DNA of 64,000 nt from Glutamicibacter creatinolyticus. Lineage in GTDB: Bacteria > Actinomycetota > Actinomycetes > Actinomycetales > Micrococcaceae. Position 1 is the first letter of the stretch; every line of letters begins with the position of its first letter. The notes under the pieces are model-generated. The model ran no database searches. It worked only from the letters and a program-made list of their open reading frames with translations, and had not been told where the DNA came from. The stretch is from contig NZ_CP034412.1 of the NCBI RefSeq assembly GCF_006094275.1, positions 744,001-808,000 of the forward strand. The letters run 5' to 3'. Made by a program: the position numbers and the translations under genes. This document shows, in pieces, positions 1-64,000 of this stretch.

Positions 1-1
1 C

Positions 2-706
2 GACCCGGATTACTGCGAAACCTACGGGCACGACCTGCTCACCGGCGGCACCGTCGGGCCGCAGGCCTACAAGGCGATGAACCCGGCAGGGCGGGCCATC
101 TTCAAGACCGCGCCGTACCATCCCACCCATGAAACCCCGGACACCGGCTACCCGTTCCGCTACACCACCGGGCGCACCGCCTACCACTTCCACACCCGCA
201 CCAAGACCGGGCGCAGCCCCCAGCTGAACGCCGCCGCCCCGCAGGCCTGGGTGGAGATCTCCGCGGTGGACGTCGCCACCGGGGGCCTGAACGAGGGCGA
301 CATCGTCAGCGTGGAATCCCGCCGCGGACATATCAGCGCGGCCCTGCGCATCAGCGATGTGCGCGAGGGAACCATCTTCGCGCCCTTCCACTACGGCTAC
401 TGGGATGAGGGCGGCACCCCGGCCACCGCACACCGGGCCGCGAACGAGCTGACCCTGACCGAATGGGACCCGGTCTCCAAGCAGCCGGTACTGAAAAACT
501 CGGCCGTGCGCCTGCGCAAGGTGGCCGACGCAGAGGGCCCCGCCCCGGCCCCCACCACGACCGCCTCCCACCCAGCCACCCACCCCCACCACGCCGCGCG
601 CTCCCGCCGGGTGGTGCCCACCACCGGTGGGCCGGCCGCGCTGGCCAGTGAAGAATTCCCTCCGGCAGCACCGTCGGATGACCCTGCGAGCAAGGAGCAG
701 CCATGA
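2..706 (+). CDS. Molybdopterin oxidoreductase, C-terminal part (5' truncated by window edge)
   Basis: The reading frame is open from base 2 to the TGA at 704-706, so only the last ~234 residues are present. The visible part resembles the C-terminal molybdopterin-dinucleotide-binding (MoCo_BD) domain of nitrate reductase/formate dehydrogenase-type enzymes: a TTGRTAYHFHTRTKTGRSP stretch followed by a beta-rich domain with LNEGDIVSVESRRG and a terminal ANELTLTEWDP segment. The last ~55 residues (Pro/Thr/Ala/His-rich) look like a disordered tail. The stop overlaps the next start (ATGA), implying translational coupling. The substrate cannot be decided without the N-terminal Fe-S and active-site region; an assimilatory nitrate reductase or formate-dehydrogenase-like enzyme are both possible. 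Confidence 0.85.
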   Translation, partial: DPDYCETYGHDLLTGGTVGPQAYKAMNPAGRAIFKTAPYHPTHETPDTGYPFRYTTGRTAYHFHTRTKTGRSPQLNAAAPQAWVEISAVDVATGGLNEGDIVSVESRRGHISAALRISDVREGTIFAPFHYGYWDEGGTPATAHRAANELTLTEWDPVSKQPVLKNSAVRLRKVADAEGPAPAPTTTASHPATHPHHAARSRRVVPTTGGPAALASEEFPPAAPSDDPASKEQP

Positions 707-1164
707 ACCTGTCCACCTACCTGAGCCTGCTGGAAAAATCCGAAAGCACCCTGGCCGAGTCCTTCCGCCAGGTCGCCGAAGGGCACGGCCACGAACCGGA
801 TGTGCACTTCATCTGCCAGACCCTGGCCAAGCAATGCGATGAGCACCAGCGCGCCCTGCAGACGATCGTGCGGCGCTACGGGCAGGGCGACGTCGACGAC
901 GAACCCGAACGCCTGCACGCCGACGGGCTGAGCGAAACCCGCAAGGGGCCGCTGGGGCTGCTGCGCGATCTGCAGGACCTCTACCTGCTGGCCTCCCTGG
1001 TTGACATCACCTGGACCATGGTGAAGCAGGCCGGTCAGGGGCTGCGCGATGAGGAACTGCTCGACGTGGTACGCGCCTGCGAGGAAGAAACCGAAAAACA
1101 GCTGAAGTGGCTGAGCACCCGGATGAAGCAGGCCGCCCCGCAGGCGCTGCTGATCGCCGAGTAA
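703..1164 (+). CDS. Small all-helical protein coupled to a molybdopterin oxidoreductase
   Basis: 153 residues, starting inside the stop codon of the upstream oxidoreductase. The sequence is strongly helical with conserved-looking acidic, His and Cys residues (H43, C38, C46 region; EEETEK near residues 127-132), suggesting a four-helix bundle of ferritin-like or hemerythrin-like appearance, but no canonical metal motif is clear enough to name a family. The tight ATGA overlap points to a partner or maturation role for the oxidoreductase; that is inference from position only. It has no signal peptide and no membrane segment, so it is probably cytoplasmic. Confidence 0.75.
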   Translation: MNLSTYLSLLEKSESTLAESFRQVAEGHGHEPDVHFICQTLAKQCDEHQRALQTIVRRYGQGDVDDEPERLHADGLSETRKGPLGLLRDLQDLYLLASLVDITWTMVKQAGQGLRDEELLDVVRACEEETEKQLKWLSTRMKQAAPQALLIAE

Positions 1165-1191
1165 CGCCGCGCGGCCGAGAGAAGGGGACCC

Positions 1192-1728
1192 ATGCCCAAG
1201 CAAGCGATGCACGCCCGACTGGCCGAGTCCAAAGGCCGGCTGGGCAGCAGCCTCTACGCGGCCATCCTCTGCCTGCTGGTGCTGGCCGCCAGCGGCGGGA
1301 TCGGCCTGGCCCTGAAATCACCCTGGCTCTTTCCCAGCCTGGGCCCCACGGTGATGCTGTTCTTCGAATCCCCGCAACTGAAATCCGCGCGCCCCGCCAA
1401 CGCGCTGATCGGGCACCTGGTGGGCCTGGCCGCCGGGGCGGCCTGCCTTTACGGCTTCGGCCTGCAACATCAGGCCGCTACCCCGGTCGGGGGAGTGAGC
1501 CTCACCCATGTGGCTGCCGGGGCGCTATCGGTCGCACTGACCACGCTGGTGCTGACCTGGACGAACAAACCACACCCGCCAGCCGGGGCCACCACATTGA
1601 TCATCAGCCTGGGGATTTTGAGCACCCCGGCCGAACTGCTGTCCATGCTCGGGGCGATCATCTTCATTACCGTCCTTGGCTGGGGCCTGAATCTGCTGCT
1701 GGGCACCAAGCCTGCGACCGGCAAGTAG
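1192..1728 (+). CDS. HPP family integral membrane protein
   Basis: 178 residues, with about four hydrophobic segments (roughly residues 20-42, 70-92, 103-124, 130-172). It carries the family signature NKPHPPAGATTLI with the HPP triplet at residues 128-130, and the PSLGPTVMLFF stretch typical of the family. HPP proteins are poorly characterised; some members have been linked to nitrite transport in chloroplasts and cyanobacteria. Its place behind a molybdopterin oxidoreductase is compatible with nitrogen-oxide metabolism but does not prove it. A good ribosome-binding site (AAGGGGACCC) precedes the ATG, 27 bases after the upstream stop. Confidence 0.85.
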   Translation: MPKQAMHARLAESKGRLGSSLYAAILCLLVLAASGGIGLALKSPWLFPSLGPTVMLFFESPQLKSARPANALIGHLVGLAAGAACLYGFGLQHQAATPVGGVSLTHVAAGALSVALTTLVLTWTNKPHPPAGATTLIISLGILSTPAELLSMLGAIIFITVLGWGLNLLLGTKPATGK

Positions 1729-1742
1729 CCGGGGTACCCCAG

Positions 1743-2171
1743 CTACCTCTCGGCTTGGTGGGCCCGAGGTGGGGAAGCGGTTTTTATCCAGGCCGCCAGC
1801 CAGCAGGCCTGCACGGCGGCGTCAAGCAGGTAGATCCGGCTGATGCGCCCGCTGCCGCCGTAGCGAAGATCAACGCCGCCGAAGGACAGGGCAGCGCCAA
1901 TGCCAATCCTGCGCGCCGTGGTCAAGCCTTCGCTCGTGGCGCGCGTGCGCAGCTGCTGGTAGGCCAGCGTAACCGCGAGCCCGCTGACGCACCTGACCAA
2001 CCAGTCATCGACCTTGGGGCCCAGCACCGCTTCAAAACTCCGGTAGTGCAGCAGCGGCCACACCCCGGTCACCAGCAAGTGCAGGCCCTGGGCCCTGGCT
2101 AGGGCCCTGCCCGTCCGCGCTGCCGGGCCCGGTGGGGCCGACACCTCGAACCCGGTCTCGTTGCACACCAT
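1743..2171 (-). CDS. Small hydrophobic membrane protein of unknown function
   Basis: 143 residues. I chose the ATG at 2171 because GGGAG lies about 8 bases upstream; the frame stays open further upstream but that extension is Cys/Arg-rich and unconvincing. The protein has about three to four hydrophobic helices and a motif LHYRSFEAVLGPKVDDWLV near its N-terminus, seen (from memory) in conserved hypothetical membrane proteins of actinobacteria and proteobacteria. No function is known. It converges on the HPP gene with only 14 bases between the two stops. Confidence 0.7.
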   Translation of the reverse strand: MVCNETGFEVSAPPGPAARTGRALARAQGLHLLVTGVWPLLHYRSFEAVLGPKVDDWLVRCVSGLAVTLAYQQLRTRATSEGLTTARRIGIGAALSFGGVDLRYGGSGRISRIYLLDAAVQACWLAAWIKTASPPRAHQAER

Positions 2172-2314
2172 TCTCTGCTCCCATGTCTCACGCCGTGCCA
2201 AAGACCGACACCGTCGAAAGTTCCCTGAGCATAGGCACCCTTCCTTCCGCAGGCAACACCGAACCGGTGATTCCCAGCAGACCGGCACCCGCGGGGTGCG
2301 ACTGAAACGTTCTT

Positions 2315-2320
2315 TAGTAT
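2315..2320 (+). promoter_or_regulatory. Candidate -10 box for the lipase gene
   Basis: TAGTAT lies 9 bases before the ATG at 2330; the short leader would still contain the GAAGGA ribosome-binding site. No good -35 was found. Confidence 0.35.
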
Positions 2321-2329
2321 CGTGAAGGA

Positions 2330-3151
2330 ATGGCTCGATTACTGGACCGGCTGCACGGCGCACTGACCCGGCACGTACCGCTCCAGCTCCCTGCCTGCCT
2401 GCATCGGATCCGTGAGCGGGGCGTGGGGCAACTGCGCCGGGGCCAGGGTTGGCTGCTGGACTACCTGTACGCCGGTTACTGGCAGGCCCGCGCTTTCCTG
2501 CGCCCGGTGGCCGAGCAGGAGCTGCTCAGTTACTCCGATGCCCAGGCCGCGCCCGTGCTGCTGATCCCGGGCATCTGGGAGACCTGGCAATTCCTGCTCC
2601 CGGTCGCCCGGCACCTGCACCAGGCCGGCCATCCGGTGCATGCGGTCAGCGGGATCGGGTACAACCGGGGCACCGTGCCGCAAATGTCCCGCCTGGTTTC
2701 GGACTACCTGGCCGAACATGACCTGAACGGGGTAGTCATCGTGGCGCACAGCAAGGGCGGGCTGATCGGCAAACATGCCATGAGCGCCTCCCCGCACCCC
2801 GAGCGGATTGCCAAGATGGTGGCGATCAGCACCCCGTTCTCCGGCTCGGTGTACGCCCGCTTCGCACCGATCCGTTCCCTGCGCGCCTTTTCGCCGCGCA
2901 ACGCCGGACTGCTGCAGCTGGCAGCGAACCTGGCGGTGAATTCGCGGATCACCTCCATCTACAGCTCCTTCGATCCGCACATTCCCGGCGGCAGCCAGCT
3001 TCAGGGGGCCCAGAACATCAAGTTGGAGACCATGGGGCATTTCCGGCTGCTCAACGACCCGCGCCTGCTGGAAGCCGTGCGTGAACAGGTGGCCGCCCCG
3101 GTGCCCGAGGAAACCTACCTGGGGGTGGAACGGCCCGAGCAGCCGGAATAG
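2330..3151 (+). CDS. Alpha/beta hydrolase, lipase/esterase type
   Basis: 273 residues with the alpha/beta-hydrolase core: VLLIPGIWETWQFLLPVA (oxyanion region, ~76-93), then VVIVAHSKGG with the nucleophile Ser141 in an A-H-S-x-G elbow, and a late ETMGHFRLL with the probable catalytic His (~237). This layout matches secreted and cytoplasmic triacylglycerol lipase/acetyltransferase-like hydrolases (PGAP1/LipA-like). There is no clear signal peptide, so it is probably intracellular or membrane-associated. GAAGGA precedes the ATG. The natural substrate is not predictable. Confidence 0.82.
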   Translation: MARLLDRLHGALTRHVPLQLPACLHRIRERGVGQLRRGQGWLLDYLYAGYWQARAFLRPVAEQELLSYSDAQAAPVLLIPGIWETWQFLLPVARHLHQAGHPVHAVSGIGYNRGTVPQMSRLVSDYLAEHDLNGVVIVAHSKGGLIGKHAMSASPHPERIAKMVAISTPFSGSVYARFAPIRSLRAFSPRNAGLLQLAANLAVNSRITSIYSSFDPHIPGGSQLQGAQNIKLETMGHFRLLNDPRLLEAVREQVAAPVPEETYLGVERPEQPE

Positions 3152-3162
3152 GCCCAACACAC

Positions 3163-3196
3163 AATGCCCCGAACGGATCTCGCCGTTCGGGGCATT
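3163..3196. terminator. Bidirectional hairpin terminator between lipase and maf
   Basis: Perfect 14-bp stem (3163-3176 paired with 3183-3196) around a 6-base loop, with A/T at its base on both strands, placed between two convergent genes. Confidence 0.85.
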
Positions 3197-3223
3197 TCAT
3201 GCTTGAGGGTTCTCAGCGGCCGG

Positions 3224-3874
3224 CTAGGCCCAGAGTTCGGTGATCGCCACGCCATGTTCGGCCAGCAGCCGGCGCAGCATGCTCACATCAAGGCCAACCA
3301 CGCTTTGATAGTTGCCCTCGATGGATTCGATGAACGCGGAGGCCAGCCCGTCGATGGTGAACGCACCGGCGCACGGCAACGGTTCGCCGCTGGCCACATA
3401 CGCCTCGATCTCCGCGTCGCCGACCTGGGCGAAGTGCACCACGGTTGCCGAGCCCAGCCCCACGGACCGGCCCCCGCCGGCGGCAATGAGCCAGTGTCCC
3501 GAATGCAGCACCCCGGCGGAGCCGCGCAACTGCTGCCAGCGCTGGCGGGCCACGTCCGCGGTGTGCGGTTTGCCGTAGGCGACCCCGTCGATCTCGAACA
3601 CCGAATCACAGCCCAGCACCAAGGTGCCCGCTGGGGCCTGGGCCGCAACGGCCTCGGCCTTGGCCTTGGCCAGCAGCAGCGCGGTGGCGGCCGCGTCCTG
3701 CGGACCGTGCTGCGCCTCGGCGGCGGCCAGCACGGCGTCCTCGTCCACGGAGGACACCTGGGTGTCAAAGCGGATGCCCGCATCGGTGAGCACCCGGCGC
3801 CGGCCGGGGGAGGCCGAGGCCAGCAGCAGGCGCGGGGCCTGCGCGGGGTCCTGGTTCAGGATCTGTTCGCTCAT
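3224..3874 (-). CDS. maf: Maf-family nucleoside triphosphate pyrophosphatase
   Basis: 216 residues beginning near LLLASASPGRRRVL, the Maf signature (SASPRRxxLL-like, here with Gly-Arg-Arg), followed by the VSSVDED acidic segment and a central LVLGCDSVFEIDG motif with the presumed catalytic Asp. Maf proteins hydrolyse non-canonical or canonical NTPs to NMPs in the cytoplasm as house-cleaning enzymes. The start codon overlaps the last four bases of the MMPL transporter gene upstream, so it is the last gene of a TetR-MMPL-maf transcript. The first residues before the motif (SEQILNQDPAQAP) are atypical. Confidence 0.9.
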   Translation of the reverse strand: MSEQILNQDPAQAPRLLLASASPGRRRVLTDAGIRFDTQVSSVDEDAVLAAAEAQHGPQDAAATALLLAKAKAEAVAAQAPAGTLVLGCDSVFEIDGVAYGKPHTADVARQRWQQLRGSAGVLHSGHWLIAAGGGRSVGLGSATVVHFAQVGDAEIEAYVASGEPLPCAGAFTIDGLASAFIESIEGNYQSVVGLDVSMLRRLLAEHGVAITELWA

Positions 3875-6800
3875 GCGTTCACGCTTTCGGTGTGGCTTGC
3901 CCGGTCGTGGTGGTGTTCGTCGCGTTCCTCCAGCAGGGCGGTGAGCCCCTCGCCCTCGACGTCCACGTTCGGCAGGATCCTATCCAGCCACTTGGGAAGG
4001 TACCACGCCTTGTCGCCCAGCAGGTGCATCACGGCCGGGATCAGGGTCATGCGCACCACGAACGCGTCGAACAGCACGCCGAAGGCCAGCGCGAAGCCCA
4101 GCGGGCGAATCATCGCCAGGTGGGAGAAGATGAACCCGGCGAACACCGAGATCATGATCAGCGCCGCGGCGGTGACCACCGGGGCGGTCATGGAGAAGCC
4201 CGAACGCACCGCGTCACGGGCCGATTCACCGTGCACGAACCGTTCACGCATCGCCGAGACCAGGAACACCTGGTAGTCCATGGCCAGGCCGAACAGGATG
4301 CCGGTGAGCAGGATCGGCAGGAAGCTGAGCAGCGGTCCCGGGACGTTGACCCCGAATACGCCCGAGAGCCAGCCGAACTGGTAGACCGCGGTGCTGGCGC
4401 CGAACGCGGCGGCCAGCGAGAGCAGGAAGCCGCCGGTGGCCAGCAGCGGCACCACCAGGGAACGGAAGACCAGCAGCAGCAGGATCAGCGACAGGCCCAC
4501 CACGATGCTCAGGTACGGGGCCAGCGCGTTGGTGACCACCTCGGAAACGTCGATCTGCGCGGCCACCTGACCGGTCACGGCCATGTCGGTGATGCCGGTG
4601 GCGGACTGGATCCGCTCGGCGTCATCCCGCAGTTCGTGCACCAGGTTCTCGGTGGCTTCCGAGGCCGGCCCGTCGGCCGGAATCACCTGGATCGCCACCA
4701 GTGAGCGGTCATCGGTCATGGTGGCCGGGATCGCGGCGATCACCGCATCATGGGTGCGCAGCTGATCGGCCACATCCAGGGCCAGCGAATCGGCCTGGCG
4801 CTGGTTCAGGTCCCCGGGCAGGTCGGCCAGCACCAGCAGCGGCCCGTTGTACCCGGCGCCGAACTTGTCACTGGTCTGCTGGTAGGCCTGGAACGCCATC
4901 GAATCGGCGGCCTCGGCCGAGCCATCGGGCAGGGCGGTGCGCATCTGGGTGGCCGGCAGGGCGATGGTGCCCAGCACCGCAACCACCACCAGGCTCACCG
5001 GGATCGCGGCCTTGGTCAGCAGCTGTACCCAGCGCGCCGACTTCGGCTCGGAAACCACCCCGGCGGCGGCCCGTTCACGGGCCCGCTTCGAGACGATCTT
5101 GTCGCCCACCAGGGACAGCAGCGCCGGCAGCAGGGTGATTGCCAGCAGCACCGCCATCAGCACGGTGAACGCGGCCGACAGGCCCAGCACGCTCAGGAAA
5201 GGCAGGCCCGGCACGGTCAACGCGGCCAAGGCGATGATCACGGTCAGCCCGGCGAAGACCACCGCGTTGCCGCTGGTGCCCACCGCCCGGGCGATCGACT
5301 CACCGACCTGCATGCCGCCCAGCACCTGGGTGCGGTGCCGGTGGATGATGAACAGCGCGTAGTCGATTCCCACCGCCAGGCCCAGCATCAGCGCCAGGGC
5401 CGGGGTAATGGAGGCCATGTCCACCAATGAGGAGAACGCCAGGGTGGTGCCCACACCGGCGCCGACGCCCAGCAGCGCCAACAGCAGCGGCAGCCCGGCG
5501 GCGATCAGCGTACCTAGCATCACGATCAGCACGATCGCGGCCACCACCAGGCCCACCACCTCGGCGGCCCCGAACACCTCGGAGATGTCCTGCAGGATTT
5601 CCTTGGAGAACAGCACCTCCACGCCGGCGGCCTGCGGTCCGGTGGCGATCGCGGTGATCGCCTCACGGTCGGCCGGGGTCAGCGCATCGGTCTGCCCGCG
5701 GAAGGACACCTGGGCCACGGCGGTGGAACCGTCCTCGGAGATGAAGCGCATGTCCGAGGAGGCGCCCACCTGGCGGGCGGCGAAGTCCAGTTCGGCCCGT
5801 CCACGCTCCAGTTCACGCTCGGCCTGCGGCAGCTTCGCCTCGGCCTCCTCCAGCTCCCTGGTCTTCTGCTTGACGGTGGCTTCGCCGTCCTTCAGCTGCT
5901 TCTCGGCGGCGGCCAGTTCGGCCTTGCCCGCCTCGAACTTGGCCTTCTGCTTGTCGAACTCGGCCTGCCCCGCGTTCAGCTCCGCCCGCCCGGCATTGAT
6001 TTCCTGCCATCCGGCGGCCAGCTTGGCGCGGTTGGCATCCAGTTCCCTCTTGCCGGCGTCCAGCTGCTTCTTGGCCTGGGCCAGCTTGGGGCCAGCCGCC
6101 TCCAGCTCGCCGCGCTTGGATTCCAGCTGCTGGCGTCCGGCGTTCAGCTGCTGCTTGCCCGAATCCAACTGGGCGCGGGCCTGGTCAAGCTGCTTCAGCC
6201 CGGCCTGGGCCTGGGCGATCTGCTGCAGGGAAGCCTGGGATTTCTCTTGCCCGGATGCAGCTGCCGAGCGTTGTTTTTTCAGCTCTTCGATGCTCGCCTG
6301 GGTGGTGGCGATGCCTTCCTTCAGTTTGTCGAGTTCCTCGGTAGCACCGTTCTTCTCGGCTTCGGCCAGTTGGCTATTGAGTTTCTTCAACTTTGCCTCG
6401 GCTTGGCTTATCCCCGCATCAAGGGTCTTCAGCCCATCCTCGGCCTGCTGCAGCCCCTGCTGGGCCTGCTTCTTGCCGGCGGCAAGTTCCTTTTCCCGTT
6501 CGGCGCGGGACTTGCCGTCCAGGATCTTGTTCAGGTTCGCCCGGTACTGCTTTTCCCCGGCGGCCAATTCCTTGGCCGACGCATCGAGCTTCTGTTCCCC
6601 GGCGGCAAACTGCTTTTGCCCGGCCGCGTACTGTGCGTACCCGGACTGGTACTCGGCCATCCCGGCCTTCCACTGGCGTTCGCCGGCATCAAACTGGGCC
6701 TGCCCCTTGCGCAGTTCGGCTTCCCCCGAGCGCAGCTCTGCCCAGCCCTGGGCAAGCTTCGCCTCGGCGGCGTTGATCTGCGGTTCGCCCTGCTTGATTT

Positions 6801-7314
6801 CCTTCTGCCCGTCGAACAGCTGGGCCCAGCCCTCGGTCAGCTCCTCGCGCGCGTCCTCCAACTGCTGCTTGCCGTCGGCGATCTGCTGTTTGCCGTCCTC
6901 GAGCTCCTTCTGCCCGTCGTCCAGCTTCTTTTGCGCCTTGGCCAGTTCCGGCTCGGCCTCATCAAGCTGTTCCTGCAGCTCGAACGGGCGGGCCACGTTC
7001 ACAACCTCACGGTGGTGCTCCAGCTGATCCAGCGCCGACTCGATGGCCTGGGACTGCTGCTCGTTGAGCGGACGGTTGCTGGATTCGCGGAAGACAATCG
7101 CCCCGGAGCCGCCAGCCAGGTCCGGAAGTTCACGTTCCATCCGGTCCAGGGTGCGCTGGGTTTCGGTGCCCGGCAGGGAGAAGGTGTTGGACAGCTGGCC
7201 CATGAACAAGGTAGCGCTGGTGCCGATGGCGATGAAGACGGCCAACCAGATGGAGATCATCCGGAAACGGTGCCGGTGGGCCCAGGAGGCCAGGCGGTAA
7301 AGGAAGGAAGCCAT
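3871..7314 (-). CDS. MMPL-family RND-type membrane transporter with a ~400-residue heptad-repeat domain
   Basis: 1147 residues. The first membrane segment is at ~18-38. An extracytoplasmic region follows, in which residues ~112-512 consist almost entirely of x-x-x-Leu-x-x-Gly heptads (Leu131/Gly134, Leu138/Gly141, Ile145/Gly148 and so on, >50 repeats), as in the known xxxLxxG heptad-repeat model found in YhgE/Pip-like proteins. A first MMPL block (GLAVGIDYALFIIHRHR) and, after a second soluble loop, a second block (FGLAMDYQVFLVSAMRERFVHG) each carry about five to six helices. MMPL proteins export lipids, siderophores or drugs. It sits 5 bases behind the TetR gene and overlaps maf. It is most likely a TetR-controlled exporter or an envelope-spanning machine; the substrate is unknown. 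Confidence 0.92.
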   Translation of the reverse strand: MASFLYRLASWAHRHRFRMISIWLAVFIAIGTSATLFMGQLSNTFSLPGTETQRTLDRMERELPDLAGGSGAIVFRESSNRPLNEQQSQAIESALDQLEHHREVVNVARPFELQEQLDEAEPELAKAQKKLDDGQKELEDGKQQIADGKQQLEDAREELTEGWAQLFDGQKEIKQGEPQINAAEAKLAQGWAELRSGEAELRKGQAQFDAGERQWKAGMAEYQSGYAQYAAGQKQFAAGEQKLDASAKELAAGEKQYRANLNKILDGKSRAEREKELAAGKKQAQQGLQQAEDGLKTLDAGISQAEAKLKKLNSQLAEAEKNGATEELDKLKEGIATTQASIEELKKQRSAAASGQEKSQASLQQIAQAQAGLKQLDQARAQLDSGKQQLNAGRQQLESKRGELEAAGPKLAQAKKQLDAGKRELDANRAKLAAGWQEINAGRAELNAGQAEFDKQKAKFEAGKAELAAAEKQLKDGEATVKQKTRELEEAEAKLPQAERELERGRAELDFAARQVGASSDMRFISEDGSTAVAQVSFRGQTDALTPADREAITAIATGPQAAGVEVLFSKEILQDISEVFGAAEVVGLVVAAIVLIVMLGTLIAAGLPLLLALLGVGAGVGTTLAFSSLVDMASITPALALMLGLAVGIDYALFIIHRHRTQVLGGMQVGESIARAVGTSGNAVVFAGLTVIIALAALTVPGLPFLSVLGLSAAFTVLMAVLLAITLLPALLSLVGDKIVSKRARERAAAGVVSEPKSARWVQLLTKAAIPVSLVVVAVLGTIALPATQMRTALPDGSAEAADSMAFQAYQQTSDKFGAGYNGPLLVLADLPGDLNQRQADSLALDVADQLRTHDAVIAAIPATMTDDRSLVAIQVIPADGPASEATENLVHELRDDAERIQSATGITDMAVTGQVAAQIDVSEVVTNALAPYLSIVVGLSLILLLLVFRSLVVPLLATGGFLLSLAAAFGASTAVYQFGWLSGVFGVNVPGPLLSFLPILLTGILFGLAMDYQVFLVSAMRERFVHGESARDAVRSGFSMTAPVVTAAALIMISVFAGFIFSHLAMIRPLGFALAFGVLFDAFVVRMTLIPAVMHLLGDKAWYLPKWLDRILPNVDVEGEGLTALLEERDEHHHDRASHTESVNA
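4000..4060 (-). other. C-terminal membrane block of the MMPL transporter (sub-feature note)
   Basis: The last hydrophobic helix ends around here and is followed by a charged cytoplasmic tail rich in Asp/Glu/His. It is listed only to mark that the coding frame stays intact to the stop, despite the low-complexity repeat region further upstream. Confidence 0.5.
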
Positions 7315-7319
7315 GGGGG

Positions 7320-8000
7320 TTAAAGGTCCTTGTCCGTGGAATCGGAGGTGGTCAAAAGCGCCGGGAAGCCGTCACGCAGCTGCTCCAGGGCGTGGGTGAG
7401 CAGCGAATGCAGTTCCTGGATCTGCTGCGGGGAAATGTCCAGGGGGGCGTTGGCCTCTGGACCGGTGGTGATCGCCAGCTGGCGGGTCCATTCCTCGAAG
7501 GCGGCCTGCCCGGCCCCCAGCACGACGTGGGAGAAGATCCGCACCTCGAACGGGTCGGCCTCCGGGTACTTGCGCTCAATGGTGGTGATGATGTCCCGCG
7601 AGGAGTTCTGCCACTGGTTCGGCTGGCTACCGCCGGGCTGGTGCGAGCAGTCCTCGGCGTAGATCCCCAGGTAGGCCACCGGTTCCAGCAGCTGCGGAAC
7701 CCCGGCGCCCTGCAGGGCCCGGATGGCGGCGGTGATCAGCGGCAGTTCCTGGGTGGATTCGGCCAGGACCTCCACCACGCGGTCCAGCAGCCGCTGCAGC
7801 GGTTCGGCCAGCACGGCGTCCACGGTGGGGAAGTAGTTGAACAGGGTGCGCCGGGAGATGCCGGCGGCCTCGGCGATGGCGGTGGCGGTCATGGCCTCGC
7901 GGCCCTGGTTGCGCAGCAGCGTCAACGCGGCGTCTACAATGGCCTGCCGGGTTGCCTGCTTGTTCATTTCACGGCGGGTGCCGCTGGAGTCAGTTGTCAC
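7320..8000 (-). CDS. TetR-family transcriptional repressor
   Basis: 226 residues. The N-terminal helix-turn-helix (TATAIAEAAGISRRTLFNYF, ~39-58) is typical TetR, followed by an all-helical ligand-binding domain. The GTG start at 8000 is favoured because a -10-like TAGTGT ends exactly 7 bases upstream, giving a leaderless mRNA; the alternative ATG twelve codons in (7967) has no ribosome-binding site either. It is the first gene of a transcript with the MMPL transporter 5 bases downstream. Palindromic operators overlap its promoter, so it very likely represses itself and the transporter. The inducer is unknown. Confidence 0.92.
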   Translation of the reverse strand: MTTDSSGTRREMNKQATRQAIVDAALTLLRNQGREAMTATAIAEAAGISRRTLFNYFPTVDAVLAEPLQRLLDRVVEVLAESTQELPLITAAIRALQGAGVPQLLEPVAYLGIYAEDCSHQPGGSQPNQWQNSSRDIITTIERKYPEADPFEVRIFSHVVLGAGQAAFEEWTRQLAITTGPEANAPLDISPQQIQELHSLLTHALEQLRDGFPALLTTSDSTDKDL

Positions 8001-8007
8001 GAGTTTT

Positions 8008-8038
8008 ACACTACGTGCAATTTTGCACTCGGTGCAAA
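8008..8038 (-). promoter_or_regulatory. TetR operator/promoter with overlapping palindromes
   Basis: Perfect inverted repeat TTTGCAC-TCG-GTGCAAA at 8022-8038, plus a second one, GTGCAA-TT-TTGCAC, at 8015-8028 sharing the central half-site. On the minus strand a TTGCAC -35-like box, an 18-base spacer and TAGTGT (8013-8008) form a promoter whose start point would fall on the GTG codon. This arrangement fits autorepression by the adjacent TetR protein. Confidence 0.75.
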
Positions 8039-8102
8039 CCCTTTTTCGTGTGTTCGGTCACAGCCGGAACCCGCCTGGTGTTGCAGGGTCCGTCAACACG
8101 AA

Positions 8103-8137
8103 AGCGGGGCCGAATCCGTGATGGATTCGGCCCCGCT
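8103..8137. terminator. Hairpin terminator between dctA-type gene and tetR
   Basis: Perfect 15-bp GC-rich stem (8103-8117 with 8123-8137), 5-base loop; on the minus strand it is followed by TTTCG, serving the symporter gene upstream. Confidence 0.8.
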
Positions 8138-8182
8138 CTCTAATGGCTGGCCCGTAGCCGGACCGGCCCGGGATGAGCCCGG

Positions 8183-9562
8183 TTAGTGCACCGGCTGCGC
8201 CTGCGGCTCCGGCTGGGAGGTGGCGGCGTGCTCATCGGCGAACGGATTACCCGCCCGTGGCGCGTCGTACAGGTCGTTATCCAAGATGCCCTCGCGCTTG
8301 GCCACGATCGTGGGCACCAGCGCCTGGCCGGCCACGTTCACCGCGGTGCGGCCCATGTCGATGATCGGGTCCACGGCCATCAGCAGGCCCACGCCGGCCA
8401 GCGGCAGGCCCAGGGTGGACAGGGTCAGGGTCAGCATTACGATCGCGCCGGTGGTGCCGGCGGTCGCGGCCGAACCGAGCACCGAGACCAGGGCGATCAG
8501 CAGGTAGTCGGTCAGCCCCAGGTCAATGTGGAAGAACTGGGCGACGAAGATCGCCGAAACCGCCGGGTAGATGGCCGCGCAGCCATCCATCTTGGTGGTC
8601 GCGCCCAGCGGCACCGCGAAGGAGGCGTAGCCGGAGGGTACGCCCAGGTTGCGTTCGGTCACCCGCTGGGTCAGCGGCAGGGTGCCGATCGAGGAGCGGG
8701 AAACAAAGCCCAGCTGCACCGCCGGCCACACCCCGGAGAAGTACTGCTTGATGCCCAGCCCGTGCAGGCGCACCAGCACCGGGTAGAGCGCGAACAGCAC
8801 CAGCGCCAGGCCCACGTAGATCGCCAGGGTGAACTTGCCCAGCGCACCAATGGTGTCCCAGCCGTAGACGGCCACGGCGTTGCCGATCAGGCCAATGGTG
8901 CCGATCGGGGCGATGCGGATGATCCACCACAACACCTTTTGGATGATGGCCAGGAAGGAGGCGGAGAAGTCCAGGAACGGCTTGGCGGCCTCGCCCACCT
9001 TCAGTGCGGCCACGCCCACGGCGATGGCGATCACCAGGATCTGCAGCACGTTGAAGCTCAGCGACGTGCTGGCCGCCCCGTCCTCAATGCTGGTGTTGGC
9101 TCCCAGCCCCAGGAAGTTGGCCGGGATCAGCCCGGTGAGGAAGCCCAGCCAGCTGCCGGTCTTGCCGTCGTAGTTCTCCGGCATGTCCTGGCCGGTATTG
9201 GCGCCGGGCTGGAACACCAGCCCCAGGGTGATGCCGATCAGCACCGAGATCAGTGCGGTGATCCCGAACCACAGCAGGGTCTGCCAGGCCAGACGGGCGG
9301 CATTGGTGACCTTGTCGAGATTCGCGATCGAGGCGACCACGGCGAAGAAGATCAGCGGCACCACTGCGGCACGCAGCAGGGAGACGTAGCTGGAGCCGAC
9401 GATCTGCAGGGCCTGGCCCAATGCGGTGGGCTCCTCGGCGGTGCTGCCGGTGTACTTGGCAACCAGGCCGAGGATGAGCCCGATGATCAGGGCCGCGATG
9501 ATCTGCGGCCCGAAGCCGGTCACCCAGCCGGGAAGTCTTTTGGTGTTCAGTGAAGTAGCCAT
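8183..9562 (-). CDS. Dicarboxylate/amino acid:cation symporter (DAACS family)
   Basis: 459 residues from the ATG at 9562; an in-frame TTG two codons earlier is possible. It has the glutamate/dicarboxylate symporter layout: eight or so helices, the serine-rich hairpin loop SSIGTLPLTQR, the TAGTTGAIVML re-entrant segment and the signature DPIIDMGRTAVNVAGQ that binds substrate and cation. Family members import C4-dicarboxylates, glutamate/aspartate or cystine with H+ or Na+. The Arg in MGRTAVN fits DctA/GltP-like selectivity for acidic substrates, but the substrate is not settled. The long AT-rich upstream region probably carries its regulation. Confidence 0.88.
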   Translation of the reverse strand: MATSLNTKRLPGWVTGFGPQIIAALIIGLILGLVAKYTGSTAEEPTALGQALQIVGSSYVSLLRAAVVPLIFFAVVASIANLDKVTNAARLAWQTLLWFGITALISVLIGITLGLVFQPGANTGQDMPENYDGKTGSWLGFLTGLIPANFLGLGANTSIEDGAASTSLSFNVLQILVIAIAVGVAALKVGEAAKPFLDFSASFLAIIQKVLWWIIRIAPIGTIGLIGNAVAVYGWDTIGALGKFTLAIYVGLALVLFALYPVLVRLHGLGIKQYFSGVWPAVQLGFVSRSSIGTLPLTQRVTERNLGVPSGYASFAVPLGATTKMDGCAAIYPAVSAIFVAQFFHIDLGLTDYLLIALVSVLGSAATAGTTGAIVMLTLTLSTLGLPLAGVGLLMAVDPIIDMGRTAVNVAGQALVPTIVAKREGILDNDLYDAPRAGNPFADEHAATSQPEPQAQPVH

Positions 9563-9589
9563 GATCAACCACCGTAGGGGGCGTAACGT

Positions 9590-9642
9590 ATCAGCAAAGA
9601 ACCAATATTTCTTATTATTACGAAAGCCGAATTTTTGCTGAT
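9590..9642. promoter_or_regulatory. Widely spaced inverted repeat in the AT-rich leader of the symporter gene
   Basis: ATCAGCAAA (9590-9598) and its exact complement TTTGCTGAT (9634-9642) flank a 35-base, strikingly AT-rich segment upstream of the symporter. This could be a pair of operator half-sites or a leader hairpin; no matching regulator is identifiable nearby. Confidence 0.4.
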
Positions 9643-9774
9643 TGTGTCACGCCCGCCTGTGCCGCGCTTCACCGAAAGGCACGGAATAAAGCGTTAACCA
9701 CGCAATGGTTCGTCATACTCGCCCAGTACGGCGCCAGACGGGCCTGCGCCAGCCAATCCGTGCGGGGACGCGTG

Positions 9775-10419
9775 CTACTCGACCCAGGCCGCGGCCCGTA
9801 CCGGGGCCCCGTCGCAGGATTCCAGGTTCAGGGGAAAGAATCCGATGCGGCAGGAATCGGGCAACCCGGTGGCGCCGCGCAGGTTCTCCACGATTAGCCG
9901 GTCGCTGCCCAGCACCAGCTCGTGCACCGGAAACCCGGTGGCGTGTTCTTCCTGCCGGGTGTGGTCCGGGTTCAGCGTGTCCACGGCCAGCACCCGCATC
10001 CCGCGCTCGATCAGCAATTGCACAAGCGCCGGCTCCAGCACCGGATGCTCCAGGTAGGAGTCGGTGCCGTAATGCCGGTCCCACCCCGTGGCGATCACCA
10101 CGATCGGTGGAACCGATTCGGGAATCTGCCCGCCGAGGCGCTCCCGGCCAAGAACCTCCCGCGGCCGGGCCTGGCCCACCTGGATCACCACCGCTTGCGC
10201 GCACAGCTCATCCAGGTCGATCTGCGAGGTGCTGCGCCCCGCGGCGATTACGTGGCTTGGCGCATCCAGGTGGGTTCCGGTGTGCGAACCGCAGTGAACC
10301 GCGGTGACGGCCACACCGTCAGTCGTCTGCTGCAGCGCCGGCTGCAGTAGGACCTGGGGATCCTGCGGGTAGACCTGCATGCCGCTGCTGATCGGGTGCG
10401 TCAAGTCAAGGACTGGCAT
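9775..10419 (-). CDS. Cyclase family protein (kynurenine formamidase-like metal hydrolase)
   Basis: 214 residues, starting MPVLDLTHPISSGMQVYP, the usual opening of this family. The metal-binding motif H-x-G-T-H-x-D appears as HTGTHLDAPSH (His46, His50, Asp52). Members include KynB and various arylformamidase or cyclic amide hydrolases in the cytoplasm. No tryptophan-catabolism genes are visible nearby, so the kynurenine formamidase assignment is open. The gene stands alone on its strand between the symporter and the divergent VOC gene. Confidence 0.85.
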   Translation of the reverse strand: MPVLDLTHPISSGMQVYPQDPQVLLQPALQQTTDGVAVTAVHCGSHTGTHLDAPSHVIAAGRSTSQIDLDELCAQAVVIQVGQARPREVLGRERLGGQIPESVPPIVVIATGWDRHYGTDSYLEHPVLEPALVQLLIERGMRVLAVDTLNPDHTRQEEHATGFPVHELVLGSDRLIVENLRGATGLPDSCRIGFFPLNLESCDGAPVRAAAWVE

Positions 10420-10578
10420 GCGAGCTCCGTTCCGTTTTGATTGGCTCTCGAACCGGTGAGCGGCGCTTCCGCTCCCGGCGCGCCCTGCTCCAGCAACCCT
10501 AGTGAACGATCAGGGGAGTGGGAAGGAGAGGCAGGCCAAACTACGATGGGGAAAACAGGTTGAGGAAAGGGCAGAACC

Positions 10579-10968
10579 GTGAAGATCTACATCACCAGCG
10601 TCTTTGTTGATGACCAAAGCAGGGCCCGCGATTTTTACACCCGCGTCCTGGGCTTCAAGATCAAGCACGACATCCCGATGGGCACCGACAGCTGGATCAC
10701 GCTGACCGCACCCGGGGAGCTGGATGGACCGGAGCTGCTGCTTGAACCCTCCAGCCACCCGGCGGTGCTGCCCTTCAAGCAGGCCCTGGTGGCTGACGGA
10801 ATACCCTTCACCTCATTCGCCGTCCAGGACGTGCAGGCCGAATACCGGCGGCTGCGGGGGTTGGGCGTGGAATTCACCCAGGAACCCACCGACATGGGGC
10901 CGGTGACCACCGCCGTCTTCGATGACACCTGCGGCAATCTGATCCAGCTGAGCAGCTACGCGGGCTAA
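10579..10968 (+). CDS. VOC-superfamily (glyoxalase/dioxygenase fold) protein
   Basis: 129 residues with the two beta-alpha-beta-beta-beta halves of the vicinal-oxygen-chelate fold: SVFVDDQSRARDFYTRVLGF at the start, and TAVFDDTCGNLIQL near the end with the final metal-ligand-like region. GTG start at 10579 with GAGGAAAGGG about 8 bases upstream. VOC proteins of this size are often glyoxalase I, fosfomycin/bleomycin resistance or extradiol-type enzymes; the sequence does not decide. The downstream gene starts 9 bases later, so the two are probably co-transcribed. Confidence 0.85.
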   Translation: MKIYITSVFVDDQSRARDFYTRVLGFKIKHDIPMGTDSWITLTAPGELDGPELLLEPSSHPAVLPFKQALVADGIPFTSFAVQDVQAEYRRLRGLGVEFTQEPTDMGPVTTAVFDDTCGNLIQLSSYAG

Positions 10969-10976
10969 GCGCCGCG

Positions 10977-11618
10977 GTGAGCGATTCCAAGCCCGCCACT
11001 GCGGGGCAGACCGGTTCCTGGCATGTGCCCGCTCCCACCGACGGGGATCGGGTCTGGTCCCGGCTCGCCGCGTATGTGCGCTCCGGGGATTTCTTGCTGC
11101 ACGGCTCCAGGACACCGGGCCTGCATCAGCTGACCCCCAGGACACCCATTGACCACAGTCCCGACACGTTTTCCAAAACCACCGCGGTGTTCGCCACCGA
11201 GGACCCCACCTGGGCCATCGCCTACGCGGTGCGCCCGGCCAACACCCCGGGTTTTCTCAACGCCTGCTTTTATCCGGGCAGCACACCCGGACGGGAGGCC
11301 GAGCGCCGGATCTTCCTCTCCTTTGCGCTCCCGGAGAACGGGCAGCCGCCAATGGACACCGGGGTCGTGTACGTGCTCCCGGCCCAGGGCTTTAGCCGGA
11401 TGCCCAGTTACCTGGATCCGCAGCTCGGGGTGATCACCGAATGCCAGTGGATCAGCACCGACCCGGTGCCGGTGAGCGCCGCAATCCCGGTGCACCCGCA
11501 GAACCTTCCGCTCCAGCCGCGACGCCATGATCATCGCGAGGCTGTCCGCCGCGCCGCCGACGAGCCCCACGGCTTTCCCTGGCTGGGCCGTTCACGCGCT
11601 GCGAAGCGCTCGCCGTAG
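10977..11618 (+). CDS. Unknown protein with a possible ADP-ribosyltransferase-like fold
   Basis: 213 residues, GTG start 9 bases after the VOC gene. A conserved-looking core contains FLLHGSRTPGL (~37-47) and TAVFATEDPTWAIAYAV (~69-85), then VVYVLPAQGF and ECQWISTDPVPV. The HGS/T followed by a 'FAT...AIAYA' segment is reminiscent of the ART/KptA/PARP-type NAD-binding core, but this is a weak visual match. The last ~35 residues are Arg/His-rich, suggesting a basic tail. Function unknown; similar conserved hypotheticals exist in actinobacteria as far as I recall. Confidence 0.6.
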   Translation: MSDSKPATAGQTGSWHVPAPTDGDRVWSRLAAYVRSGDFLLHGSRTPGLHQLTPRTPIDHSPDTFSKTTAVFATEDPTWAIAYAVRPANTPGFLNACFYPGSTPGREAERRIFLSFALPENGQPPMDTGVVYVLPAQGFSRMPSYLDPQLGVITECQWISTDPVPVSAAIPVHPQNLPLQPRRHDHREAVRRAADEPHGFPWLGRSRAAKRSP

Positions 11619-11687
11619 GTGCGGCGTCGGTAGGGCGGCAGCGACCGAAGGCGTTGACCGGATTGCGGCATGCCGGTGGGGCACGGC

Positions 11688-11718
11688 AAGACCCGCACCG
11701 AGGACAGGTGCGGGTCTT
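11688..11718. terminator. Bidirectional hairpin terminator
   Basis: Perfect 12-bp stem (11688-11699 with 11707-11718) and 7-base loop between the unknown protein gene and the convergent DUF885 gene. Confidence 0.8.
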
Positions 11719-11737
11719 CGCCACGGGCGGACGCTGG

Positions 11738-13405
11738 CTAGTCCAGCAGGGCGCGCTTGAGCGTGTCCAGACCCACCGACCCGAGCTTCAGGGCCCGGGT
11801 GTGGAAGGCCTTCACGTCGAAGTCCTCGCCTTCGCGTGCCGAGAGCTCATCGCGGATCTGCTCCCACAGCCGTTGGCCTACCTTGTAGCTGGGTGCCTGT
11901 CCCGGCCATCCCAGGTAGCGGGTGAACTCGAAGTCCAGCTGCCCGGGGGACTCGTCAAAGTTGGCCTTGAGGAATTCGTAGCCCTTCTGCGCCGTCCAGG
12001 TGCCTTCGCCCCAGGCTTGGGGGACCTCCAGCTCCAGGTGCACACCGATGTCGAAGACCACGCGGGCCGCGCGCATCCGCTGCGCGTCCAGCATGCCCAT
12101 GTGGTCGCCCGGGTCATCCAGGTACCCCAGCTGCTGCATCAGCCGCTCCGAGTACAGGGCCCACCCCTCGCCGTGGCCCGAAACCCAGCACAGGTTGCGG
12201 CGCCACTTGTTCAGCGTGTCCGCCTGCAGTTGCGCGGTGCCGATCTGCAGGTGGTGGCCCGGAACCCCCTCGTGGTAGACGGTGGTCAGCTCCGACCAGG
12301 TGGAGAACTCCTCCTCACCCGGCGGGATTGACCACCACATGCGTCCGGGACGGGAGAAGTCATCGGAGGGCCCGGTATAGTAGATGCCGCCATCCTCGGT
12401 GGGGGCGATCATGCATTCGATGCGGTCCATGGGGGAGGGGATGTCAAAGTGGGTGCCGGCCAGGTCGGCCAGCGCCGCGTCGGCCTTCTGCTGCATCCAG
12501 GTGCGCAGCGCCTCGGTGCCCCTGAGCTTGCGCGCAGCATCCTGGTTCAGGATCTGCTTGGCCTCCTCGATCGTGGCCCCGGGCTTGATCTGCGCGGCGA
12601 CGCGTTTCTGCTCGGCGATGATGCGGGCCAGTTCCTCAACGCCCCAGGCATAGGTTTCCTCCAGGTCCACCTCCGCGCCCAGGAAGTAGCGTGAGGCCAG
12701 GGCGTAGTGTTCGCGGCCCACCGCATCCTTTTCAGGCGCCATGGGCAGCAGCTCCTCGCCCAGCACCTCGGCCAGTGACCGGTAGGCGTCCTTTGCCTGC
12801 TTCGCGCCGTTGCCAAGCGCCTGGGCCAGGGACGCGTCCACTGCGGCCCCGGCGGAGGCCAGCTCGTCGAAGAACCCGCCGTCCTTGGCGTAGTCGGTGG
12901 CCTGCTCGATCACGATCTTCACCTGCCGGCGGGCGGCGATCTGGCCCTTGGCGGCCGAGTCGCGCAGCGAGGCGATGTAGCCGTCCATGGCGGCCGGGAC
13001 GTTGGCCAGGCGTTCGGCAATGAAGCGGTAGTCCTGGGAGCTGTCCTGTGGCATCAAATCGAAGATCGCGCGGATCTCCTGCGCCTGGCTGGCGATGTTG
13101 TTCAGCTCGGTGCGTCCGGTGGCGATGATCTCCAGCTCCAGGCCGAGCCGTTCGCGCATCGCGTCGAGGGTGACTTCATCGACGGCGTCCTGGGCGGTGA
13201 GTGCGTCCAGCTTCTCCAGGGTGGCGGAGGTCAGCTCCGCGTATTTCTGCGTGCCGGCCGGGGAGTAGTCCCCGTAGCGGCTTTCATAGCCCGGCAGTCC
13301 CATTTCGGTTCCGATCTCCGGGAAGAGTTGCAGAACCTGCTCAAAGTATTCGTTGGCCACCTCATCGATGGCGGAGTCGGCGCGGGCCGATGTGTCCTTG
13401 GTCAT
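11738..13405 (-). CDS. DUF885 family protein (putative metallopeptidase-like)
   Basis: 555 residues beginning MTKDTSARADSAIDEVANEY. The DUF885 hallmark YHEGVPGHHLQ (a Glu/His-rich, metalloprotease-like HE-x-x-x-HH variant) sits around residue 375, and the C-terminal region has GEGWALYSERL and RYLGWPGQAPSYKVGQ, both typical of the family. There is no signal peptide, so the protein is cytoplasmic. The family is thought to be related to zinc peptidases but most members have no known substrate. It is monocistronic, ending at a strong terminator. Confidence 0.88.
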   Translation of the reverse strand: MTKDTSARADSAIDEVANEYFEQVLQLFPEIGTEMGLPGYESRYGDYSPAGTQKYAELTSATLEKLDALTAQDAVDEVTLDAMRERLGLELEIIATGRTELNNIASQAQEIRAIFDLMPQDSSQDYRFIAERLANVPAAMDGYIASLRDSAAKGQIAARRQVKIVIEQATDYAKDGGFFDELASAGAAVDASLAQALGNGAKQAKDAYRSLAEVLGEELLPMAPEKDAVGREHYALASRYFLGAEVDLEETYAWGVEELARIIAEQKRVAAQIKPGATIEEAKQILNQDAARKLRGTEALRTWMQQKADAALADLAGTHFDIPSPMDRIECMIAPTEDGGIYYTGPSDDFSRPGRMWWSIPPGEEEFSTWSELTTVYHEGVPGHHLQIGTAQLQADTLNKWRRNLCWVSGHGEGWALYSERLMQQLGYLDDPGDHMGMLDAQRMRAARVVFDIGVHLELEVPQAWGEGTWTAQKGYEFLKANFDESPGQLDFEFTRYLGWPGQAPSYKVGQRLWEQIRDELSAREGEDFDVKAFHTRALKLGSVGLDTLKRALLD

Positions 13406-13602
13406 GAGCCAAGCCTAGTGGACGTGAAATATTTGTTGAAGAGTTTTGCCGGACCAATTCCGGGGCTCTCGGCGTGCCCGAGAGAGTGCGGTAGAAAATG
13501 GAATCCGCCGATTAGGTATCTTGCGATGTGAAAACCCCACCACGAACTCCTCCAGCGGTCAGCGAGGCGAGGTCGGCTCGGTGATACTGGCGGAGGCTGC
13601 CT

Positions 13603-13791
13603 TCACGGACCGTACCAGCCCTTACCCCGGTCGATGTCCCGTCGCGCCTTGCGCAGTGAACGAGCCGTCTGCTGATCCCGGCCCTCCAAGTCATCGGCGT
13701 GCCGGTCCAGGCTCTTGAAGGAACCGAAAACCACGGGCAGCAGGCATAGGATGATGATCCCGCCGAGCACAAGAAGCGAGGCAAAGTCCAT
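13603..13791 (-). CDS. Small single-pass membrane protein
   Basis: 62 residues: one N-terminal hydrophobic helix (~5-24), followed by a charged tail rich in Arg/Lys/Asp and ending DRGKGWYGP. The ATG has only a weak AGG upstream. The composition and intact frame suggest a real small membrane protein, but no family could be named. Confidence 0.5.
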   Translation of the reverse strand: MDFASLLVLGGIIILCLLPVVFGSFKSLDRHADDLEGRDQQTARSLRKARRDIDRGKGWYGP

Positions 13792-13827
13792 GTTGCGAGC
13801 CTAATCAGAACGTTGAGCACAGGGCAA

Positions 13828-13873
13828 TGCCCCGTTTCCCTGCGCTGCGGGCGCAGAGCAGGGGAACGGGGCA
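13828..13873. terminator. Hairpin terminator after the acyl-CoA carboxylase genes
   Basis: 16-bp stem (13828-13843 with 13858-13873) with a single G-T wobble and a 14-base loop, lying directly downstream of the epsilon-subunit gene. Confidence 0.7.
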
Positions 13874-13906
13874 GGAAGCCGGTGACGGCGGTGTGAGCCT
13901 TCGGGG

Positions 13907-14131
13907 TTAGCGGCGGCCAATGCTCCATGGAAGCCGCGGAGTGCTCAATGCGCGGCGCTTGCGGATCCGGGCGACCCGTCCGGCCGGGGCCCGCGCGGCA
14001 CCGTTCTGGTTTGGTTGGGAGCCCATGGCGCTGAGCAGTGCGGTGACCGCCGCCAGTTCCTCCGGGCTCGGATTGCCGCGGGTTACGGTGAGCGCGGCGG
14101 TGGCCTGCCGTGTGGCGGTGTGCTGTTCCAT
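13907..14131 (-). CDS. accE: Acyl-CoA carboxylase epsilon subunit
   Basis: 74 residues containing VTRGNPSPEELAAVTALL, the core motif of the small epsilon subunit that actinobacterial acyl-CoA (propionyl/acetyl) carboxylases need for assembly of alpha and beta subunits. It follows the beta-subunit gene on the same strand after ~50 bases. The C-terminal half is Arg-rich, as usual for this family. No biotin-carrying alpha subunit is encoded in the window. Confidence 0.85.
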   Translation of the reverse strand: MEQHTATRQATAALTVTRGNPSPEELAAVTALLSAMGSQPNQNGAARAPAGRVARIRKRRALSTPRLPWSIGRR

Positions 14132-14182
14132 ATCCAGTCCTTCGAACTTTGCTCTGGGCGTCGCTGGGGGTGTGGGCGGGGC

Positions 14183-15793
14183 CTACAGCGGGATGTTGCC
14201 GTGCTTCTTTGGCGGCAGGCTCGCGTGCTTCTCGCGCAGGGCGCGCAGCCCGCGCACCAGCTGCAGGCGGGTGTCGCTCGGGGCGATGACCGCGTCGATG
14301 TACCCCAGCTCCGCGGCCTGGTACGGGTTGAGCAGCTCGGCCTCGTAGCCCTCGATGATTTCCTTGCGGCGCGCCTCGACGTCGCCGCCCTCGGCCTGCA
14401 CCGCCGCCAGGTCGCGGCGGTAGAGGATGTTCACCGCGCCCTGGGCGCCCATCACGCCGATCTGGGCGGTGGGCCAGGCCAGGTTCAGATCCGCGCCGAG
14501 CTTCTTGGAGCCCATCACGATGTAGGCTCCGCCGTAGGCCTTGCGGGTGATGACGGTCAGCTTCGGTACGGTGGCCTCGGCGTAGGCGTACAGCAGCTTT
14601 GCGCCGCGGCGGATGATGCCCTGGAATTCCTGGTCCTTGCCGGGCAGGAAGCCGGGCACGTCCACCAGGGTCACGATCGGGATGTTGAACGCATCGCAGT
14701 TGCGCACGAAGCGGGCGGCCTTTTCCGAGGCCGCGATGTCCAGGGTGCCGGCGAACTGCAGCGGCTGGTTGGCCACGATGCCCACGGTCGCGCCCTCGAT
14801 GCGCGCGTAGCCGATCATCACGTTCGGGGCGTAAAGCGCCTGCATCTCGAAGAACTGCCCGTCATCGACCACGGATTCGATCACGGTGCGCATGTCGTAG
14901 GGCTGGTTGGCGGAGTCCGGAATCAGCGTATCGAGCTGTTCGTCCTCCTCGGTCAGCTCCAGCTCTTCCTCGAACTCGGCCAGCGGCGCGTCGGTGAGGT
15001 TCGAGGAGGGCAGGAAGTCCAGCAGTTCCTTGCAGAACTCGATGGCGTCTTCCTCATCCTCGGCCAGGTAGGTTGCGGTGCCGGTGGTGGAGTTGTGCTG
15101 ACGCGCCCCACCCAGGGTTTCCATGTCCACTTCCTCGCCGGTCACGGTCTTGATGACGTCCGGGCCGGTGATGAACATGTGGCTGGTCTTGTCCACCATG
15201 ATCACGTAGTCGGTCAGGGCCGGGGAGTACGCGGCGCCCCCGGCGCACGGGCCCATGATCAGGGAGATCTGCGGAACCACGCCGGAGGCGTGCACGTTGT
15301 TGCGGAAGATGTCGGCGAACATCGCCAGGGAGGCCACGCCCTCCTGGATGCGCGCACCGCCGCCGTCGTTGATTCCGACAACAGGGCAGCCGTTGCGGAT
15401 CGCGAATTCCTGGACCTTGACGATCTTCTCGCCGTTCACCTGCGAGAGCGAGCCGCCGTAGACGGTGAAGTCCTGGGAGTAGACGGCAACCAGGCGGCCA
15501 TCGACGGTGCCGTAGCCGCAGACCACGCCATCGCCCAGCGGCTTCTTCTTTTCCATGCCAAAGGCGGTGGAGCGGTGCACGGCCAGGGCGTCGAATTCCA
15601 CGAAGGAGTTCTCATCGAGCAGCATGTCGATGCGTTCGCGGGCGGTGTGCTTGCCGCGGGCGTGCTGCTTTTCCACGGCCTCGGGGCCGGAGGGCAGCTG
15701 CGCCAGGGCCTCGCGACGGCGGAACTCGGCGAGCTTGCCGGCGGTGGTGGATAGGTCGATCGCTTCATCCGCCTCGGTGCGCCCCTGCGTCAT
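14183..15793 (-). CDS. Acyl-CoA (propionyl-CoA) carboxylase beta subunit
   Basis: 536 residues from the ATG at 15793, preceded by AAGGGAG about 9 bases upstream; the in-frame extension to 15862 is unsupported. It is a complete carboxyltransferase of the crotonase fold: [28 protein letters not shown], the oxyanion-hole [13 protein letters not shown], and in the second half [20 protein letters not shown] and [15 protein letters not shown]. Such AccD5/PccB proteins transfer CO2 from carboxybiotin to propionyl- or acetyl-CoA, feeding methylmalonyl-CoA or fatty-acid synthesis. The epsilon gene follows; biotin ligase is encoded ~1 kb away on the other strand. Confidence 0.93.
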
Positions 15794-15982
15794 GCCTTCG
15801 ACTCCCTTGGTTGCCTGGTTCGTAAAGTTGTGTAGGAATGGCACAAGAAAAATGCCACCCACGTCAGTCTAACTGGGAAAATGGCGGTCCTGTTTGTAGG
15901 AAGCCTACAAAATGCCTTCGTCGAATCCGGCAACAGCGCCAGATTATGTTACTCACCAGTAGCTACGGGGGACGTTTTCAAG

Positions 15983-15988
15983 TAATCT
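15983..15988 (+). promoter_or_regulatory. -10 box giving a leaderless SDR mRNA
   Basis: TAATCT followed by exactly 7 bases before the ATG at 15996; no ribosome-binding site is present, so the transcript probably starts at the initiation codon. Confidence 0.45.
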
Positions 15989-15995
15989 GAGTCAC

Positions 15996-16853
15996 ATGAC
16001 TGAAGATTCGCGCAACACCATTAATCCCCAGCCTCAAACCCTGGCGGGCAAGACCATCGTGATGAGCGGCGGCAGCCGTGGCATCGGGCTGTCCATCGCC
16101 CTGCAGGCGGCCAAGTCCGGGGCCAACCTCGTGCTGCTGTCCAAGACGGACACCCCGCATCCTTCCTTGGAGGGTACCATCCACACCGCCGTGGAGCAGA
16201 TCAACCAGGCCGGCGGCACCGGGCTGGCGGTGGTCGGGGACGTGCGCAAGGACGAGGACGTGGCCCGGATGGTGGACAGCGCCGTGCAGCGCTTTGGCGG
16301 GATCGACATCGTCATCAACAACGCCAGCGCCATCAACCTGGCCAAGACCGATGACGTGGACATGAAGCGCTATGACCTGATGATGGACATCAACGTGCGC
16401 GGGGCCTTCCTGCTGTCCAAGACCGCGCTGCCGCACCTGCGCAAGTCCGCCCACCCGCACATCCTGACCCTCTCCCCGCCGCTGAACCTGGATCCACGCT
16501 GGGCCGGGGTCCACCTGGCCTACACCATGAGCAAGTACGGGATGAGCATGACCACCCTGGGCCTGGCCGAGGAGCTGAAGGACGAGGGCATCGGGGTCAA
16601 CTCCCTGTGGCCGGCCACGCTGATCGACACCGCGGCCATCCGCAACCTGCCCGGAGGCGGAACCATGATCAAGGGGGCACGCGATGCCCGCATCGTCGCC
16701 GAGGCCGCCACCGCCATCCTGGCCAGCGACCCGCGCAGCTGCAGCGGCAACTTCTTCACCGACGAACAGGTGCTCTCCGCGGCGGGGGTCACCGACTTCG
16801 ACGCCTACGCCACCGACCCGGCCAGCCAGCTGGTGCCGGACATCTTCCTCTAA
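15996..16853 (+). CDS. Short-chain dehydrogenase/reductase (HSDL2-like)
   Basis: 285 residues. It has the Rossmann nucleotide-binding SGGSRGIG (~24-31), the structural NNAS (~108-111) and the catalytic YTMSK (Tyr ~172, Lys ~176). The unusual TLSPPLNLDPRW segment before the catalytic Tyr and the SLWPATLIDTAAI following it resemble the hydroxysteroid dehydrogenase-like 2 / peroxisomal SDR subgroup rather than FabG. It is divergent from the acyl-CoA carboxylase genes, which suggests a role in lipid or acyl-CoA metabolism, but the substrate is not known. Confidence 0.88.
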   Translation: MTEDSRNTINPQPQTLAGKTIVMSGGSRGIGLSIALQAAKSGANLVLLSKTDTPHPSLEGTIHTAVEQINQAGGTGLAVVGDVRKDEDVARMVDSAVQRFGGIDIVINNASAINLAKTDDVDMKRYDLMMDINVRGAFLLSKTALPHLRKSAHPHILTLSPPLNLDPRWAGVHLAYTMSKYGMSMTTLGLAEELKDEGIGVNSLWPATLIDTAAIRNLPGGGTMIKGARDARIVAEAATAILASDPRSCSGNFFTDEQVLSAAGVTDFDAYATDPASQLVPDIFL

Positions 16854-16938
16854 GCGCTGCCAACACCCGCAGGGCCCCGGCGTGACGCCCACCGCGAAAC
16901 CCGGCGGCAGCGCGGGCGTGCGGGGGTGAGCGGTGGCA

Positions 16939-16944
16939 TAGGCT
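16939..16944 (+). promoter_or_regulatory. -10 box of a leaderless birA mRNA
   Basis: TAGGCT lies exactly 7 bases before the ATG at 16952. GGAAGG is also present in that gap but too close to the start to act as a normal ribosome-binding site. Confidence 0.45.
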
Positions 16945-16951
16945 GGAAGGC

Positions 16952-17818
16952 ATGATGCCTTCCTCCCGCGCGCCACGCGCCGCCCTGGACGCGGCGCGCC
17001 TGTCCCAGATTGCCCGCGACCTGGGCCTTGACCCGGTGCGGCTGGTGCCTTCCACCGGCTCGACCAACGCGGACCTGGTGCAGGCCGCGGCCGAGGACAG
17101 CGCCGGGCACCTGGCGGTGCTGAGCACCGAACACCAGCAGGCGGGCAAGGGGCGCCTGGGCCGCGGCTGGGTGGTGCCGGCCGGCGCGGCACTGACCGTG
17201 AGCATCCTGGTGCGCCCGGTGCCGGCGCTGCCGGTGGAGGCCCTGTCCTGGTACACGATGCTGGCCGCGGCCGCCTGGTGCCAGGCCATCGCCGAACGCA
17301 CCGGGCTGGCCGCCGGCATTAAATGGCCCAACGACGTGCTGGTCGATTCCCGCAAGGTCTGCGGGATCCTCGCCCAGCTGGCCACCACACCGACCGGACC
17401 GGCCGTGGTGGTGGGCACCGGGATGAACGTGGACCAGGACGCCGCCGAGCTGCCGGTGCCCACCGCCACCTCCCTGCGCCTGGCCAGCGGGGAACGACTG
17501 GACCGCACCGAGCTGCTGGGCGCGTACCTGCGCCGCTTCGTGAACCTGGATGCGGCCTTCCGGGCGGTGGGCGGCAACGCGGGCGCACCGCTGGCCAACC
17601 AGGGCGGACGCAGCCTGTGCGAACTGGTCGCCGAGTCGCTGGCCACGCTGGGCCAGGACGTGCGCATCGACTACCCGGATGGAACCAGTCTGCAGGCCCG
17701 GGCGTTGAACCTGGCAGCGGACGGGGCGCTGCTTGTGCGCGATGAGCACGGCACCGAGCACCGGGTGCTGGCCGGGGACGTGCACCATGTGCGGCGCAGC
17801 GACGGGCAGTACGCCTAG
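16952..17818 (+). CDS. birA: Biotin--[acetyl-CoA-carboxylase] ligase, monofunctional
   Basis: 288 residues. The biotinyl-AMP loop GKGRLGRGW (65-73) matches the GRGRxxR signature, and GIKWPNDVLVDSRKVCGIL carries the substrate Lys. The C-terminal domain is present. There is no N-terminal winged-helix domain, so this is a class I ligase that only biotinylates carboxylases and cannot repress biotin genes. It starts with two ATG codons in a row; either may be used. It is near the acyl-CoA carboxylase genes, its likely substrates' family, and is followed by the PH/cyclase/phosphatase genes on the same strand. Confidence 0.92.
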   Translation: MMPSSRAPRAALDAARLSQIARDLGLDPVRLVPSTGSTNADLVQAAAEDSAGHLAVLSTEHQQAGKGRLGRGWVVPAGAALTVSILVRPVPALPVEALSWYTMLAAAAWCQAIAERTGLAAGIKWPNDVLVDSRKVCGILAQLATTPTGPAVVVGTGMNVDQDAAELPVPTATSLRLASGERLDRTELLGAYLRRFVNLDAAFRAVGGNAGAPLANQGGRSLCELVAESLATLGQDVRIDYPDGTSLQARALNLAADGALLVRDEHGTEHRVLAGDVHHVRRSDGQYA

Positions 17819-17861
17819 GCGGTGCGCCGGCTCCGGAGCCAAACCGGTGGGGGCGCGGGAC

Positions 17862-17867
17862 TAGTAT
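17862..17867 (+). promoter_or_regulatory. Candidate -10 box for the PH-cyclase-PP2C genes
   Basis: TAGTAT about 90 bases upstream of the PH-domain gene, in the short gap after birA. No clear -35; the resulting leader contains a small GC hairpin (CCCCG/CGGGG). Confidence 0.35.
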
Positions 17868-17955
17868 GGAATACGGGACCCCCGGTTTTTCGGGGAACTG
17901 CAACCGCTGAAGGCAGGCAGCACAAGGCAAGCGAGGAGGTGCCGGCACGGCCATC

Positions 17956-18510
17956 ATGAAGCTACCGCTACACCAGAACGAGCGCGTGATCATCAAGACC
18001 CGTGTGCACTCCCGGGTGCTGCGCCAGCCGTTCATCACCCTGCTGATCCTCACCGGAAGTTTCGCCTTTATCCTCGGCTACCTCTCGCGCCAGCAGCTTC
18101 CCGGGTGGATTGCTCCCAACGCCGGGGTGCTTTCCTGGCTGTTCGTGCTGCTGTGGTTCCTGCTGGTGGGCATCTGGTGCGTCGCCCCGTGGATCGGCTG
18201 GCTGCGCTCGCGGATCGTGCTGACCACCGAGCGGATCTTGTTCCGCACCCCGCGCAGCGGCGGCCAGCTGCAGTCGGTGGGGCTGTACACGGTGCGCGAC
18301 CTGCTGGCCCACACCCGCAAGAAGAAGAACCCGGCACAGCGGCCGGGCACGTTGGACGTGGTGCTGAACCACGGCTATGTCAGGATTCCCCATGTTCCGG
18401 CGGTGACCTCCTTCCGCCGGCTGGCCATCGAGGCGCTGCAGAACATGGGTGGGAACAACCAAGTGGCCGGACCCTTTGGGACCGCGGCCGGTGAGGGGAA
18501 TGATCGATGA
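17956..18510 (+). CDS. PH-like (DUF304/bPH2) domain membrane protein
   Basis: 184 residues with two membrane helices (~28-46 and ~57-80) followed by a bacterial PH-like domain (RSRIVLTTERILFRT, YTVRDLLAH, then a beta-strand-rich region ending in VTSFRRLAIEALQNM). Similar proteins in mycobacteria and Arthrobacter sit in the membrane; their role is unknown. GAGGAGG lies 18 bases before the ATG, farther than normal. The stop overlaps the cyclase start (ATGA), so the two proteins are translationally coupled. Confidence 0.82.
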   Translation: MKLPLHQNERVIIKTRVHSRVLRQPFITLLILTGSFAFILGYLSRQQLPGWIAPNAGVLSWLFVLLWFLLVGIWCVAPWIGWLRSRIVLTTERILFRTPRSGGQLQSVGLYTVRDLLAHTRKKKNPAQRPGTLDVVLNHGYVRIPHVPAVTSFRRLAIEALQNMGGNNQVAGPFGTAAGEGNDR

Positions 18511-19718
18511 GCTCCGAGCACACTAGCCCTTCCCGCAGCGAAACCCCGCAGGCGGCCAGCGACGCCGCCCTGGAGGCGCGCACCCAGGCGCTGCCCAAGA
18601 TCCGCCTGGAGGCCGACCCGATCCAGGAGCTGGCCCAGGCCATGGAGAACCCGCTGCAGGTCCCGGCCCAGGCCCCGGCCGGCATCAAGGAAACCGTTGC
18701 CGCCCTGGAGCAGCGCCTGCTGGGCGGCAAGCGTGAGTTCAAGCGCCGCGAGGTGGCCGCCGAGGCCGGGATCTCCCTGCTCTCGGCCCGCAAGCTGTGG
18801 CGGGCCATGGGCTTCCCGGAGCTGGGGGACGACGAGGTGTTCTTCACCCAGCGCGACGAGGAGGCGCTGAAGTCGATGGTCGGGCTGGTGCGCGAGGGCA
18901 AGCTCACCGAGGAAACCGCGATCTCGCTGATGCGCTCGGTGGGGCAGATGACCGACCGGATGGTGGTCTGGCAGGTCGAGGCGCTGATCGAGGACATGGT
19001 CACGAACCAGTCGATGAGCGACCGGCAGGCCCGGCGCGAACTGGTCAACATCCTGCCCCAGCTGATCGGCCCGATCGAGGACCTGCTGCTATATTCGTGG
19101 CGGCGCCAGATGAACGCGGCCATCCACCGGCTCTCGGTGCGTGCCGAGGCCGGGGTGGCGGCCTACAACCAGCACAGCGGGGAGGACGACGACGACACCC
19201 CGCTGCCGCTGGCCCGCGCCGTCGGCTTCGCCGACCTGGTCTCCTACACCTCGCTCTCGCGCCGCATGAACGAACGCACCCTGGCCCAGCTGGTGCAGCG
19301 CTTTGAGGCCAAGAGCGCCGAGATCATCTCGGTGGGCGGCGGCCGGCTGGTGAAGACCATCGGCGACGAAGTGCTCTTCGTGGCCGAAACCCCGCAGGCC
19401 GGGGCCCGCATCTCCCTGGCCCTGGCCAAGGAGTTCGAGGCCGACGAGCTGCTGCCCAAGACCCGGGTCGCGGTGGTATGGGGACGGCTGCTCTCCCGGC
19501 TGGGGGACATCTACGGGCCGACCGTGAACCTGGCCGCCCGGCTGACCTCCCTGGCCGAACCGGGCACGGTGCTCACCGACGCGATCACCGCCAATACGCT
19601 GCGCAACGACGAACGCTTCGTGCTCACCGCCCAGGAGATCACCTCGGTGCGCGGGTTCGGGGACATCCAGCCCTACCTGCTCTCCGCCGGTGAGGGTGGA
19701 CGGCTGGTGATCGACTGA
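18507..19718 (+). CDS. Class III adenylate cyclase with an Rv1264-like regulatory domain
   Basis: 403 residues. The N-terminal ~200 residues are helical, with a MerR-like helix-turn-helix stretch (FKRREVAAEAGISLLSARK) and REGKLTEETAISLMRSVG, resembling the autoinhibitory pH-sensing domain of the mycobacterial cyclase Rv1264. The C-terminal catalytic domain has both metal-binding Asp residues (Asp243 in GFADLVSY; Asp287 in KTIGDE), the adenine-specifying Lys283, and Asn341 and Arg345 in VNLAARL, so it should be an active homodimeric enzyme making cAMP. It is coupled to the PH protein (4-base overlap) and to the PP2C phosphatase (TGATG overlap). Confidence 0.9.
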   Translation: MSSEHTSPSRSETPQAASDAALEARTQALPKIRLEADPIQELAQAMENPLQVPAQAPAGIKETVAALEQRLLGGKREFKRREVAAEAGISLLSARKLWRAMGFPELGDDEVFFTQRDEEALKSMVGLVREGKLTEETAISLMRSVGQMTDRMVVWQVEALIEDMVTNQSMSDRQARRELVNILPQLIGPIEDLLLYSWRRQMNAAIHRLSVRAEAGVAAYNQHSGEDDDDTPLPLARAVGFADLVSYTSLSRRMNERTLAQLVQRFEAKSAEIISVGGGRLVKTIGDEVLFVAETPQAGARISLALAKEFEADELLPKTRVAVVWGRLLSRLGDIYGPTVNLAARLTSLAEPGTVLTDAITANTLRNDERFVLTAQEITSVRGFGDIQPYLLSAGEGGRLVID

Positions 19719-20764
19719 TGAGCCAGGCCAAATCGGTGGCGGGCTTCGGCCTGGTCGCCGCCGGACGCACCCACGTGGGGATGCGGCGCACCGAGAACCA
19801 GGACGCCATCCTGATCACCCCGACCGTGTTCGCGGTGGCCGACGGCATGGGCGGGCACGAGGCCGGGGAGCTGGCCAGCGAACTGGCCACCGAAACCCTG
19901 GAGGAGCTGACCTTCTACACCGACCGCACCCCGGAGCACCCGCTGCCCACGGTGCTGGATGTGATCCGCCAGGTGCAGCTGGCCGATGACCGGATCCGCG
20001 ACGCGCTGGACGCCCGCGGGGGCACCACCCTGTGCGCGCTGCTGCAGGTGCGCGGCAGCGACACCGCCCGGGATTCGGTGACCGCCCCGATCTCGGTGCC
20101 GCCGTGGACCGCCAGCTTCAACCGCGAGCAGGCCCGCACCGACGTGATGGAGCGCATCACCCCCGAAATGCTGGCCGAGCACCGCCGCCGCCAGGATGAG
20201 CTGAACACCGCAGTGGACAAGCCGCAGCCGGACCTGCTGCTGGTCAACGTGGGCGACTCGCGCGGCTACCGGCTGCGCGGCGGGGTGCTGCAGCAGTTGA
20301 CCCGGGACCACTCGGCGGTGCAGGAAATGGTTGACGCCGGGCAGATCACCGAGCTGGAGGCCCGCAACCACCCGCACCGCAACCTGATCACCCGTGCCCT
20401 GGGCGCCGGGGCGGACAGCCAGCCGGACACCATGGTGCTCAAGGCGCATGCCGGGGACCGCTATCTGCTGTGCTCCGACGGGTTGAGCGGGGAGCTGACC
20501 GCCGAGCACCTGCAGGCGCTGCTGCTGTCCTACCAGGACCCGGAAACCGCGGTGGTCGCCCTGCTGCAGGCGGCCCTGGAGGCCGGGGGACGGGATAACA
20601 TCGCCGTCATCGTCATTGACGTGCTGCCCGCCCCGGACCCGGCCGAGCTGGCCGAAGCCGCGGCGGACCGGGCGCAGCCGGCCCCGCAGGCCACCGATCC
20701 GGTACAGCCGGTCCCGGCGTCCAGCGAATCGGTGGCGCGGCCCGAAGGGCAGGACGCGGGCTAA
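19718..20764 (+). CDS. PP2C-family protein serine/threonine phosphatase
   Basis: 348 residues. Metal-binding motifs of PP2C are in order: RRTENQDA, VADGMGGHEAGELAS, LVNVGDSRGYRLRGG, LLCSDGLSGEL and GRDNIAVIVID. An insertion of about 55 residues between the second and third motifs (around DSVTAPISVPPWTAS) is longer than in PstP-type phosphatases. Its tail is Pro/Ala-rich. It shares a TGATG junction with the cyclase gene, so cAMP production and dephosphorylation are likely co-regulated. No Ser/Thr kinase gene is in the window. Confidence 0.9.
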   Translation: MSQAKSVAGFGLVAAGRTHVGMRRTENQDAILITPTVFAVADGMGGHEAGELASELATETLEELTFYTDRTPEHPLPTVLDVIRQVQLADDRIRDALDARGGTTLCALLQVRGSDTARDSVTAPISVPPWTASFNREQARTDVMERITPEMLAEHRRRQDELNTAVDKPQPDLLLVNVGDSRGYRLRGGVLQQLTRDHSAVQEMVDAGQITELEARNHPHRNLITRALGAGADSQPDTMVLKAHAGDRYLLCSDGLSGELTAEHLQALLLSYQDPETAVVALLQAALEAGGRDNIAVIVIDVLPAPDPAELAEAAADRAQPAPQATDPVQPVPASSESVARPEGQDAG

Positions 20765-20788
20765 ACCCGGCGGCCGCGTTCCACCGGC

Positions 20789-21178
20789 TCAGGCCAGTTG
20801 GCTGCGCCCCTCCGGTGTGGGGGCGGCACCCTGCAGCAGCGCGATGGCCCGGGCGTAGTGCACGGCGTGTTCCGGGTCGGTGCTCTGCTGCAGCCGCTCC
20901 AGTAGGCGCAGGGCCGCCTTGCGCCGCTGGTAGGCCACTTCCGAATCCAGTTCCCGCATCAGGTGGCTGCGCTGCTGTTCGCTCAGATCGCTCCACTCCC
21001 GCTGCCCGACCGGGCGCCCGGGGTCCGGTCCCGGCCCGGACCGCGCAGGGGACCGGGCGGTGCCGGGCCCCTCTGCGGCGTCCTTGCCGGGCGGCAGGCC
21101 ACCGGCCGGGTCGGCTTCGTGCTGCCAACCCCCGCTCCGGCGCTCGTCGTGCCCTTCACCCTCGCGTCGTGACCCCAT
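20789..21178 (-). CDS. Hypothetical Arg/Gln/Glu-rich helical protein
   Basis: 129 residues from the ATG at 21178 (one more in-frame start at 21190). The first half is Gly/Pro/Arg-rich and disordered, the second is a confident amphipathic region (LSEQQRSHLMRELDSEVAYQ onward), ending in PEGRSQLA. It runs opposite the PP2C and ligA genes, in the ~650-base gap between them. The ordered C-terminal half looks real; no family recognised. Confidence 0.5.
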   Translation of the reverse strand: MGSRREGEGHDERRSGGWQHEADPAGGLPPGKDAAEGPGTARSPARSGPGPDPGRPVGQREWSDLSEQQRSHLMRELDSEVAYQRRKAALRLLERLQQSTDPEHAVHYARAIALLQGAAPTPEGRSQLA

Positions 21179-21395
21179 GACACACCCCACTGCAGATCAG
21201 GCGCCGGGGCCGTGCCGGCAACGGTCATGCCCCGTCTTTGACTTGGTGGCTCCACGATACCCCGCACCACCGATCAGCAACAGGACCACCGATTCCGGCG
21301 CCCTGCTGGGGCTGGTCCCCGCGCCGCAACCGGTGTCCCCGGGATCCGGCGCCGGGGGCAAAACTCCGGGCGCGCGCAGAGCACAGGTGATCTGA

Positions 21396-24517
<3,122 letters not shown>

Positions 24518-24542
24518 GAGCCGCGGCGCAGCGCCACGGCAA

Positions 24543-24587
24543 ACGGCGTCCCTTCGCGCAGGCAAGACCCGCGGGCAGGGACGCCGT
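24543..24587. terminator. Hairpin between convergent IMPase and nagB genes
   Basis: Perfect 11-bp stem (24543-24553 with 24577-24587) with a 23-base loop, ending in TCTTG; a plausible bidirectional terminator. Confidence 0.6.
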
Positions 24588-24616
24588 CTTGCATCGGGCG
24601 TGGAACCGGCCGAAGG

Positions 24617-25405
24617 CTAGATCACCAGCGCCTTGGCCGAGTCCTCATAGTATTCGCGGTGCTTCAGGTCGTTGGCCGCCTCCTCGTCAATCACCAGGAT
24701 CGCGTCCTCGTGCAGCTGCAGCACCGAGGCCGGGCAGGACGCGGCCAGCGGGCCCTCGATCGCGGCGGCAATGGCGCCGGCCTTGACCCGTCCAGTGGCC
24801 ACCAGGACCAGGCGGCGGGCCTCCAGCACGGTGCCCAGCCCCTGGGTGACGCTGTGGGTGGGGACCTCATCGAGCGACCCGAAGAAGCGGGCGTTGTCCG
24901 AGCGGGTGCGGGCGGTCAGCCGGGTGACGTGGGTGCGGCTGCGCAGGGCGGTGCCCGGCTCGTTGAACCCGATGTGCCCGTTGGAGCCAATGCCCAGGAT
25001 CTGCACATCCACCCCGCCGGCGGCGGCGATGGCCGCGTCGTAGGCGGTGGCCGCTTCCTCCAGCACATCCAGGGACTCGGCATCGCCCAGCGGCACGTTC
25101 AGGTTCTGCTCCGGCAGGCCCATCACCTGGCAGACCTCGCGGATCAGGGTCTGGCGGTAGGACTGCACGTGGTCGGAGGACAGACCCACGTACTCATCCA
25201 GGGCGAAGCCGGTGGCCTGGGACAGGTCCAGTTCGCCCTTGGCGACGTAGTCGGCCAGTTCGCTGTACAGGCCCAGCGGAGAGGAACCGGTGGCCAGCCC
25301 GAGGACCGGTGCCCGGTCGCTGGCATAGCGCTGGAAACCCTCAAGGACGGCGGTGGCGGCGAGGCGTGCAACCTCGTCAGGGGAGGAACCGATGAGTACC
25401 TTCAA
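24617..25405 (-). CDS. nagB: Glucosamine-6-phosphate deaminase
   Basis: 262 residues from a TTG start at 25405, chosen because AAAGGAAGA precedes it by ~6 bases and the protein then begins KVLIGSSPDEVAR, exactly like NagB; the 36-codon ATG extension is spurious. Catalytic residues are in place: Asp70-Glu71 in ALDEYVGL, and SNGHIGFNEPG with His144 and Glu149 (Asn142 replaces the Asp of the enterobacterial enzyme, as usual in Gram-positives). It converts glucosamine-6-P to fructose-6-P and ammonia. It stands alone, ~22 kb from the nagA-family gene. Confidence 0.95.
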   Translation of the reverse strand: MKVLIGSSPDEVARLAATAVLEGFQRYASDRAPVLGLATGSSPLGLYSELADYVAKGELDLSQATGFALDEYVGLSSDHVQSYRQTLIREVCQVMGLPEQNLNVPLGDAESLDVLEEAATAYDAAIAAAGGVDVQILGIGSNGHIGFNEPGTALRSRTHVTRLTARTRSDNARFFGSLDEVPTHSVTQGLGTVLEARRLVLVATGRVKAGAIAAAIEGPLAASCPASVLQLHEDAILVIDEEAANDLKHREYYEDSAKALVI

Positions 25406-26085
25406 TGCGTTCTTCCTTTGAAACTTGGTGACGAAAGTGTCATATCCGACGAATGATTGTGCGTCCAAGGTTCCCGAGACGACGGTGTCCCCAGCACCCT
25501 GCGTGCCTGGCACGCACTGAACCCATTACCAATAATGTTACGGGTTTTTCGGTGGTGGCGACGTCGCGTTTTCTGCCGCCAGACCCTTGTCCTGCCCGTG
25601 GGCGCACCCCATGGGGTGTGCGGGTTGCACCGTTCTTTTCCGTCCGCGCTCGGTGGTTCGGCCCATGCCGGGAGGTGCGGCTCTGTCCAAGTTTTTCCTT
25701 GCCAGAGCCCGGTTCGTCCCGAGGTTTCGCCCCGGCCGGACGCCGCGGGGGAGCCCGGCTGCCGCCGGGGGCCGGGGCCGGGGCCGGGCGGTGTGCCGGT
25801 GGCCGTGGAACGCCGAACTTATTACCGGCGCAGCGCACTTTACGTCTGCGCACCGGTACCGGCCTGCCAGGTATCGGGGTGCCATGGCGCTGCGGGCCCG
25901 CGGTGCGGCAGGGCGGCGCCCAGCGCTTCTGAGAAGAAGAGCTTCATAGCGTGTTCCACACTCTGGATCACGCCAACATCCCTGCGCATCACAGAGGTCG
26001 ACGCGCTACACCGGGGGGTGAAGTTGGCAACAAAGCGGGCTTGACTGGTCACCGGCAGTGCCGCGGGGCTGTCACACTGGGAAGG
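25406..26085. other. 680-base intergenic region between nagB and the GNAT gene
   Basis: No convincing gene is visible; the open frames here are Arg/Gly/Pro-rich and lack ribosome-binding sites. Near nagB there are two palindromes that could be operators: TGCGTGC-CTG-GCACGCA at 25500-25516, and an imperfect inverted repeat with AACCC/GGGTT and ATTA/TAAT arms at 25520-25546 in an AT-rich patch. The central 25560-25930 part is GC-rich and featureless to my eye. Confidence 0.5.
25500..25546 (-). promoter_or_regulatory. Candidate operators upstream of nagB
   Basis: A perfect 7-bp-arm palindrome (25500-25516) and a second imperfect one (25520-25546) lie ~95-140 bases upstream of the nagB start. 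The spacing and AT-rich second site fit regulator binding, for instance by a GntR/NagR-like or ROK protein encoded elsewhere; unproven. Confidence 0.3.
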
Positions 26086-26610
26086 ATGACTTGCCAAACT
26101 CTTCCCGCCGCCACCGAACTGGAGATCACCGAGGCCACCGCCGAGGACTACCAGCGCATCGGTGATATCACCGTTGACGCGTACCTGGACGCCGGGCACT
26201 TCGATGACCCGAACCACGAGTACCTGCAGTTCGTGCGCCAGGTCGCCAAGCGCCACGAGCACTGCACCATCCTGGTCGCCAAGCGCGACGGGCACGTCAT
26301 CGCCAGCATGTCGCTGATGCAGCACGGCAACGAATACGCCGACATCGCCCTGCCGGGGGAGCTGGAGATCCGCATGCTCAGCGTGGACCCCACCGTGCAG
26401 CGCAGCGGCGCCGGCAAGGCGATGGTCGCTGCGGCCCTGGCCCACGCCCGCAGCCTGGACGGGGTGCACACCGTCTCGCTGACCACCGGCGGTCACTGGG
26501 TCGCCGCGCGCGGGCTCTACGAGAAGCTGGGCTTCACCCACCGCGAGGAACGCGACTGGTTCGTCCCGGACACCGACATTCGCCTGGTGGTCTACACCTA
26601 CGGGCTCTAG
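26086..26610 (+). CDS. GNAT-family N-acetyltransferase
   Basis: 174 residues from the ATG at 26086; a CACACT -10-like box sits exactly 7 bases upstream, suggesting a leaderless mRNA (GGAAGG there is too close to the ATG for normal use). The acetyl-CoA-binding core is LEIRMLSVDPTVQRSGAGKA (the R/Q-x-x-G-x-G/A motif), followed by GLYEKLGFTHREER. GNAT proteins acetylate amino groups of small molecules or proteins. Substrate unknown. Confidence 0.88.
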   Translation: MTCQTLPAATELEITEATAEDYQRIGDITVDAYLDAGHFDDPNHEYLQFVRQVAKRHEHCTILVAKRDGHVIASMSLMQHGNEYADIALPGELEIRMLSVDPTVQRSGAGKAMVAAALAHARSLDGVHTVSLTTGGHWVAARGLYEKLGFTHREERDWFVPDTDIRLVVYTYGL

Positions 26611-26660
26611 GCCGCGTCCGCGGCATTGCCCCCACCGGTGTTTCTTGGAACACTGTGGCC

Positions 26661-27215
26661 ATGGGAATCATTTACGCCACCACCATGGATCCGACCAAGA
26701 CCGAGCTGCTGACCTCCTGGCTGCCGCAGCAGGACTTCTTTAGCGGGACCGCGCGCCCGCAGCTGGACACCGTGGGCGGGTTCCGCCTAGAGGACCCCGC
26801 CGGGCAGGTCGGCATGGAATTCATCATCGCCCTGGACCGGCAGGACGGAACCGTCTACCACCTGCCGCTGAGCTACCGCGGCGAACCGCTGGAGGGCGGG
26901 CAGGACCACCTGCTGGGCACCAGCCAGCACGGGGTGCTGGGCCTGCGCTACGTCTACGACGCCGAGCACGACCCCACCTGGCAGCAGTGCGTGCGTGACC
27001 TGTTCGCCGGGCTGAGCGTGCCGCAGCACCAGAACAACTCGGACACCGACGAGCCGCGGGTCACCGTGGAGGGCGGGATGGACACCACCGGTTCCGGCGC
27101 CATCGGCATTGAACGCCGCCCGCGGCCCGGGGCCGGCACCGGACACTACCTCAGCGCCGAATGGGTGGATGGCGCCGGGGCCACACAGCGTGGTGCGGTA
27201 TTGCGCATGGCGTAA
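26661..27215 (+). CDS. Maltokinase N-terminal cap-like domain protein
   Basis: 184 residues. The opening MGIIYATTMDPTKTELLTSWLP and FRLEDPAGQVGMEF match the cap domain normally fused to the kinase part of actinobacterial maltokinase (Pep2), here occurring alone as in the CG0192-type proteins. The kinase domain is absent. GTG at 26655 is an alternative start; the ATG is preferred because AACACT lies 6 bases upstream. Probable co-transcription with the GNAT gene is not supported by spacing or signals. Function unknown. Confidence 0.75.
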   Translation: MGIIYATTMDPTKTELLTSWLPQQDFFSGTARPQLDTVGGFRLEDPAGQVGMEFIIALDRQDGTVYHLPLSYRGEPLEGGQDHLLGTSQHGVLGLRYVYDAEHDPTWQQCVRDLFAGLSVPQHQNNSDTDEPRVTVEGGMDTTGSGAIGIERRPRPGAGTGHYLSAEWVDGAGATQRGAVLRMA

Positions 27216-27257
27216 TGCGGCGCACCACATCTGGGCTTTGCCCTGCGGCCCAGGGGC

Positions 27258-27263
27258 TAGAAT
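27258..27263 (+). promoter_or_regulatory. Candidate -10 box for gatCAB
   Basis: TAGAAT about 37 bases upstream of gatC; the leader carries AGGGAGATAT in front of the ATG. Confidence 0.4.
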
Positions 27264-27300
27264 TGGAGGAGAAATCCAACCGCCCACCCTAGGGAGATAT

Positions 27301-27597
27301 ATGTCTGCCATCAGCCGTGAGGACGTTGTGCACCTGGCACGCCTGGCTCACATCGAGATGAGCGACGCAGAGCTGGACAAGATGACCGGTGAACTCGGCG
27401 TGATCGTCGATGCCATCGCCTCTGTCAGCGAAGTCGCATCCTCCGACATCCCGGCCACCAGCCACCCGATCCCGCTGACCAACGTCATGCGCGAGGACGT
27501 GGTGGGCCAGACCCTGTCGATCGACGAGGTTCTGGCCAACGCACCGGACTCCGATCAGGACCGCTTCAAGGTCCCGGCAATCCTGGATGGTGAATAA
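27301..27597 (+). CDS. gatC: Asp-tRNA(Asn)/Glu-tRNA(Gln) amidotransferase subunit C
   Basis: 98 residues, ATG at 27301 with AGGGAGA upstream. The small subunit begins [22 protein letters not shown] and contains the [10 protein letters not shown] stretch that wraps around GatA and GatB. It stabilises the complex that converts misacylated Glu-tRNA(Gln) and Asp-tRNA(Asn). First gene of a gatC-gatA-gatB operon. Confidence 0.96.
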
Positions 27598-27601
27598 GGA
27601 C

Positions 27602-29140
27602 ATGAAGCAGATCATCAAGCTCTCCGCCACCGAACTGGCCGCCAAGCTGCGCGCCGGGGAAGTCACCTCCGTCCAGGCGGTCCAGGCCCACCTGGAGCGC
27701 ATTGCCGAGGTTGACCCCACCCTGAACGCGTTCCTGCACGTGAACGCGGAAGAGGCGCTGGCCGTGGCCGCCGAGGTCGATGCAATCCGCGCCGCCGGCG
27801 GGGCCGAGGCCGAGGCGCTGCACCCGCTGGCCGGCGTGCCGATCGCCATCAAGGACCTGATCGTCACCAAGGGCCAGCCCACCACCGCCGCCTCGAAGAT
27901 GCTCGAAGGCTGGATGAGCCCGTACGACGCGACCGTGATCGAAAAGATCCGCGCCGCGAAGCTGCCGATGCTGGGCAAGACCAACCTGGACGAATTCGCG
28001 ATGGGCTCCTCCACCGAGCACTCCGCCTACGGGGTCACCCGCAACCCGTGGGACCTGAACCGCATCCCGGGCGGCTCCGGCGGCGGCTCGGCTGCGGCGG
28101 TCGCCTCCTTCGAGGCCCCGCTGGCGCTGGGCACCGACACCGGCGGTTCGATCCGCCAGCCCGGCGCGGTCACCGGCACCGTGGGGGTGAAGCCCACCTA
28201 CGGCGCGGTCTCCCGCTATGGGGCCATTGCCATGGCCTCCTCCCTGGACCAGATCGGCCCGGTCTCGCGCACCGTGCTTGACTCGGCTCACCTGCAGGAG
28301 CTGATCGGCGGGCACGACCCGAAGGACTCCACCTCCCTGCCCGACGCCCTGCAGGGCCTGGTGGCCGCCGCCGAATCCGGTGCCGCCGGAGACCTGTCCG
28401 GGCTGCGCATCGGGGTCATCAACGAACTGCAGGGCGAGGGCTACCAGGCCGGCGTGCAGGCCCGCTTCGAGGAATCGCTGCAGCTGCTGCGCGAGGCCGG
28501 GGCCCAGATCGTGGAGGTCTCCTGCCCGAACTTCAAGTACGCGCTGGGCGCCTACTACCTGATCATGCCCTCGGAGGTCTCCTCCAACCTGGCCAAGTTC
28601 GACGGCGTGCGCTACGGCAACCGGGTGTTGCCCGAGGACGGTGCGCTGACCATCGAACGCGTCATGGGCGCCACCCGCGCCGCCGGCTTCGGTGACGAGG
28701 TCAAGCGCCGCATCGTGCTGGGCACCTACGCGCTTTCGGCCGGCTACTACGACGCCTACTACGGTTCGGCGCAGAAGATCCGCACCCTGATCCAGCGCGA
28801 CTTCACCGCCGCGTTCGAGCAGGCCGACGTGCTGATCTCCCCGACCGCACCGACCGTCGCCTTCGAACTGGGCGCGAAGACCGATGACCCGCTGGCCATG
28901 TACCTGAACGACGTGGCCACCATCCCGGCGAACCTGGCCGGCGTGCCGGGCATCACCGTGCCCGGCGGGCTGAGCGAGGGGCTGCCGGTGGGCATCCAGT
29001 TCCTGGCCCCCGCGTTCGAGGACGCCCGCCTCTACCGTGCCGGCGCCGCGCTGGAGACCCTGCTGGAAAAGCAGTGGGGCCACTCGCTGATCTCGCAGGC
29101 ACCCGCCATTGACACCGACTCGATCGCCCAGAAGGCCTAG
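27602..29140 (+). CDS. gatA: Asp-tRNA(Asn)/Glu-tRNA(Gln) amidotransferase subunit A
   Basis: 512 residues from the ATG at 27602; an overlapping GTG at 27587 is possible, but the ATG gives the usual [14 protein letters not shown] opening. The amidase catalytic triad is visible: Lys84 in PIAIKDLI, cis-Ser159 in the actinobacterial GGSGGGS loop and the nucleophile Ser183 in [12 protein letters not shown]. GatA frees ammonia from glutamine and passes it to GatB. AAGGAC just before the ATG acts as a close ribosome-binding site; the gene starts 4 bases after gatC. Confidence 0.95.
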
Positions 29141-29149
29141 GGGGAGAGC

Positions 29150-30652
29150 ATGACCACCGAAGAACTCGTAGACTTCGACGTCGCACTGGAAAAGTACGAC
29201 CCGGTACTGGGCTTCGAGGTGCACGTCGAACTGAACACCAAGACCAAGATGTTCTCCGACGCGCCCAACGCCTTTGGCGATGAGCCGAACACCAACGTCA
29301 CCCCCGTGGACCTGGGCCTGCCCGGCGTGCTGCCGGTCGTGAACAAGACCGCGGTGGAATACTCCATCCTCATTGGGCTGGCGCTGAACTGCCAGATCGC
29401 CGAGAAGTGCGGTTTTGCCCGGAAGAACTACTTCTACCCGGACACCCCGAAGAACTTCCAGACCTCCCAGTACGATGACCCGATCGCCCACGACGGCTGG
29501 CTGGACATCGAGCTGGAGGACGGGGAGGTCTTCCGCGTCGAGATCGAGCGCGCGCACATGGAGGAGGATGCCGGCAAGCTGACCCACATGGGCGGGGCCG
29601 CCGGGCGCATCCAGGGCGCCGACTACTCGCTGGTGGACTACAACCGCGCCGGCGTGCCGCTGGTGGAGATCGTCACCAAGCCGATCGTCGGGGCCGGTGC
29701 CCGCGCCCCGGAACTGGCCCGCGCCTACGTCGCGGCGATTCGCGAGATCGTCAAGAACCTGGGTGTCTCCGATGCCCGCATGGAGCGCGGCAACGTGCGC
29801 TGCGACGCGAACGTCTCGCTGATGCCCAAGGGGGCGGAGAAGTTCGGCACCCGCACCGAGACCAAGAATGTGAACTCGCTGCGCGCCGTGGAGCACGCGG
29901 TGCGCTTCGAGATCGAACGCCACGCCGCGGTGCTGGATTCGGGCCAGAAGATCGTGCAGGAAACCCGCCACTGGCATGAGGACACCCGCTCGACCACCTC
30001 GGGCCGCCCGAAGTCGGACGCGGATGACTACCGCTACTTCCCGGAACCGGACCTGGTCCCGATCGTAACCACCGCGGACTGGATCGAGCAGCTGCGCTCC
30101 CGCCTGCCCGAACCGCCGGCCGAGCGCCGCAAGCGGCTGAAGGCCGAATGGGGTTACGCGGACAAGGAATTCCGCGACGTGGTCAACGCCGGGGTGCTCG
30201 ATGAAATCGAGGCCACCATTGCCGCCGGGGCCACCGCCGCGGTCGCCCGCAAGTGGTGGATGGGCGAGATCGCCCGCCTGGCCAAGGCCGCGGACAAGGA
30301 AATCACCGAGGTTGGCGTCACGCCGGAAACCATCGTCGAGATCGACCAGCTGATCCAGGGCAAGAATATCAACGACAAGATTGCCCGCCAGGTGCTCGAG
30401 TACGTGCTGGCCGGGGAAGGCACCCCCAGCCAGATCGTGGAGCAGCGTTCGCTGGCGATCGTGAACGACGACGCGGCGCTGGGCAAGGCCGTGGATGACG
30501 CGATCGCCGCGATGCCCGACGTGGTCGAGAAGATCAAGGGCGGCAAGATGCAGGCCATCGGCGCCCTGATGGGCCCGGTCATGAAGGCGACCCGCGGGCA
30601 GGCCGACGCCGGCCGCGTGCGTGAACTGGTCATGGAGAAGCTGGGACTCTAG
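29150..30652 (+). CDS. gatB: Asp-tRNA(Asn)/Glu-tRNA(Gln) amidotransferase subunit B
   Basis: 500 residues, GGGGGAGAGC before the ATG. The kinase-like cradle domain starts VLGFEVHVELNTKTKMFS with GLPGVLPVVN, and carries RKNYFYPDTPKNFQTSQYDDP, the phosphorylation/transamidation site region. The C-terminal helical and tail (YqeY-like) domains, which bind the tRNA D-loop, end in GRVRELVMEKLGL. The operon ends at a strong terminator. Confidence 0.96.
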   Translation: MTTEELVDFDVALEKYDPVLGFEVHVELNTKTKMFSDAPNAFGDEPNTNVTPVDLGLPGVLPVVNKTAVEYSILIGLALNCQIAEKCGFARKNYFYPDTPKNFQTSQYDDPIAHDGWLDIELEDGEVFRVEIERAHMEEDAGKLTHMGGAAGRIQGADYSLVDYNRAGVPLVEIVTKPIVGAGARAPELARAYVAAIREIVKNLGVSDARMERGNVRCDANVSLMPKGAEKFGTRTETKNVNSLRAVEHAVRFEIERHAAVLDSGQKIVQETRHWHEDTRSTTSGRPKSDADDYRYFPEPDLVPIVTTADWIEQLRSRLPEPPAERRKRLKAEWGYADKEFRDVVNAGVLDEIEATIAAGATAAVARKWWMGEIARLAKAADKEITEVGVTPETIVEIDQLIQGKNINDKIARQVLEYVLAGEGTPSQIVEQRSLAIVNDDAALGKAVDDAIAAMPDVVEKIKGGKMQAIGALMGPVMKATRGQADAGRVRELVMEKLGL

Positions 30653-30669
30653 TCTCCAGCCACCGAGCA

Positions 30670-30717
30670 AGGCATCGCGCCTGCATCCCCGAACGCGGGG
30701 GTGCAGGCGCGATGCCT
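30670..30717. terminator. Strong hairpin terminator after gatB
   Basis: Perfect 16-bp outer stem (30670-30685 with 30702-30717) plus an inner CCCC/GGGG, followed by ATTTTG. Confidence 0.88.
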
Positions 30718-31138
30718 ATTTTGCCCGCTTCCTGGTACTCATCCGGTGCCGTGACCGGTGTGAGGCCGCTGCCGGATACCGCGCCGGGGCAGTCCGCCCG
30801 CCCCGCTCGTGGCGGCCATGTCCGGCCGCTGGGCTGTGCGCCCGGTCCACGCCTTGGGCGCTTTGCTCACGGTTCGCTGCGCACGCCAGTGGCCACCTCG
30901 TAGAGCGCAACTGCGACGGCCAGGGTTTTCACTGACCGGCCTCAGCGTGCGCCGGCCGCGGCCGTGGTGGGCGTGCGATCCTGCACGTGGATGAGGAGAC
31001 CGCGGCCCCTGGGAAAACTGATCGTGGTTGGCTGGGGACAGCACGTGAAGCGCGGCACGCTGTGGCGTCTCTTGGGCGGGGGTTGGCGGGAGCCATCGCC
31101 CCGCTCCCCGGTGGGTGGGCGCAGATGGAGGCACTACG
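30718..31138. other. 420-base gap between gatB terminator and the APH-like gene
   Basis: No gene supported; possible frames here are Arg/Pro/Gly-rich with no ribosome-binding sites. The last ~40 bases contain the ribosome-binding site of the next gene. I see no structured RNA or repeat. Confidence 0.45.
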
Positions 31139-32062
31139 ATGAAAACCATGACTGCAGGCCGTTTCACCCCGCCGAGTGCGCCCGAGGCCGAAGTGCGCAT
31201 CGACCGCTGCCTGGTGCAGGAGCTGCTCCGCGGGCAGGCGCCGCAGTGGGCCGAATTGCCTGTGGCATACTTTGCCAGCGGGTGGGACAACGAGATCTAC
31301 CGGCTGGGTCCGCGGCACCTCATCCGCCTGCCGCGCCGTGCCCAGGCCGAGCGGATCGGCACACAGGAACGCGCCTGGCTGGCCCGGCTGGCTGCCGACA
31401 CGGGCCTAACCCCGGGGCTGGCGCTGCATGTCGGGCACCCCACCGCAACCTACCCGTTCACCTTCTCCATCGTCCCCTTCGTCCCGGGGGTCAGCGCGGC
31501 GGGCCTGCCGCGCGCAGAGCGCGACGCCTACGCCCCGGCCCTGGCCGACTACCTCCGGGCATTGCACGTCCCCGCCCCCGCACAGGCGCCGACCAGCAAC
31601 TTCCGCGGTCTTGCCCTGCGGGAGCTCGATGGCGCCACCCGCGCGCTGTTGCCGCGGCTGCCGGCAGGACGACGACCGGCCGCCGCAGCGATCTGGGCGG
31701 CCGCGCTGCGGGCCGCCGATCATGCCGGCGCGCCGCGGTGGCTGCACGGGGACCCACATCCGCACAACACCATCGTGCGCCGCGCAGCCGCCGGATACCG
31801 CTTTGCGGCCCTCGTGGATTTCGGGGATCTGTGCGCCGGGGATCCGGCCTCGGACCTGGGCATGCTGTGGCTGCATTTCGGGCCCACCGCACGAACCCGC
31901 GCCCTGGAACGCTACGGGGTGAGCGACGGGGAGGACCTGTGGCACCGTGCGCGGGGCTGGGCGTTGCGTTACGGCCTGCTCCTCTGCCAGCTCGACCCGG
32001 GGGACCGCTTGGGGCGCATCGGGCGGGAAAGCCTGGACCTGCTGCTCTCCGCCGGTCGATAG
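31139..32062 (+). CDS. Aminoglycoside phosphotransferase (APH)-family kinase
   Basis: 307 residues from the ATG at 31139, preceded by GGAGG 8 bases upstream; the GTG at 31115 is less likely. Catalytic loop LHGDPHPHNTIV (Asp and Asn) and Mg-binding VDFGDLCAGDPASDLG are intact, so it should be an active small-molecule or protein kinase. Related proteins include choline/homoserine kinases and antibiotic-resistance enzymes; nothing in the neighbourhood identifies the substrate. Confidence 0.85.
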   Translation: MKTMTAGRFTPPSAPEAEVRIDRCLVQELLRGQAPQWAELPVAYFASGWDNEIYRLGPRHLIRLPRRAQAERIGTQERAWLARLAADTGLTPGLALHVGHPTATYPFTFSIVPFVPGVSAAGLPRAERDAYAPALADYLRALHVPAPAQAPTSNFRGLALRELDGATRALLPRLPAGRRPAAAAIWAAALRAADHAGAPRWLHGDPHPHNTIVRRAAAGYRFAALVDFGDLCAGDPASDLGMLWLHFGPTARTRALERYGVSDGEDLWHRARGWALRYGLLLCQLDPGDRLGRIGRESLDLLLSAGR

Positions 32063-32189
32063 CTGGATTCGCCGCTTGCGGCAGCCGAGAAACCCGAACG
32101 TGACTTGTAATGATCTGCCCGGGCACCGCGGGGTACCGGTTCAGCGGTTCCGCGGCGGGCCGGTGGTCAATTGTTACCGGCGGCAAAGT

Positions 32190-32260
32190 GGGGAGCGCAA
32201 ATGGTGGCACAATGATGAAAGTTCGCTTTCACATCGCGTGTAGAAAAACACGTTCCCTCG
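32190..32260 (+). promoter_or_regulatory. Promoter region of the ROK regulator with inverted repeats
   Basis: Two small palindromes precede the regulator: TGAAAG-TTCG-CTTTCA at 32216-32231 and CGTGT-AGAAAA-ACACG at 32237-32252. They may mark autoregulation; unlike the site before the binding-protein gene, they are not AT-rich. Confidence 0.4.
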
Positions 32261-32275
32261 AAAGGCCCCGGTGAC

Positions 32276-33472
32276 ATGAGTCGAAAAACGGATCCGGTGC
32301 GCGCGCAGAATTTTTCCGCAGTCCTGCAGCAGGTTTTCGCCGCGCCCGGCAGCTCCCGCAAGGAGGTCGCCGACGCCATTGGGGTCAGCGCCGCCTCGGT
32401 CACGAGTATTGCCGCCCGGCTGATCGATGCCGGGCTGATTTTTGAGGGGGAGCCGGTGGCCCGCGGCCAGGGCCGCCCGCGGGTCCCGCTGCATGTCGAT
32501 ACGCGCTCCCACCTTGTCATGGGCATCCACCTGGGTCCACGGGTGACCGGTGTGGTGCTCACCGGGCTGGACGGGGTCAGCCAGGCCTCGGTGCTGATCC
32601 CGCACTCCGGCATGGACGTGGATCAGGCCTTCGAGGTGATTGTCGCCGGTGCACGGGATCTGATGCAGCAGCACGCCGGGGGACGACGGGTGCTGGGCAC
32701 CGGGGTCGCCACCGGCGGCATCGTCGATCGCCAGCAGGGGAGGATCGTGGACAACCCCGGTGCTGCGTGGGTCGATGTGCCGGCGGTGCAGCTGCTGGCC
32801 GAGCAGCTTCCGCTCCCGGTCATCCTGGATCACAACGCCAGGGCGGCAGCGCAGTCCGAACTGCTCTACGGGCACGGCCGGGAGGAATCGGACTTCGTCA
32901 TGCTGGTGAACACCTCGGACCTCGGCGCGGTGCTGGTCAGCGACGGCAGGATCCGCGCCGGGCGGACCCAGCACGCCGGGAACATCGCCCACCTTTCGGT
33001 CTCCGACGGGCGGCACCCCTGCCCCTGCGGACGGAACGGCTGCCTGCAGGTGATGGCAACGGACGAGGCCACCGTGCGGCTGGCCCACGAGGCGGGCCGG
33101 GACGACGTGGTGCACTATGGCGACATCGACCGGCTGTACGACGCGGGGGATGAGCAGATCCGGGCGCTGGTGGCCGACCGGGACCGCTATGTCGCCCGTG
33201 CCGCTGCCACCCTGGTTGATTTGCTGGACCCGGGCCTGCTGGTGATCGCCGGCACTCCGGCCGAACGCCCCGAGACCCTGGCCCAGGTCAAGCGGGATGT
33301 GGCACGCTTTTCGCTGCGGGGCGCCGAGGCGGCGCACAGGGTGGTTTATTCCACTGACCACGCGCTTTCGCTCACGCTCTTCGCCGCGAGCATTACGGTC
33401 AACGAGGTTTTGGCCCACCCGCTGCGCTTCATTGAAGCCATGGATCTGAGGACTTTCGCGGCCCTCGGCTAG
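32276..33472 (+). CDS. ROK-family transcriptional repressor
   Basis: 398 residues. The N-terminal winged helix (SSRKEVADAIGVSAASVTSIAARLIDAGL, ~28-58) is followed by a ROK sugar-kinase-fold domain with the Zn motif CPCGRNGC and an altered phosphotransfer site (DHNARAAAQSELL), as in NagC/Mlc/XylR-type repressors that sense a sugar or sugar phosphate. It lies just upstream of the peptide-type ABC importer on the same strand, separated by an AT-rich operator, so it very likely controls those genes. The ligand is unknown. Confidence 0.9.
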   Translation: MSRKTDPVRAQNFSAVLQQVFAAPGSSRKEVADAIGVSAASVTSIAARLIDAGLIFEGEPVARGQGRPRVPLHVDTRSHLVMGIHLGPRVTGVVLTGLDGVSQASVLIPHSGMDVDQAFEVIVAGARDLMQQHAGGRRVLGTGVATGGIVDRQQGRIVDNPGAAWVDVPAVQLLAEQLPLPVILDHNARAAAQSELLYGHGREESDFVMLVNTSDLGAVLVSDGRIRAGRTQHAGNIAHLSVSDGRHPCPCGRNGCLQVMATDEATVRLAHEAGRDDVVHYGDIDRLYDAGDEQIRALVADRDRYVARAAATLVDLLDPGLLVIAGTPAERPETLAQVKRDVARFSLRGAEAAHRVVYSTDHALSLTLFAASITVNEVLAHPLRFIEAMDLRTFAALG

Positions 33473-33480
33473 TCATCTTG

Positions 33481-33527
33481 TTGACAACGTCACACTCCTA
33501 TGTTTACTTTATTTCATAAAATAAAGT
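33481..33527 (+). promoter_or_regulatory. Promoter and ROK-type operator of the peptide-type ABC operon
   Basis: TTGACA (33481-33486), 18-base spacer and TACTTT (33505-33510). A perfect 9-bp-arm palindrome with arms ACTTTATTT (33506-33514) and AAATAAAGT (33519-33527) overlaps the -10. The AT-rich palindrome resembles known ROK repressor sites in GC-rich actinobacteria; binding would block RNA polymerase. Confidence 0.7.
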
Positions 33528-33590
33528 ATGTGATGGCAGGCACAGGCCGCATTGAGACGGCTCACGTGTCACTCGCACCAAGGAGAGACC

Positions 33591-35189
33591 ATGAGGAAAC
33601 ATTCCAAGGCATTGGCGGCCGCCGCAGGCGCAGTCACGCTGATGATGGCGGCCACGGCCTGCTCATCCAACGGCCAGCCCAGCGCCGGACAGGACGGCGG
33701 GGAGCGCGTGCTCTCGTTCATGTCCACCGAGCCCAAGAGCATCGTCCCGCAGAAGGAGCCGGGCAGTCAGCTGGGGATGGCGCTGTGCGCCAACCTGATG
33801 GAAATCAACCTGGATACCCAGGAGTTCGAGCCGCTGGCCGCCAAGTCCGTCACCAGCGATGACGCCAAGGTTTGGGACATCGAGCTGCAGGAGGGCTGGA
33901 CCTTCCACGACGGCACCGCGGTGACCGCCCAGTCGTTCGCCGATGCCTGGAACGCCACCGCCACCGGCTCCAACGCCTGGCAGGGCAACGGCACCTTCGT
34001 CAGTTTCGAAGGCTACAAGGACCTGAACCCGGAGGACGGATCCAAGCCGAGCACCAAGACGATGTCCGGGGTCAAGGTCATCGACGACACCCACATGCAG
34101 GTCACGCTGACCGCCCCGAACCGCGACTTCCCCAAGATCCTGAGCACCAACCCCACCTGCCCCATGCCGGAGTCGGCCTTTGACGACCTGGACGCCTACG
34201 AGCAGAACCCCGTCTCCAACGGCCCCTACAAGTTCGTCTCCTGGGACCACAACCAGCAGGTTGTGCTGGAAAAGTGGGACGACTTCCAGGGCGCCCAGGG
34301 CTTCAGCGGTGGCGCCGATCAGCTGGTCGCCAAGATCTACACCGCCGTGGATCCGGCCTACACCGACATGACCGCCGGGAACCTGGACATGATCCGCAAT
34401 GTGCCGGCGACCATGGTCGACAAGGCCAAGAACCAGCTCGGCGAGCAGGCCCTCTACGAGGTCAAGACCAGCTCCAAGCAGCAGACCCTGCAGATCCCGG
34501 AGTACGTGGACACCCTGAAGTCCCCGGCGCTGCGCAAGGCGATCTCCATGTCCATCGACCGTGAGGCGATCGCCCAGTCGCTGCTCAAGGGCCACTCCGA
34601 GCCCTCCGACTCGCTGGTCCCGCCGTCCCTGGACTCCTACGTTGAGGGATCCTGCGAGGCCTGCGAATTCAACCCCGAGGAAGCCAAGAAGATCCTGGCC
34701 GATGACGGCGGCTTCGACGGCACGCTGATCATCGAAAGCGATTCGGCCTCCGACCAGCAGCTGGTGCAGGCCATCGCCAAGCAGATCCAGGACAACCTGG
34801 GCATCAAGGTGCAGATGAAGCCGATGCTGGGAACCGAACTGTCCGAGCGGCGCAACTCCCAGAAGCTGGAAGGGTCGGCCTTTGGGCTGTGGGGCTGGTC
34901 CTACAAGTCCCCGGACCAGTACCTGAGCCAGTATGAAACCGGCGGCGACGGCAACTCGGCCACCGCCTACTCCAACCCGGAGGTCGACAAGCTGGTCAAG
35001 GCCGCCCGCGCCGAAATGGACGACGCCAAGTCGACCGAGCTGTTCAAGCAGGCCGAGGCCCTGATCATCAAGGACATGCCGGCCATCCCGCTGTTCATCC
35101 CCACCGACTACGGTCTGCAGTCCGGCTGCGCCGAACTGAATGACGTGCAGGGCGACCTGCAGTACTACCGCGCGGGCTACACCTGCTAA
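33591..35189 (+). CDS. ABC transporter substrate-binding lipoprotein (family 5, peptide/oligosaccharide type)
   Basis: 532 residues from the ATG at 33591 with AAGGAGAGACC upstream. Lipoprotein signal peptide with a lipobox ending at Cys24 (MAATAC). The mature part is a DppA/OppA-type solute-binding protein (DGTAVTAQSFADAWNA, FVSWDHNQQVVLEKWDDF, SADYGL-like C-terminus). It captures the ligand outside the cell for the two permeases and two ATPases encoded downstream. Family members bind peptides, nickel, but also chito- and cello-oligosaccharides; the ROK regulator and the following Gfo/Idh dehydrogenase favour a sugar ligand. Confidence 0.93.
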   Translation: MRKHSKALAAAAGAVTLMMAATACSSNGQPSAGQDGGERVLSFMSTEPKSIVPQKEPGSQLGMALCANLMEINLDTQEFEPLAAKSVTSDDAKVWDIELQEGWTFHDGTAVTAQSFADAWNATATGSNAWQGNGTFVSFEGYKDLNPEDGSKPSTKTMSGVKVIDDTHMQVTLTAPNRDFPKILSTNPTCPMPESAFDDLDAYEQNPVSNGPYKFVSWDHNQQVVLEKWDDFQGAQGFSGGADQLVAKIYTAVDPAYTDMTAGNLDMIRNVPATMVDKAKNQLGEQALYEVKTSSKQQTLQIPEYVDTLKSPALRKAISMSIDREAIAQSLLKGHSEPSDSLVPPSLDSYVEGSCEACEFNPEEAKKILADDGGFDGTLIIESDSASDQQLVQAIAKQIQDNLGIKVQMKPMLGTELSERRNSQKLEGSAFGLWGWSYKSPDQYLSQYETGGDGNSATAYSNPEVDKLVKAARAEMDDAKSTELFKQAEALIIKDMPAIPLFIPTDYGLQSGCAELNDVQGDLQYYRAGYTC

Positions 35190-35203
35190 CCAGATCGAAC
35201 ATG

Positions 35204-35235
35204 GACTTGGACCCGTGGTCCCACGGGTCCAAGTC
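35204..35235 (+). terminator. Attenuator hairpin after the binding-protein gene
   Basis: Perfect 14-bp stem (35204-35217 with 35222-35235) with a 4-base loop, then TCTTTATC. Being inside the operon, it probably lowers expression of the membrane and ATPase genes relative to the binding protein. Confidence 0.75.
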
Positions 35236-35261
35236 TCTTTATCGAACAAAGAGGTAAGCAA

Positions 35262-36185
35262 ATGCTGGGTTACACCCTACGGCGTGTGGCACAAATGATC
35301 CCGGTGCTGCTGGGAGCAACATTCATCATCTACGCCCTGACCTTCCTGATGCCGGGCGACCCGATTTCCGCCCTGACCGGTGAGCGGCCCCTGCCGGAGG
35401 CCACCGTGGCGCAGATCCGCCAGGCCTACCACCTGGATGATCCGTTCCTGGTGCAGTACGGCAACTACATGCTCGGCGTTTTCCAGGGCAACTTCGGCAT
35501 CGACTTCTTCGGTCGGCCGGTCCTGGACCTGATCCTCGAACGCCTGCCGGTCACCTTCACCCTGGCCCTGACCGCCTGGGTGCTCAAGCTGATCATCGGC
35601 CTGGTCATTGGCGTGTACGGCGGGCTGCGCAACGGGCGGGCCGGAGACCACTTCGCGCTGGTGTTCACCGTCATCTTCATGGGTGTGCCCGGTTTCGTGA
35701 TTGCCCTGGGTGCCCAGACCTACTTTGGTGTGCACCTGGGTTGGGTGGAGCCGGCCGGCATCCGGGCGGGTTGGCCCATGGCGTTCATCCTGCCGGCCTT
35801 GGTCATGGCGTTTGAAGCCGCCGCCGGCCTGGCCCGGCTGACCCGCACCTCACTGGTGGACGTGCTGCGTGCCGAGTACCTGCGCACCGCCAAGGCCAAG
35901 GGGCTTTCCCCGCGCCGCATCATTTGGGGACACGCGCTGCGCAACTCGATGATCCCGGTGGTGACCTACCTGGGCCTGAGCCTGGCCGGCATGCTGGGCG
36001 GCGCGGTGATCATCGAGGCCATCTTCAACATCCCCGGCATCGGGGGACTGATGGTCAGCTCCATCAACAACAAGGAAGGCACCGTGGTCGTGGGCATCGC
36101 CACCCTGCTGGTGCTGGTTTACCTGGTCTTCAACCTGCTTGTTGACCTGACCTACGGCCTGATCGATCCACGGGTGAGAATATGA
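35262..36185 (+). CDS. ABC transporter permease (DppB type)
   Basis: 307 residues with AAAGAGGTAAGCA before the ATG. An N-terminal helix followed by the characteristic FLMPGDPISALTG loop, five further helices and the EAA-type motif around RAEYLRTAKAKGLSPRRIIWGHALRNSMIPV. It forms the inner-membrane channel together with the next gene's product, whose start overlaps its stop (ATGA). Confidence 0.93.
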   Translation: MLGYTLRRVAQMIPVLLGATFIIYALTFLMPGDPISALTGERPLPEATVAQIRQAYHLDDPFLVQYGNYMLGVFQGNFGIDFFGRPVLDLILERLPVTFTLALTAWVLKLIIGLVIGVYGGLRNGRAGDHFALVFTVIFMGVPGFVIALGAQTYFGVHLGWVEPAGIRAGWPMAFILPALVMAFEAAAGLARLTRTSLVDVLRAEYLRTAKAKGLSPRRIIWGHALRNSMIPVVTYLGLSLAGMLGGAVIIEAIFNIPGIGGLMVSSINNKEGTVVVGIATLLVLVYLVFNLLVDLTYGLIDPRVRI

Positions 36186-37090
36186 GTAACGTTACCGCGA
36201 CCGTCGCCTCCGGGGACGGGGCAGAAGCCGTCGAGCGCGAACCGGACCAGCCCAAGGGCACGCACCGCCGCTGGTGGCTGCGTCCGCGCTTCGCGATCTC
36301 CGGGGCCATCGTTCTGCTGATGGTGCTGATGGCGGCCTTCCCGCAGCTGTTCACCGGCTTCGGACCCGGGCCGACCGAGAACTGCGACATCCTCAAGTCA
36401 AACCTGCCGCCCAGTGCCGAGCACATCTTCGGCATCGACATCCAGGGCTGCGACTACTACACGAACGTGATCTACGGGGCCCGGGCCTCGATCCTGGTCG
36501 GCGTGCTCGTCTCGGCCATCGCCTTTGCGATCGCGGCCATCGTCGGGGCCATTGCCGGGTATTTCGGCGGTTGGGTCGACGCGGTCATCTCCCGCATCTG
36601 CGACATGGCCTTCGGGCTGCCGTTCATCCTGGCGGCCATCGTGGTGCTGCAGCTCTTCGGGGAGCGCAACGTGTGGACCGTGATCTTTGCCCTGGCCCTG
36701 TTCAGCTGGCCAGGTGGCGTCCGCTTCATGCGCTCCTCCGTCATGGAGGTGCGCCACCGCGAATACGTTCAGGCAGCCAAGCTGCTGGGCGCCGGCAACG
36801 GGCGGATCATCCGCAAGCACATCATGCCCAACGCGATCACCCCGCTGCTGGTGCTGCAGACCCTGGGCGTGGGCGGGATGATCTCCGCCGAGGCCGGGCT
36901 GACGTTCATCGGCATCGGCCTGACGCCCCCGGCCGTCTCCTGGGGGCTGCAGTTGGCCGCCGCGCGCGACTACATCGATGCGGCACCGCACCTGCTGATC
37001 TTCCCGGCAGTCTTCCTGACGATCACGGTGCTGGGCTTCGTGCTGTTCGGTGAAGCCATCCGCGACGAATTCGACCCGAAGGGCAAATGA
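36182..37090 (+). CDS. ABC transporter permease (DppC type)
   Basis: 302 residues; one N-terminal helix, then a soluble segment with two Cys (NCDILK, GCDYYT), four to five helices and the coupling motif RHREYVQAAKLLGAGNGRIIRKHIMPN. Pairs with the DppB-type permease. Starts and ends with 4-base overlaps with its neighbours. Confidence 0.93.
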   Translation: MSNVTATVASGDGAEAVEREPDQPKGTHRRWWLRPRFAISGAIVLLMVLMAAFPQLFTGFGPGPTENCDILKSNLPPSAEHIFGIDIQGCDYYTNVIYGARASILVGVLVSAIAFAIAAIVGAIAGYFGGWVDAVISRICDMAFGLPFILAAIVVLQLFGERNVWTVIFALALFSWPGGVRFMRSSVMEVRHREYVQAAKLLGAGNGRIIRKHIMPNAITPLLVLQTLGVGGMISAEAGLTFIGIGLTPPAVSWGLQLAAARDYIDAAPHLLIFPAVFLTITVLGFVLFGEAIRDEFDPKGK

Positions 37091-38109
37091 TGATTCCCAC
37101 AAGCCAGCCCCAGAATCACAAGCTGCTCTCGGTGAGCAACCTGCGCGTTGAGTTCGCCACCGCGCAGGGGGTGGCGACCGCCATCAATGGTGTCAACCTG
37201 TCGGTCCAGGCCGGGCAGTCCCTGGGGATCCTGGGCGAGTCCGGCTCCGGCAAATCCGTCACCGCCCGCACCATCATGGGGTTGCTGGATACCCCTCCGG
37301 CCCGGGTGGTCGACGGTGAAATCCTGCTGGATGGGGAGGACCTGCTCTCCATCAGCGCCAAACGGCGCCGCCAGCTGACCGGTCCGAAGGTTTCCATGGT
37401 GTTCCAGGATGCGCTTAGCGCCCTGAATCCGGTTCATCCGGTGGGGCGGCAGATTGGTGAACTGTACCGGGTGCACCGCGGGATGAGCCGAACCGCCGCG
37501 AAGAAGGCCGCCATCGAAATGATGGACCGGGTCAAGATCCCCGCCGCGGCCAGCCGCGTGAACGACTACCCGCACCAGTTCTCCGGCGGGATGCGCCAGC
37601 GCATCGTCATCGCCATGGCACTGGCGCTGGGCCCGGAACTGCTGATCGCCGATGAGCCGACCACGGCGCTGGATGTCACGGTGCAGGCCCAGATCCTGCA
37701 GCTGCTCAAGGAACAGCAGGCCGAGAACAACATGGGCCTGATCCTGATCACCCACGACATCTCGGTGGTGCGTGAGGTGACCGACCAGGTGGCGGTGATG
37801 TACGCCGGGCGGATCATCGAGAACGGCCCGACCGCCCAGGTGCTGGATGAGCCGGCCCACCCCTACACCAAGGGGCTGGCCGAATCCATCGCCAGCGAGG
37901 AGCTCAAGGGCCAGCTGCTGCCGGCGATCCCCGGCAGCCCGCCGGACCTGCTGGCCCTGCCGGCAGGGTGCTCCTTCGCCGACCGCTGCCGGTACGTCAC
38001 CGAGCACTGCACCACCGCGGTGCCGCCACTGGAACAGATTGACCCACAGCGCCACACCGCCTGCTTCAACTACCGGGAGGTCGAAAGCCTTGTCACTCAC
38101 CGAAACTGA
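37087..38109 (+). CDS. ABC transporter ATPase (DppD type)
   Basis: 340 residues. Walker A GESGSGKS, signature [12 protein letters not shown], Walker [13 protein letters not shown], then the oligopeptide-transporter C-terminal region with three Cys ([15 protein letters not shown]). This C-terminal Cys-rich extension is typical of Dpp/Opp ATPases. Overlaps the permease gene upstream and the second ATPase downstream. Confidence 0.95.
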
Positions 38110-39127
38110 ACTCGGCTTCACCGCCCAGAGCCATGAATCGATCATGGAGCTGCGCGGGGTCAAACAGCACTATCCGGTCGCCCGCCCGCTGCCCTTTGGG
38201 CCGCGCAAGGTCGTCAAGGCCCTGGACGGGGTGGATCTGCAGGTCGCCGGCGGCCGAACCCTGGGCGTGATCGGTGAAAGCGGGTGCGGCAAGTCCACCC
38301 TGGCCCGGATCATGAGCGGTCTGGAAAAGCCGACCGAGGGGCAGGTGCTGTTCCAGGGGGTCGACATCAACTCCCTGCACGGCGCCGAACGCGCCGAGAT
38401 GCGGCGCAACATCCAGCTGATCTTCCAGGACCCCTATGCGTCGCTGAACCCGCGCATGACCATCGAGCAAATCCTGCTCGAGCCCTTCGAAATCCACCCG
38501 GAGCTGGTGCGGCCCTCCGCCCGCCGGGCCAAGGTGCGCGAGCTGATGGAGCTTGTCGGACTGAACCCGGACCATCTGGAGCGCTACCCGCACAACTTTT
38601 CCGGCGGCCAGCAGCAGCGGATCGGGATCGCCCGGGGCATTGCGCTGAACCCCAAGGTGCTGATCTGCGACGAGGCGGTCTCCGCCCTGGACGTCTCGGT
38701 GCGCGCCCAGGTGGTGAACCTGCTGATGCAGCTGCAGCGCGAGCTGGGGCTCAGCTACGTGTTCATCGCCCACGACCTGCAGATCGTGCGCCACATTTCC
38801 GACAGCGTCGCCACCATGTACCTGGGGCGCGTGGTGGAAACCGGCACCTACGACCAGGTGTACGACGACAGCGCCCACCCCTACACCCAGGCGCTGCTCT
38901 CGGCCGCGCCGGAGCTGCGTCGTGGCGATGGCACCGACCGGAAGCTGATCATGCTCCAGGGCGACCCGCCCTCGCCCATCGATCCACCCACCGGCTGCCG
39001 CTTCCACACCCGTTGCCCGATCGCGCAGCCCAGTTGCGCGCTGGGTGAACCGGCACTGGAGCCCTGGCGCGATGACCACCAGGTGCGGTGCTATTTCCCC
39101 GGCCCAATTTCTGTCAAAGCAGACTAG
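38090..39127 (+). CDS. ABC transporter ATPase (DppF type)
   Basis: 345 residues from a TTG start at 38090, chosen because GGGAGG lies 9 bases upstream; longer in-frame extensions run through the previous gene. Walker A GESGCGKS, signature FSGGQQQRIGIA, Walker B LICDEAVSALD and the C-terminal CRFHTRCPIAQPSC. It overlaps the DppD gene by 20 bases. With it the importer is complete: two permeases, two ATPases, one binding protein. Confidence 0.93.
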   Translation: MSLTETELGFTAQSHESIMELRGVKQHYPVARPLPFGPRKVVKALDGVDLQVAGGRTLGVIGESGCGKSTLARIMSGLEKPTEGQVLFQGVDINSLHGAERAEMRRNIQLIFQDPYASLNPRMTIEQILLEPFEIHPELVRPSARRAKVRELMELVGLNPDHLERYPHNFSGGQQQRIGIARGIALNPKVLICDEAVSALDVSVRAQVVNLLMQLQRELGLSYVFIAHDLQIVRHISDSVATMYLGRVVETGTYDQVYDDSAHPYTQALLSAAPELRRGDGTDRKLIMLQGDPPSPIDPPTGCRFHTRCPIAQPSCALGEPALEPWRDDHQVRCYFPGPISVKAD

Positions 39128-39166
39128 ATGCTCCGTGCCCCGCACGGAATCAAAGGAGAAGAATTA

Positions 39167-40345
39167 ATGGATCTCAAAGTAGGAATCGTGGGCTTTGGCC
39201 TGCGCGCCTCCCTGCACCGCTACGTACAGCGCCCGGGGCAGGGCAGCGTGGTCAGCATCGTGTGCGACACCAGTGAGCGCGGACGGGCCGATGCGCGCAA
39301 GGCCCTGCCCGAAAGCGTGGTCACCGACGATCTGCAGGAACTGCTGGACAGCGGCATTGACGCGGTTTTGGTGCTGACCCCCGACCACACCCACCGCGAC
39401 GTCGTGGTGCGCACCCTGCAGGCCGGGATCCCGACCTTCTGCGAGAAGCCGCTGGACATCAGCACGCAGGCGGCCGACGAAATACTGCAGACCGCCTACC
39501 GCACCGGCACCAGGCTCTACGTGGGCCACAACATGCGGCACATGCCGGTCATCCGCCAGCTCAAGCAGCTGATCGACGAGGGGGCAATCGGGCAGGTCAA
39601 GGCCGTGTGGTGCCGGCACTTCGTGGGCAATGGCGGGGACTACTACTTCAAGGACTGGCATGCCGAGCGCCGCTACTCCAATACCCTGCTGCTGCAAAAG
39701 GGAGCGCATGACATCGACGTGATCCACTGGCTGGCTGGCGGTTACAGCACCGAAGTTTCGGGACTGGGCGGCTTGACCGTGTACGGGGATGTGAGCGATC
39801 GGCGGGATAATTCGGACCGTCGCATGGGGGACTGGTTCTCGAAGGAGAACTGGCCGCCGACCGCGCAGAAGGACCTGAACCCGACCATCGATGTCGAAGA
39901 CCTGTCGATGGTGCAGATGAAGCTGGACAACGGCGTCTTCGCCTCCTACCAGCAGTGCCACTTCACTCCGGACTACTGGCGCAACTACACAGTCATTGGC
40001 ACCGAAGGACGCATCGAGAACTTCGGCGACGGGCCCGGCGAATCGATCTACCTCTGGAACACGCGCAGCACCAGCGGTTTTGCCGAACCGGACCGGAAGA
40101 TCACCATCGAAGGAGACCCAGAAGGCCACGGCGGGGCCGATCCGGGGCTGATCGCCGAGTTCCTGCGCTTTGCCAGTGACGGCGGGGCAACCCAGACCTC
40201 CCCGCTTGCCGCGCGGGCCGCGGTGGCCGTGGGAGACCTTGGCGCCCAGTCGCTGCGCTCCGACGGCAGCAGCCAGAGTGTGCCGCCGCTGGACGCGGAG
40301 CTGGTCAACTATTTCGAGGCCAACCAGCAGTCGGTTAGCGTGTAG
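39167..40345 (+). CDS. Gfo/Idh/MocA-family oxidoreductase
   Basis: 392 residues from the ATG at 39167 (AAAGGAGAAGAATTA upstream). NAD(P)-binding GIVGFGLRAS at the N-terminus, catalytic CEKPLD with Lys94, and a large C-terminal beta-sheet domain (WHAERRYSNTLLLQKGAHDIDV). Such enzymes oxidise or epimerise sugars and sugar derivatives. Being the last gene of the ROK/ABC group, it probably acts on the imported compound, whose identity is unknown. Its end overlaps the convergent LysR gene by 11 bases. Confidence 0.88.
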   Translation: MDLKVGIVGFGLRASLHRYVQRPGQGSVVSIVCDTSERGRADARKALPESVVTDDLQELLDSGIDAVLVLTPDHTHRDVVVRTLQAGIPTFCEKPLDISTQAADEILQTAYRTGTRLYVGHNMRHMPVIRQLKQLIDEGAIGQVKAVWCRHFVGNGGDYYFKDWHAERRYSNTLLLQKGAHDIDVIHWLAGGYSTEVSGLGGLTVYGDVSDRRDNSDRRMGDWFSKENWPPTAQKDLNPTIDVEDLSMVQMKLDNGVFASYQQCHFTPDYWRNYTVIGTEGRIENFGDGPGESIYLWNTRSTSGFAEPDRKITIEGDPEGHGGADPGLIAEFLRFASDGGATQTSPLAARAAVAVGDLGAQSLRSDGSSQSVPPLDAELVNYFEANQQSVSV

Positions 40346-41255
40346 CGGACCCCGGGGTGCTGACTAGTTGCTGCACCGTGGCCTTGATCGCGGAAATCAC
40401 CGTGTGAATAGTGCTGCGGTGCAGATGCTCGGAGCGAAGCAACAAGTCGATTTGTCGCCCCAGTCTCAGCCCCTGCACCGGGCGTAAAGTCACCGCATTG
40501 CCCATACTGCGCCGTGCCGTGTAGCGTGGCAGGATCCCCAGGCAGCCACTGGCCTCAACCAGCGCCGCGGCCGTGGAATAGTCGTTGACCCGGTGCTCCG
40601 CCTTCGCCTCGGCGCCGCCCAGCGCGGCAATTACCTCCAACACGTCAGCGGGTGAATAACCGCTACGCGAGACAACCCACGGCTCTCCGACGACCTGCTG
40701 CGGGGTCAGCTGGTCAAACTGCGCCAACCGGTGCTCACGGTGCATGGCCACATCCAGGGGTTCGAAGGCCAGCGGGATCACCGCAATATTCGAGGGCCAC
40801 CGTTCGGTGTGCGGCATCCGGTGGGCCAGCACAAGATCGTAGCTGGACGTTAGCGCCGGAAACTGCGGCTGCGAAACATCTTCGTCGAAGAACTGCAGCT
40901 TCGGCATTCGGTGATCTTCCAAGGCCAGCAACGGGGCAAAAATGGTCTGCCCAATCGAATGGAAACCGGCAATCCTGATTGGCCGATCCTGCTCGTGCTG
41001 CTCGGTTTCAATCTGGGCCGTCGCCGAGGCCAGCGTGGAAGCCACGTCGGCGGCCGCCGACGCCAGGATCTGTCCGGCATCGGTCAACACCAGGGCGCGT
41101 CCGGACTTTTTAGTCAGTGGAACATCGAACTGGCGCTGCAGCTGGGCCAGGTGCTGTGAGATCGCCGAGGGGGAGACGAACAGCGATTTGGCCACGGCGT
41201 TGACGCTGCCCAGATCCCCGAGCTCGCGCAGAATGCGCAACTGATGCAATTCCAT
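40335..41255 (-). CDS. LysR-family transcriptional regulator
   Basis: 306 residues with the N-terminal winged HTH (MELHQLRILRELGDLGSV..VSPSAISQHLAQLQ) and a periplasmic-binding-protein-like effector domain. It is divergent from tdh-kbl with a 133-base AT-rich gap between, the classic arrangement for a LysR activator of the neighbouring operon; threonine or a product of it is a reasonable but unproven effector. Its 3' end runs 11 bases into the Gfo/Idh gene on the other strand. Confidence 0.92.
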   Translation of the reverse strand: MELHQLRILRELGDLGSVNAVAKSLFVSPSAISQHLAQLQRQFDVPLTKKSGRALVLTDAGQILASAAADVASTLASATAQIETEQHEQDRPIRIAGFHSIGQTIFAPLLALEDHRMPKLQFFDEDVSQPQFPALTSSYDLVLAHRMPHTERWPSNIAVIPLAFEPLDVAMHREHRLAQFDQLTPQQVVGEPWVVSRSGYSPADVLEVIAALGGAEAKAEHRVNDYSTAAALVEASGCLGILPRYTARRSMGNAVTLRPVQGLRLGRQIDLLLRSEHLHRSTIHTVISAIKATVQQLVSTPGSATR

Positions 41256-41388
41256 AAGTAGATGCTAAATCAACAATTCAGAAAATCAGCGGATGACTAA
41301 TGTGTCATTGCCCGACATGACCTGCAACACTTGAAGTAATCCGACATGCTGCGCCCCGGCGGGCGCCCGGAACCGAAGGTAGAACACG
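41256..41388. promoter_or_regulatory. Divergent lysR/tdh intergenic region
   Basis: 133 bases, AT-rich on the lysR side, with TCAACAATTCAGAAAAT-like stretches of T-N11-A type that could be LysR binding sites. No single site stands out enough to name. The tdh ATG is preceded by GGTAGAACACG rather than a strong Shine-Dalgarno. Confidence 0.4.
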
Positions 41389-42435
41389 ATGAAAGCACTG
41401 TACAAGGCCAATCCCGAGGCAGGTCTGGAACTTGTCGACCGGCCTGAACCGGAAACCGGTGTCCACGACGTCAAGATCCGGGTGATGACCACCGGAATCT
41501 GCGGCACCGACCTGCACATCGAGGCCTACGATGACGCGGCCAAATCCATGATCAACACACCACTGATCCCGGGCCATGAATTCTATGGCGAGGTCGTGGA
41601 GGTCGGTTCCTTCGTGCATGGCGTCCAGATCGGGGACCGGGTCTCGGGCGAAGGGCACATTGTCTGCGGGCTGTGCCGCAACTGCCGCGCCGGCCGCCGC
41701 CAGATGTGCATCAACGTCAGCTCCGTGGGCGTGCAGCGCGACGGCGCGTTCGCCGAATACGTGGTCATCCCCGAAAGCAATGTCTGGGTTCACCAGGACG
41801 AGAAGATCACCCCGCTGCTGGGCGCCATCTTCGACCCCTTCGGCAATGCGGTGCACACCGCCCTGCAGTTTCCGATGGTGGGCGACGACGTGCTGATCAC
41901 CGGCGCTGGGCCCATCGGACTCATGGCGGTGGCGGTGGCCCGCCACGTCGGTGCCCGCCGCATCGCCATCACCGATGTCTCCGAACAGCGCCTGGAACTG
42001 GCCGCCGCCATGGGCGCAGACCTCGCGGTGAACGTCAGCGAGTCGCGCATCGCCCAGGCGCAGCAGCAGCTGGGCCTGCTGGAAGGCTTTGACTTCGGCA
42101 TGGAAATGTCCGGGCATTCCTCGGCACTGCCGGAAATGATCAACAACATGAACCACGGCGGCAAGATCTGCATGCTCGGACTGCCCAGCGCCCCCATCGA
42201 CATCGACTGGGGCAAGGTGGTGACCCACATGCTGACCCTGAAGGGAATCTACGGCCGCGAGATGTACGAGACCTGGTACGCAATGAGCGCCATGCTCACC
42301 AGCTCGGATCTCATGCGCGAGCGGATTTCCTCGGTGGTTACCGATTTCCTTCCCGCCTCCCAATGGCAGGACGGGTTCGCCGCGGCCAAGGCCGGACAGG
42401 GCGGAAAAGTAGTACTTGACTGGACCGTTTTCTAG
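41389..42435 (+). CDS. tdh: L-threonine 3-dehydrogenase
   Basis: 348 residues, a zinc medium-chain dehydrogenase of full length. Catalytic zinc ligands Cys38, His63 and Glu64 (CGTDLH, PGHEF), structural zinc Cys93, Cys96, Cys99, Cys107, NAD-binding [10 protein letters not shown] and the Tdh-specific [11 protein letters not shown] stretch. It oxidises threonine to 2-amino-3-ketobutyrate, which the next gene's product cleaves. The downstream kbl starts 10 bases after the stop. Confidence 0.94.
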
Positions 42436-42445
42436 GAGCGAGACA

Positions 42446-43666
42446 ATGTACACGGACATGAAAGAGCAGCTGGCAACCGAACTGCGGGAGCTGCGCGAGT
42501 CGGGACTCTACAAGGCTGAACGCCATATTGATTCGCCGCAGTCGGCGCGCATCCAGGCCGGGGCCTTGGGGGATGAGGCGCGCGAGGTGCTGAACTTCTG
42601 CGCGAACAACTACCTGGGGTTGGCCGATGATGAACGGATCATCGCAGCCGCCAAGCGGGCCCTGGACGAGCGAGGTTTCGGAATGGCCTCGGTGCGCTTC
42701 ATTTGCGGCACGCAGGATATCCACCTGGAGCTGGAGCAGCGGCTGTCGGCCTTTTTGGGCACCGATGACACCATCTTGTTCTCCAGCTGCTTCGACGCCA
42801 ACGGGGGAGTGTTCGAATCCCTGTTTGGGGCCCAGGACGCCATCATTTCCGATGCGCTGAACCACGCCTCGATTATTGACGGCATCCGCCTGTCCAAGGC
42901 AGCCCGCTTCCGCTACGCCAACCGGGACATGGCTGACCTGGAGAAGCAGCTGCAGGCCGCCGCGCAGCTGAACGACGGCGCCGGTGCACGTCGGACCATC
43001 ATCGTCACCGATGGGGTGTTCTCCATGGATGGCTACCTGGCGCCGCTGGAGCAGATCTGCGACCTGGCGGATCAGTACGGTGCGCTGGTGATGGTTGATG
43101 ACTCGCATGCCGTGGGCTTCATGGGCCCCACCGGCGCCGGCACCCCGGAGCACGCCGGGGTTTCTGAGCGCGTGGATATCTACACCGGCACCTTTGGCAA
43201 GGCCTTGGGCGGGGCTTCGGGCGGCTATGTCGCAGGACGGGCGGAGATCGTGGAGATGCTGCGCCAAAAGGCCCGCCCCTACCTGTTCTCCAATTCCCTG
43301 GCCCCCTCGATTGTGTCGGCCACCCTCACCGCCCTTGAGCTGGTGGAAGGTTCCGGACAGCTGCGCGAGAAGCTGGAAGACAACGCGAAGCTGTTCCGCA
43401 CCAAGATGGCCGAGGCCGGCTTCGAGCTGCTTGACGGCGAGCACGCGATCATCCCGGTGATGTTCGGCGACGCCGTGCTGGCGGGCCGCATCGCGGCACA
43501 GATGCTCGAGCGCGGGGTCTTTGTCACCGCCTTCAGCTACCCGGTGGTCCCCAAGGGCCAGGCGCGCATCCGTGTGCAGCTCTCGGCGGCGCACTCGGCC
43601 GAGGACATCGAGCGTTGCGTGCAGGCGTTCATCGATTCCCGACAGGCCGTCACCCAGGACGCATAG
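42446..43666 (+). CDS. kbl: Glycine C-acetyltransferase (2-amino-3-ketobutyrate CoA ligase)
   Basis: 406 residues from the ATG at 42446; the ribosome-binding site TAGGAGCG contains the tdh stop. An alpha-oxoamine synthase with the PLP Lys252 in [14 protein letters not shown], the [11 protein letters not shown] opening and [13 protein letters not shown]. It uses CoA to split 2-amino-3-ketobutyrate into glycine and acetyl-CoA, completing threonine breakdown started by Tdh. Both genes are most likely under the divergent LysR regulator. Confidence 0.94.
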
Positions 43667-43809
43667 TCCCCGCCTTTGTCTGGGATCCCGGATGCATGTC
43701 GCTGACCGGGCCCGCTCCCGGTCCATCCGATCCGATACGGTCTAACCAACGGTGTCCAGCCTCCGGCCGGGCACCGTTGGAGTCGTTTCAGGACGTGGAA
43801 GGGGAACTT

Positions 43810-45000
43810 GTGGCAAGCCTGCTGCTTACAAATATTGCCCAACTCAATACCGTCGATGCCGACGGGACGGTTCTTGCCGATGCCGCGGTATTGATCGAAA
43901 ACGGTCTCATCGCCTGGATCGGCCCGGCCGGGCAGGCCCCGGAGGCCGAGGAGACCCACGACCTGGGCGGGCGTACAGTGCTTCCCGGATGGGTCGATTC
44001 GCACAGCCACTTGATCTTCGGCGGCGATCGGGCCGATGAATTCGTTGCCCGGATGGCGGGGCAGGACTATGCGGCCGGCGGCATTGCCGTGACCACCTCC
44101 GCCACCCGTTCCCTGGACGACCAGCAGCTGGCGACCGCGGTGCGTGAACGTCGGGCCGAAGCCTTGTCCATGGGTACCACCTGGATGGAAACCAAAACGG
44201 GATACGGCTTGGACGTGGCCGAGGAAGCCCGCCATGCCCGCATCGCCCGTCCGCTGGTGGAACAGTTAACGTTCCTGGGAGCCCATCTGGTGCCAGCCGG
44301 TTGGGACGCGGAGCAGTACACGAAGACCGTCGCCGGTCCGATGCTGGACGAGGTGGCCGGGGATGTTGACTTCGTCGACGTCTTCTGTGAACGAGGCGCC
44401 TTCACCGAGGAGCAAGCACGCCAGGTGCTGCAGGCGGCCGCGCACCGGGGAATCGCCACCAAGGTCCATGGCAACCAACTCGGCCCGGGTCCTGGAGTCC
44501 GGCTGGCCGTTGAATTTGGCAGCCGGTCGGTGGACCATGTGAACTACCTGGACCGGCAGGACGTCGCCGCGCTCGCAGGCAGCTGGGCCCACTGGGAACA
44601 GGCAACCCGTACCGGACGGCCCGGGGTGGTGGCCACCTGCCTGCCGGCCTGCGATCTGTCCACCCGCCAACCCCTCGCCCCGGGACGCGACTTGCTCGAC
44701 GCCGGGGCTGTGATCGCGTTGGCCAGCAACTGCAATCCGGGCACCAGCTACACCAGCAACATGAACTTCGTCGTGGCCACGGCCGTCCTGCAGATGCACC
44801 TGAGCCTGCCCGAGGCGCTGGAGGCGGCCACGTATGGCGGGGCGTTGGCCCTCGGCGTCCAGGACCACGTCGGCTCCATCGAAGTGGGCAAGCGGGCTGA
44901 CCTGCATGTGCTCGATGCCCCGTCCGCGGCGCATTTGGCCTACCGCCCGGGCATGCCACTGACCTACGCGGTCTACCAGGCGGGGCAACGACGCGTCTGA
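43810..45000 (+). CDS. hutI: Imidazolonepropionase
   Basis: 396 residues from a GTG at 43810 with AAGGGGAAC 7 bases upstream. Amidohydrolase-family metal site: His65 and His67 in DSHSHLIFGGDR, then KTGYGLD, ATKVHGNQ and SNCNPGTSYTSN, all matching HutI. It hydrolyses imidazolone-5-propionate to formiminoglutamate in histidine degradation. No hutH, hutU or hutG is in the window, so the gene is isolated here; its ~140-base upstream gap from kbl suggests its own promoter. Confidence 0.9.
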   Translation: MASLLLTNIAQLNTVDADGTVLADAAVLIENGLIAWIGPAGQAPEAEETHDLGGRTVLPGWVDSHSHLIFGGDRADEFVARMAGQDYAAGGIAVTTSATRSLDDQQLATAVRERRAEALSMGTTWMETKTGYGLDVAEEARHARIARPLVEQLTFLGAHLVPAGWDAEQYTKTVAGPMLDEVAGDVDFVDVFCERGAFTEEQARQVLQAAAHRGIATKVHGNQLGPGPGVRLAVEFGSRSVDHVNYLDRQDVAALAGSWAHWEQATRTGRPGVVATCLPACDLSTRQPLAPGRDLLDAGAVIALASNCNPGTSYTSNMNFVVATAVLQMHLSLPEALEAATYGGALALGVQDHVGSIEVGKRADLHVLDAPSAAHLAYRPGMPLTYAVYQAGQRRV

Positions 45001-45019
45001 TCCTCGCATCGCAAGCTCC

Positions 45020-46684
45020 TTAGATGTTGTCCCAGTAGGTGTTGCGCTGCGGGGTTTGGGTGGGGTCGATGTGCTTTGGCATGATCACGTGGGGCAGTCC
45101 CTTGTAGTTGACGACCTTGATGATCCCGGCCTGCTCCGCAGTGTGGTCATTGCGGCACATCAGCGACCCGGAACCGATCCTGGTCCGGCACCCGCCCTTC
45201 CAGCCCCCGCCCTCGAAATGGTGGACGTCGCAGTTTTCCGGTGGTTCGGTGCACCCGGGAACGATGCAGCCCTTGTCCCGGCAGATGATCCCATCGCGGA
45301 GGTAGTCGGGGTAGAAGCGGCTGGCCCTGCCCAGATCCAATATCTGGCTCTCACCACCAAACACGACCGGGATGATGTCGGCTTCAGTTAGCAGTCGTCG
45401 CAGCTCGCCCGGAGTGAGCCTCACGCCGTGCGTGGTGATTCCATGGGCCGTCGCCAGATCCCGCAGGTCATCGAGCTGCATGAAGACCATGAGCTGCGGC
45501 CGGATGGCCTTGGTCTTGGCGGTTCCCGAACCATTCTGCCGAATGAGGGTCATCATCGCGTTCATTCGCCGCATGGGGACGGGAACCTGCAGATCGATCT
45601 GTTCGGCCGGCGAAAGGCCCTCGGTATTCTCCGGAATCTGGGCACCAGTTGGTCCGGCCGCAGGCCCGGTTTCCCCGGTTTCGTCCACCGCCCACGGGGG
45701 AGGGGGATCGGTGGGCTGCAGCCAGCTGGGTGTTTGCGTGCTGTCCACTGCCGGATCCGCTTCCCGTCCGGCCAAGTTCTCTTCATCCGGCTGCCGGGTG
45801 CGGGCTGCGGCACCGGCCTTGGTCCGGGGATTGTCGGCCTGCGCCACCAGGGACCGCATGAAGCCGGCATCGGAGCCGCGCACCCGCAGAACGTACTCGT
45901 CGACCCCGTTGATGCTGCGGCGTTTGAACAACCCCAGTTCCGGGGTGGCGGCCTCGGCGTTTTCCTCCTTGTACTTCTTGACCAGTTCGTTCACCTGCTT
46001 CTTCGCGGTGCGCGGCTCATTGCCCTCCAGGATCTGCACCGCGCGTTCTTCCAGCGACGGCCCATCCTGCTGCCGGGCGGCAGGCGGCAAGGGGGCTCCC
46101 TCGCCGATGGTGTCCTTGGGCTCCAGCCTGTTCAGGCTGCGGGCCGTTTGGAGGGTCGCGCGCGGATCGACCGCGGGATCCTGGTAGGTGGTGCCCAACT
46201 GCTCGAAACGCGGTGTGGTGAGCGTTCCGGCAATGGTGACCCGTCCGATGACCAGGTGCGCGTCATTGAGCATGCCCTCGGCCTCGAAATAGGTGATTCG
46301 CAACCAGGCGGCCAGGAAATCCGCCGTGGTCTTGTAGCAGGGCCGGCCGGCGGCATACCTGGCCGGCCGCGAGTAATCGGTCCTGCCCTCGCGCAGGTCG
46401 TCGTACTCTTCCAGGTCCAGTGTGTGGGCACCGGTGGCTTCGGCCAGCAGGGCCAGCTCCAGCCGGGCGCGGCTGATGCGGTGCGAGAGGCCTTCAACTA
46501 TGCTGCCCATTTCGGCGGCAACGCGCGGGTCGGAACGGTGGGTGGCCGCCTGCAGCACGTTGTCCAGGATCTCCAGATTCAGCCGTGCCGTTTCGGCCAG
46601 CACTTGCCCCGATAATCGGGAACCGCCGGCCGCAGCGGCCCGGCGCAGCGCCTCCATTGCGGAGGCCAGGGAGATGGTGTTCAT
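45020..46684 (-). CDS. DUF222/HNH endonuclease-domain protein
   Basis: 554 residues from the ATG at 46684 (a TTG 13 codons earlier is possible). The N-terminal DUF222 domain is followed by a Gly/Pro/Asp-rich linker (~300-360) and a C-terminal HNH nuclease-like domain with four Cys (CRDKGCIVPGCTEPPENC) and the HH / N-x-x-H elements (CDVHHFEGG, CRNDH). These 13E12-like repeat proteins are abundant in actinobacteria and often multiply in genomes; their role is unknown and some are suspected mobile elements. The frame is intact. Confidence 0.88.
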   Translation of the reverse strand: MNTISLASAMEALRRAAAAGGSRLSGQVLAETARLNLEILDNVLQAATHRSDPRVAAEMGSIVEGLSHRISRARLELALLAEATGAHTLDLEEYDDLREGRTDYSRPARYAAGRPCYKTTADFLAAWLRITYFEAEGMLNDAHLVIGRVTIAGTLTTPRFEQLGTTYQDPAVDPRATLQTARSLNRLEPKDTIGEGAPLPPAARQQDGPSLEERAVQILEGNEPRTAKKQVNELVKKYKEENAEAATPELGLFKRRSINGVDEYVLRVRGSDAGFMRSLVAQADNPRTKAGAAARTRQPDEENLAGREADPAVDSTQTPSWLQPTDPPPPWAVDETGETGPAAGPTGAQIPENTEGLSPAEQIDLQVPVPMRRMNAMMTLIRQNGSGTAKTKAIRPQLMVFMQLDDLRDLATAHGITTHGVRLTPGELRRLLTEADIIPVVFGGESQILDLGRASRFYPDYLRDGIICRDKGCIVPGCTEPPENCDVHHFEGGGWKGGCRTRIGSGSLMCRNDHTAEQAGIIKVVNYKGLPHVIMPKHIDPTQTPQRNTYWDNI

Positions 46685-46933
46685 GGCCCCAGTCTCGGTG
46701 CCGCCCAACGTCGGGGCTTCCAAGAAGCGGCGGATTGGGGATAAACGCCTTCCGGCTCCGGAAGAGACGTGGCTGGACCAGGCGGGCGGTGCCGGGCGAG
46801 GGCGGCGGTGCCTCGGCGGTGTCCGGGAGCAACGGGATGAGCCGGCGGGCCCCGGTGCACGCCAAGAGCGGAATTCATGTCATGTTCGCCGAAATCCGGC
46901 GGCGTGTGACCGGCTTCATGATAGACAAGGACT

Positions 46934-47431
46934 ATGGCTACTACTGCAATTGATGGAAACCCAGTCCAGACCGTAGGCGAGCTGCCGGCCGTTGGCGCCA
47001 AGGCTCCCGAATTCACCCTGACCGGCACCGATCTTCAGGACGTGACCAGCGCGTCCCTGGCCGGCCGCCGCGTCGTGCTGAACATCTTCCCGTCGGTGGA
47101 CACCGGCGTCTGCGCCGCCAGCGTGCGCCGCTTCAACGAACTGGCCTCGGGCCTGGAGAACACCACCGTGGTGTGCGCCTCCAAGGACCTGCCGATGGCC
47201 CTGGGCCGCTTCTGCGGTGCCGAGGGCCTGGAGAACGTGGTCGCCGCCTCGGCGTTCCGTTCCAGCTTCGGCGAGGACTATGGCGTCACCCAGGCCGACG
47301 GCCCACTGCGCGGCCTGCTGGCCCGCACCGTGATCATCCTGGATGAGGAGGGCAAGGTGATCTACAGCCAGCTGGTTCCGGAGATCAAGACCGAACCGGA
47401 CTACGACGCCGCGATCGCCGCGCTGAGCTAA
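46934..47431 (+). CDS. tpx: Thiol peroxidase (atypical 2-Cys peroxiredoxin)
   Basis: 165 residues. Peroxidatic Cys60 in [11 protein letters not shown], resolving Cys94 in ALGRFCG and the intermediate Cys81 fit the E. coli Tpx pattern exactly; the conserved DTPVC is DTGVC here. Cytoplasmic enzyme reducing hydrogen peroxide and organic hydroperoxides with thioredoxin. ACAAGGACT precedes the ATG. A strong terminator follows. Confidence 0.94.
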
Positions 47432-47447
47432 GCCCGGCAGCCAAGGA

Positions 47448-47492
47448 AACCGGCGCCCACACCCCTGTGCTTCAGGGGTGTGGGCGCCGGTT
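47448..47492. terminator. Strong bidirectional terminator between tpx and nagA
   Basis: Perfect 20-bp stem (47448-47467 with 47473-47492), 5-base loop, AACC/GGTT at the base; serves both convergent genes. Confidence 0.9.
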
Positions 47493-47540
47493 CGCGTTAA
47501 TCGGTGCGCGGCGGCCTTCGGCCGGGGCAGGGGGGCGTGC

Positions 47541-48743
47541 TTAGAGCGGTCGTCCTTGGCGGAAGACCTCAAGCAGCTCCAGGTCCTGGTCGACCACCAG
47601 AACATCGGCGCTCCGTCCGCTGCGCAGGGCACCGGCGGTGTCCTCTAGGCCCAGCAACCGGGCCGGGACCGCCGTCGCGGAGAGCAGGGCCTGCTCCAGC
47701 GGCACCCCACCGGCCACCGCCCGGCGCACGACATCCAGCAGGGTGGCGGTGCCCCCGGCCAGCGAGCCGTCCGAGCTGAGCCGGGCCTGCCCGTCGGCGA
47801 CGGTGACCTGCTGCGGGCCCAGCTCATAGTTCCCGTCCGCCAGCCCGGTGGCGGCCATCGAATCGGTGACCAGCACGACGTTCGCGGCCCCCACCAGGGT
47901 GAACACCATGCGCACGGTGTCCGGGTCCAGGTGCACCCCGTCGGCGATGAGCTCCACCACCGCCTGGCCCTGCCGGGCCTGTTCCAGGCAGGCGGCCAGC
48001 GGCCCGGGGCTGCGGTGATGCAGCGGCGGCATGCCGTTGAACAGGTGCGTCACCGTGGGGGTGGAGGGCAGCGACGCGTGGGCGCTCAGCCGGCGGTGGG
48101 CGTGGCGCAGCGAGTCGGCGGCCTGCGCGGTGCTCGAATCGGTGTGTCCAAGGGAGGGCAGCACGCCCAGGTCGACCAGCTGCTCGATCAGCTCGCTGCT
48201 GCCAGCGCGTTCCGGGGCGTAGGTCATGGTGCGCAGCGTGCCGCGGCAGGCGGCGGCCAGATCGGCAACGAAGCGGGGATCGGGATCGCCCAGGTAGCGC
48301 GGATCCTGCGCGCCGCAGCGCGCCTCGGAGAGGAAGGGTCCCTCGGCGTGGATGCCGGCCAGCAGCCCGGCCTCGACGAAGTCGGCCAGGGTGGCCGCGG
48401 CCTGCAGCATCGTGCCGCGCTCCGCGGTGACCAGGGAGCCAAGCAGCGTGGTGGTTCCGGCGCGGTGCAGGAAGTCGATGGCCTGGGCCACGGGGCCCGG
48501 CTGGGCGTTGGGGAAGTCGGCGCCCACCGCGCCGTGGCAGTGCAGGTCGATCAGCCCGGGCAGCAGCTGGGCGCCCTCGGGCACCGGCCGGACGGTGAAC
48601 GCCGCGGCGTCGGCCCGGGCCAGGAACTGCGCGCGCGTACCGGAAAAGGCGATGCGCTCGCCGGTGACGGCCAGCGCCCCGTCCGGCACGTGGGATCCGT
48701 CGGTGTGCAGGGGCGCGAAGATGACAAAACTGGTGCTGGGCAT
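47541..48743 (-). CDS. nagA: N-acetylglucosamine/galactosamine-6-phosphate deacetylase
   Basis: 400 residues, full-length amidohydrolase with metal ligands His68 and His70 in LIDLHCHGA, HAEGPF, LGHTDSSTAQA, THLFNGMPPLHHRSPG and VLVTDSMAATGL. It removes acetate from GlcNAc-6-P; its divergent position opposite the SIS/kinase/aldolase genes suggests it may in fact deacetylate GalNAc-6-P (AgaA role). The palindromic site at 48888-48913 lies between the two transcription units. nagB is ~22 kb away and not part of this cluster. Confidence 0.92.
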   Translation of the reverse strand: MPSTSFVIFAPLHTDGSHVPDGALAVTGERIAFSGTRAQFLARADAAAFTVRPVPEGAQLLPGLIDLHCHGAVGADFPNAQPGPVAQAIDFLHRAGTTTLLGSLVTAERGTMLQAAATLADFVEAGLLAGIHAEGPFLSEARCGAQDPRYLGDPDPRFVADLAAACRGTLRTMTYAPERAGSSELIEQLVDLGVLPSLGHTDSSTAQAADSLRHAHRRLSAHASLPSTPTVTHLFNGMPPLHHRSPGPLAACLEQARQGQAVVELIADGVHLDPDTVRMVFTLVGAANVVLVTDSMAATGLADGNYELGPQQVTVADGQARLSSDGSLAGGTATLLDVVRRAVAGGVPLEQALLSATAVPARLLGLEDTAGALRSGRSADVLVVDQDLELLEVFRQGRPL

Positions 48744-48865
48744 GGGATTAGTTTAGCGCCGGGTCATCCCGCGCCCCGGGTCCCGGGGCGCTGGATGACC
48801 CGCGCTGCGGGCGGGGCGGGCAGGCGGGTGGGGGCGCATGCCTTTCCTTGCGCGGAAGTACGACG

Positions 48866-48913
48866 TATACTCGTCTTAGATCGTTTCTGATTGTTAAGCG
48901 GTAGAAACAATCA
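48866..48913. promoter_or_regulatory. Divergent nagA/SIS promoter with TGATTGTT palindrome
   Basis: TATACT (48866-48871) is a good -10 for the plus-strand operon, without a good -35. About 17 bases downstream is a perfect inverted repeat TGATTGTT (48888-48895) and AACAATCA (48906-48913) with a 10-base spacer. The CTGATT core also recurs at the operator of the sugar ABC genes, suggesting one regulator, most likely the DeoR protein, acts on both. Confidence 0.6.
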
Positions 48914-48979
48914 TAAATAAGCATCACTGAGGTGAGTTGCACGCTCTGCGGAAGAATCGTGCCTGAAAGGTGGAGAACA

Positions 48980-49882
48980 ATGAGTGAGAACACTGTGCCC
49001 GGGGCACATATGGAAGCCGAACTGCTCTCGCAGCCGGAGATGTGGACCCGGGCGGTCAGCCAGCAGCAGGCCGAGGACCTGCTGCCGGCCCCCGGCCAGA
49101 AGGTCGCGGTCGTGGGCTGCGGCACCTCCTGGTTCATGGCCGAAGCCTATGCGGCGGCCCGTGAGGCCGCCGGGTTGGGCGTGACCGACGCCTTCGCCGC
49201 CTCCGAGGCCCCGTTGGCCACGCGCGACTACGATGCGTTGGTGGCCATCACCCGCTCCGGCACCACCTCCGAGGTGCTGGACCTGCTGGAGCAGTTCGGC
49301 GGCCGGCTGCGCACCATCGCCCTGGTCGGTGACATCGACTCGCCGATCGCCTCCAAGGTCGATGCGATGATCGCCCTGCCGTACGCCGATGAGCAGTCGG
49401 TGGTGCAGACCCGCTTCGCCACCACGGCCCTGGCCTACCTGCTCTCCAGCACCGGGATGGACCTGGAGCCGGCCATCGCCCAGGCCACCGAGCTGCTGGG
49501 GCAGGAAACCGAGCAGGCGCTGATCGACGCGGAGCAGTTCACCTTCCTGGGCCGCGGCTACAGCGTCGGGCTGGCCCATGAGGCGGCGCTGAAGATGCGT
49601 GAAGCCGTGCAGGGCTGGACCGAGGCCTACCCGGCCATGGACTACCGCCACGGCCCGATCTCGATCGCCGCTGCGAACCGGGTGACCTGGATGCTCGGGG
49701 AGCAGCCCGAGGGCCTGGACCAGCAGCTGGCGCCCACCGGCGCGCTCTACCTGAACCGGGACCTGCACCCGCTGGCCGAGCTCGCCCAGATCCACAAGGT
49801 CACCCTGGACCGGGCCCGCGCGCGCGGAATGAATCCGGACACCCCGCGCAACCTGACCCGTTCGGTCATCCTGGAGCACTAG
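48980..49882 (+). CDS. SIS-domain sugar-phosphate isomerase/deaminase (AgaS-like)
   Basis: 300 residues from the ATG at 48980, with AGGTGGAG upstream. Two SIS domains, each with a phosphosugar loop: GCGTSWFMAEA and ITRSGTTSEV in the first, LGRGYSVGLAHEAALKMRE and a HGP motif in the second, as in the isomerase half of GlmS and in AgaS/FrlB/GlmD. In the Aga pathway the enzyme turns galactosamine-6-P into tagatose-6-P plus ammonia. Followed by the ROK kinase after 3 bases. A GlcN-6-P or fructosamine role cannot be excluded. Confidence 0.85.
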   Translation: MSENTVPGAHMEAELLSQPEMWTRAVSQQQAEDLLPAPGQKVAVVGCGTSWFMAEAYAAAREAAGLGVTDAFAASEAPLATRDYDALVAITRSGTTSEVLDLLEQFGGRLRTIALVGDIDSPIASKVDAMIALPYADEQSVVQTRFATTALAYLLSSTGMDLEPAIAQATELLGQETEQALIDAEQFTFLGRGYSVGLAHEAALKMREAVQGWTEAYPAMDYRHGPISIAAANRVTWMLGEQPEGLDQQLAPTGALYLNRDLHPLAELAQIHKVTLDRARARGMNPDTPRNLTRSVILEH

Positions 49883-49885
49883 CAA

Positions 49886-50824
49886 ATGGGTACCGGGCAC
49901 TACCTGGTCTTCGACGTCGGCGGCACCGATGTGAAGGCGGGCCTGGCCGATGCCGGCGGCCAGCTGCACCACGTGCGGCGCCAGCCCACGGCCATCGCCG
50001 CGCCGGGCCAGGATCCGGCGGCCGTGCTGATCGAACAGCTGGCCACCCTGGCCGGGACGCTGCGCCAGGCCGCGCACGAGCCGCCGCGGGCGATGGGCCT
50101 GGCCGTGTGCGGGCTGGTCGACGCCCCGGCCGGCATCGGGCGCTATTCGGCGAACCTGGGCTGGGTGGATGCGCCGCTGCGCCAGATGGCGCAGGACGCG
50201 CTGGGCCTGCCGGTCGGCTTCGGACACGATGTGGCCACCGCCGCCCGCGCCGAACTGGAACTGGGCGCCGGGGCCCAGGACCCGCAGCTGCGCCGCAACA
50301 GTGCCCTGCTGATCATCGGCACCGGCATCGCCTCCACCCTGGTGGTCGAGGGGCAGGTGGTCAGCTCCGAAGGCTACGCCGGGGAACTGGGCCACGCCCA
50401 GGTGCCCGGCGGGCTGCCGTGCAAGTGCGGGGCCACCGGCTGCCTGGAAACCATCGCCTCGGCCGGGGCCATCGCCCGGCTCTACAGCCAGCAGGCCGGC
50501 GCCGTGCCCGGGGCAGAGCAGGTGTTCGCCGCCCGGGCGGCCGGGGACCGCATCGCCGGGCAGGTGATCGAGCAGGCCATCGAGGCGCTGAGCTTCACCC
50601 TGGCCCAGCTGTGCGCCACCACCGCCCCCTCCGGGATTGTCATCGGCGGGGGACTGGCCCAGGCCGGCCCTCCCTTCTTTGCCGAACTGGGCCAGGCGCT
50701 GGAACGCCGGTTGTCCTTCCACCGCCGCCCGCGCCTGGTTCCGGCCGCCCTGGGTGCCGACGCCGGGCTGCAGGGCGCCTGGCTGCTGGCCCGCCAGACC
50801 ACCACCACGGGAGGGACCCCATGA
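49886..50824 (+). CDS. ROK-family sugar kinase (candidate N-acetylgalactosamine kinase)
   Basis: 312 residues without an HTH domain. ATP-binding DVGGTDVKAGL at the N-terminus, GHDVATAARAELELG (the usual catalytic-Asp region), and the zinc motif CKCGATGC. ROK kinases phosphorylate glucose, GlcNAc, ManNAc or GalNAc at C6. Since the importer is an ABC type that delivers unphosphorylated sugar, this kinase is needed to make the 6-phosphate for the deacetylase and SIS enzyme. Its stop overlaps the next start. Confidence 0.88.
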   Translation: MGTGHYLVFDVGGTDVKAGLADAGGQLHHVRRQPTAIAAPGQDPAAVLIEQLATLAGTLRQAAHEPPRAMGLAVCGLVDAPAGIGRYSANLGWVDAPLRQMAQDALGLPVGFGHDVATAARAELELGAGAQDPQLRRNSALLIIGTGIASTLVVEGQVVSSEGYAGELGHAQVPGGLPCKCGATGCLETIASAGAIARLYSQQAGAVPGAEQVFAARAAGDRIAGQVIEQAIEALSFTLAQLCATTAPSGIVIGGGLAQAGPPFFAELGQALERRLSFHRRPRLVPAALGADAGLQGAWLLARQTTTTGGTP

Positions 50825-51750
50825 TCCTGACGCTTACCCCCAACCCGGCGATCGACGAGAGCTACCAGGTTCCGGGGATCACCCTGGACACCAGCCACCG
50901 TGTGCCAATGCCGCTGTGGCGCGCCGGGGGCAAGGGGATCAACGTGGCCCGGGTGCTTGAACAGCTCGGCTACCGCGCCCTGGCGCTTTTTCCCAGCGGC
51001 GGGACCAGCGGCGAGGCCCTGTGCTCCGAACTGCGGGCCGCGCACCTGGCCCACCATGCGGTTCCGGTGTCCGGGCAGACCCGGCGTTCGATGGCGTTCC
51101 ATGACCCGCAGGCCAACACCACCACGCTGTTCAACCAAAGTGGTGAGCCGCTGCGCCAGGAGGACATCCAGGCGCTGGAAAACGCATTCATTCGGCTGCT
51201 GCCCACCTGCCGGGCGGTGACGATCAACGGGTCCTGGCCCCCACACACCCCCGCGGACCTGCTGCCGCGGCTGATCACCGCGGCCCGGCGGGCCGGGGTG
51301 TGGGTGCTGGCCGATGCCAGCGGCGAGGCGCTGCTGCAGGCCGCCCGGGCCGGTGCGGTGCTCAAGCCCAATGAGCATGAGCTGCGTGAGGCCACCGGGT
51401 GCAGCAGCCTGTTTCAGGGGGCCCGGCAGCTGCTGGAGCTGGGTGCCCCCGCCGTTTTCGCCAGCGCCGGGGCCGACGGGCTCTACCACTTCGCCCCTTC
51501 GCAACCGGTGACTCACGCATTGTTGCCGCAGGCGTTGAGCGGCAACCCCACCGGGGCCGGGGATTCGGCGGTGGCCGCGCTGGCGGCCAGCGCCCTGCAG
51601 GGCCTGGAGATCGAGCCGACGCTGCGCCGGGCCGTAGCCTGGTCCGCGGCCACGGTGCTGATGCCCACCGCCGGGGCGGTGCACTCCAGCTACCAGCAGC
51701 TGGCCCGGGAGGTCATCTGCCAAACCCTGTCCACCGACGCACACCACTAA
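50821..51750 (+). CDS. PfkB-family 1-phosphofructokinase/tagatose-6-phosphate kinase
   Basis: 309 residues from the ATG at 50821. It opens LTLTPNPAIDESYQV like LacC/FruK, with RAGGKGINVARVLEQLG and the C-terminal anion hole GNPTGAGDSA (catalytic Asp248). In this gene order the most likely reaction is tagatose-6-P + ATP to tagatose-1,6-bisphosphate, just before the aldolase; fructose-1-phosphate kinase is the alternative. It overlaps the ROK kinase gene by 4 bases and is 8 bases from the aldolase. Confidence 0.88.
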   Translation: MILTLTPNPAIDESYQVPGITLDTSHRVPMPLWRAGGKGINVARVLEQLGYRALALFPSGGTSGEALCSELRAAHLAHHAVPVSGQTRRSMAFHDPQANTTTLFNQSGEPLRQEDIQALENAFIRLLPTCRAVTINGSWPPHTPADLLPRLITAARRAGVWVLADASGEALLQAARAGAVLKPNEHELREATGCSSLFQGARQLLELGAPAVFASAGADGLYHFAPSQPVTHALLPQALSGNPTGAGDSAVAALAASALQGLEIEPTLRRAVAWSAATVLMPTAGAVHSSYQQLAREVICQTLSTDAHH

Positions 51751-51758
51751 GGAACCGC

Positions 51759-52595
51759 ATGCCACTTGTACCCACCGCCCAGATCATGGACCAGGCCGTT
51801 CGCGCGGCGCGCGGGCAGGGCGCGTTCAACGTCATCCACCTGGAGACCGCGCAGGCCCTGATCACCGCCGCCGAGCAGGCCGCCGTGCCGGTGATCCTGC
51901 AGATCAGCGAAAACTGCATGAAGTACCACGGTTCACTGGCGCCGCTGACCCTGGCCTGCAAGGCGCTGGCCGAGGAGTCCAGCGCCGAAATCGCGCTGCA
52001 CCTGGACCACGCCGAGGATGAGGCCCTGGCCTACCAGGCGATCGAGCTGGGGTTCGGTTCGGTGATGTTTGACGGGGCGAAGCTGGAATTCGAGCAGAAC
52101 GTGGCCGCCACCGCCCGGGTGGTGGCCGCGGCCCGCGAGGCCGGGGTCTATGTCGAGGCCGAGCTGGGGGAGATCGGCGGCAAGGACGGGGCCCACGCCC
52201 CCGGGGTGCGCACCGACCCGCAGGAGGCCGCGCTGTTCGTGCAGCGCACCGGGGTCGACGCCCTGGCGGTGGCCGTGGGATCCTCGCACGCCATGACCGA
52301 ACGCAGCGCCAACCTGGACTTGGAGCTCATCGACCGGCTGGCGCGGCACCTGGAGGTTCCGCTGGTCCTGCATGGCTCCTCCGGAGTGCCCGATGCCGTC
52401 CTGCAGGAGGGCATCCGCGCCGGGCTGCGCAAGATCAACGTCTCCACGCACCTGAACGGCTTCTTCACCCGAGCGGTGCGCCAGTGGCTGGATGAGAACC
52501 CCGCCGGGGTCGATTCGCGCAAGTACCTGGCGGCGGGACGCTCGGCGTTGTCCGGGGAAGCGGCCCGGCTGCTGCGCCTCTTCGCGGGCGCGTGA
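51759..52595 (+). CDS. Class II ketose-bisphosphate aldolase (GatY/KbaY type)
   Basis: 278 residues from the ATG at 51759 (TAAGGAACC upstream). Class II zinc aldolase with Asp83-His84 in HLDHAED, GSVMFDGAKL, His177 in VAVGSSHAM, His205 in VLHGSSG and KINVSTHL. It would split tagatose-1,6-bisphosphate (or fructose-1,6-bisphosphate) into glyceraldehyde-3-P and dihydroxyacetone-P. No GatZ/KbaZ helper subunit is encoded here. It is the last gene of the SIS operon; a promoter for the ABC genes follows. Confidence 0.88.
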   Translation: MPLVPTAQIMDQAVRAARGQGAFNVIHLETAQALITAAEQAAVPVILQISENCMKYHGSLAPLTLACKALAEESSAEIALHLDHAEDEALAYQAIELGFGSVMFDGAKLEFEQNVAATARVVAAAREAGVYVEAELGEIGGKDGAHAPGVRTDPQEAALFVQRTGVDALAVAVGSSHAMTERSANLDLELIDRLARHLEVPLVLHGSSGVPDAVLQEGIRAGLRKINVSTHLNGFFTRAVRQWLDENPAGVDSRKYLAAGRSALSGEAARLLRLFAGA

Positions 52596-52644
52596 GCAGT
52601 TCTGATTCTCTGGTGCGCCAGTTGCGGAATGGAACACCGAACCC

Positions 52645-52731
52645 TTGACGTGAGATAGATAACATCCCATAATCGTGAGTAACCTGATTTTTACTGATTT
52701 ATTTCAGTACAAAAAATCTAGAATCACTCAC
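52645..52731 (+). promoter_or_regulatory. Promoter and operator of the sugar ABC operon
   Basis: TTGACG (52645-52650), 17-base spacer, CATAAT (52668-52673): a very good promoter. Downstream lies ACTGA-TTTATT-TCAGT (52693-52708), with CTGATTT repeated 10 bases apart (52684 and 52694), one helical turn as favoured by DeoR proteins. An outer inverted repeat GTGAGT (52675-52680) / ACTCAC (52726-52731) brackets it. Confidence 0.75.
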
Positions 52732-52752
52732 TTGCATCGTAGGGGACTGGCA

Positions 52753-54009
52753 ATGAAACGCACCAAACGGACAACACTGCTGGCTTTGTCTGCCATCGGG
52801 GCCCTGGCCCTGAGCAGCTGCGGATTTTCCGACAAGCCCGCCGAAGGCGGCGGGGGCGAGGGCGGGGAGGCCGTGACCCTGCAGATGCTGGTCCCGACCT
52901 ACTCCACCGGCACCAAGGGCCTGTGGGAAGGGGTCATCAGGGACTTCGAAGCCGAACACGAGAACATCACCGTGAACCTCGAGGTGCAGTCCTGGGAAAA
53001 CATCGAAAGCGTGCTGAAGACCAAGCTGCAGGGCAACCAGGCGCCGGATATCTACAACGGCGGAGCGTTCGCCGAATTCGCTGCCGAGGAACTGCTGGCC
53101 CCGGCCAGCGACATCGCCTCGCAGGAGACCCTGGCCGACTTCCAGGAAAGCTTCGCCGAGGCCGAAAAGTACGAGGGCACCCAGTACGGGCTGCCGCTGA
53201 TTGCCTCGGCCCGCGCGTTGTTCTACAACAAGGACCTGATGGAGGAGGCCGGGGTTTCCCAGGTGCCCGGCACCTGGGATGAACTGCATGAGGCGTCCAA
53301 GAAGATCAGCGAAAAGACCAAGGCCTCGGGTTACGGCATGCCGCTGGGCAGTGAAGAGGCCCAGGGCGAGAGCCTGATCTGGTTCGCCGGCAACGGCGGC
53401 AACTTCGGCACCGACGAACAGATCCAGGTCGACACCCCGGCCAACCTGGAAGCCGCGCAGTTCATGAAGAAGATGATCGATGACGGGGTGACGCAGAAGG
53501 ACCCGGGCGCCACCCAGCGCACCCCGATGCTCAACACCTTCATCCAGGGCAAGATCGGCTTCGCCTACGGCCTGCCGCAGACCGTGGGCCAGATCGAGGA
53601 CGAGAACCCGGACCTGAACTACGGCATCGCGCCGGTGGCCACCAAGACCGGGGACCCGGCCACCCTGGGCGTGGCCGACCGGCTGATGTCCTTCAGCGCC
53701 GATGAGGCGAAGAAGGAAGCGGTAGGCGAGTTCATGGACTACTTCTTCTCCTCCGAGGTCTACACCGACTGGGTCTCCACCGAGGGCTTCCTGCCCACCA
53801 CGAAGTCGGGGTCCGAGGCCATGGCCGGGGATGAAACGCTCAAGCCGTTCCTGGACCTGCTGCCCAACGCCGTGTTCTACCCGACCACCAACCCGGCCTG
53901 GAACGCCACCGACGGTGCGTTCAAGTCCCTGATGGGTGAACTGGGAACCGGCAAGTCGGCCGAGGACGTGTTGAAGTCGATCCAGGCCAAGGCCGACGCT
54001 GCACGCTAA
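52753..54009 (+). CDS. Sugar ABC transporter substrate-binding lipoprotein
   Basis: 418 residues from the ATG at 52753 with AGGGGACTGGCA upstream. Lipoprotein signal with Cys23 (LALSSCG), then a Gly/Glu-rich linker and a family-1 extracellular solute-binding domain (WEGVIRDFEAEHENITVNLE, APDIYNGGAFAEF). Captures a mono- or oligosaccharide for the MalF/MalG-type permeases. In its context the ligand is probably GalNAc or a GalNAc-containing glycan, by inference only. Confidence 0.93.
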   Translation: MKRTKRTTLLALSAIGALALSSCGFSDKPAEGGGGEGGEAVTLQMLVPTYSTGTKGLWEGVIRDFEAEHENITVNLEVQSWENIESVLKTKLQGNQAPDIYNGGAFAEFAAEELLAPASDIASQETLADFQESFAEAEKYEGTQYGLPLIASARALFYNKDLMEEAGVSQVPGTWDELHEASKKISEKTKASGYGMPLGSEEAQGESLIWFAGNGGNFGTDEQIQVDTPANLEAAQFMKKMIDDGVTQKDPGATQRTPMLNTFIQGKIGFAYGLPQTVGQIEDENPDLNYGIAPVATKTGDPATLGVADRLMSFSADEAKKEAVGEFMDYFFSSEVYTDWVSTEGFLPTTKSGSEAMAGDETLKPFLDLLPNAVFYPTTNPAWNATDGAFKSLMGELGTGKSAEDVLKSIQAKADAAR

Positions 54010-54032
54010 CCGGCGGCAAACCACACCGATCC

Positions 54033-54073
54033 ATGGCGGAGGCCCGGCGCTCGCAACACCAGGCCTCCGCCAT
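54033..54073 (+). terminator. Intra-operon attenuator hairpin after the binding-protein gene
   Basis: Perfect 12-bp stem (54033-54044 with 54062-54073), 17-base loop, followed by TGTC; placed like the hairpin after the other binding-protein gene at 35204, presumably lowering permease expression. Confidence 0.6.
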
Positions 54074-54186
54074 TGTCGATTCCCCATCCCGCCACCGGCC
54101 CGCCCTACCGGCATCGGCAACCGCCACCGCCCGCTGCACCGCCCCGGCTGCCAGGGCGCCGGCGGGAGGGGACCAAGGAGCTAACC

Positions 54187-55116
54187 ATGAGTGCACCACC
54201 CGTGCTCACTGCGGTTGAGCCGGCCAAACGCCGGCCCACCAGTGGGAACCAGTCCTTCTTCAGCTCACTGCCGTGGATCGGCCCGGCGCTGCTGCTGATC
54301 CTGGCCATGGTCGCCTTCCCGGCCGGCTACATGATCTTCAACTCCACCCGCAAGATCTCCCAGGTCGGCACGGACCTGCATTCGGTGGGGCTGGCAAACT
54401 TCGTGACCGTCTTCCAGGACCCGGCGCTGCCGCGAATCCTGCTGAACACCTTCGTGTGGGTGGTTTCCGTCGTGGGAATCACCGTGCTGCTCTCCCTGGC
54501 ACTGGCCCAGTTCCTGAACAAGCCGTTCCCGGGACGAACGATCGTGCGCATGGCCGTGATCGTGCCCTGGGCGGCGTCGGTGGTCATGACCACCACCGTG
54601 TTCTACTACGGCCTGGACCCGAACTACGGGATCTTCAACAAGTTCCTGATGGACGTGGGGGTCCTGGATGAGGGGTTCGGCTGGACGAAGTCCGCGGTGC
54701 CGGCGATGTTCGTCTCGGTGATCGTGGCGATCTTCGTGTCGATCCCGTTCACGACCTACACGCTGCTGGCCGGGCTGCAGTCAATCCCCCAGGAGACGCT
54801 CGAGGCGGCCCGCGTGGATGGGGCCGGGCGCTGGCAGACCTACCTGTTCGTCATCCTGCCCCAGCTGCGTTCCGCGCTGGCGGTCTCGGTGCTGATCAAC
54901 ATCATCAACGTGTTCAACAACCTGCCGATCCTGAAGGTGATGACCGGTTCGATCCCCGGAACGAACGCCGACACCCTGATGACCTACATCTTCAAGGTGC
55001 TGCAGTTCGACCGGCGCCTGGACATCTCCTCGGCCCTGTCGGTCGTGAACTTCGCGGTGGTGGTGCTCATCGTGGCGATCTACGTCAAGACCGTCAAGCC
55101 CATGAAGGAGGTCTGA
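54187..55116 (+). CDS. Sugar ABC transporter permease (MalF type)
   Basis: 309 residues from the ATG at 54187 with AAGGAGCTAACC upstream. Six helices with the coupling EAA-like loop ETLEAARVDGAGRWQTYLFVILPQLR and SIPQ preceding it. Pairs with the next permease. No ATPase gene follows; many actinobacterial sugar importers share a distant MsiK-type ATPase. Confidence 0.93.
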   Translation: MSAPPVLTAVEPAKRRPTSGNQSFFSSLPWIGPALLLILAMVAFPAGYMIFNSTRKISQVGTDLHSVGLANFVTVFQDPALPRILLNTFVWVVSVVGITVLLSLALAQFLNKPFPGRTIVRMAVIVPWAASVVMTTTVFYYGLDPNYGIFNKFLMDVGVLDEGFGWTKSAVPAMFVSVIVAIFVSIPFTTYTLLAGLQSIPQETLEAARVDGAGRWQTYLFVILPQLRSALAVSVLINIINVFNNLPILKVMTGSIPGTNADTLMTYIFKVLQFDRRLDISSALSVVNFAVVVLIVAIYVKTVKPMKEV

Positions 55117-55117
55117 G

Positions 55118-55975
55118 GTGGCACTGCTGGACACCGCGGACCGCGCGCCGCGCAAGGTGGTCATCACCCGCATGGTCGTGGGGCTGCTGATCGCGGCCCT
55201 GTTCCTGATCCCGTACGCGACCATGTTCATCGGTTCGCTGAAGACCCAGAGCGAGATCCTCTCCATCCCGCCCTCCTACCTGCCCCAGGCCGGGGCGCAG
55301 TGGTCGAACTACGCCTCGATGTGGGACACCCCGGAGACCCCGGTGCCCTACAACCTGGTTTCCACGATCGTGATCTCGGTGTTTGCGACCCTGCTGGTGC
55401 TGCTGGTGGCGACCCCGGCCGCGTACTTCACCGCCCGGTTCAAGTTCCCGGGCAAGATGGTGTTCATGTTCCTGGTGATCGTCACCCAGATGCTGCAGCC
55501 GGCGGTGCTCACCGCGGGATTGTTCAAGCAGATGCTGGCCTGGAACATCCACGACACGTGGCTGGCGATGATCTTGATCAACGCCGCGTTCAACCTGGCG
55601 TTCGCGGTGTGGATCATGCACTCCTTCTTCGCCGCGGTGCCCCGTTCCATCGACGAGGCGGCGCAGATTGACGGGGCCGGGAAACTGCGGGTGCTGTTCA
55701 CCATCAACCTGCCGCTGGTGTGGCCCGGGATCGTGACCGCGGTGATCTTCACGTTCATTTCCTGCTGGAATGAATTCGCCGCCTCCCTGGTGATCCTGTC
55801 CACCGCCGAGAACCAGCCGCTGAGCGTGGCGCTGACCAAGTTCATCGGTCAGTACGCCACCGCCTGGCAGTACGTGTTCGGGGTTTCGATCGTGGCGATC
55901 GTGCCGGTGATCATCCTGTTCGCGCTGATTGAAAAGCGGCTGATCGGCGGGTTGGCGGCCGGTGCCGTGAAGTAG
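55118..55975 (+). CDS. Sugar ABC transporter permease (MalG type)
   Basis: 285 residues, GTG start at 55118 just behind AAGGAGGTCTGAG that overlaps the upstream stop. Six helices, with RSIDEAAQIDGAGKLRVLF and the NLPLVWPGI loop typical of MalG. Forms the channel with the MalF-type partner. Confidence 0.93.
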   Translation: MALLDTADRAPRKVVITRMVVGLLIAALFLIPYATMFIGSLKTQSEILSIPPSYLPQAGAQWSNYASMWDTPETPVPYNLVSTIVISVFATLLVLLVATPAAYFTARFKFPGKMVFMFLVIVTQMLQPAVLTAGLFKQMLAWNIHDTWLAMILINAAFNLAFAVWIMHSFFAAVPRSIDEAAQIDGAGKLRVLFTINLPLVWPGIVTAVIFTFISCWNEFAASLVILSTAENQPLSVALTKFIGQYATAWQYVFGVSIVAIVPVIILFALIEKRLIGGLAAGAVK

Positions 55976-55979
55976 CGTG

Positions 55980-56017
55980 ACCGGCGCGGCGCCGCGCTTT
56001 TGGCACTTGGCGCCGGT
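55980..56017 (+). terminator. Weak terminator-like hairpin after the permease genes
   Basis: 8-bp perfect stem (55980-55987 with 56010-56017) and 22-base loop containing further GC pairing; no U tract. Confidence 0.35.
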
Positions 56018-56022
56018 GCGGT

Positions 56023-56037
56023 GTTGACTTAATCAAC
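56023..56037 (+). promoter_or_regulatory. Palindrome upstream of deoR-family gene
   Basis: GTTGA-CTTAA-TCAAC at 56023-56037 overlaps a TTGACT that could be a -35. Possible autoregulatory site; it does not share the CTGATT core of the other two candidate operators. Confidence 0.35.
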
Positions 56038-56104
56038 GGGCGCGTGTCCCCGCCGGGGCGGCGGCGCCCGATCGCAGGCAGGGCGGCAGGAGGAACCAGG
56101 GAGA

Positions 56105-56887
56105 ATGAAGCGCGAGGAGCGGCTGAACCACGTGCTGGATTTGCTGGCCCGGCACGGGAAGATCGATGTTGAGCAGATCGTGGAGCAGCTGCGGGTGTCC
56201 GCGGCCACCGCCCGGCGCGACCTGGATTCGCTGGCGGCGGCCTCCCTGCTCACCCGCACCCACGGTGGGGCGGTCTCCAGCACCGTGGCCTACGACCTGC
56301 CCGCCCGCTACCAGAACGATTCGCGCGACGATGAGAAGGCGCAGATCGCCCGGGCGGCGGCGGCGATGGTGCGCCCGGACATGGTGGTTGGGCTTTCGGG
56401 CGGGACCACCACCAAGGCGATCGCCCACGAGCTGGGGATGCGCCAGGACCTGATCGGGGAGCCGGGGCGCATCACCCTGACGGTGGTGACCAACGCCGTG
56501 AACATTGCCGGGCTGCTGGCGGTGCGCCCGCACATCCGGGTGATGGTCACCGGCGGGGTGCTCAATGCCCGCTCCTATGAACTGGTCGGGCCGATGGCGC
56601 AGGCGGCGCTGGGCAAGATCACCATGGATTTGTGCTTCGTCGGGGTCAACGGGCTGGACCCGCGGCTGGGGCCGATGGTCTCGGATGAGATGGAGGCGGC
56701 GGTCAACGAGCTGATGGTCGCCCAGTCCCGGGACAGCTACCTGGTGCTGGACTCCTCCAAGGTGGGCACCCGCTCCTTTGTCATCCTGGACACCGCTAAC
56801 CTCACCGGCATGATCACCGACCGGCAGCTGGATGCCGGCCAGCTTTCGGCCCTGGATGCGGCCGGGCTGAAGGTGCTCACTGCCTAG
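56105..56887 (+). CDS. DeoR-family transcriptional regulator (AgaR-like)
   Basis: 260 residues; GGGAGA directly before the ATG. N-terminal DeoR HTH (MKREERLNHVLDLLARHGKIDVEQIVEQLRVS..ARRDL) and a C-terminal DeoRC sugar-phosphate-binding domain with the GGTTTKAIA loop. DeoR proteins such as AgaR and GatR repress aminosugar and tagatose-6-P genes until a sugar phosphate binds. Its place behind the importer suggests it controls the whole cluster including the divergent deacetylase. Confidence 0.92.
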   Translation: MKREERLNHVLDLLARHGKIDVEQIVEQLRVSAATARRDLDSLAAASLLTRTHGGAVSSTVAYDLPARYQNDSRDDEKAQIARAAAAMVRPDMVVGLSGGTTTKAIAHELGMRQDLIGEPGRITLTVVTNAVNIAGLLAVRPHIRVMVTGGVLNARSYELVGPMAQAALGKITMDLCFVGVNGLDPRLGPMVSDEMEAAVNELMVAQSRDSYLVLDSSKVGTRSFVILDTANLTGMITDRQLDAGQLSALDAAGLKVLTA

Positions 56888-56907
56888 GGTGCCGCCCGGT
56901 GCGGGGC

Positions 56908-57759
56908 CTAGCCGCGTGCGGCGGCGGCCGCCGCCATGCGCAGGCGCGGGCTGATTTTGCGCAGCAGCTTGTCCAGCCGCGGATGATCGGTGCGCGCAAT
57001 GGCGTCGCTGAAGCGCTCCAGGCTCATCAGCCCCAGCCAGATCCTGGCCCGGCGGGCCTGCCCGGGATCCGGGGCGACCTGGTCGATCAGGTCCTGGCCG
57101 TGCCACAGGCACAGGTAGGCGGTGTTCAGCGCCGGGTCCCAGGCCGCGGCCAGGTCCCAGTCCAGGATCCCAATCAGCTCCCCGTTGACCCAGTGCATGT
57201 TGTGCCCGGCCAGGTCCCCGTGCACCAGGCCCGGGGGGACCTGGGCCAGTTCGGGCAGCTGCTCCCACAGGGTGCGGGCTGCCGGGCGCAGCTCGAGCGG
57301 CAGCGCGTCGTGGCTGGCCTGGCGGCGTTCGGTGGTCCACGGCCCGCCGAACGCGAACGGTTCGGCCAGCAGCGGGCGCAGCGTGTCGAGCTCTACCTCG
57401 GCCAGGGCATCGACCACCCGGCGCAGGATGCGCGCATCGCCCCGGTGCGGCGGGTGCGCGGTGCCGGGAATGTAGCGCATCGCCACCGCCGCCAGCCCTT
57501 GCGCGTCAGTGGCGATCGGGCCCAGCGCGGTGGGCACCTGCCAGGTAAGGCGTTCGGAGACGGCCCGGTGCAGGGCCACGCTGCGGGGCATGGCCGCGCT
57601 GGCCTGCGGGGTGCGGGCCATGCGGATCACCGCCTGCTCGTTGCCCAGCAGCACCCGGTGGAACTGCCCGCCTTCCTCCACCCGGGCCCCTTGCCAGGAC
57701 AGCTGCGGGGCCAGGTGCCGGGCCAGGGCCAGCTCGGCATCGGTGGCGGCTCGACTCAC
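56908..57759 (-). CDS. APH-like phosphotransferase
   Basis: 283 residues. Catalytic loop LVHGDLAGHNMHW and Mg site LIGILDWDLAAAWDP are both intact. Resembles macrolide/aminoglycoside-type phosphotransferases and small-molecule kinases, without clues to substrate. Monocistronic and convergent with deoR. Confidence 0.85.
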   Translation of the reverse strand: MSRAATDAELALARHLAPQLSWQGARVEEGGQFHRVLLGNEQAVIRMARTPQASAAMPRSVALHRAVSERLTWQVPTALGPIATDAQGLAAVAMRYIPGTAHPPHRGDARILRRVVDALAEVELDTLRPLLAEPFAFGGPWTTERRQASHDALPLELRPAARTLWEQLPELAQVPPGLVHGDLAGHNMHWVNGELIGILDWDLAAAWDPALNTAYLCLWHGQDLIDQVAPDPGQARRARIWLGLMSLERFSDAIARTDHPRLDKLLRKISPRLRMAAAAAARG

Positions 57760-57871
57760 GGGTTCTCCCTAGGTGTGTGGTGGGCGGGGCGGCGCCCGGA
57801 CCTGCGGGCCGAGCGGTTCCAACGCTATCGCAGCCACCGCGGTGCTTCAGCCCGGGCACAGCGGGCGCGCA

Positions 57872-57877
57872 TAGGAT
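57872..57877 (+). promoter_or_regulatory. -10 box of a leaderless CPBP mRNA
   Basis: TAGGAT is followed by 6 bases and then the GTG start at 57884, with no ribosome-binding site. Confidence 0.45.
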
Positions 57878-57883
57878 CAAGGG

Positions 57884-58654
57884 GTGCAAAGCAATCTGGC
57901 AGACGGCCCGCGGCAGGCGGGGCCGCTGAAATTCGAGATCTTTTTGGTGCTGGCGCTGTCGCTGGGCCAAAGCGCGGTGTATTCGATCGTCAGCTTCCTG
58001 GACAAGGTGACCCGTGCTCCGCTGGGTGAGCAGACCACCTCGATGAACAACCCGCTCAGCGCCCGGCCCTGGTTCGATCTGACCTACCAGCTGCTGGACA
58101 TCGCCTTCGCCCTGGTGCCGGTGGCGCTGGCGCTGTACTTCATGGCGCGCAGCCTGGGGCTCGGGCCGCGGCAGGTGGGGTTCGATTTGCGCCGGCCCGG
58201 CCGGGACGCGGCCTGGGGCGTCGGCTTGTTCCTGGCGATGGGGCTGGGCACCCTGGGCCTGTACGCGGCGGGGCGGGCGCTGGGGCTGACCACCGCGCTG
58301 TCGGTGGCGAACCTGGAGGGGCATTGGTGGACGGTGCCGGTGCTGCTGCTGTCCGCGGCCCGCCATGCGGTGCTGGAGGAGGTGCTCATGCTGGCCTTCC
58401 TCTTCGCCCACGGCCGGGCGCTGAAGATCGCCCCCTGGGCGCTGCTTCTGGGTTCGGCGCTGCTGCGCGGCAGCTACCACCTGTACCAGGGATTCGGGCC
58501 GTTCATCGGCAACGCGGTGATGGGCGCCGTGTTCGGTTGGGTGTACCTGCGGTGGGGGCGGGTGATGCCGCTGGTGATCGCGCACTTCCTGCTCGACGCG
58601 GTGGGCTTTGTGGGCTTCGCGCTGATCGGTCCGGCGATCGGGATCGGCGGCTGA
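57884..58654 (+). CDS. CPBP-family intramembrane metalloprotease-like protein
   Basis: 256 residues, GTG start, about eight hydrophobic helices. The family's three motifs are present in altered form: AARHAVLEEVLMLAFLF (EE but without the usual R of EExxxR), GSYHLYQGF (His), and AHFLLDAVGF (His-Asp). Members include Rce1-like prenyl proteases and bacteriocin-immunity proteins. The missing Arg may mean altered activity. Confidence 0.82.
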   Translation: MQSNLADGPRQAGPLKFEIFLVLALSLGQSAVYSIVSFLDKVTRAPLGEQTTSMNNPLSARPWFDLTYQLLDIAFALVPVALALYFMARSLGLGPRQVGFDLRRPGRDAAWGVGLFLAMGLGTLGLYAAGRALGLTTALSVANLEGHWWTVPVLLLSAARHAVLEEVLMLAFLFAHGRALKIAPWALLLGSALLRGSYHLYQGFGPFIGNAVMGAVFGWVYLRWGRVMPLVIAHFLLDAVGFVGFALIGPAIGIGG

Positions 58655-58701
58655 GCCGGCCGCCCGGCCTTTGCGCCGCGGCGCCTGCGGGTTAACCGAT
58701 C

Positions 58702-58742
58702 AGGGGCAGGGGGTGAACCCTCGCGGTTCACGCCCTGCCCCT
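58702..58742. terminator. Bidirectional terminator between CPBP and glyoxalase-like genes
   Basis: 18-bp stem (58702-58719 with 58725-58742) with one mismatch and a 5-base loop, followed by ATATCC; convergent genes. Confidence 0.85.
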
Positions 58743-58760
58743 ATATCCGTGCGTCCTTGG

Positions 58761-59405
58761 CTACAGCACGACCTCGCCCTTGGGGGTCTGGAAGGTTACC
58801 GAGAGGATGCCCGGGGTCCCGTTGGGGGACTGGTAGCTCATGGTGACCTCGCCCAGCTGCACCTCATCGGGCTTGCCCAGCCACTCCAGCACCCGGTCGC
58901 GGGAGCCGGCGATGGTGATCTCATCGATGAAGCCCACCGGGTCCAGGGCGCGGGAGGGGTGCAGGTCCTCGGTGCCGTCGTCCCAGCGCAGCAGGTAGGG
59001 CACCTGCGGGTCGGCGATCAGGCCCTTGATCCCGATCTGCTGCCAGGTCAGTTCGCGCCCGTCGGGGAACTTGCGGTTGCCCGGCACGGCCTGGCGGCCC
59101 AGCCGCTGCTCGGCCTGGCCCATCTCATCCAGGGACACGCACCAGCCCATCCAGCCCCCGCCCAGTTCGGAACGGGCGCGCACGGCCTGCCCGAAGGGGG
59201 CCTTGAGGCTTGCCGGGTGGTCCAGCACCTCGACGACTTCCAGGTACTGGTTGTGCTGCAGCGGAAAAATTACATTGCGAGTTCCGAATCGTGGGTGGAT
59301 CCCACCCTTGACGAACTCCAGACCCAGGGTCTGGGAGATGCGTTCGGCGGTTTCCATCAGCCCATCGGGGCCACATGCATACGAAACGTGATCTAGCCTC
59401 ATCAT
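58761..59405 (-). CDS. Glyoxalase-like (VOC) domain protein
   Basis: 214 residues starting MMRLDHVSYACGPDG. It has the first VOC half with IHPRFGTRNVIFPLQHNQYLEVV and a longer C-terminal part (GFIDEITIAGSRDRVLEWLG), matching the glyoxalase-like subgroup rather than a true glyoxalase I. A first Met is followed by a second; either may serve. Function unknown. Confidence 0.82.
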   Translation of the reverse strand: MMRLDHVSYACGPDGLMETAERISQTLGLEFVKGGIHPRFGTRNVIFPLQHNQYLEVVEVLDHPASLKAPFGQAVRARSELGGGWMGWCVSLDEMGQAEQRLGRQAVPGNRKFPDGRELTWQQIGIKGLIADPQVPYLLRWDDGTEDLHPSRALDPVGFIDEITIAGSRDRVLEWLGKPDEVQLGEVTMSYQSPNGTPGILSVTFQTPKGEVVL

Positions 59406-59592
59406 GCGATCATCATGCCATTTTTGTGATCCAAGTCTCGACTTAGGGTCGCCTAATTATTTCTCCAGGTGTTGACGTTCCGACCCGAACGTGCCAAGTG
59501 CGGTGCAAGGGGTGGGCTGTTGTGTGACCGATTGCGACGCCGCGGACGCAGCACCGATTGCATCGTCCGCCGCGCCTGCGGCACACTGGTGG

Positions 59593-59712
59593 CAGGTCAT
59601 GAGTCCCAGCTACGAGCCCCGGCTTGCTGGGCGGCAACCCTCCAACCGCGGTGGGGTGCCCCGGGTGAAGACCTGGCCCTGCACACCTAGGTGTGCCAAG
59701 GACAAGCGCGGG
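59593..59712 (+). ncRNA. SAM-IV-type riboswitch upstream of metY
   Basis: The segment has the P1 pair CAGGTC (59593-59598) / GACCTG (59670-59675) around GCTTGCTGGGCGGCAACCC and the CGCGGTGGGGTGCCCCGGGTGA core that is shared by actinobacterial SAM-IV aptamers, plus a GCACACC-TA-GGTGTGC hairpin at 59681-59696 just downstream. It precedes metY-metX, a typical SAM-controlled pair, and should turn them off when S-adenosylmethionine is plentiful. Boundaries are approximate. Confidence 0.82.
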
Positions 59713-59713
59713 T

Positions 59714-59755
59714 TACACCCTGAGAACTCACCGGCCACCGGCCTCTTAGGGTGAA
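59714..59755 (+). promoter_or_regulatory. Expression-platform hairpin of the SAM riboswitch
   Basis: Inverted repeat TACACCCTGAG / CTTAGGGTG with an inner CCGG/CCGG pairing, between the aptamer and the metY ribosome-binding site (GGGAGGAAAACC). No U tract, so it may act on transcription elongation or translation. Confidence 0.5.
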
Positions 59756-59803
59756 TTTCAGTGGTGTACCCCCGAATAGTCAACGAACTATGGGAGGAAA
59801 ACC

Positions 59804-61150
59804 ATGAGCGAAAACTGGTCATTCGAGACCCGTCAGATCCACGCCGGGCAAAGCCCGGACCCGCACACCGGGGCCCGGGCCCTGCCGATCTACCAGACCA
59901 CGTCCTTCGAATTCCCCACCGCGCAGACCGCGGCCGAGCGCTTTGCGCTGCAGGACCTGGGTCCGATCTACACCCGCATCGGCAACCCCACCCAGGAGGC
60001 GGTGGAGAACCGGATCGCCAGCCTGGAGGGCGGGGTGGGCGCCCTGCTGCTGGCCTCCGGGCAGGCGGCCACCACGTTCGCGATCCTGAACCTGGCCGAG
60101 GCGGGGGACCACATCGTGGCCAGCCCCAGCCTCTACGGGGGCACCCAGAACCTGTTCAAGCACACGCTGCGCAAGCTGGGAATCGAGGTCAGCTTCGTGG
60201 CCGACCCGGACGACCTGCAGGGGTGGCGCGCCGCGATCCGCCCGAACACCAAGGCGCTGTTCGGCGAGGTGGTCTCCAACCCGCGCCAGGACGTGCTGGA
60301 CATTGCGGCGATCGCGGACATCGCCCACGCGGCCGGGGTGCCGCTGCTGGTGGACAACACCCTGTCCACCCCCTACCTGATCCGCCCGATCGAGTCCGGC
60401 GCGGACATCGTCATCCACTCGGCCACGAAGTACCTGGGCGGGCACGGCACCGCGATCGCCGGGGTGATCGTGGATTCGGGCAACTTCGACTTCGGGGCCG
60501 ACCCGCAGAAGTTCCCGGGCTTCAACACCCCGGATGAGTCCTACAACAACCTGGTCTTCGCCCGCGACCTGGGCGTGGACGGCGCACTGGGGGCGAACCT
60601 GGCCTACATCCTCAAGGCGCGGGTGCAGCTGCTGCGCGACTTGGGTTCGGCCGTGTCCCCCTTCAACGCGTTCTTGATCGCCCAGGGCCTGGAAACCCTG
60701 TCCCTGCGCATGGAGCGCCACGTGGCCAACGCCGTCCAGGTGGCCCGCTGGCTGGAGGCGCACCCGCAGGTGCAGCAGGTCTCCTACGCCGGGCTGCCCT
60801 CCTCCCCGTGGTACGAACGCGGACGCAAGTACGGGCCGAACGGGGTGGGCGCGATCGTCTCCTTCGACGTGGCCGGCGGGGCCGCGGCCGGCCAGGCGTT
60901 CGCCGACGCGCTGGTGCTGCATTCGAACGTGGCCAACCTGGGGGACGTGCGCTCCCTGGTGGTGCACCCGGCCTCCACCACCCACGCCCAGCTCAGCGAC
61001 GCCGAGCAGCTGGCCGCGGGGGTGCGTCCGGGGCTGGTGCGCCTGAGCGTGGGGCTGGAGAACGTCAAGGACATCCTGGCCGACCTGGAACTGGGCTTCG
61101 CGGCCGTGGCCGCCCGCCAGACCGACGAGACCCTGGCCGAAGCGCGCTAA
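59804..61150 (+). CDS. metY: O-acetylhomoserine sulfhydrylase
   Basis: 448 residues, ATG at 59804. Cys/Met-metabolism PLP enzyme with the WSFETRQIHAGQ opening, GPIYTRIGNPTQEAVENR, the PLP Lys209 in HSATKYLGGHGTAIAG and the ~60-residue C-terminal extension that marks MetY from MetB. It makes homocysteine from O-acetylhomoserine and sulfide. Under the SAM riboswitch; metX follows after 4 bases. Confidence 0.95.
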   Translation: MSENWSFETRQIHAGQSPDPHTGARALPIYQTTSFEFPTAQTAAERFALQDLGPIYTRIGNPTQEAVENRIASLEGGVGALLLASGQAATTFAILNLAEAGDHIVASPSLYGGTQNLFKHTLRKLGIEVSFVADPDDLQGWRAAIRPNTKALFGEVVSNPRQDVLDIAAIADIAHAAGVPLLVDNTLSTPYLIRPIESGADIVIHSATKYLGGHGTAIAGVIVDSGNFDFGADPQKFPGFNTPDESYNNLVFARDLGVDGALGANLAYILKARVQLLRDLGSAVSPFNAFLIAQGLETLSLRMERHVANAVQVARWLEAHPQVQQVSYAGLPSSPWYERGRKYGPNGVGAIVSFDVAGGAAAGQAFADALVLHSNVANLGDVRSLVVHPASTTHAQLSDAEQLAAGVRPGLVRLSVGLENVKDILADLELGFAAVAARQTDETLAEAR

Positions 61151-61154
61151 GCCG

Positions 61155-62285
61155 ATGACTGCGATCGCAAGGACCGGGCGGTCGGCCACCCGCACCGCCG
61201 TGCACGGCATGAGGCGCCGAGCGGCGGTGGGGGAGTACGGCTTTGAAACCGGCGGCTACCTGCCGCAGGTGGAGCTGGCCTACGAAACCTGGGGGGAACT
61301 GGACGCACAGGGCTCCAACGCGGTGCTGATCACCCACGCGCTGACCGGCGATGCCCACGTCAGCCGCGGGGACTCGGACTTCGACGGCTGGTGGGAGGAC
61401 TTCGTGGGCCCCGGCAAGCCGATCGACACCAACCGCTACCACGTGGTGGCGGCGAACATCGTCGGCGGCTGCAACGGCAGCACCGGGCCGGGCAGCCTGG
61501 ACGCCAACGGGCGGGCCTGGGGTTCGCGTTTCCCGTTCACCACCATCAAGGACTCGGTGCACCTGGAGGCCCGGCTGGCCGACGCGCTGGGGATCGAGAC
61601 CTGGCACGCGGTGATCGGCGGGTCGATGGGCGGGGCACGCGCCCTGGAGTGGGCCGTGCTCTACCCGCACCGGGTGCGCAACCTGGTGGTGATGGCCGCC
61701 TGCGCGCAGGCCAGCGCCGAACAGATCGCCTTCGCCCAGGTGCAAAGCGAATCGATCCGGCTGGACCCGCACTTCGCCAACGGGGACTACTACCACACCG
61801 GGCGGGCGCCGGACGCCGGGCTCGGGGTGGCCCGGCGCCTGGCGCACGTCACCTACCGTTCCGAGGCCGAGCTGCAGCAGCGCTTCGGACGCAGGGGGCA
61901 GGGCCAGGAGGACCCGCTCGGGTCGGCCAGCTGGCCGCGCGGACGCTACATGGTCGAAAGCTACCTGGACCACCAGGCGGCCAAGCTGTCCCGGCGTTTT
62001 GACGCGAACAGCTACCTGGTGCTCACCGAGGCGCTGATGAGCCACGACGTGGCCCGCGGGTTCGGCTCGCTGGAGCACGCCCTGGCCCGGCTGGCCGGGG
62101 TGAACACGGTGATCGCCGCGGTGCGCAGCGACCGGCTCTACCTGCCCGAGCAGTCCGAGCAGCTGGCCGCGCTGATTCCCGGCGCCGCGCCGGTGCACTA
62201 CATCGACTCGCCGATCGGCCACGACGGGTTCCTGACCGACGCGGTGCAGCTGGCCGGGGTGCTGGCCGAGCGCGTGTTCGCCTAG
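61155..62285 (+). CDS. metX: Homoserine O-acetyltransferase
   Basis: 376 residues. Alpha/beta hydrolase-type acyltransferase: AYETWGELDAQGSNAVLITHALTGDAH, nucleophile Ser157 in GGSMGGARALEW and catalytic His in GHDGFLTDA near the end. Makes O-acetylhomoserine, the substrate of MetY. Poor ribosome-binding site, so translation is probably coupled to metY. Confidence 0.94.
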   Translation: MTAIARTGRSATRTAVHGMRRRAAVGEYGFETGGYLPQVELAYETWGELDAQGSNAVLITHALTGDAHVSRGDSDFDGWWEDFVGPGKPIDTNRYHVVAANIVGGCNGSTGPGSLDANGRAWGSRFPFTTIKDSVHLEARLADALGIETWHAVIGGSMGGARALEWAVLYPHRVRNLVVMAACAQASAEQIAFAQVQSESIRLDPHFANGDYYHTGRAPDAGLGVARRLAHVTYRSEAELQQRFGRRGQGQEDPLGSASWPRGRYMVESYLDHQAAKLSRRFDANSYLVLTEALMSHDVARGFGSLEHALARLAGVNTVIAAVRSDRLYLPEQSEQLAALIPGAAPVHYIDSPIGHDGFLTDAVQLAGVLAERVFA

Positions 62286-62480
62286 GGCGTGTCTCCTAAA
62301 TGTGGATAGGTAACTTTGCCACGCTTGAACAGTGAGTTCTCGTTATCATCTCGAGATGAGTGTGGTTACCCATATCGATACCGGAGGTCCTCACCTCTTC
62401 TCACACAACGCGCCGTTGCCCACAACCTCCGTGGGAAGAACACCTAGCGCCCGAATCCGTTGGCGGCGCGGCGGGCGCGC
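62286..62480. other. Intergenic scar between metX and alkB, possible mobile-element remnant
   Basis: AT-richer than its surroundings. It opens with GGGCGTGTCTCCTAAATGTGG, similar in style to IS5-like terminal repeats, contains a 14-bp palindrome (TCATCTCGAGATGA at 62346-62359) and a short ORF starting MSVVTHIDTGGP at 62356. No transposase is left. It may be one end of a decayed insertion sequence; this rests on resemblance alone. Confidence 0.35.
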
Positions 62481-63149
62481 CTAGCGCAGCCCGGTCTGGC
62501 GCAGCGTGATATTGATCCGTCCGCTGCTGATCCCGCACCCGGCCGGGGCGGTGTGCGGGTGGATCTTGGTCACCGCGTGGTAGGCGAAGCGGGCCGGGCC
62601 CTGGAAAACGAACAGGTCCCCGGAGGCCAAGCGCAGATCCTGGTACGGCTGGTTGCGGTGCTCGTTGTTGCCCAGCCGGAAGGTGGCGCTGTCCCCGATG
62701 GACAGGGACACCACCGGCGCGTTGACCGACTCCTCCCGGTCCTGGTGCATGCCCATGGTCGCGTTCACGTCGTAGTAGTTCACGATGGCCGCATCCGGGT
62801 GGTAATCCCGTGCCTGCCGCGGATCCCCGGTGGCCGCCTGCACCGCGCTGCGGCCCAGATCCACCAGCCACTGCGGCATCGGTGCCACCGGCGCCCCGTT
62901 GACGTCATCGGCGGTGCGCGAATAGCGGTTCGGGCTCCAGTGCCAGCCCAGGCAGACGGTCTGCACGCTCATCGGGTGCCCGGCAACCACCGTTGAATGC
63001 GGCGGCACCGGGCCCTGGCCCCATTCGAAGAAGCGCTGGGTGATCCACTGCTGCGCGGCCGGCCTTAGCCACCCGGGCAGGTGGTGTGCCCCGGGCCGGG
63101 GACTGTGCGGGTGCCGCGGCAGGGCACTGTCGTCAAAGAGCGCGTCCAT
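62481..63149 (-). CDS. alkB: AlkB-family alpha-ketoglutarate-dependent dioxygenase
   Basis: 222 residues from the ATG at 63149 (GGGTGGAGGC upstream), choosing the second Met over the Gly-rich 12-codon extension. Fe(II) ligands His135 and Asp137 (MHQDREE) and His191 (AYHAVTKIHP), with the alpha-ketoglutarate Arg211 and Arg217 in RINITLRQT. Repairs 1-methyladenine and 3-methylcytosine by oxidative demethylation. Monocistronic. Confidence 0.93.
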   Translation of the reverse strand: MDALFDDSALPRHPHSPRPGAHHLPGWLRPAAQQWITQRFFEWGQGPVPPHSTVVAGHPMSVQTVCLGWHWSPNRYSRTADDVNGAPVAPMPQWLVDLGRSAVQAATGDPRQARDYHPDAAIVNYYDVNATMGMHQDREESVNAPVVSLSIGDSATFRLGNNEHRNQPYQDLRLASGDLFVFQGPARFAYHAVTKIHPHTAPAGCGISSGRINITLRQTGLR

Positions 63150-63220
63150 GCCTCCACCCTGCCCGCTGCCACCCCGCCCGGGCAAGCCGCGGCCCCGGGC
63201 CGGCGCCCTGCTGCCCGGGG

Positions 63221-64000
63221 CTACTGCCCCAGCTGTTCGGCCAGGCGCCGTTCGGTGGCGGCCCGAGCGTTTTGACCCAGCGCGTCCAGCGAATCGGCCA
63301 GCCGGTGACGCAGGGTCTGCTCGGCACCGGGTTCACCGATCTCGCGTTCCAGGCTTTGTTCGAAGAGCATCACCGCCTCCTGGTGGCGCTCGTCCAGGGC
63401 CAGGTAGCTGGCCGCGGCCCCGATCGCCTGGGCGGCCGAGGATTCCTGCCCCAGGTCCTCGAAGTGGTTGGCGGCCTGCAGCATCAGGCTCACCGCCTGG
63501 GCGAAGTCCTGCTCCCCACCGGCGTACTGGGCGTGGCGCACCAGGATCTGGGCGAGCAGCGCCTCCTGCCGGTGTTCGGTGGCCAGCTCGGCGGCCTGGC
63601 GGTAGCTTTGCTCCGCGGCGCCGGTGCCGGCGGCCTCCTGCACCGCGGCCTGCAGCATCAGCACATTCAGCAGCACGGCGATCCCGTGTTCCTCGCTCAG
63701 CGACTGGGCCAGGGCGACCAACCGGGTGCTCAGCTGCTCGGCCTGCTCGTGCTCCCCGAACATCAGATGCGCGTTGGCCAGCTGCTCCCCGGCCTGCAGT
63801 TCGCGCAGCCCCTCACCGGTGGCGGCGAAGATCGCCAGCGCCTGCCGCCAGTGCCCGGCCGCCTCCGGCAGCTGCTCGCTCATCGCGTAGCCCTGGGCCA
63901 GCAGGTCGTGCACCTCCCCCAGTTCCCGCTCGCCGAGCACCTGGTGCCCGTTTTCCAGGGCCTGCTGCAGGTAGTCGATCGCCTCATAGGGTTCCTCGGC
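63221..64000 (-). CDS. TPR-like repeat protein, 5' truncated by window edge
   Basis: The frame is open from base 64000 to the stop at 63221, so only the C-terminal ~259 residues are seen; the GTG at 63940 is internal. Repeated helical pairs with A/L/E/H-rich sequence (AEEPYEAIDYLQQALENGHQ, EAAGHWRQALAIFAATGEG, AIGAAASYLALDERHQEAV) indicate several tetratricopeptide-like repeats, usually protein-protein interaction modules. No other domain is visible. Function unknown. Confidence 0.75.
   Translation of the reverse strand, partial: AEEPYEAIDYLQQALENGHQVLGERELGEVHDLLAQGYAMSEQLPEAAGHWRQALAIFAATGEGLRELQAGEQLANAHLMFGEHEQAEQLSTRLVALAQSLSEEHGIAVLLNVLMLQAAVQEAAGTGAAEQSYRQAAELATEHRQEALLAQILVRHAQYAGGEQDFAQAVSLMLQAANHFEDLGQESSAAQAIGAAASYLALDERHQEAVMLFEQSLEREIGEPGAEQTLRHRLADSLDALGQNARAATERRLAEQLGQ

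Follow-up and report, generated by a model that had tools for sequence, protein, structure and literature searches.

A cluster of nine genes in the genome of Glutamicibacter creatinolyticus is very likely an inducible operon for the utilization of N-acetylgalactosamine (GalNAc), a sugar carried by mucus-type glycoproteins, and possibly of galactosamine too, with enzymes acting in the stepwise order set out below. It lies within the window, that is, the whole stretch of 64,000 nucleotides that was analysed, and is a variant of a known pathway whose variant parts are the SIS enzyme and the ABC importer. The basis of this reading is what was observed here, namely, the gene content, the conserved gene order, the linkage to GH101 genes, the exchange with AgaS-family genes, and an operator-like repeat. 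The gene set claimed in an earlier note on this DNA was confirmed in full: profile searches gave family matches for all nine genes, whose frames are open, between positions 47541 and 56887 of the window.

47541-48743, minus strand: NagA-type amidohydrolase, probable GalNAc-6-P deacetylase (TIGR00221, 217.7 bits; cut-off 225.65)
48888-48913, no strand: operator-like inverted repeat TGATTGTT-N10-AACAATCA, putative DeoR-type site, in the divergent promoter region
48980-49882, plus strand: SIS-fold enzyme, probable galactosamine-6-P deaminase/isomerase, putative AgaS analogue (PF01380)
49886-50824, plus strand: ROK kinase, probable GalNAc 6-kinase (PF00480, 148.6 bits)
50821-51750, plus strand: PfkB-family kinase, probable tagatose-6-P kinase (TIGR03168, 226.9 bits, above the cut-off of 216.4)
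51759-52595, plus strand: class II ketose-bisphosphate aldolase, probable tagatose-1,6-bisphosphate aldolase (PF01116, 272.3 bits; TIGR00167, 219.2 bits, above the cut-off of 215.6)
52753-54009, plus strand: sugar solute-binding protein of the ABC importer (PF01547, 138.3 bits)
54187-55116, plus strand: permease 1 of the ABC importer (PF00528, 57 bits)
55118-55975, plus strand: permease 2 of the ABC importer (PF00528, 58.4 bits)
56105-56887, plus strand: DeoR-family regulator (PF00455, 139.3 bits)

The stop codon of the ROK gene is overlapped by the start of the PfkB gene. In the proposed pathway, the substrate specificities of all the enzymes and the ligand of the importer are predicted ones. 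GalNAc would enter through the ABC importer, powered by a presumed ATPase partner encoded elsewhere, and would be phosphorylated to GalNAc-6-P by the ROK kinase, whose position in the route is likewise presumed. The extra NagA copy would yield GalN-6-P, which the SIS enzyme, in AgaS's place, would convert to tagatose-6-P by deamination and isomerisation. PfkB would form tagatose-1,6-bisphosphate for cleavage to triose phosphates by the class II aldolase, and the DeoR protein may exert repression via inverted repeats between nagA and the SIS gene. At the family level, the set for GalNAc degradation via tagatose-1,6-bisphosphate (deacetylase, deaminase, ketose-6-P kinase, and class II aldolase) is complete in the cluster; the deacetylase is mostly absent from the set in relatives' loci.

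The cluster is not a product of chance, since among 52 loci with SIS relatives the aldolase gene lies downstream, on the same strand and within 4.2 kb, in 49, and ROK, PfkB, aldolase, and DeoR matches all occur somewhere in the locus in 35. The NagA-type deacetylase is indeed present and divergent, as had been claimed; it is no conserved part of the cluster. A nagA-type gene is found within 9 kb of the SIS gene in 6 of the relatives' 52 loci, and at E <= 1e-60 each of 17 other genomes of the genus has one copy, an extra copy occurring in 1 of 18. The second copy in the genome of G. creatinolyticus lies elsewhere and is about 59% identical to the window nagA; the trees are compatible with duplication as well as with transfer as the origin of the extra copy. 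According to the accessible part of one report, NagA of S. coelicolor deacetylates GalNAc-6-P (PMC12680351), so that a lone NagA encoded elsewhere could serve the relatives that have none in the cluster. This counts against the idea that nagA is incidental and that the substrate of the operon is a different amino sugar or a sugar amine, such as galactosamine alone or a fructosamine-type substrate, which we regard as highly improbable. Here, nagA is divergent from the SIS gene with the operator-like repeat between them, and the use of fructosamine would leave the GH101 linkage unexplained.

This linkage, together with the exchange between SIS and AgaS-family genes, makes the GalNAc-to-tagatose-bisphosphate reading well supported by context. 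Among 395 genomes of the same family as the host, the SIS gene was found in 112 and a GH101 endo-alpha-N-acetylgalactosaminidase, an enzyme that detaches sugars from mucus-type glycoproteins, in 43, all 43 of which carry the SIS gene (hypergeometric 2.7e-27, a value that treats the genomes as independent though they are related and is uncorrected for relatedness). Of the 43, 34 genomes from four genera have the two genes in divergent orientation within 5 kb of each other, which suggests the use of mucin-type O-glycans by Arthrobacter-like bacteria. The search of the G. creatinolyticus genome gave no GH101 match, nor did its control genomes; that the method works is indicated by the 43 genomes found in the family-wide run.

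An AgaS-family gene occurs in 4 of the 395 genomes, and the SIS gene occurs without an AgaS-family match in 109. In G018 and G381, the AgaS-family gene (503 and 500 bits against a curated cut-off of 529; 45-46% identical to E. coli AgaS) adjoins aldolase and PfkB genes nested in the SIS-type clade to which the window belongs, where they are sister to those of locus L035 (ultrafast bootstrap 100 and 96). G018 is outside the 112 SIS-bearing genomes. In L035, the cluster that holds the SIS gene also contains a NagB-family gene (PF01182, 76 bits), adjacent to nagA. The actinobacterial AgaS operons of L124 and L127 likewise hold an ABC importer and PfkB and aldolase genes that are nested relatives of those in the window, and L124 also a DeoR-type regulator; they differ from the window in their AgaS-family enzyme and in permeases just 25-31% identical to those of the window. 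The linkage and the exchange thus give strong support to the GalNAc route of the earlier note, to which three amendments are made: the SIS protein lies outside the AgaS family, nagA is not conserved in the cluster, and the replacement of a PTS by transporter plus kinase had been described before.

Membership of the SIS protein in the AgaS family was ruled out by a score of 26 bits against TIGR02815 (cut-off 529.2), and its identity to an actinobacterial AgaS-family protein is 25% over 249 columns (BLASTP), a distant kinship. For the AgaS reaction, which turns GalN-6-P into tagatose-6-P and ammonia, the indication is indirect, from the two genomes where an AgaS-family gene adjoins nested PfkB and aldolase genes. 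The nearest profiles are GlmD (80.3 bits) and GlmS (75-77 bits), and a structural search with the AlphaFold model (mean pLDDT 89.4) returned GlmD and AgaS entries as top matches. The closest known enzymes in sequence and fold are the SIS-type GlcN-6-P deaminases GlmD and NagB-II, from which the protein differs by scores far under the family cut-offs (80.3 bits against 580 for NF041128 and 52.5 against 430 for NF046059), by an Arg at the C-terminal Lys, and by its location in a tagatose-type operon. The active site of GlmS/GlmD-type SIS enzymes consists of a Glu-Glu-His catalytic set and a C-terminal Lys. In an alignment of 36 sequences, E208, E215, and H224 are invariant, and so is R294, which occupies the C-terminal Lys position of GlmS and of the aligned GlmD and NagB-II.

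The SIS protein is probably a non-orthologous galactosamine-6-phosphate deaminase/isomerase. We also consider it fairly likely that a separate, GlmD-related SIS family with an invariant Arg for the catalytic Lys is the actinobacterial galactosamine-6-phosphate deaminase/isomerase, that it replaces AgaS across many genera, and that in Arthrobacter-like bacteria it makes up, together with GH101, a unit for the utilization of mucin-type O-glycans. If this family does the job of AgaS, surveys based on AgaS, a gene used as a signature of GalNAc catabolism in the accessible part of one study (PMC5583593), overlook this pathway in many actinobacteria. With this enzyme, the way in which SIS-fold proteins discriminate between gluco and galacto substrates can also be tested directly.

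The GlmD and GlmS profile matches also speak for an operon for GlcNAc or glucosamine, with the SIS protein acting as a GlmD-type GlcN-6-P deaminase, PfkB as a 6-phosphofructokinase, and the aldolase as a fructose-bisphosphate aldolase (FBA). Among solved structures, the aldolase indeed scores highest with an FBA (175 bits; 157 with E. coli AgaY), and PfkB scores highest with E. coli 6-phosphofructokinase 2 (111 bits; 100 with a tagatose-6-P kinase). This possibility is nevertheless quite improbable. Another class II aldolase is present elsewhere in the genome, and a NagB-type gene lies outside the cluster, as had been stated, at 24617-25513 on the minus strand of the window (232.8 bits against a family cut-off of 236.9), so that the operon should be dispensable for both glycolysis and GlcN-6-P deamination. 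The GH101 linkage, the exchange for AgaS-family genes, and the Arg of the SIS protein weigh against it as well. The aldolase scored below the cut-offs of both the FBA and the TBP equivalog models, and family profiles in general do not discriminate between substrates for PfkB or the aldolase. An Asp/Ala rule, reportedly due to Galkin in 2009, separates FBA from TBP aldolases. In a comparison of 49 hits (L050 was dropped by the length filter), the window aldolase has Ser where the organism's own FBA and E. coli FbaA have Asp and where KbaY and GatY have Ala; the replacement of the FBA Asp argues against the GlcNAc operon.

With regard to uptake, the cluster holds the binding protein and the two permeases required of a CUT1-type importer; the N-terminus of the binding protein is lipoprotein-like, as judged by eye. 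Profile searches found no ABC ATPase among the nine genes, and the ATPase must therefore come from elsewhere. A UgpC-type ATPase scoring above its cut-off is encoded at genome position 30726-31781, and no open reading frame resembling the window permeases was found in the 14 kb examined. No close relative of the binding protein was found among solved structures, where maltose- and oligosaccharide-binding proteins are among the best matches (top 85.6 bits). This, and the tie of the operon in relatives to GH101 enzymes, which release Gal-beta-1,3-GalNAc, would fit the import of a GalNAc-containing disaccharide (galacto-N-biose), cleaved internally before the kinase acts. Such an import follows the same catabolic route and is compatible with the main enzyme reading; we hold it to be possible but doubtful, as no phosphorylase or galactosidase is among the nine genes and GH101 was not found in the organism's own genome. 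The absence of a PTS, asserted earlier, holds for the cluster and, as regards the Man/Sor-family EIIC, for the whole genome (no matches to PF03609, which matches 3 of 14 controls). This EIIC is the type of Aga systems; one PTS EIIC gene of another type is present elsewhere in the genome.

Among known systems, the E. coli Aga pathway (AgaPTS, AgaA/NagA, AgaS, KbaY/KbaZ, and AgaR) has the same intermediates as those proposed here and shares the NagA-type deacetylase, SIS-fold deaminase, class II aldolase, and DeoR-type regulator. In the K-12 gene order that was viewed, agaA and agaW are pseudogenes. The window differs by an ABC importer and a ROK kinase for the PTS, a SIS enzyme outside the AgaS family, a dedicated PfkB kinase, and the absence of a KbaZ-type gene among the nine. 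As far as the accessible parts of two papers describe it, the GalNAc route of Shewanella employs the AgaP permease, AgaK kinase, AgaAII, and AgaS (PMC2996990, PMC12118421). It has in common with the window a transport separate from phosphorylation, without a PTS, whereas a permease and an outer-membrane transporter take the place of the ABC importer, and the enzyme is AgaS. Of the idea that the Aga logic was rebuilt with an ABC importer and a kinase, the ABC importer thus remains as a variant; because the swap of the PTS for transporter plus kinase is already described in these papers, the variant parts are the importer and the SIS enzyme. A literature search of titles and the starts of abstracts, with most subscription papers outside its reach, found no account of the cluster.

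As for regulation, the DeoR protein scored 146.4 bits against the AgaR model NF040755 (cut-off 260) and 158.9 bits against GlpR_Halo, likewise under the cut-off. The inverted repeat at 48888-48913, probably a DeoR-type site, has one match in the window and none in 100 shuffles. Operator half-sites occur within 200 bp upstream of the SIS gene in 24 of the 52 loci and inside the gene in 0 of 52, a control that differs from the upstream stretch in base composition.

The nine genes claimed earlier for the operon at 47541-56887 (NagA-type, SIS, ROK, PfkB, class II aldolase, binding protein, two permeases and DeoR) were each found, each in an open frame; the window is bases 744001-808000 of a 3.31 Mb genome in one contig. 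The SIS-fold gene (48980-49882, plus strand) has its most likely start codon in the ATG at 48980, with AGGTGGAG sequence ahead of it, and the ROK and PfkB genes overlap by four bases. Profile scores make family-level assignment clear for ROK, PfkB, aldolase, binding protein, permeases and DeoR, and the NagA-type protein lies slightly below its cut-off (217.7 versus 225.65 bits). In the profile search, none of the nine proteins scored above the cut-off of an equivalog model. The SIS protein, described in the earlier note as AgaS-like, reaches 26 bits against the AgaS profile (cut-off 529), versus 80 for GlmD and 75-77 for GlmS; the term is therefore not a family statement.

E208, E215 and H224 do not vary across 36 aligned SIS sequences, and all 36 have Arg where GlmS has its C-terminal Lys; GlmD and NagB-II sequences carry Lys at this position in printed alignments. 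In the aldolase, one position is Asp in E. coli FbaA and the genome's own FBA and Ala in KbaY and GatY; Galkin in 2009 reportedly found that it discriminates C4 stereochemistry. Among 48 aldolases compared across the 52 loci with SIS relatives, 40 share Ser with the window protein at this position, and eight more distant ones (L049, L051-L057) have Gly.

These 52 loci come from a scan of named genomes, and contig ends cut some (e.g., L018, L039). The aldolase lies 3′ of SIS on the same strand, at most 4.2 kb away, in 49. Within 9 kb of SIS are found DeoR (43/52), ROK and PfkB (38/52 each), GH101 (10/52) and nagA (6/52). The window-type importer is present in 15 of the 52, its binding protein being 56-82% identical. 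In the Streptomyces and Marmoricola loci (L049-L053, L055, L056), the SIS relative is 49-52% identical and the aldolase is of the same family. Their substrate may differ, since a GH4 glycosidase and ABC importer lie nearby in L049 and, by ORF cluster, in L053, L055 and L056. The L021 record is titled Sporosarcina, probably in error, as its coordinates coincide with G211, a genome placed in the window's family; L039, titled as an Acidobacteria MAG, may reflect contamination.

The SIS gene occurs in 112 of 395 family genomes (E <= 1e-30). Among SIS matches, that at G158:C33:2872-3756 carries an internal stop and that at G023:C3:242661-242915 is only partial, which may represent pathway loss in some lineages. 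G311 (L128) and G269 (L129) have second SIS copies, 40-44% identical, that mark a paralogous system: a regulator and genes for an ABC importer lie nearby, as do relatives of the aldolase or kinase.

A 1602-residue GH101 endo-alpha-N-acetylgalactosaminidase (PF12905, 416 bits) is divergent from SIS at L019:5041-9849, and ten of the 52 loci hold relatives of its catalytic part. GH101 is present in 43 of the 395 genomes, all 43 with SIS (chance value 2.7e-27, ignoring relatedness of genomes). It is divergent from SIS within 5 kb in 34, from four genera, and at 6.2 kb in G143; in the other eight the distance is 24-37 kb (four, one genus), 81 kb (one) or 655 kb (one), and two have it on other contigs. 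The frequent divergent GH101 beside this operon in Arthrobacter-like genomes suggests mucin-type O-glycan use outside the gut. GH101 has no match in the window's genome or the other 17 of its genus, so sugar for this operon must come from other sources.

Four of the 395 genomes have AgaS-family genes, which score 489-503 bits and all fall short of the curated 529-bit cut-off. Two of these genomes, G018 and G381, share the order aldolase - PfkB - AgaS - ABC importer; the aldolase is 67-70% identical to that of the window, sharing the KINVSTHLNGFF motif. Both their aldolase and PfkB nest in the window-type clade with L035 as sister (ultrafast bootstrap support of 100 and 96), in trees with several weakly supported deeper nodes. 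G018 is outside the 112 SIS genomes. On the simplest reading, AgaS replaced SIS in an operon of the same function; G182, G311 and G381 hold both genes, which counts against replacement.

PTS-free transport and kinase as separate steps are already described for Shewanella (PMC2996990, PMC12118421). The window operon differs by its ABC importer and non-AgaS SIS enzyme, and the operon type by the GH101 linkage of relatives.

The absence of a PTS held for the Man/Sor type, whose EIIC has no match in the genome, which holds one PTS EIIC of another type; nagB, as anticipated, lies elsewhere. Related genes outside the cluster are:

window 24617-25513, minus strand: NagB-type gene, near neither nagA of this genome
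genome 182197-183186: second class II aldolase
adjoining atpD and nucS: second NagA
genome 30726-31781: UgpC-type ATPase, over its cut-off

No ORF like the window permeases was called in the 14 kb around the ATPase, so it may be a shared ATPase of MsiK-like type.

Elsewhere in the genus, all 17 genomes have one nagA match each (E <= 1e-60), flanked by nucS, often with atpD; among genus genomes an additional copy, that of the cluster, is found in the window's genome only. The cluster nagA is 58-67% identical to relatives' copies and may be specialised. Relatives probably run the route with their single NagA, because S. coelicolor NagA is active on GalNAc-6-P too (PMC12680351) and AgaA is replaceable by E. 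coli NagA (PMC12118421).

An operator-like repeat lies between nagA and SIS:

48888-48913: TGATNNTT-N6-16-AANNATCA pattern, single match in the window

The pattern was absent from all 100 shuffles. It occurs in 13 of 152 loci, four being copies of the window site and the rest five relatives, four of them counted twice. In L009, L014, L017, L019 and L035 it is directly upstream of SIS. A looser version is seen by eye upstream of the binding-protein gene.
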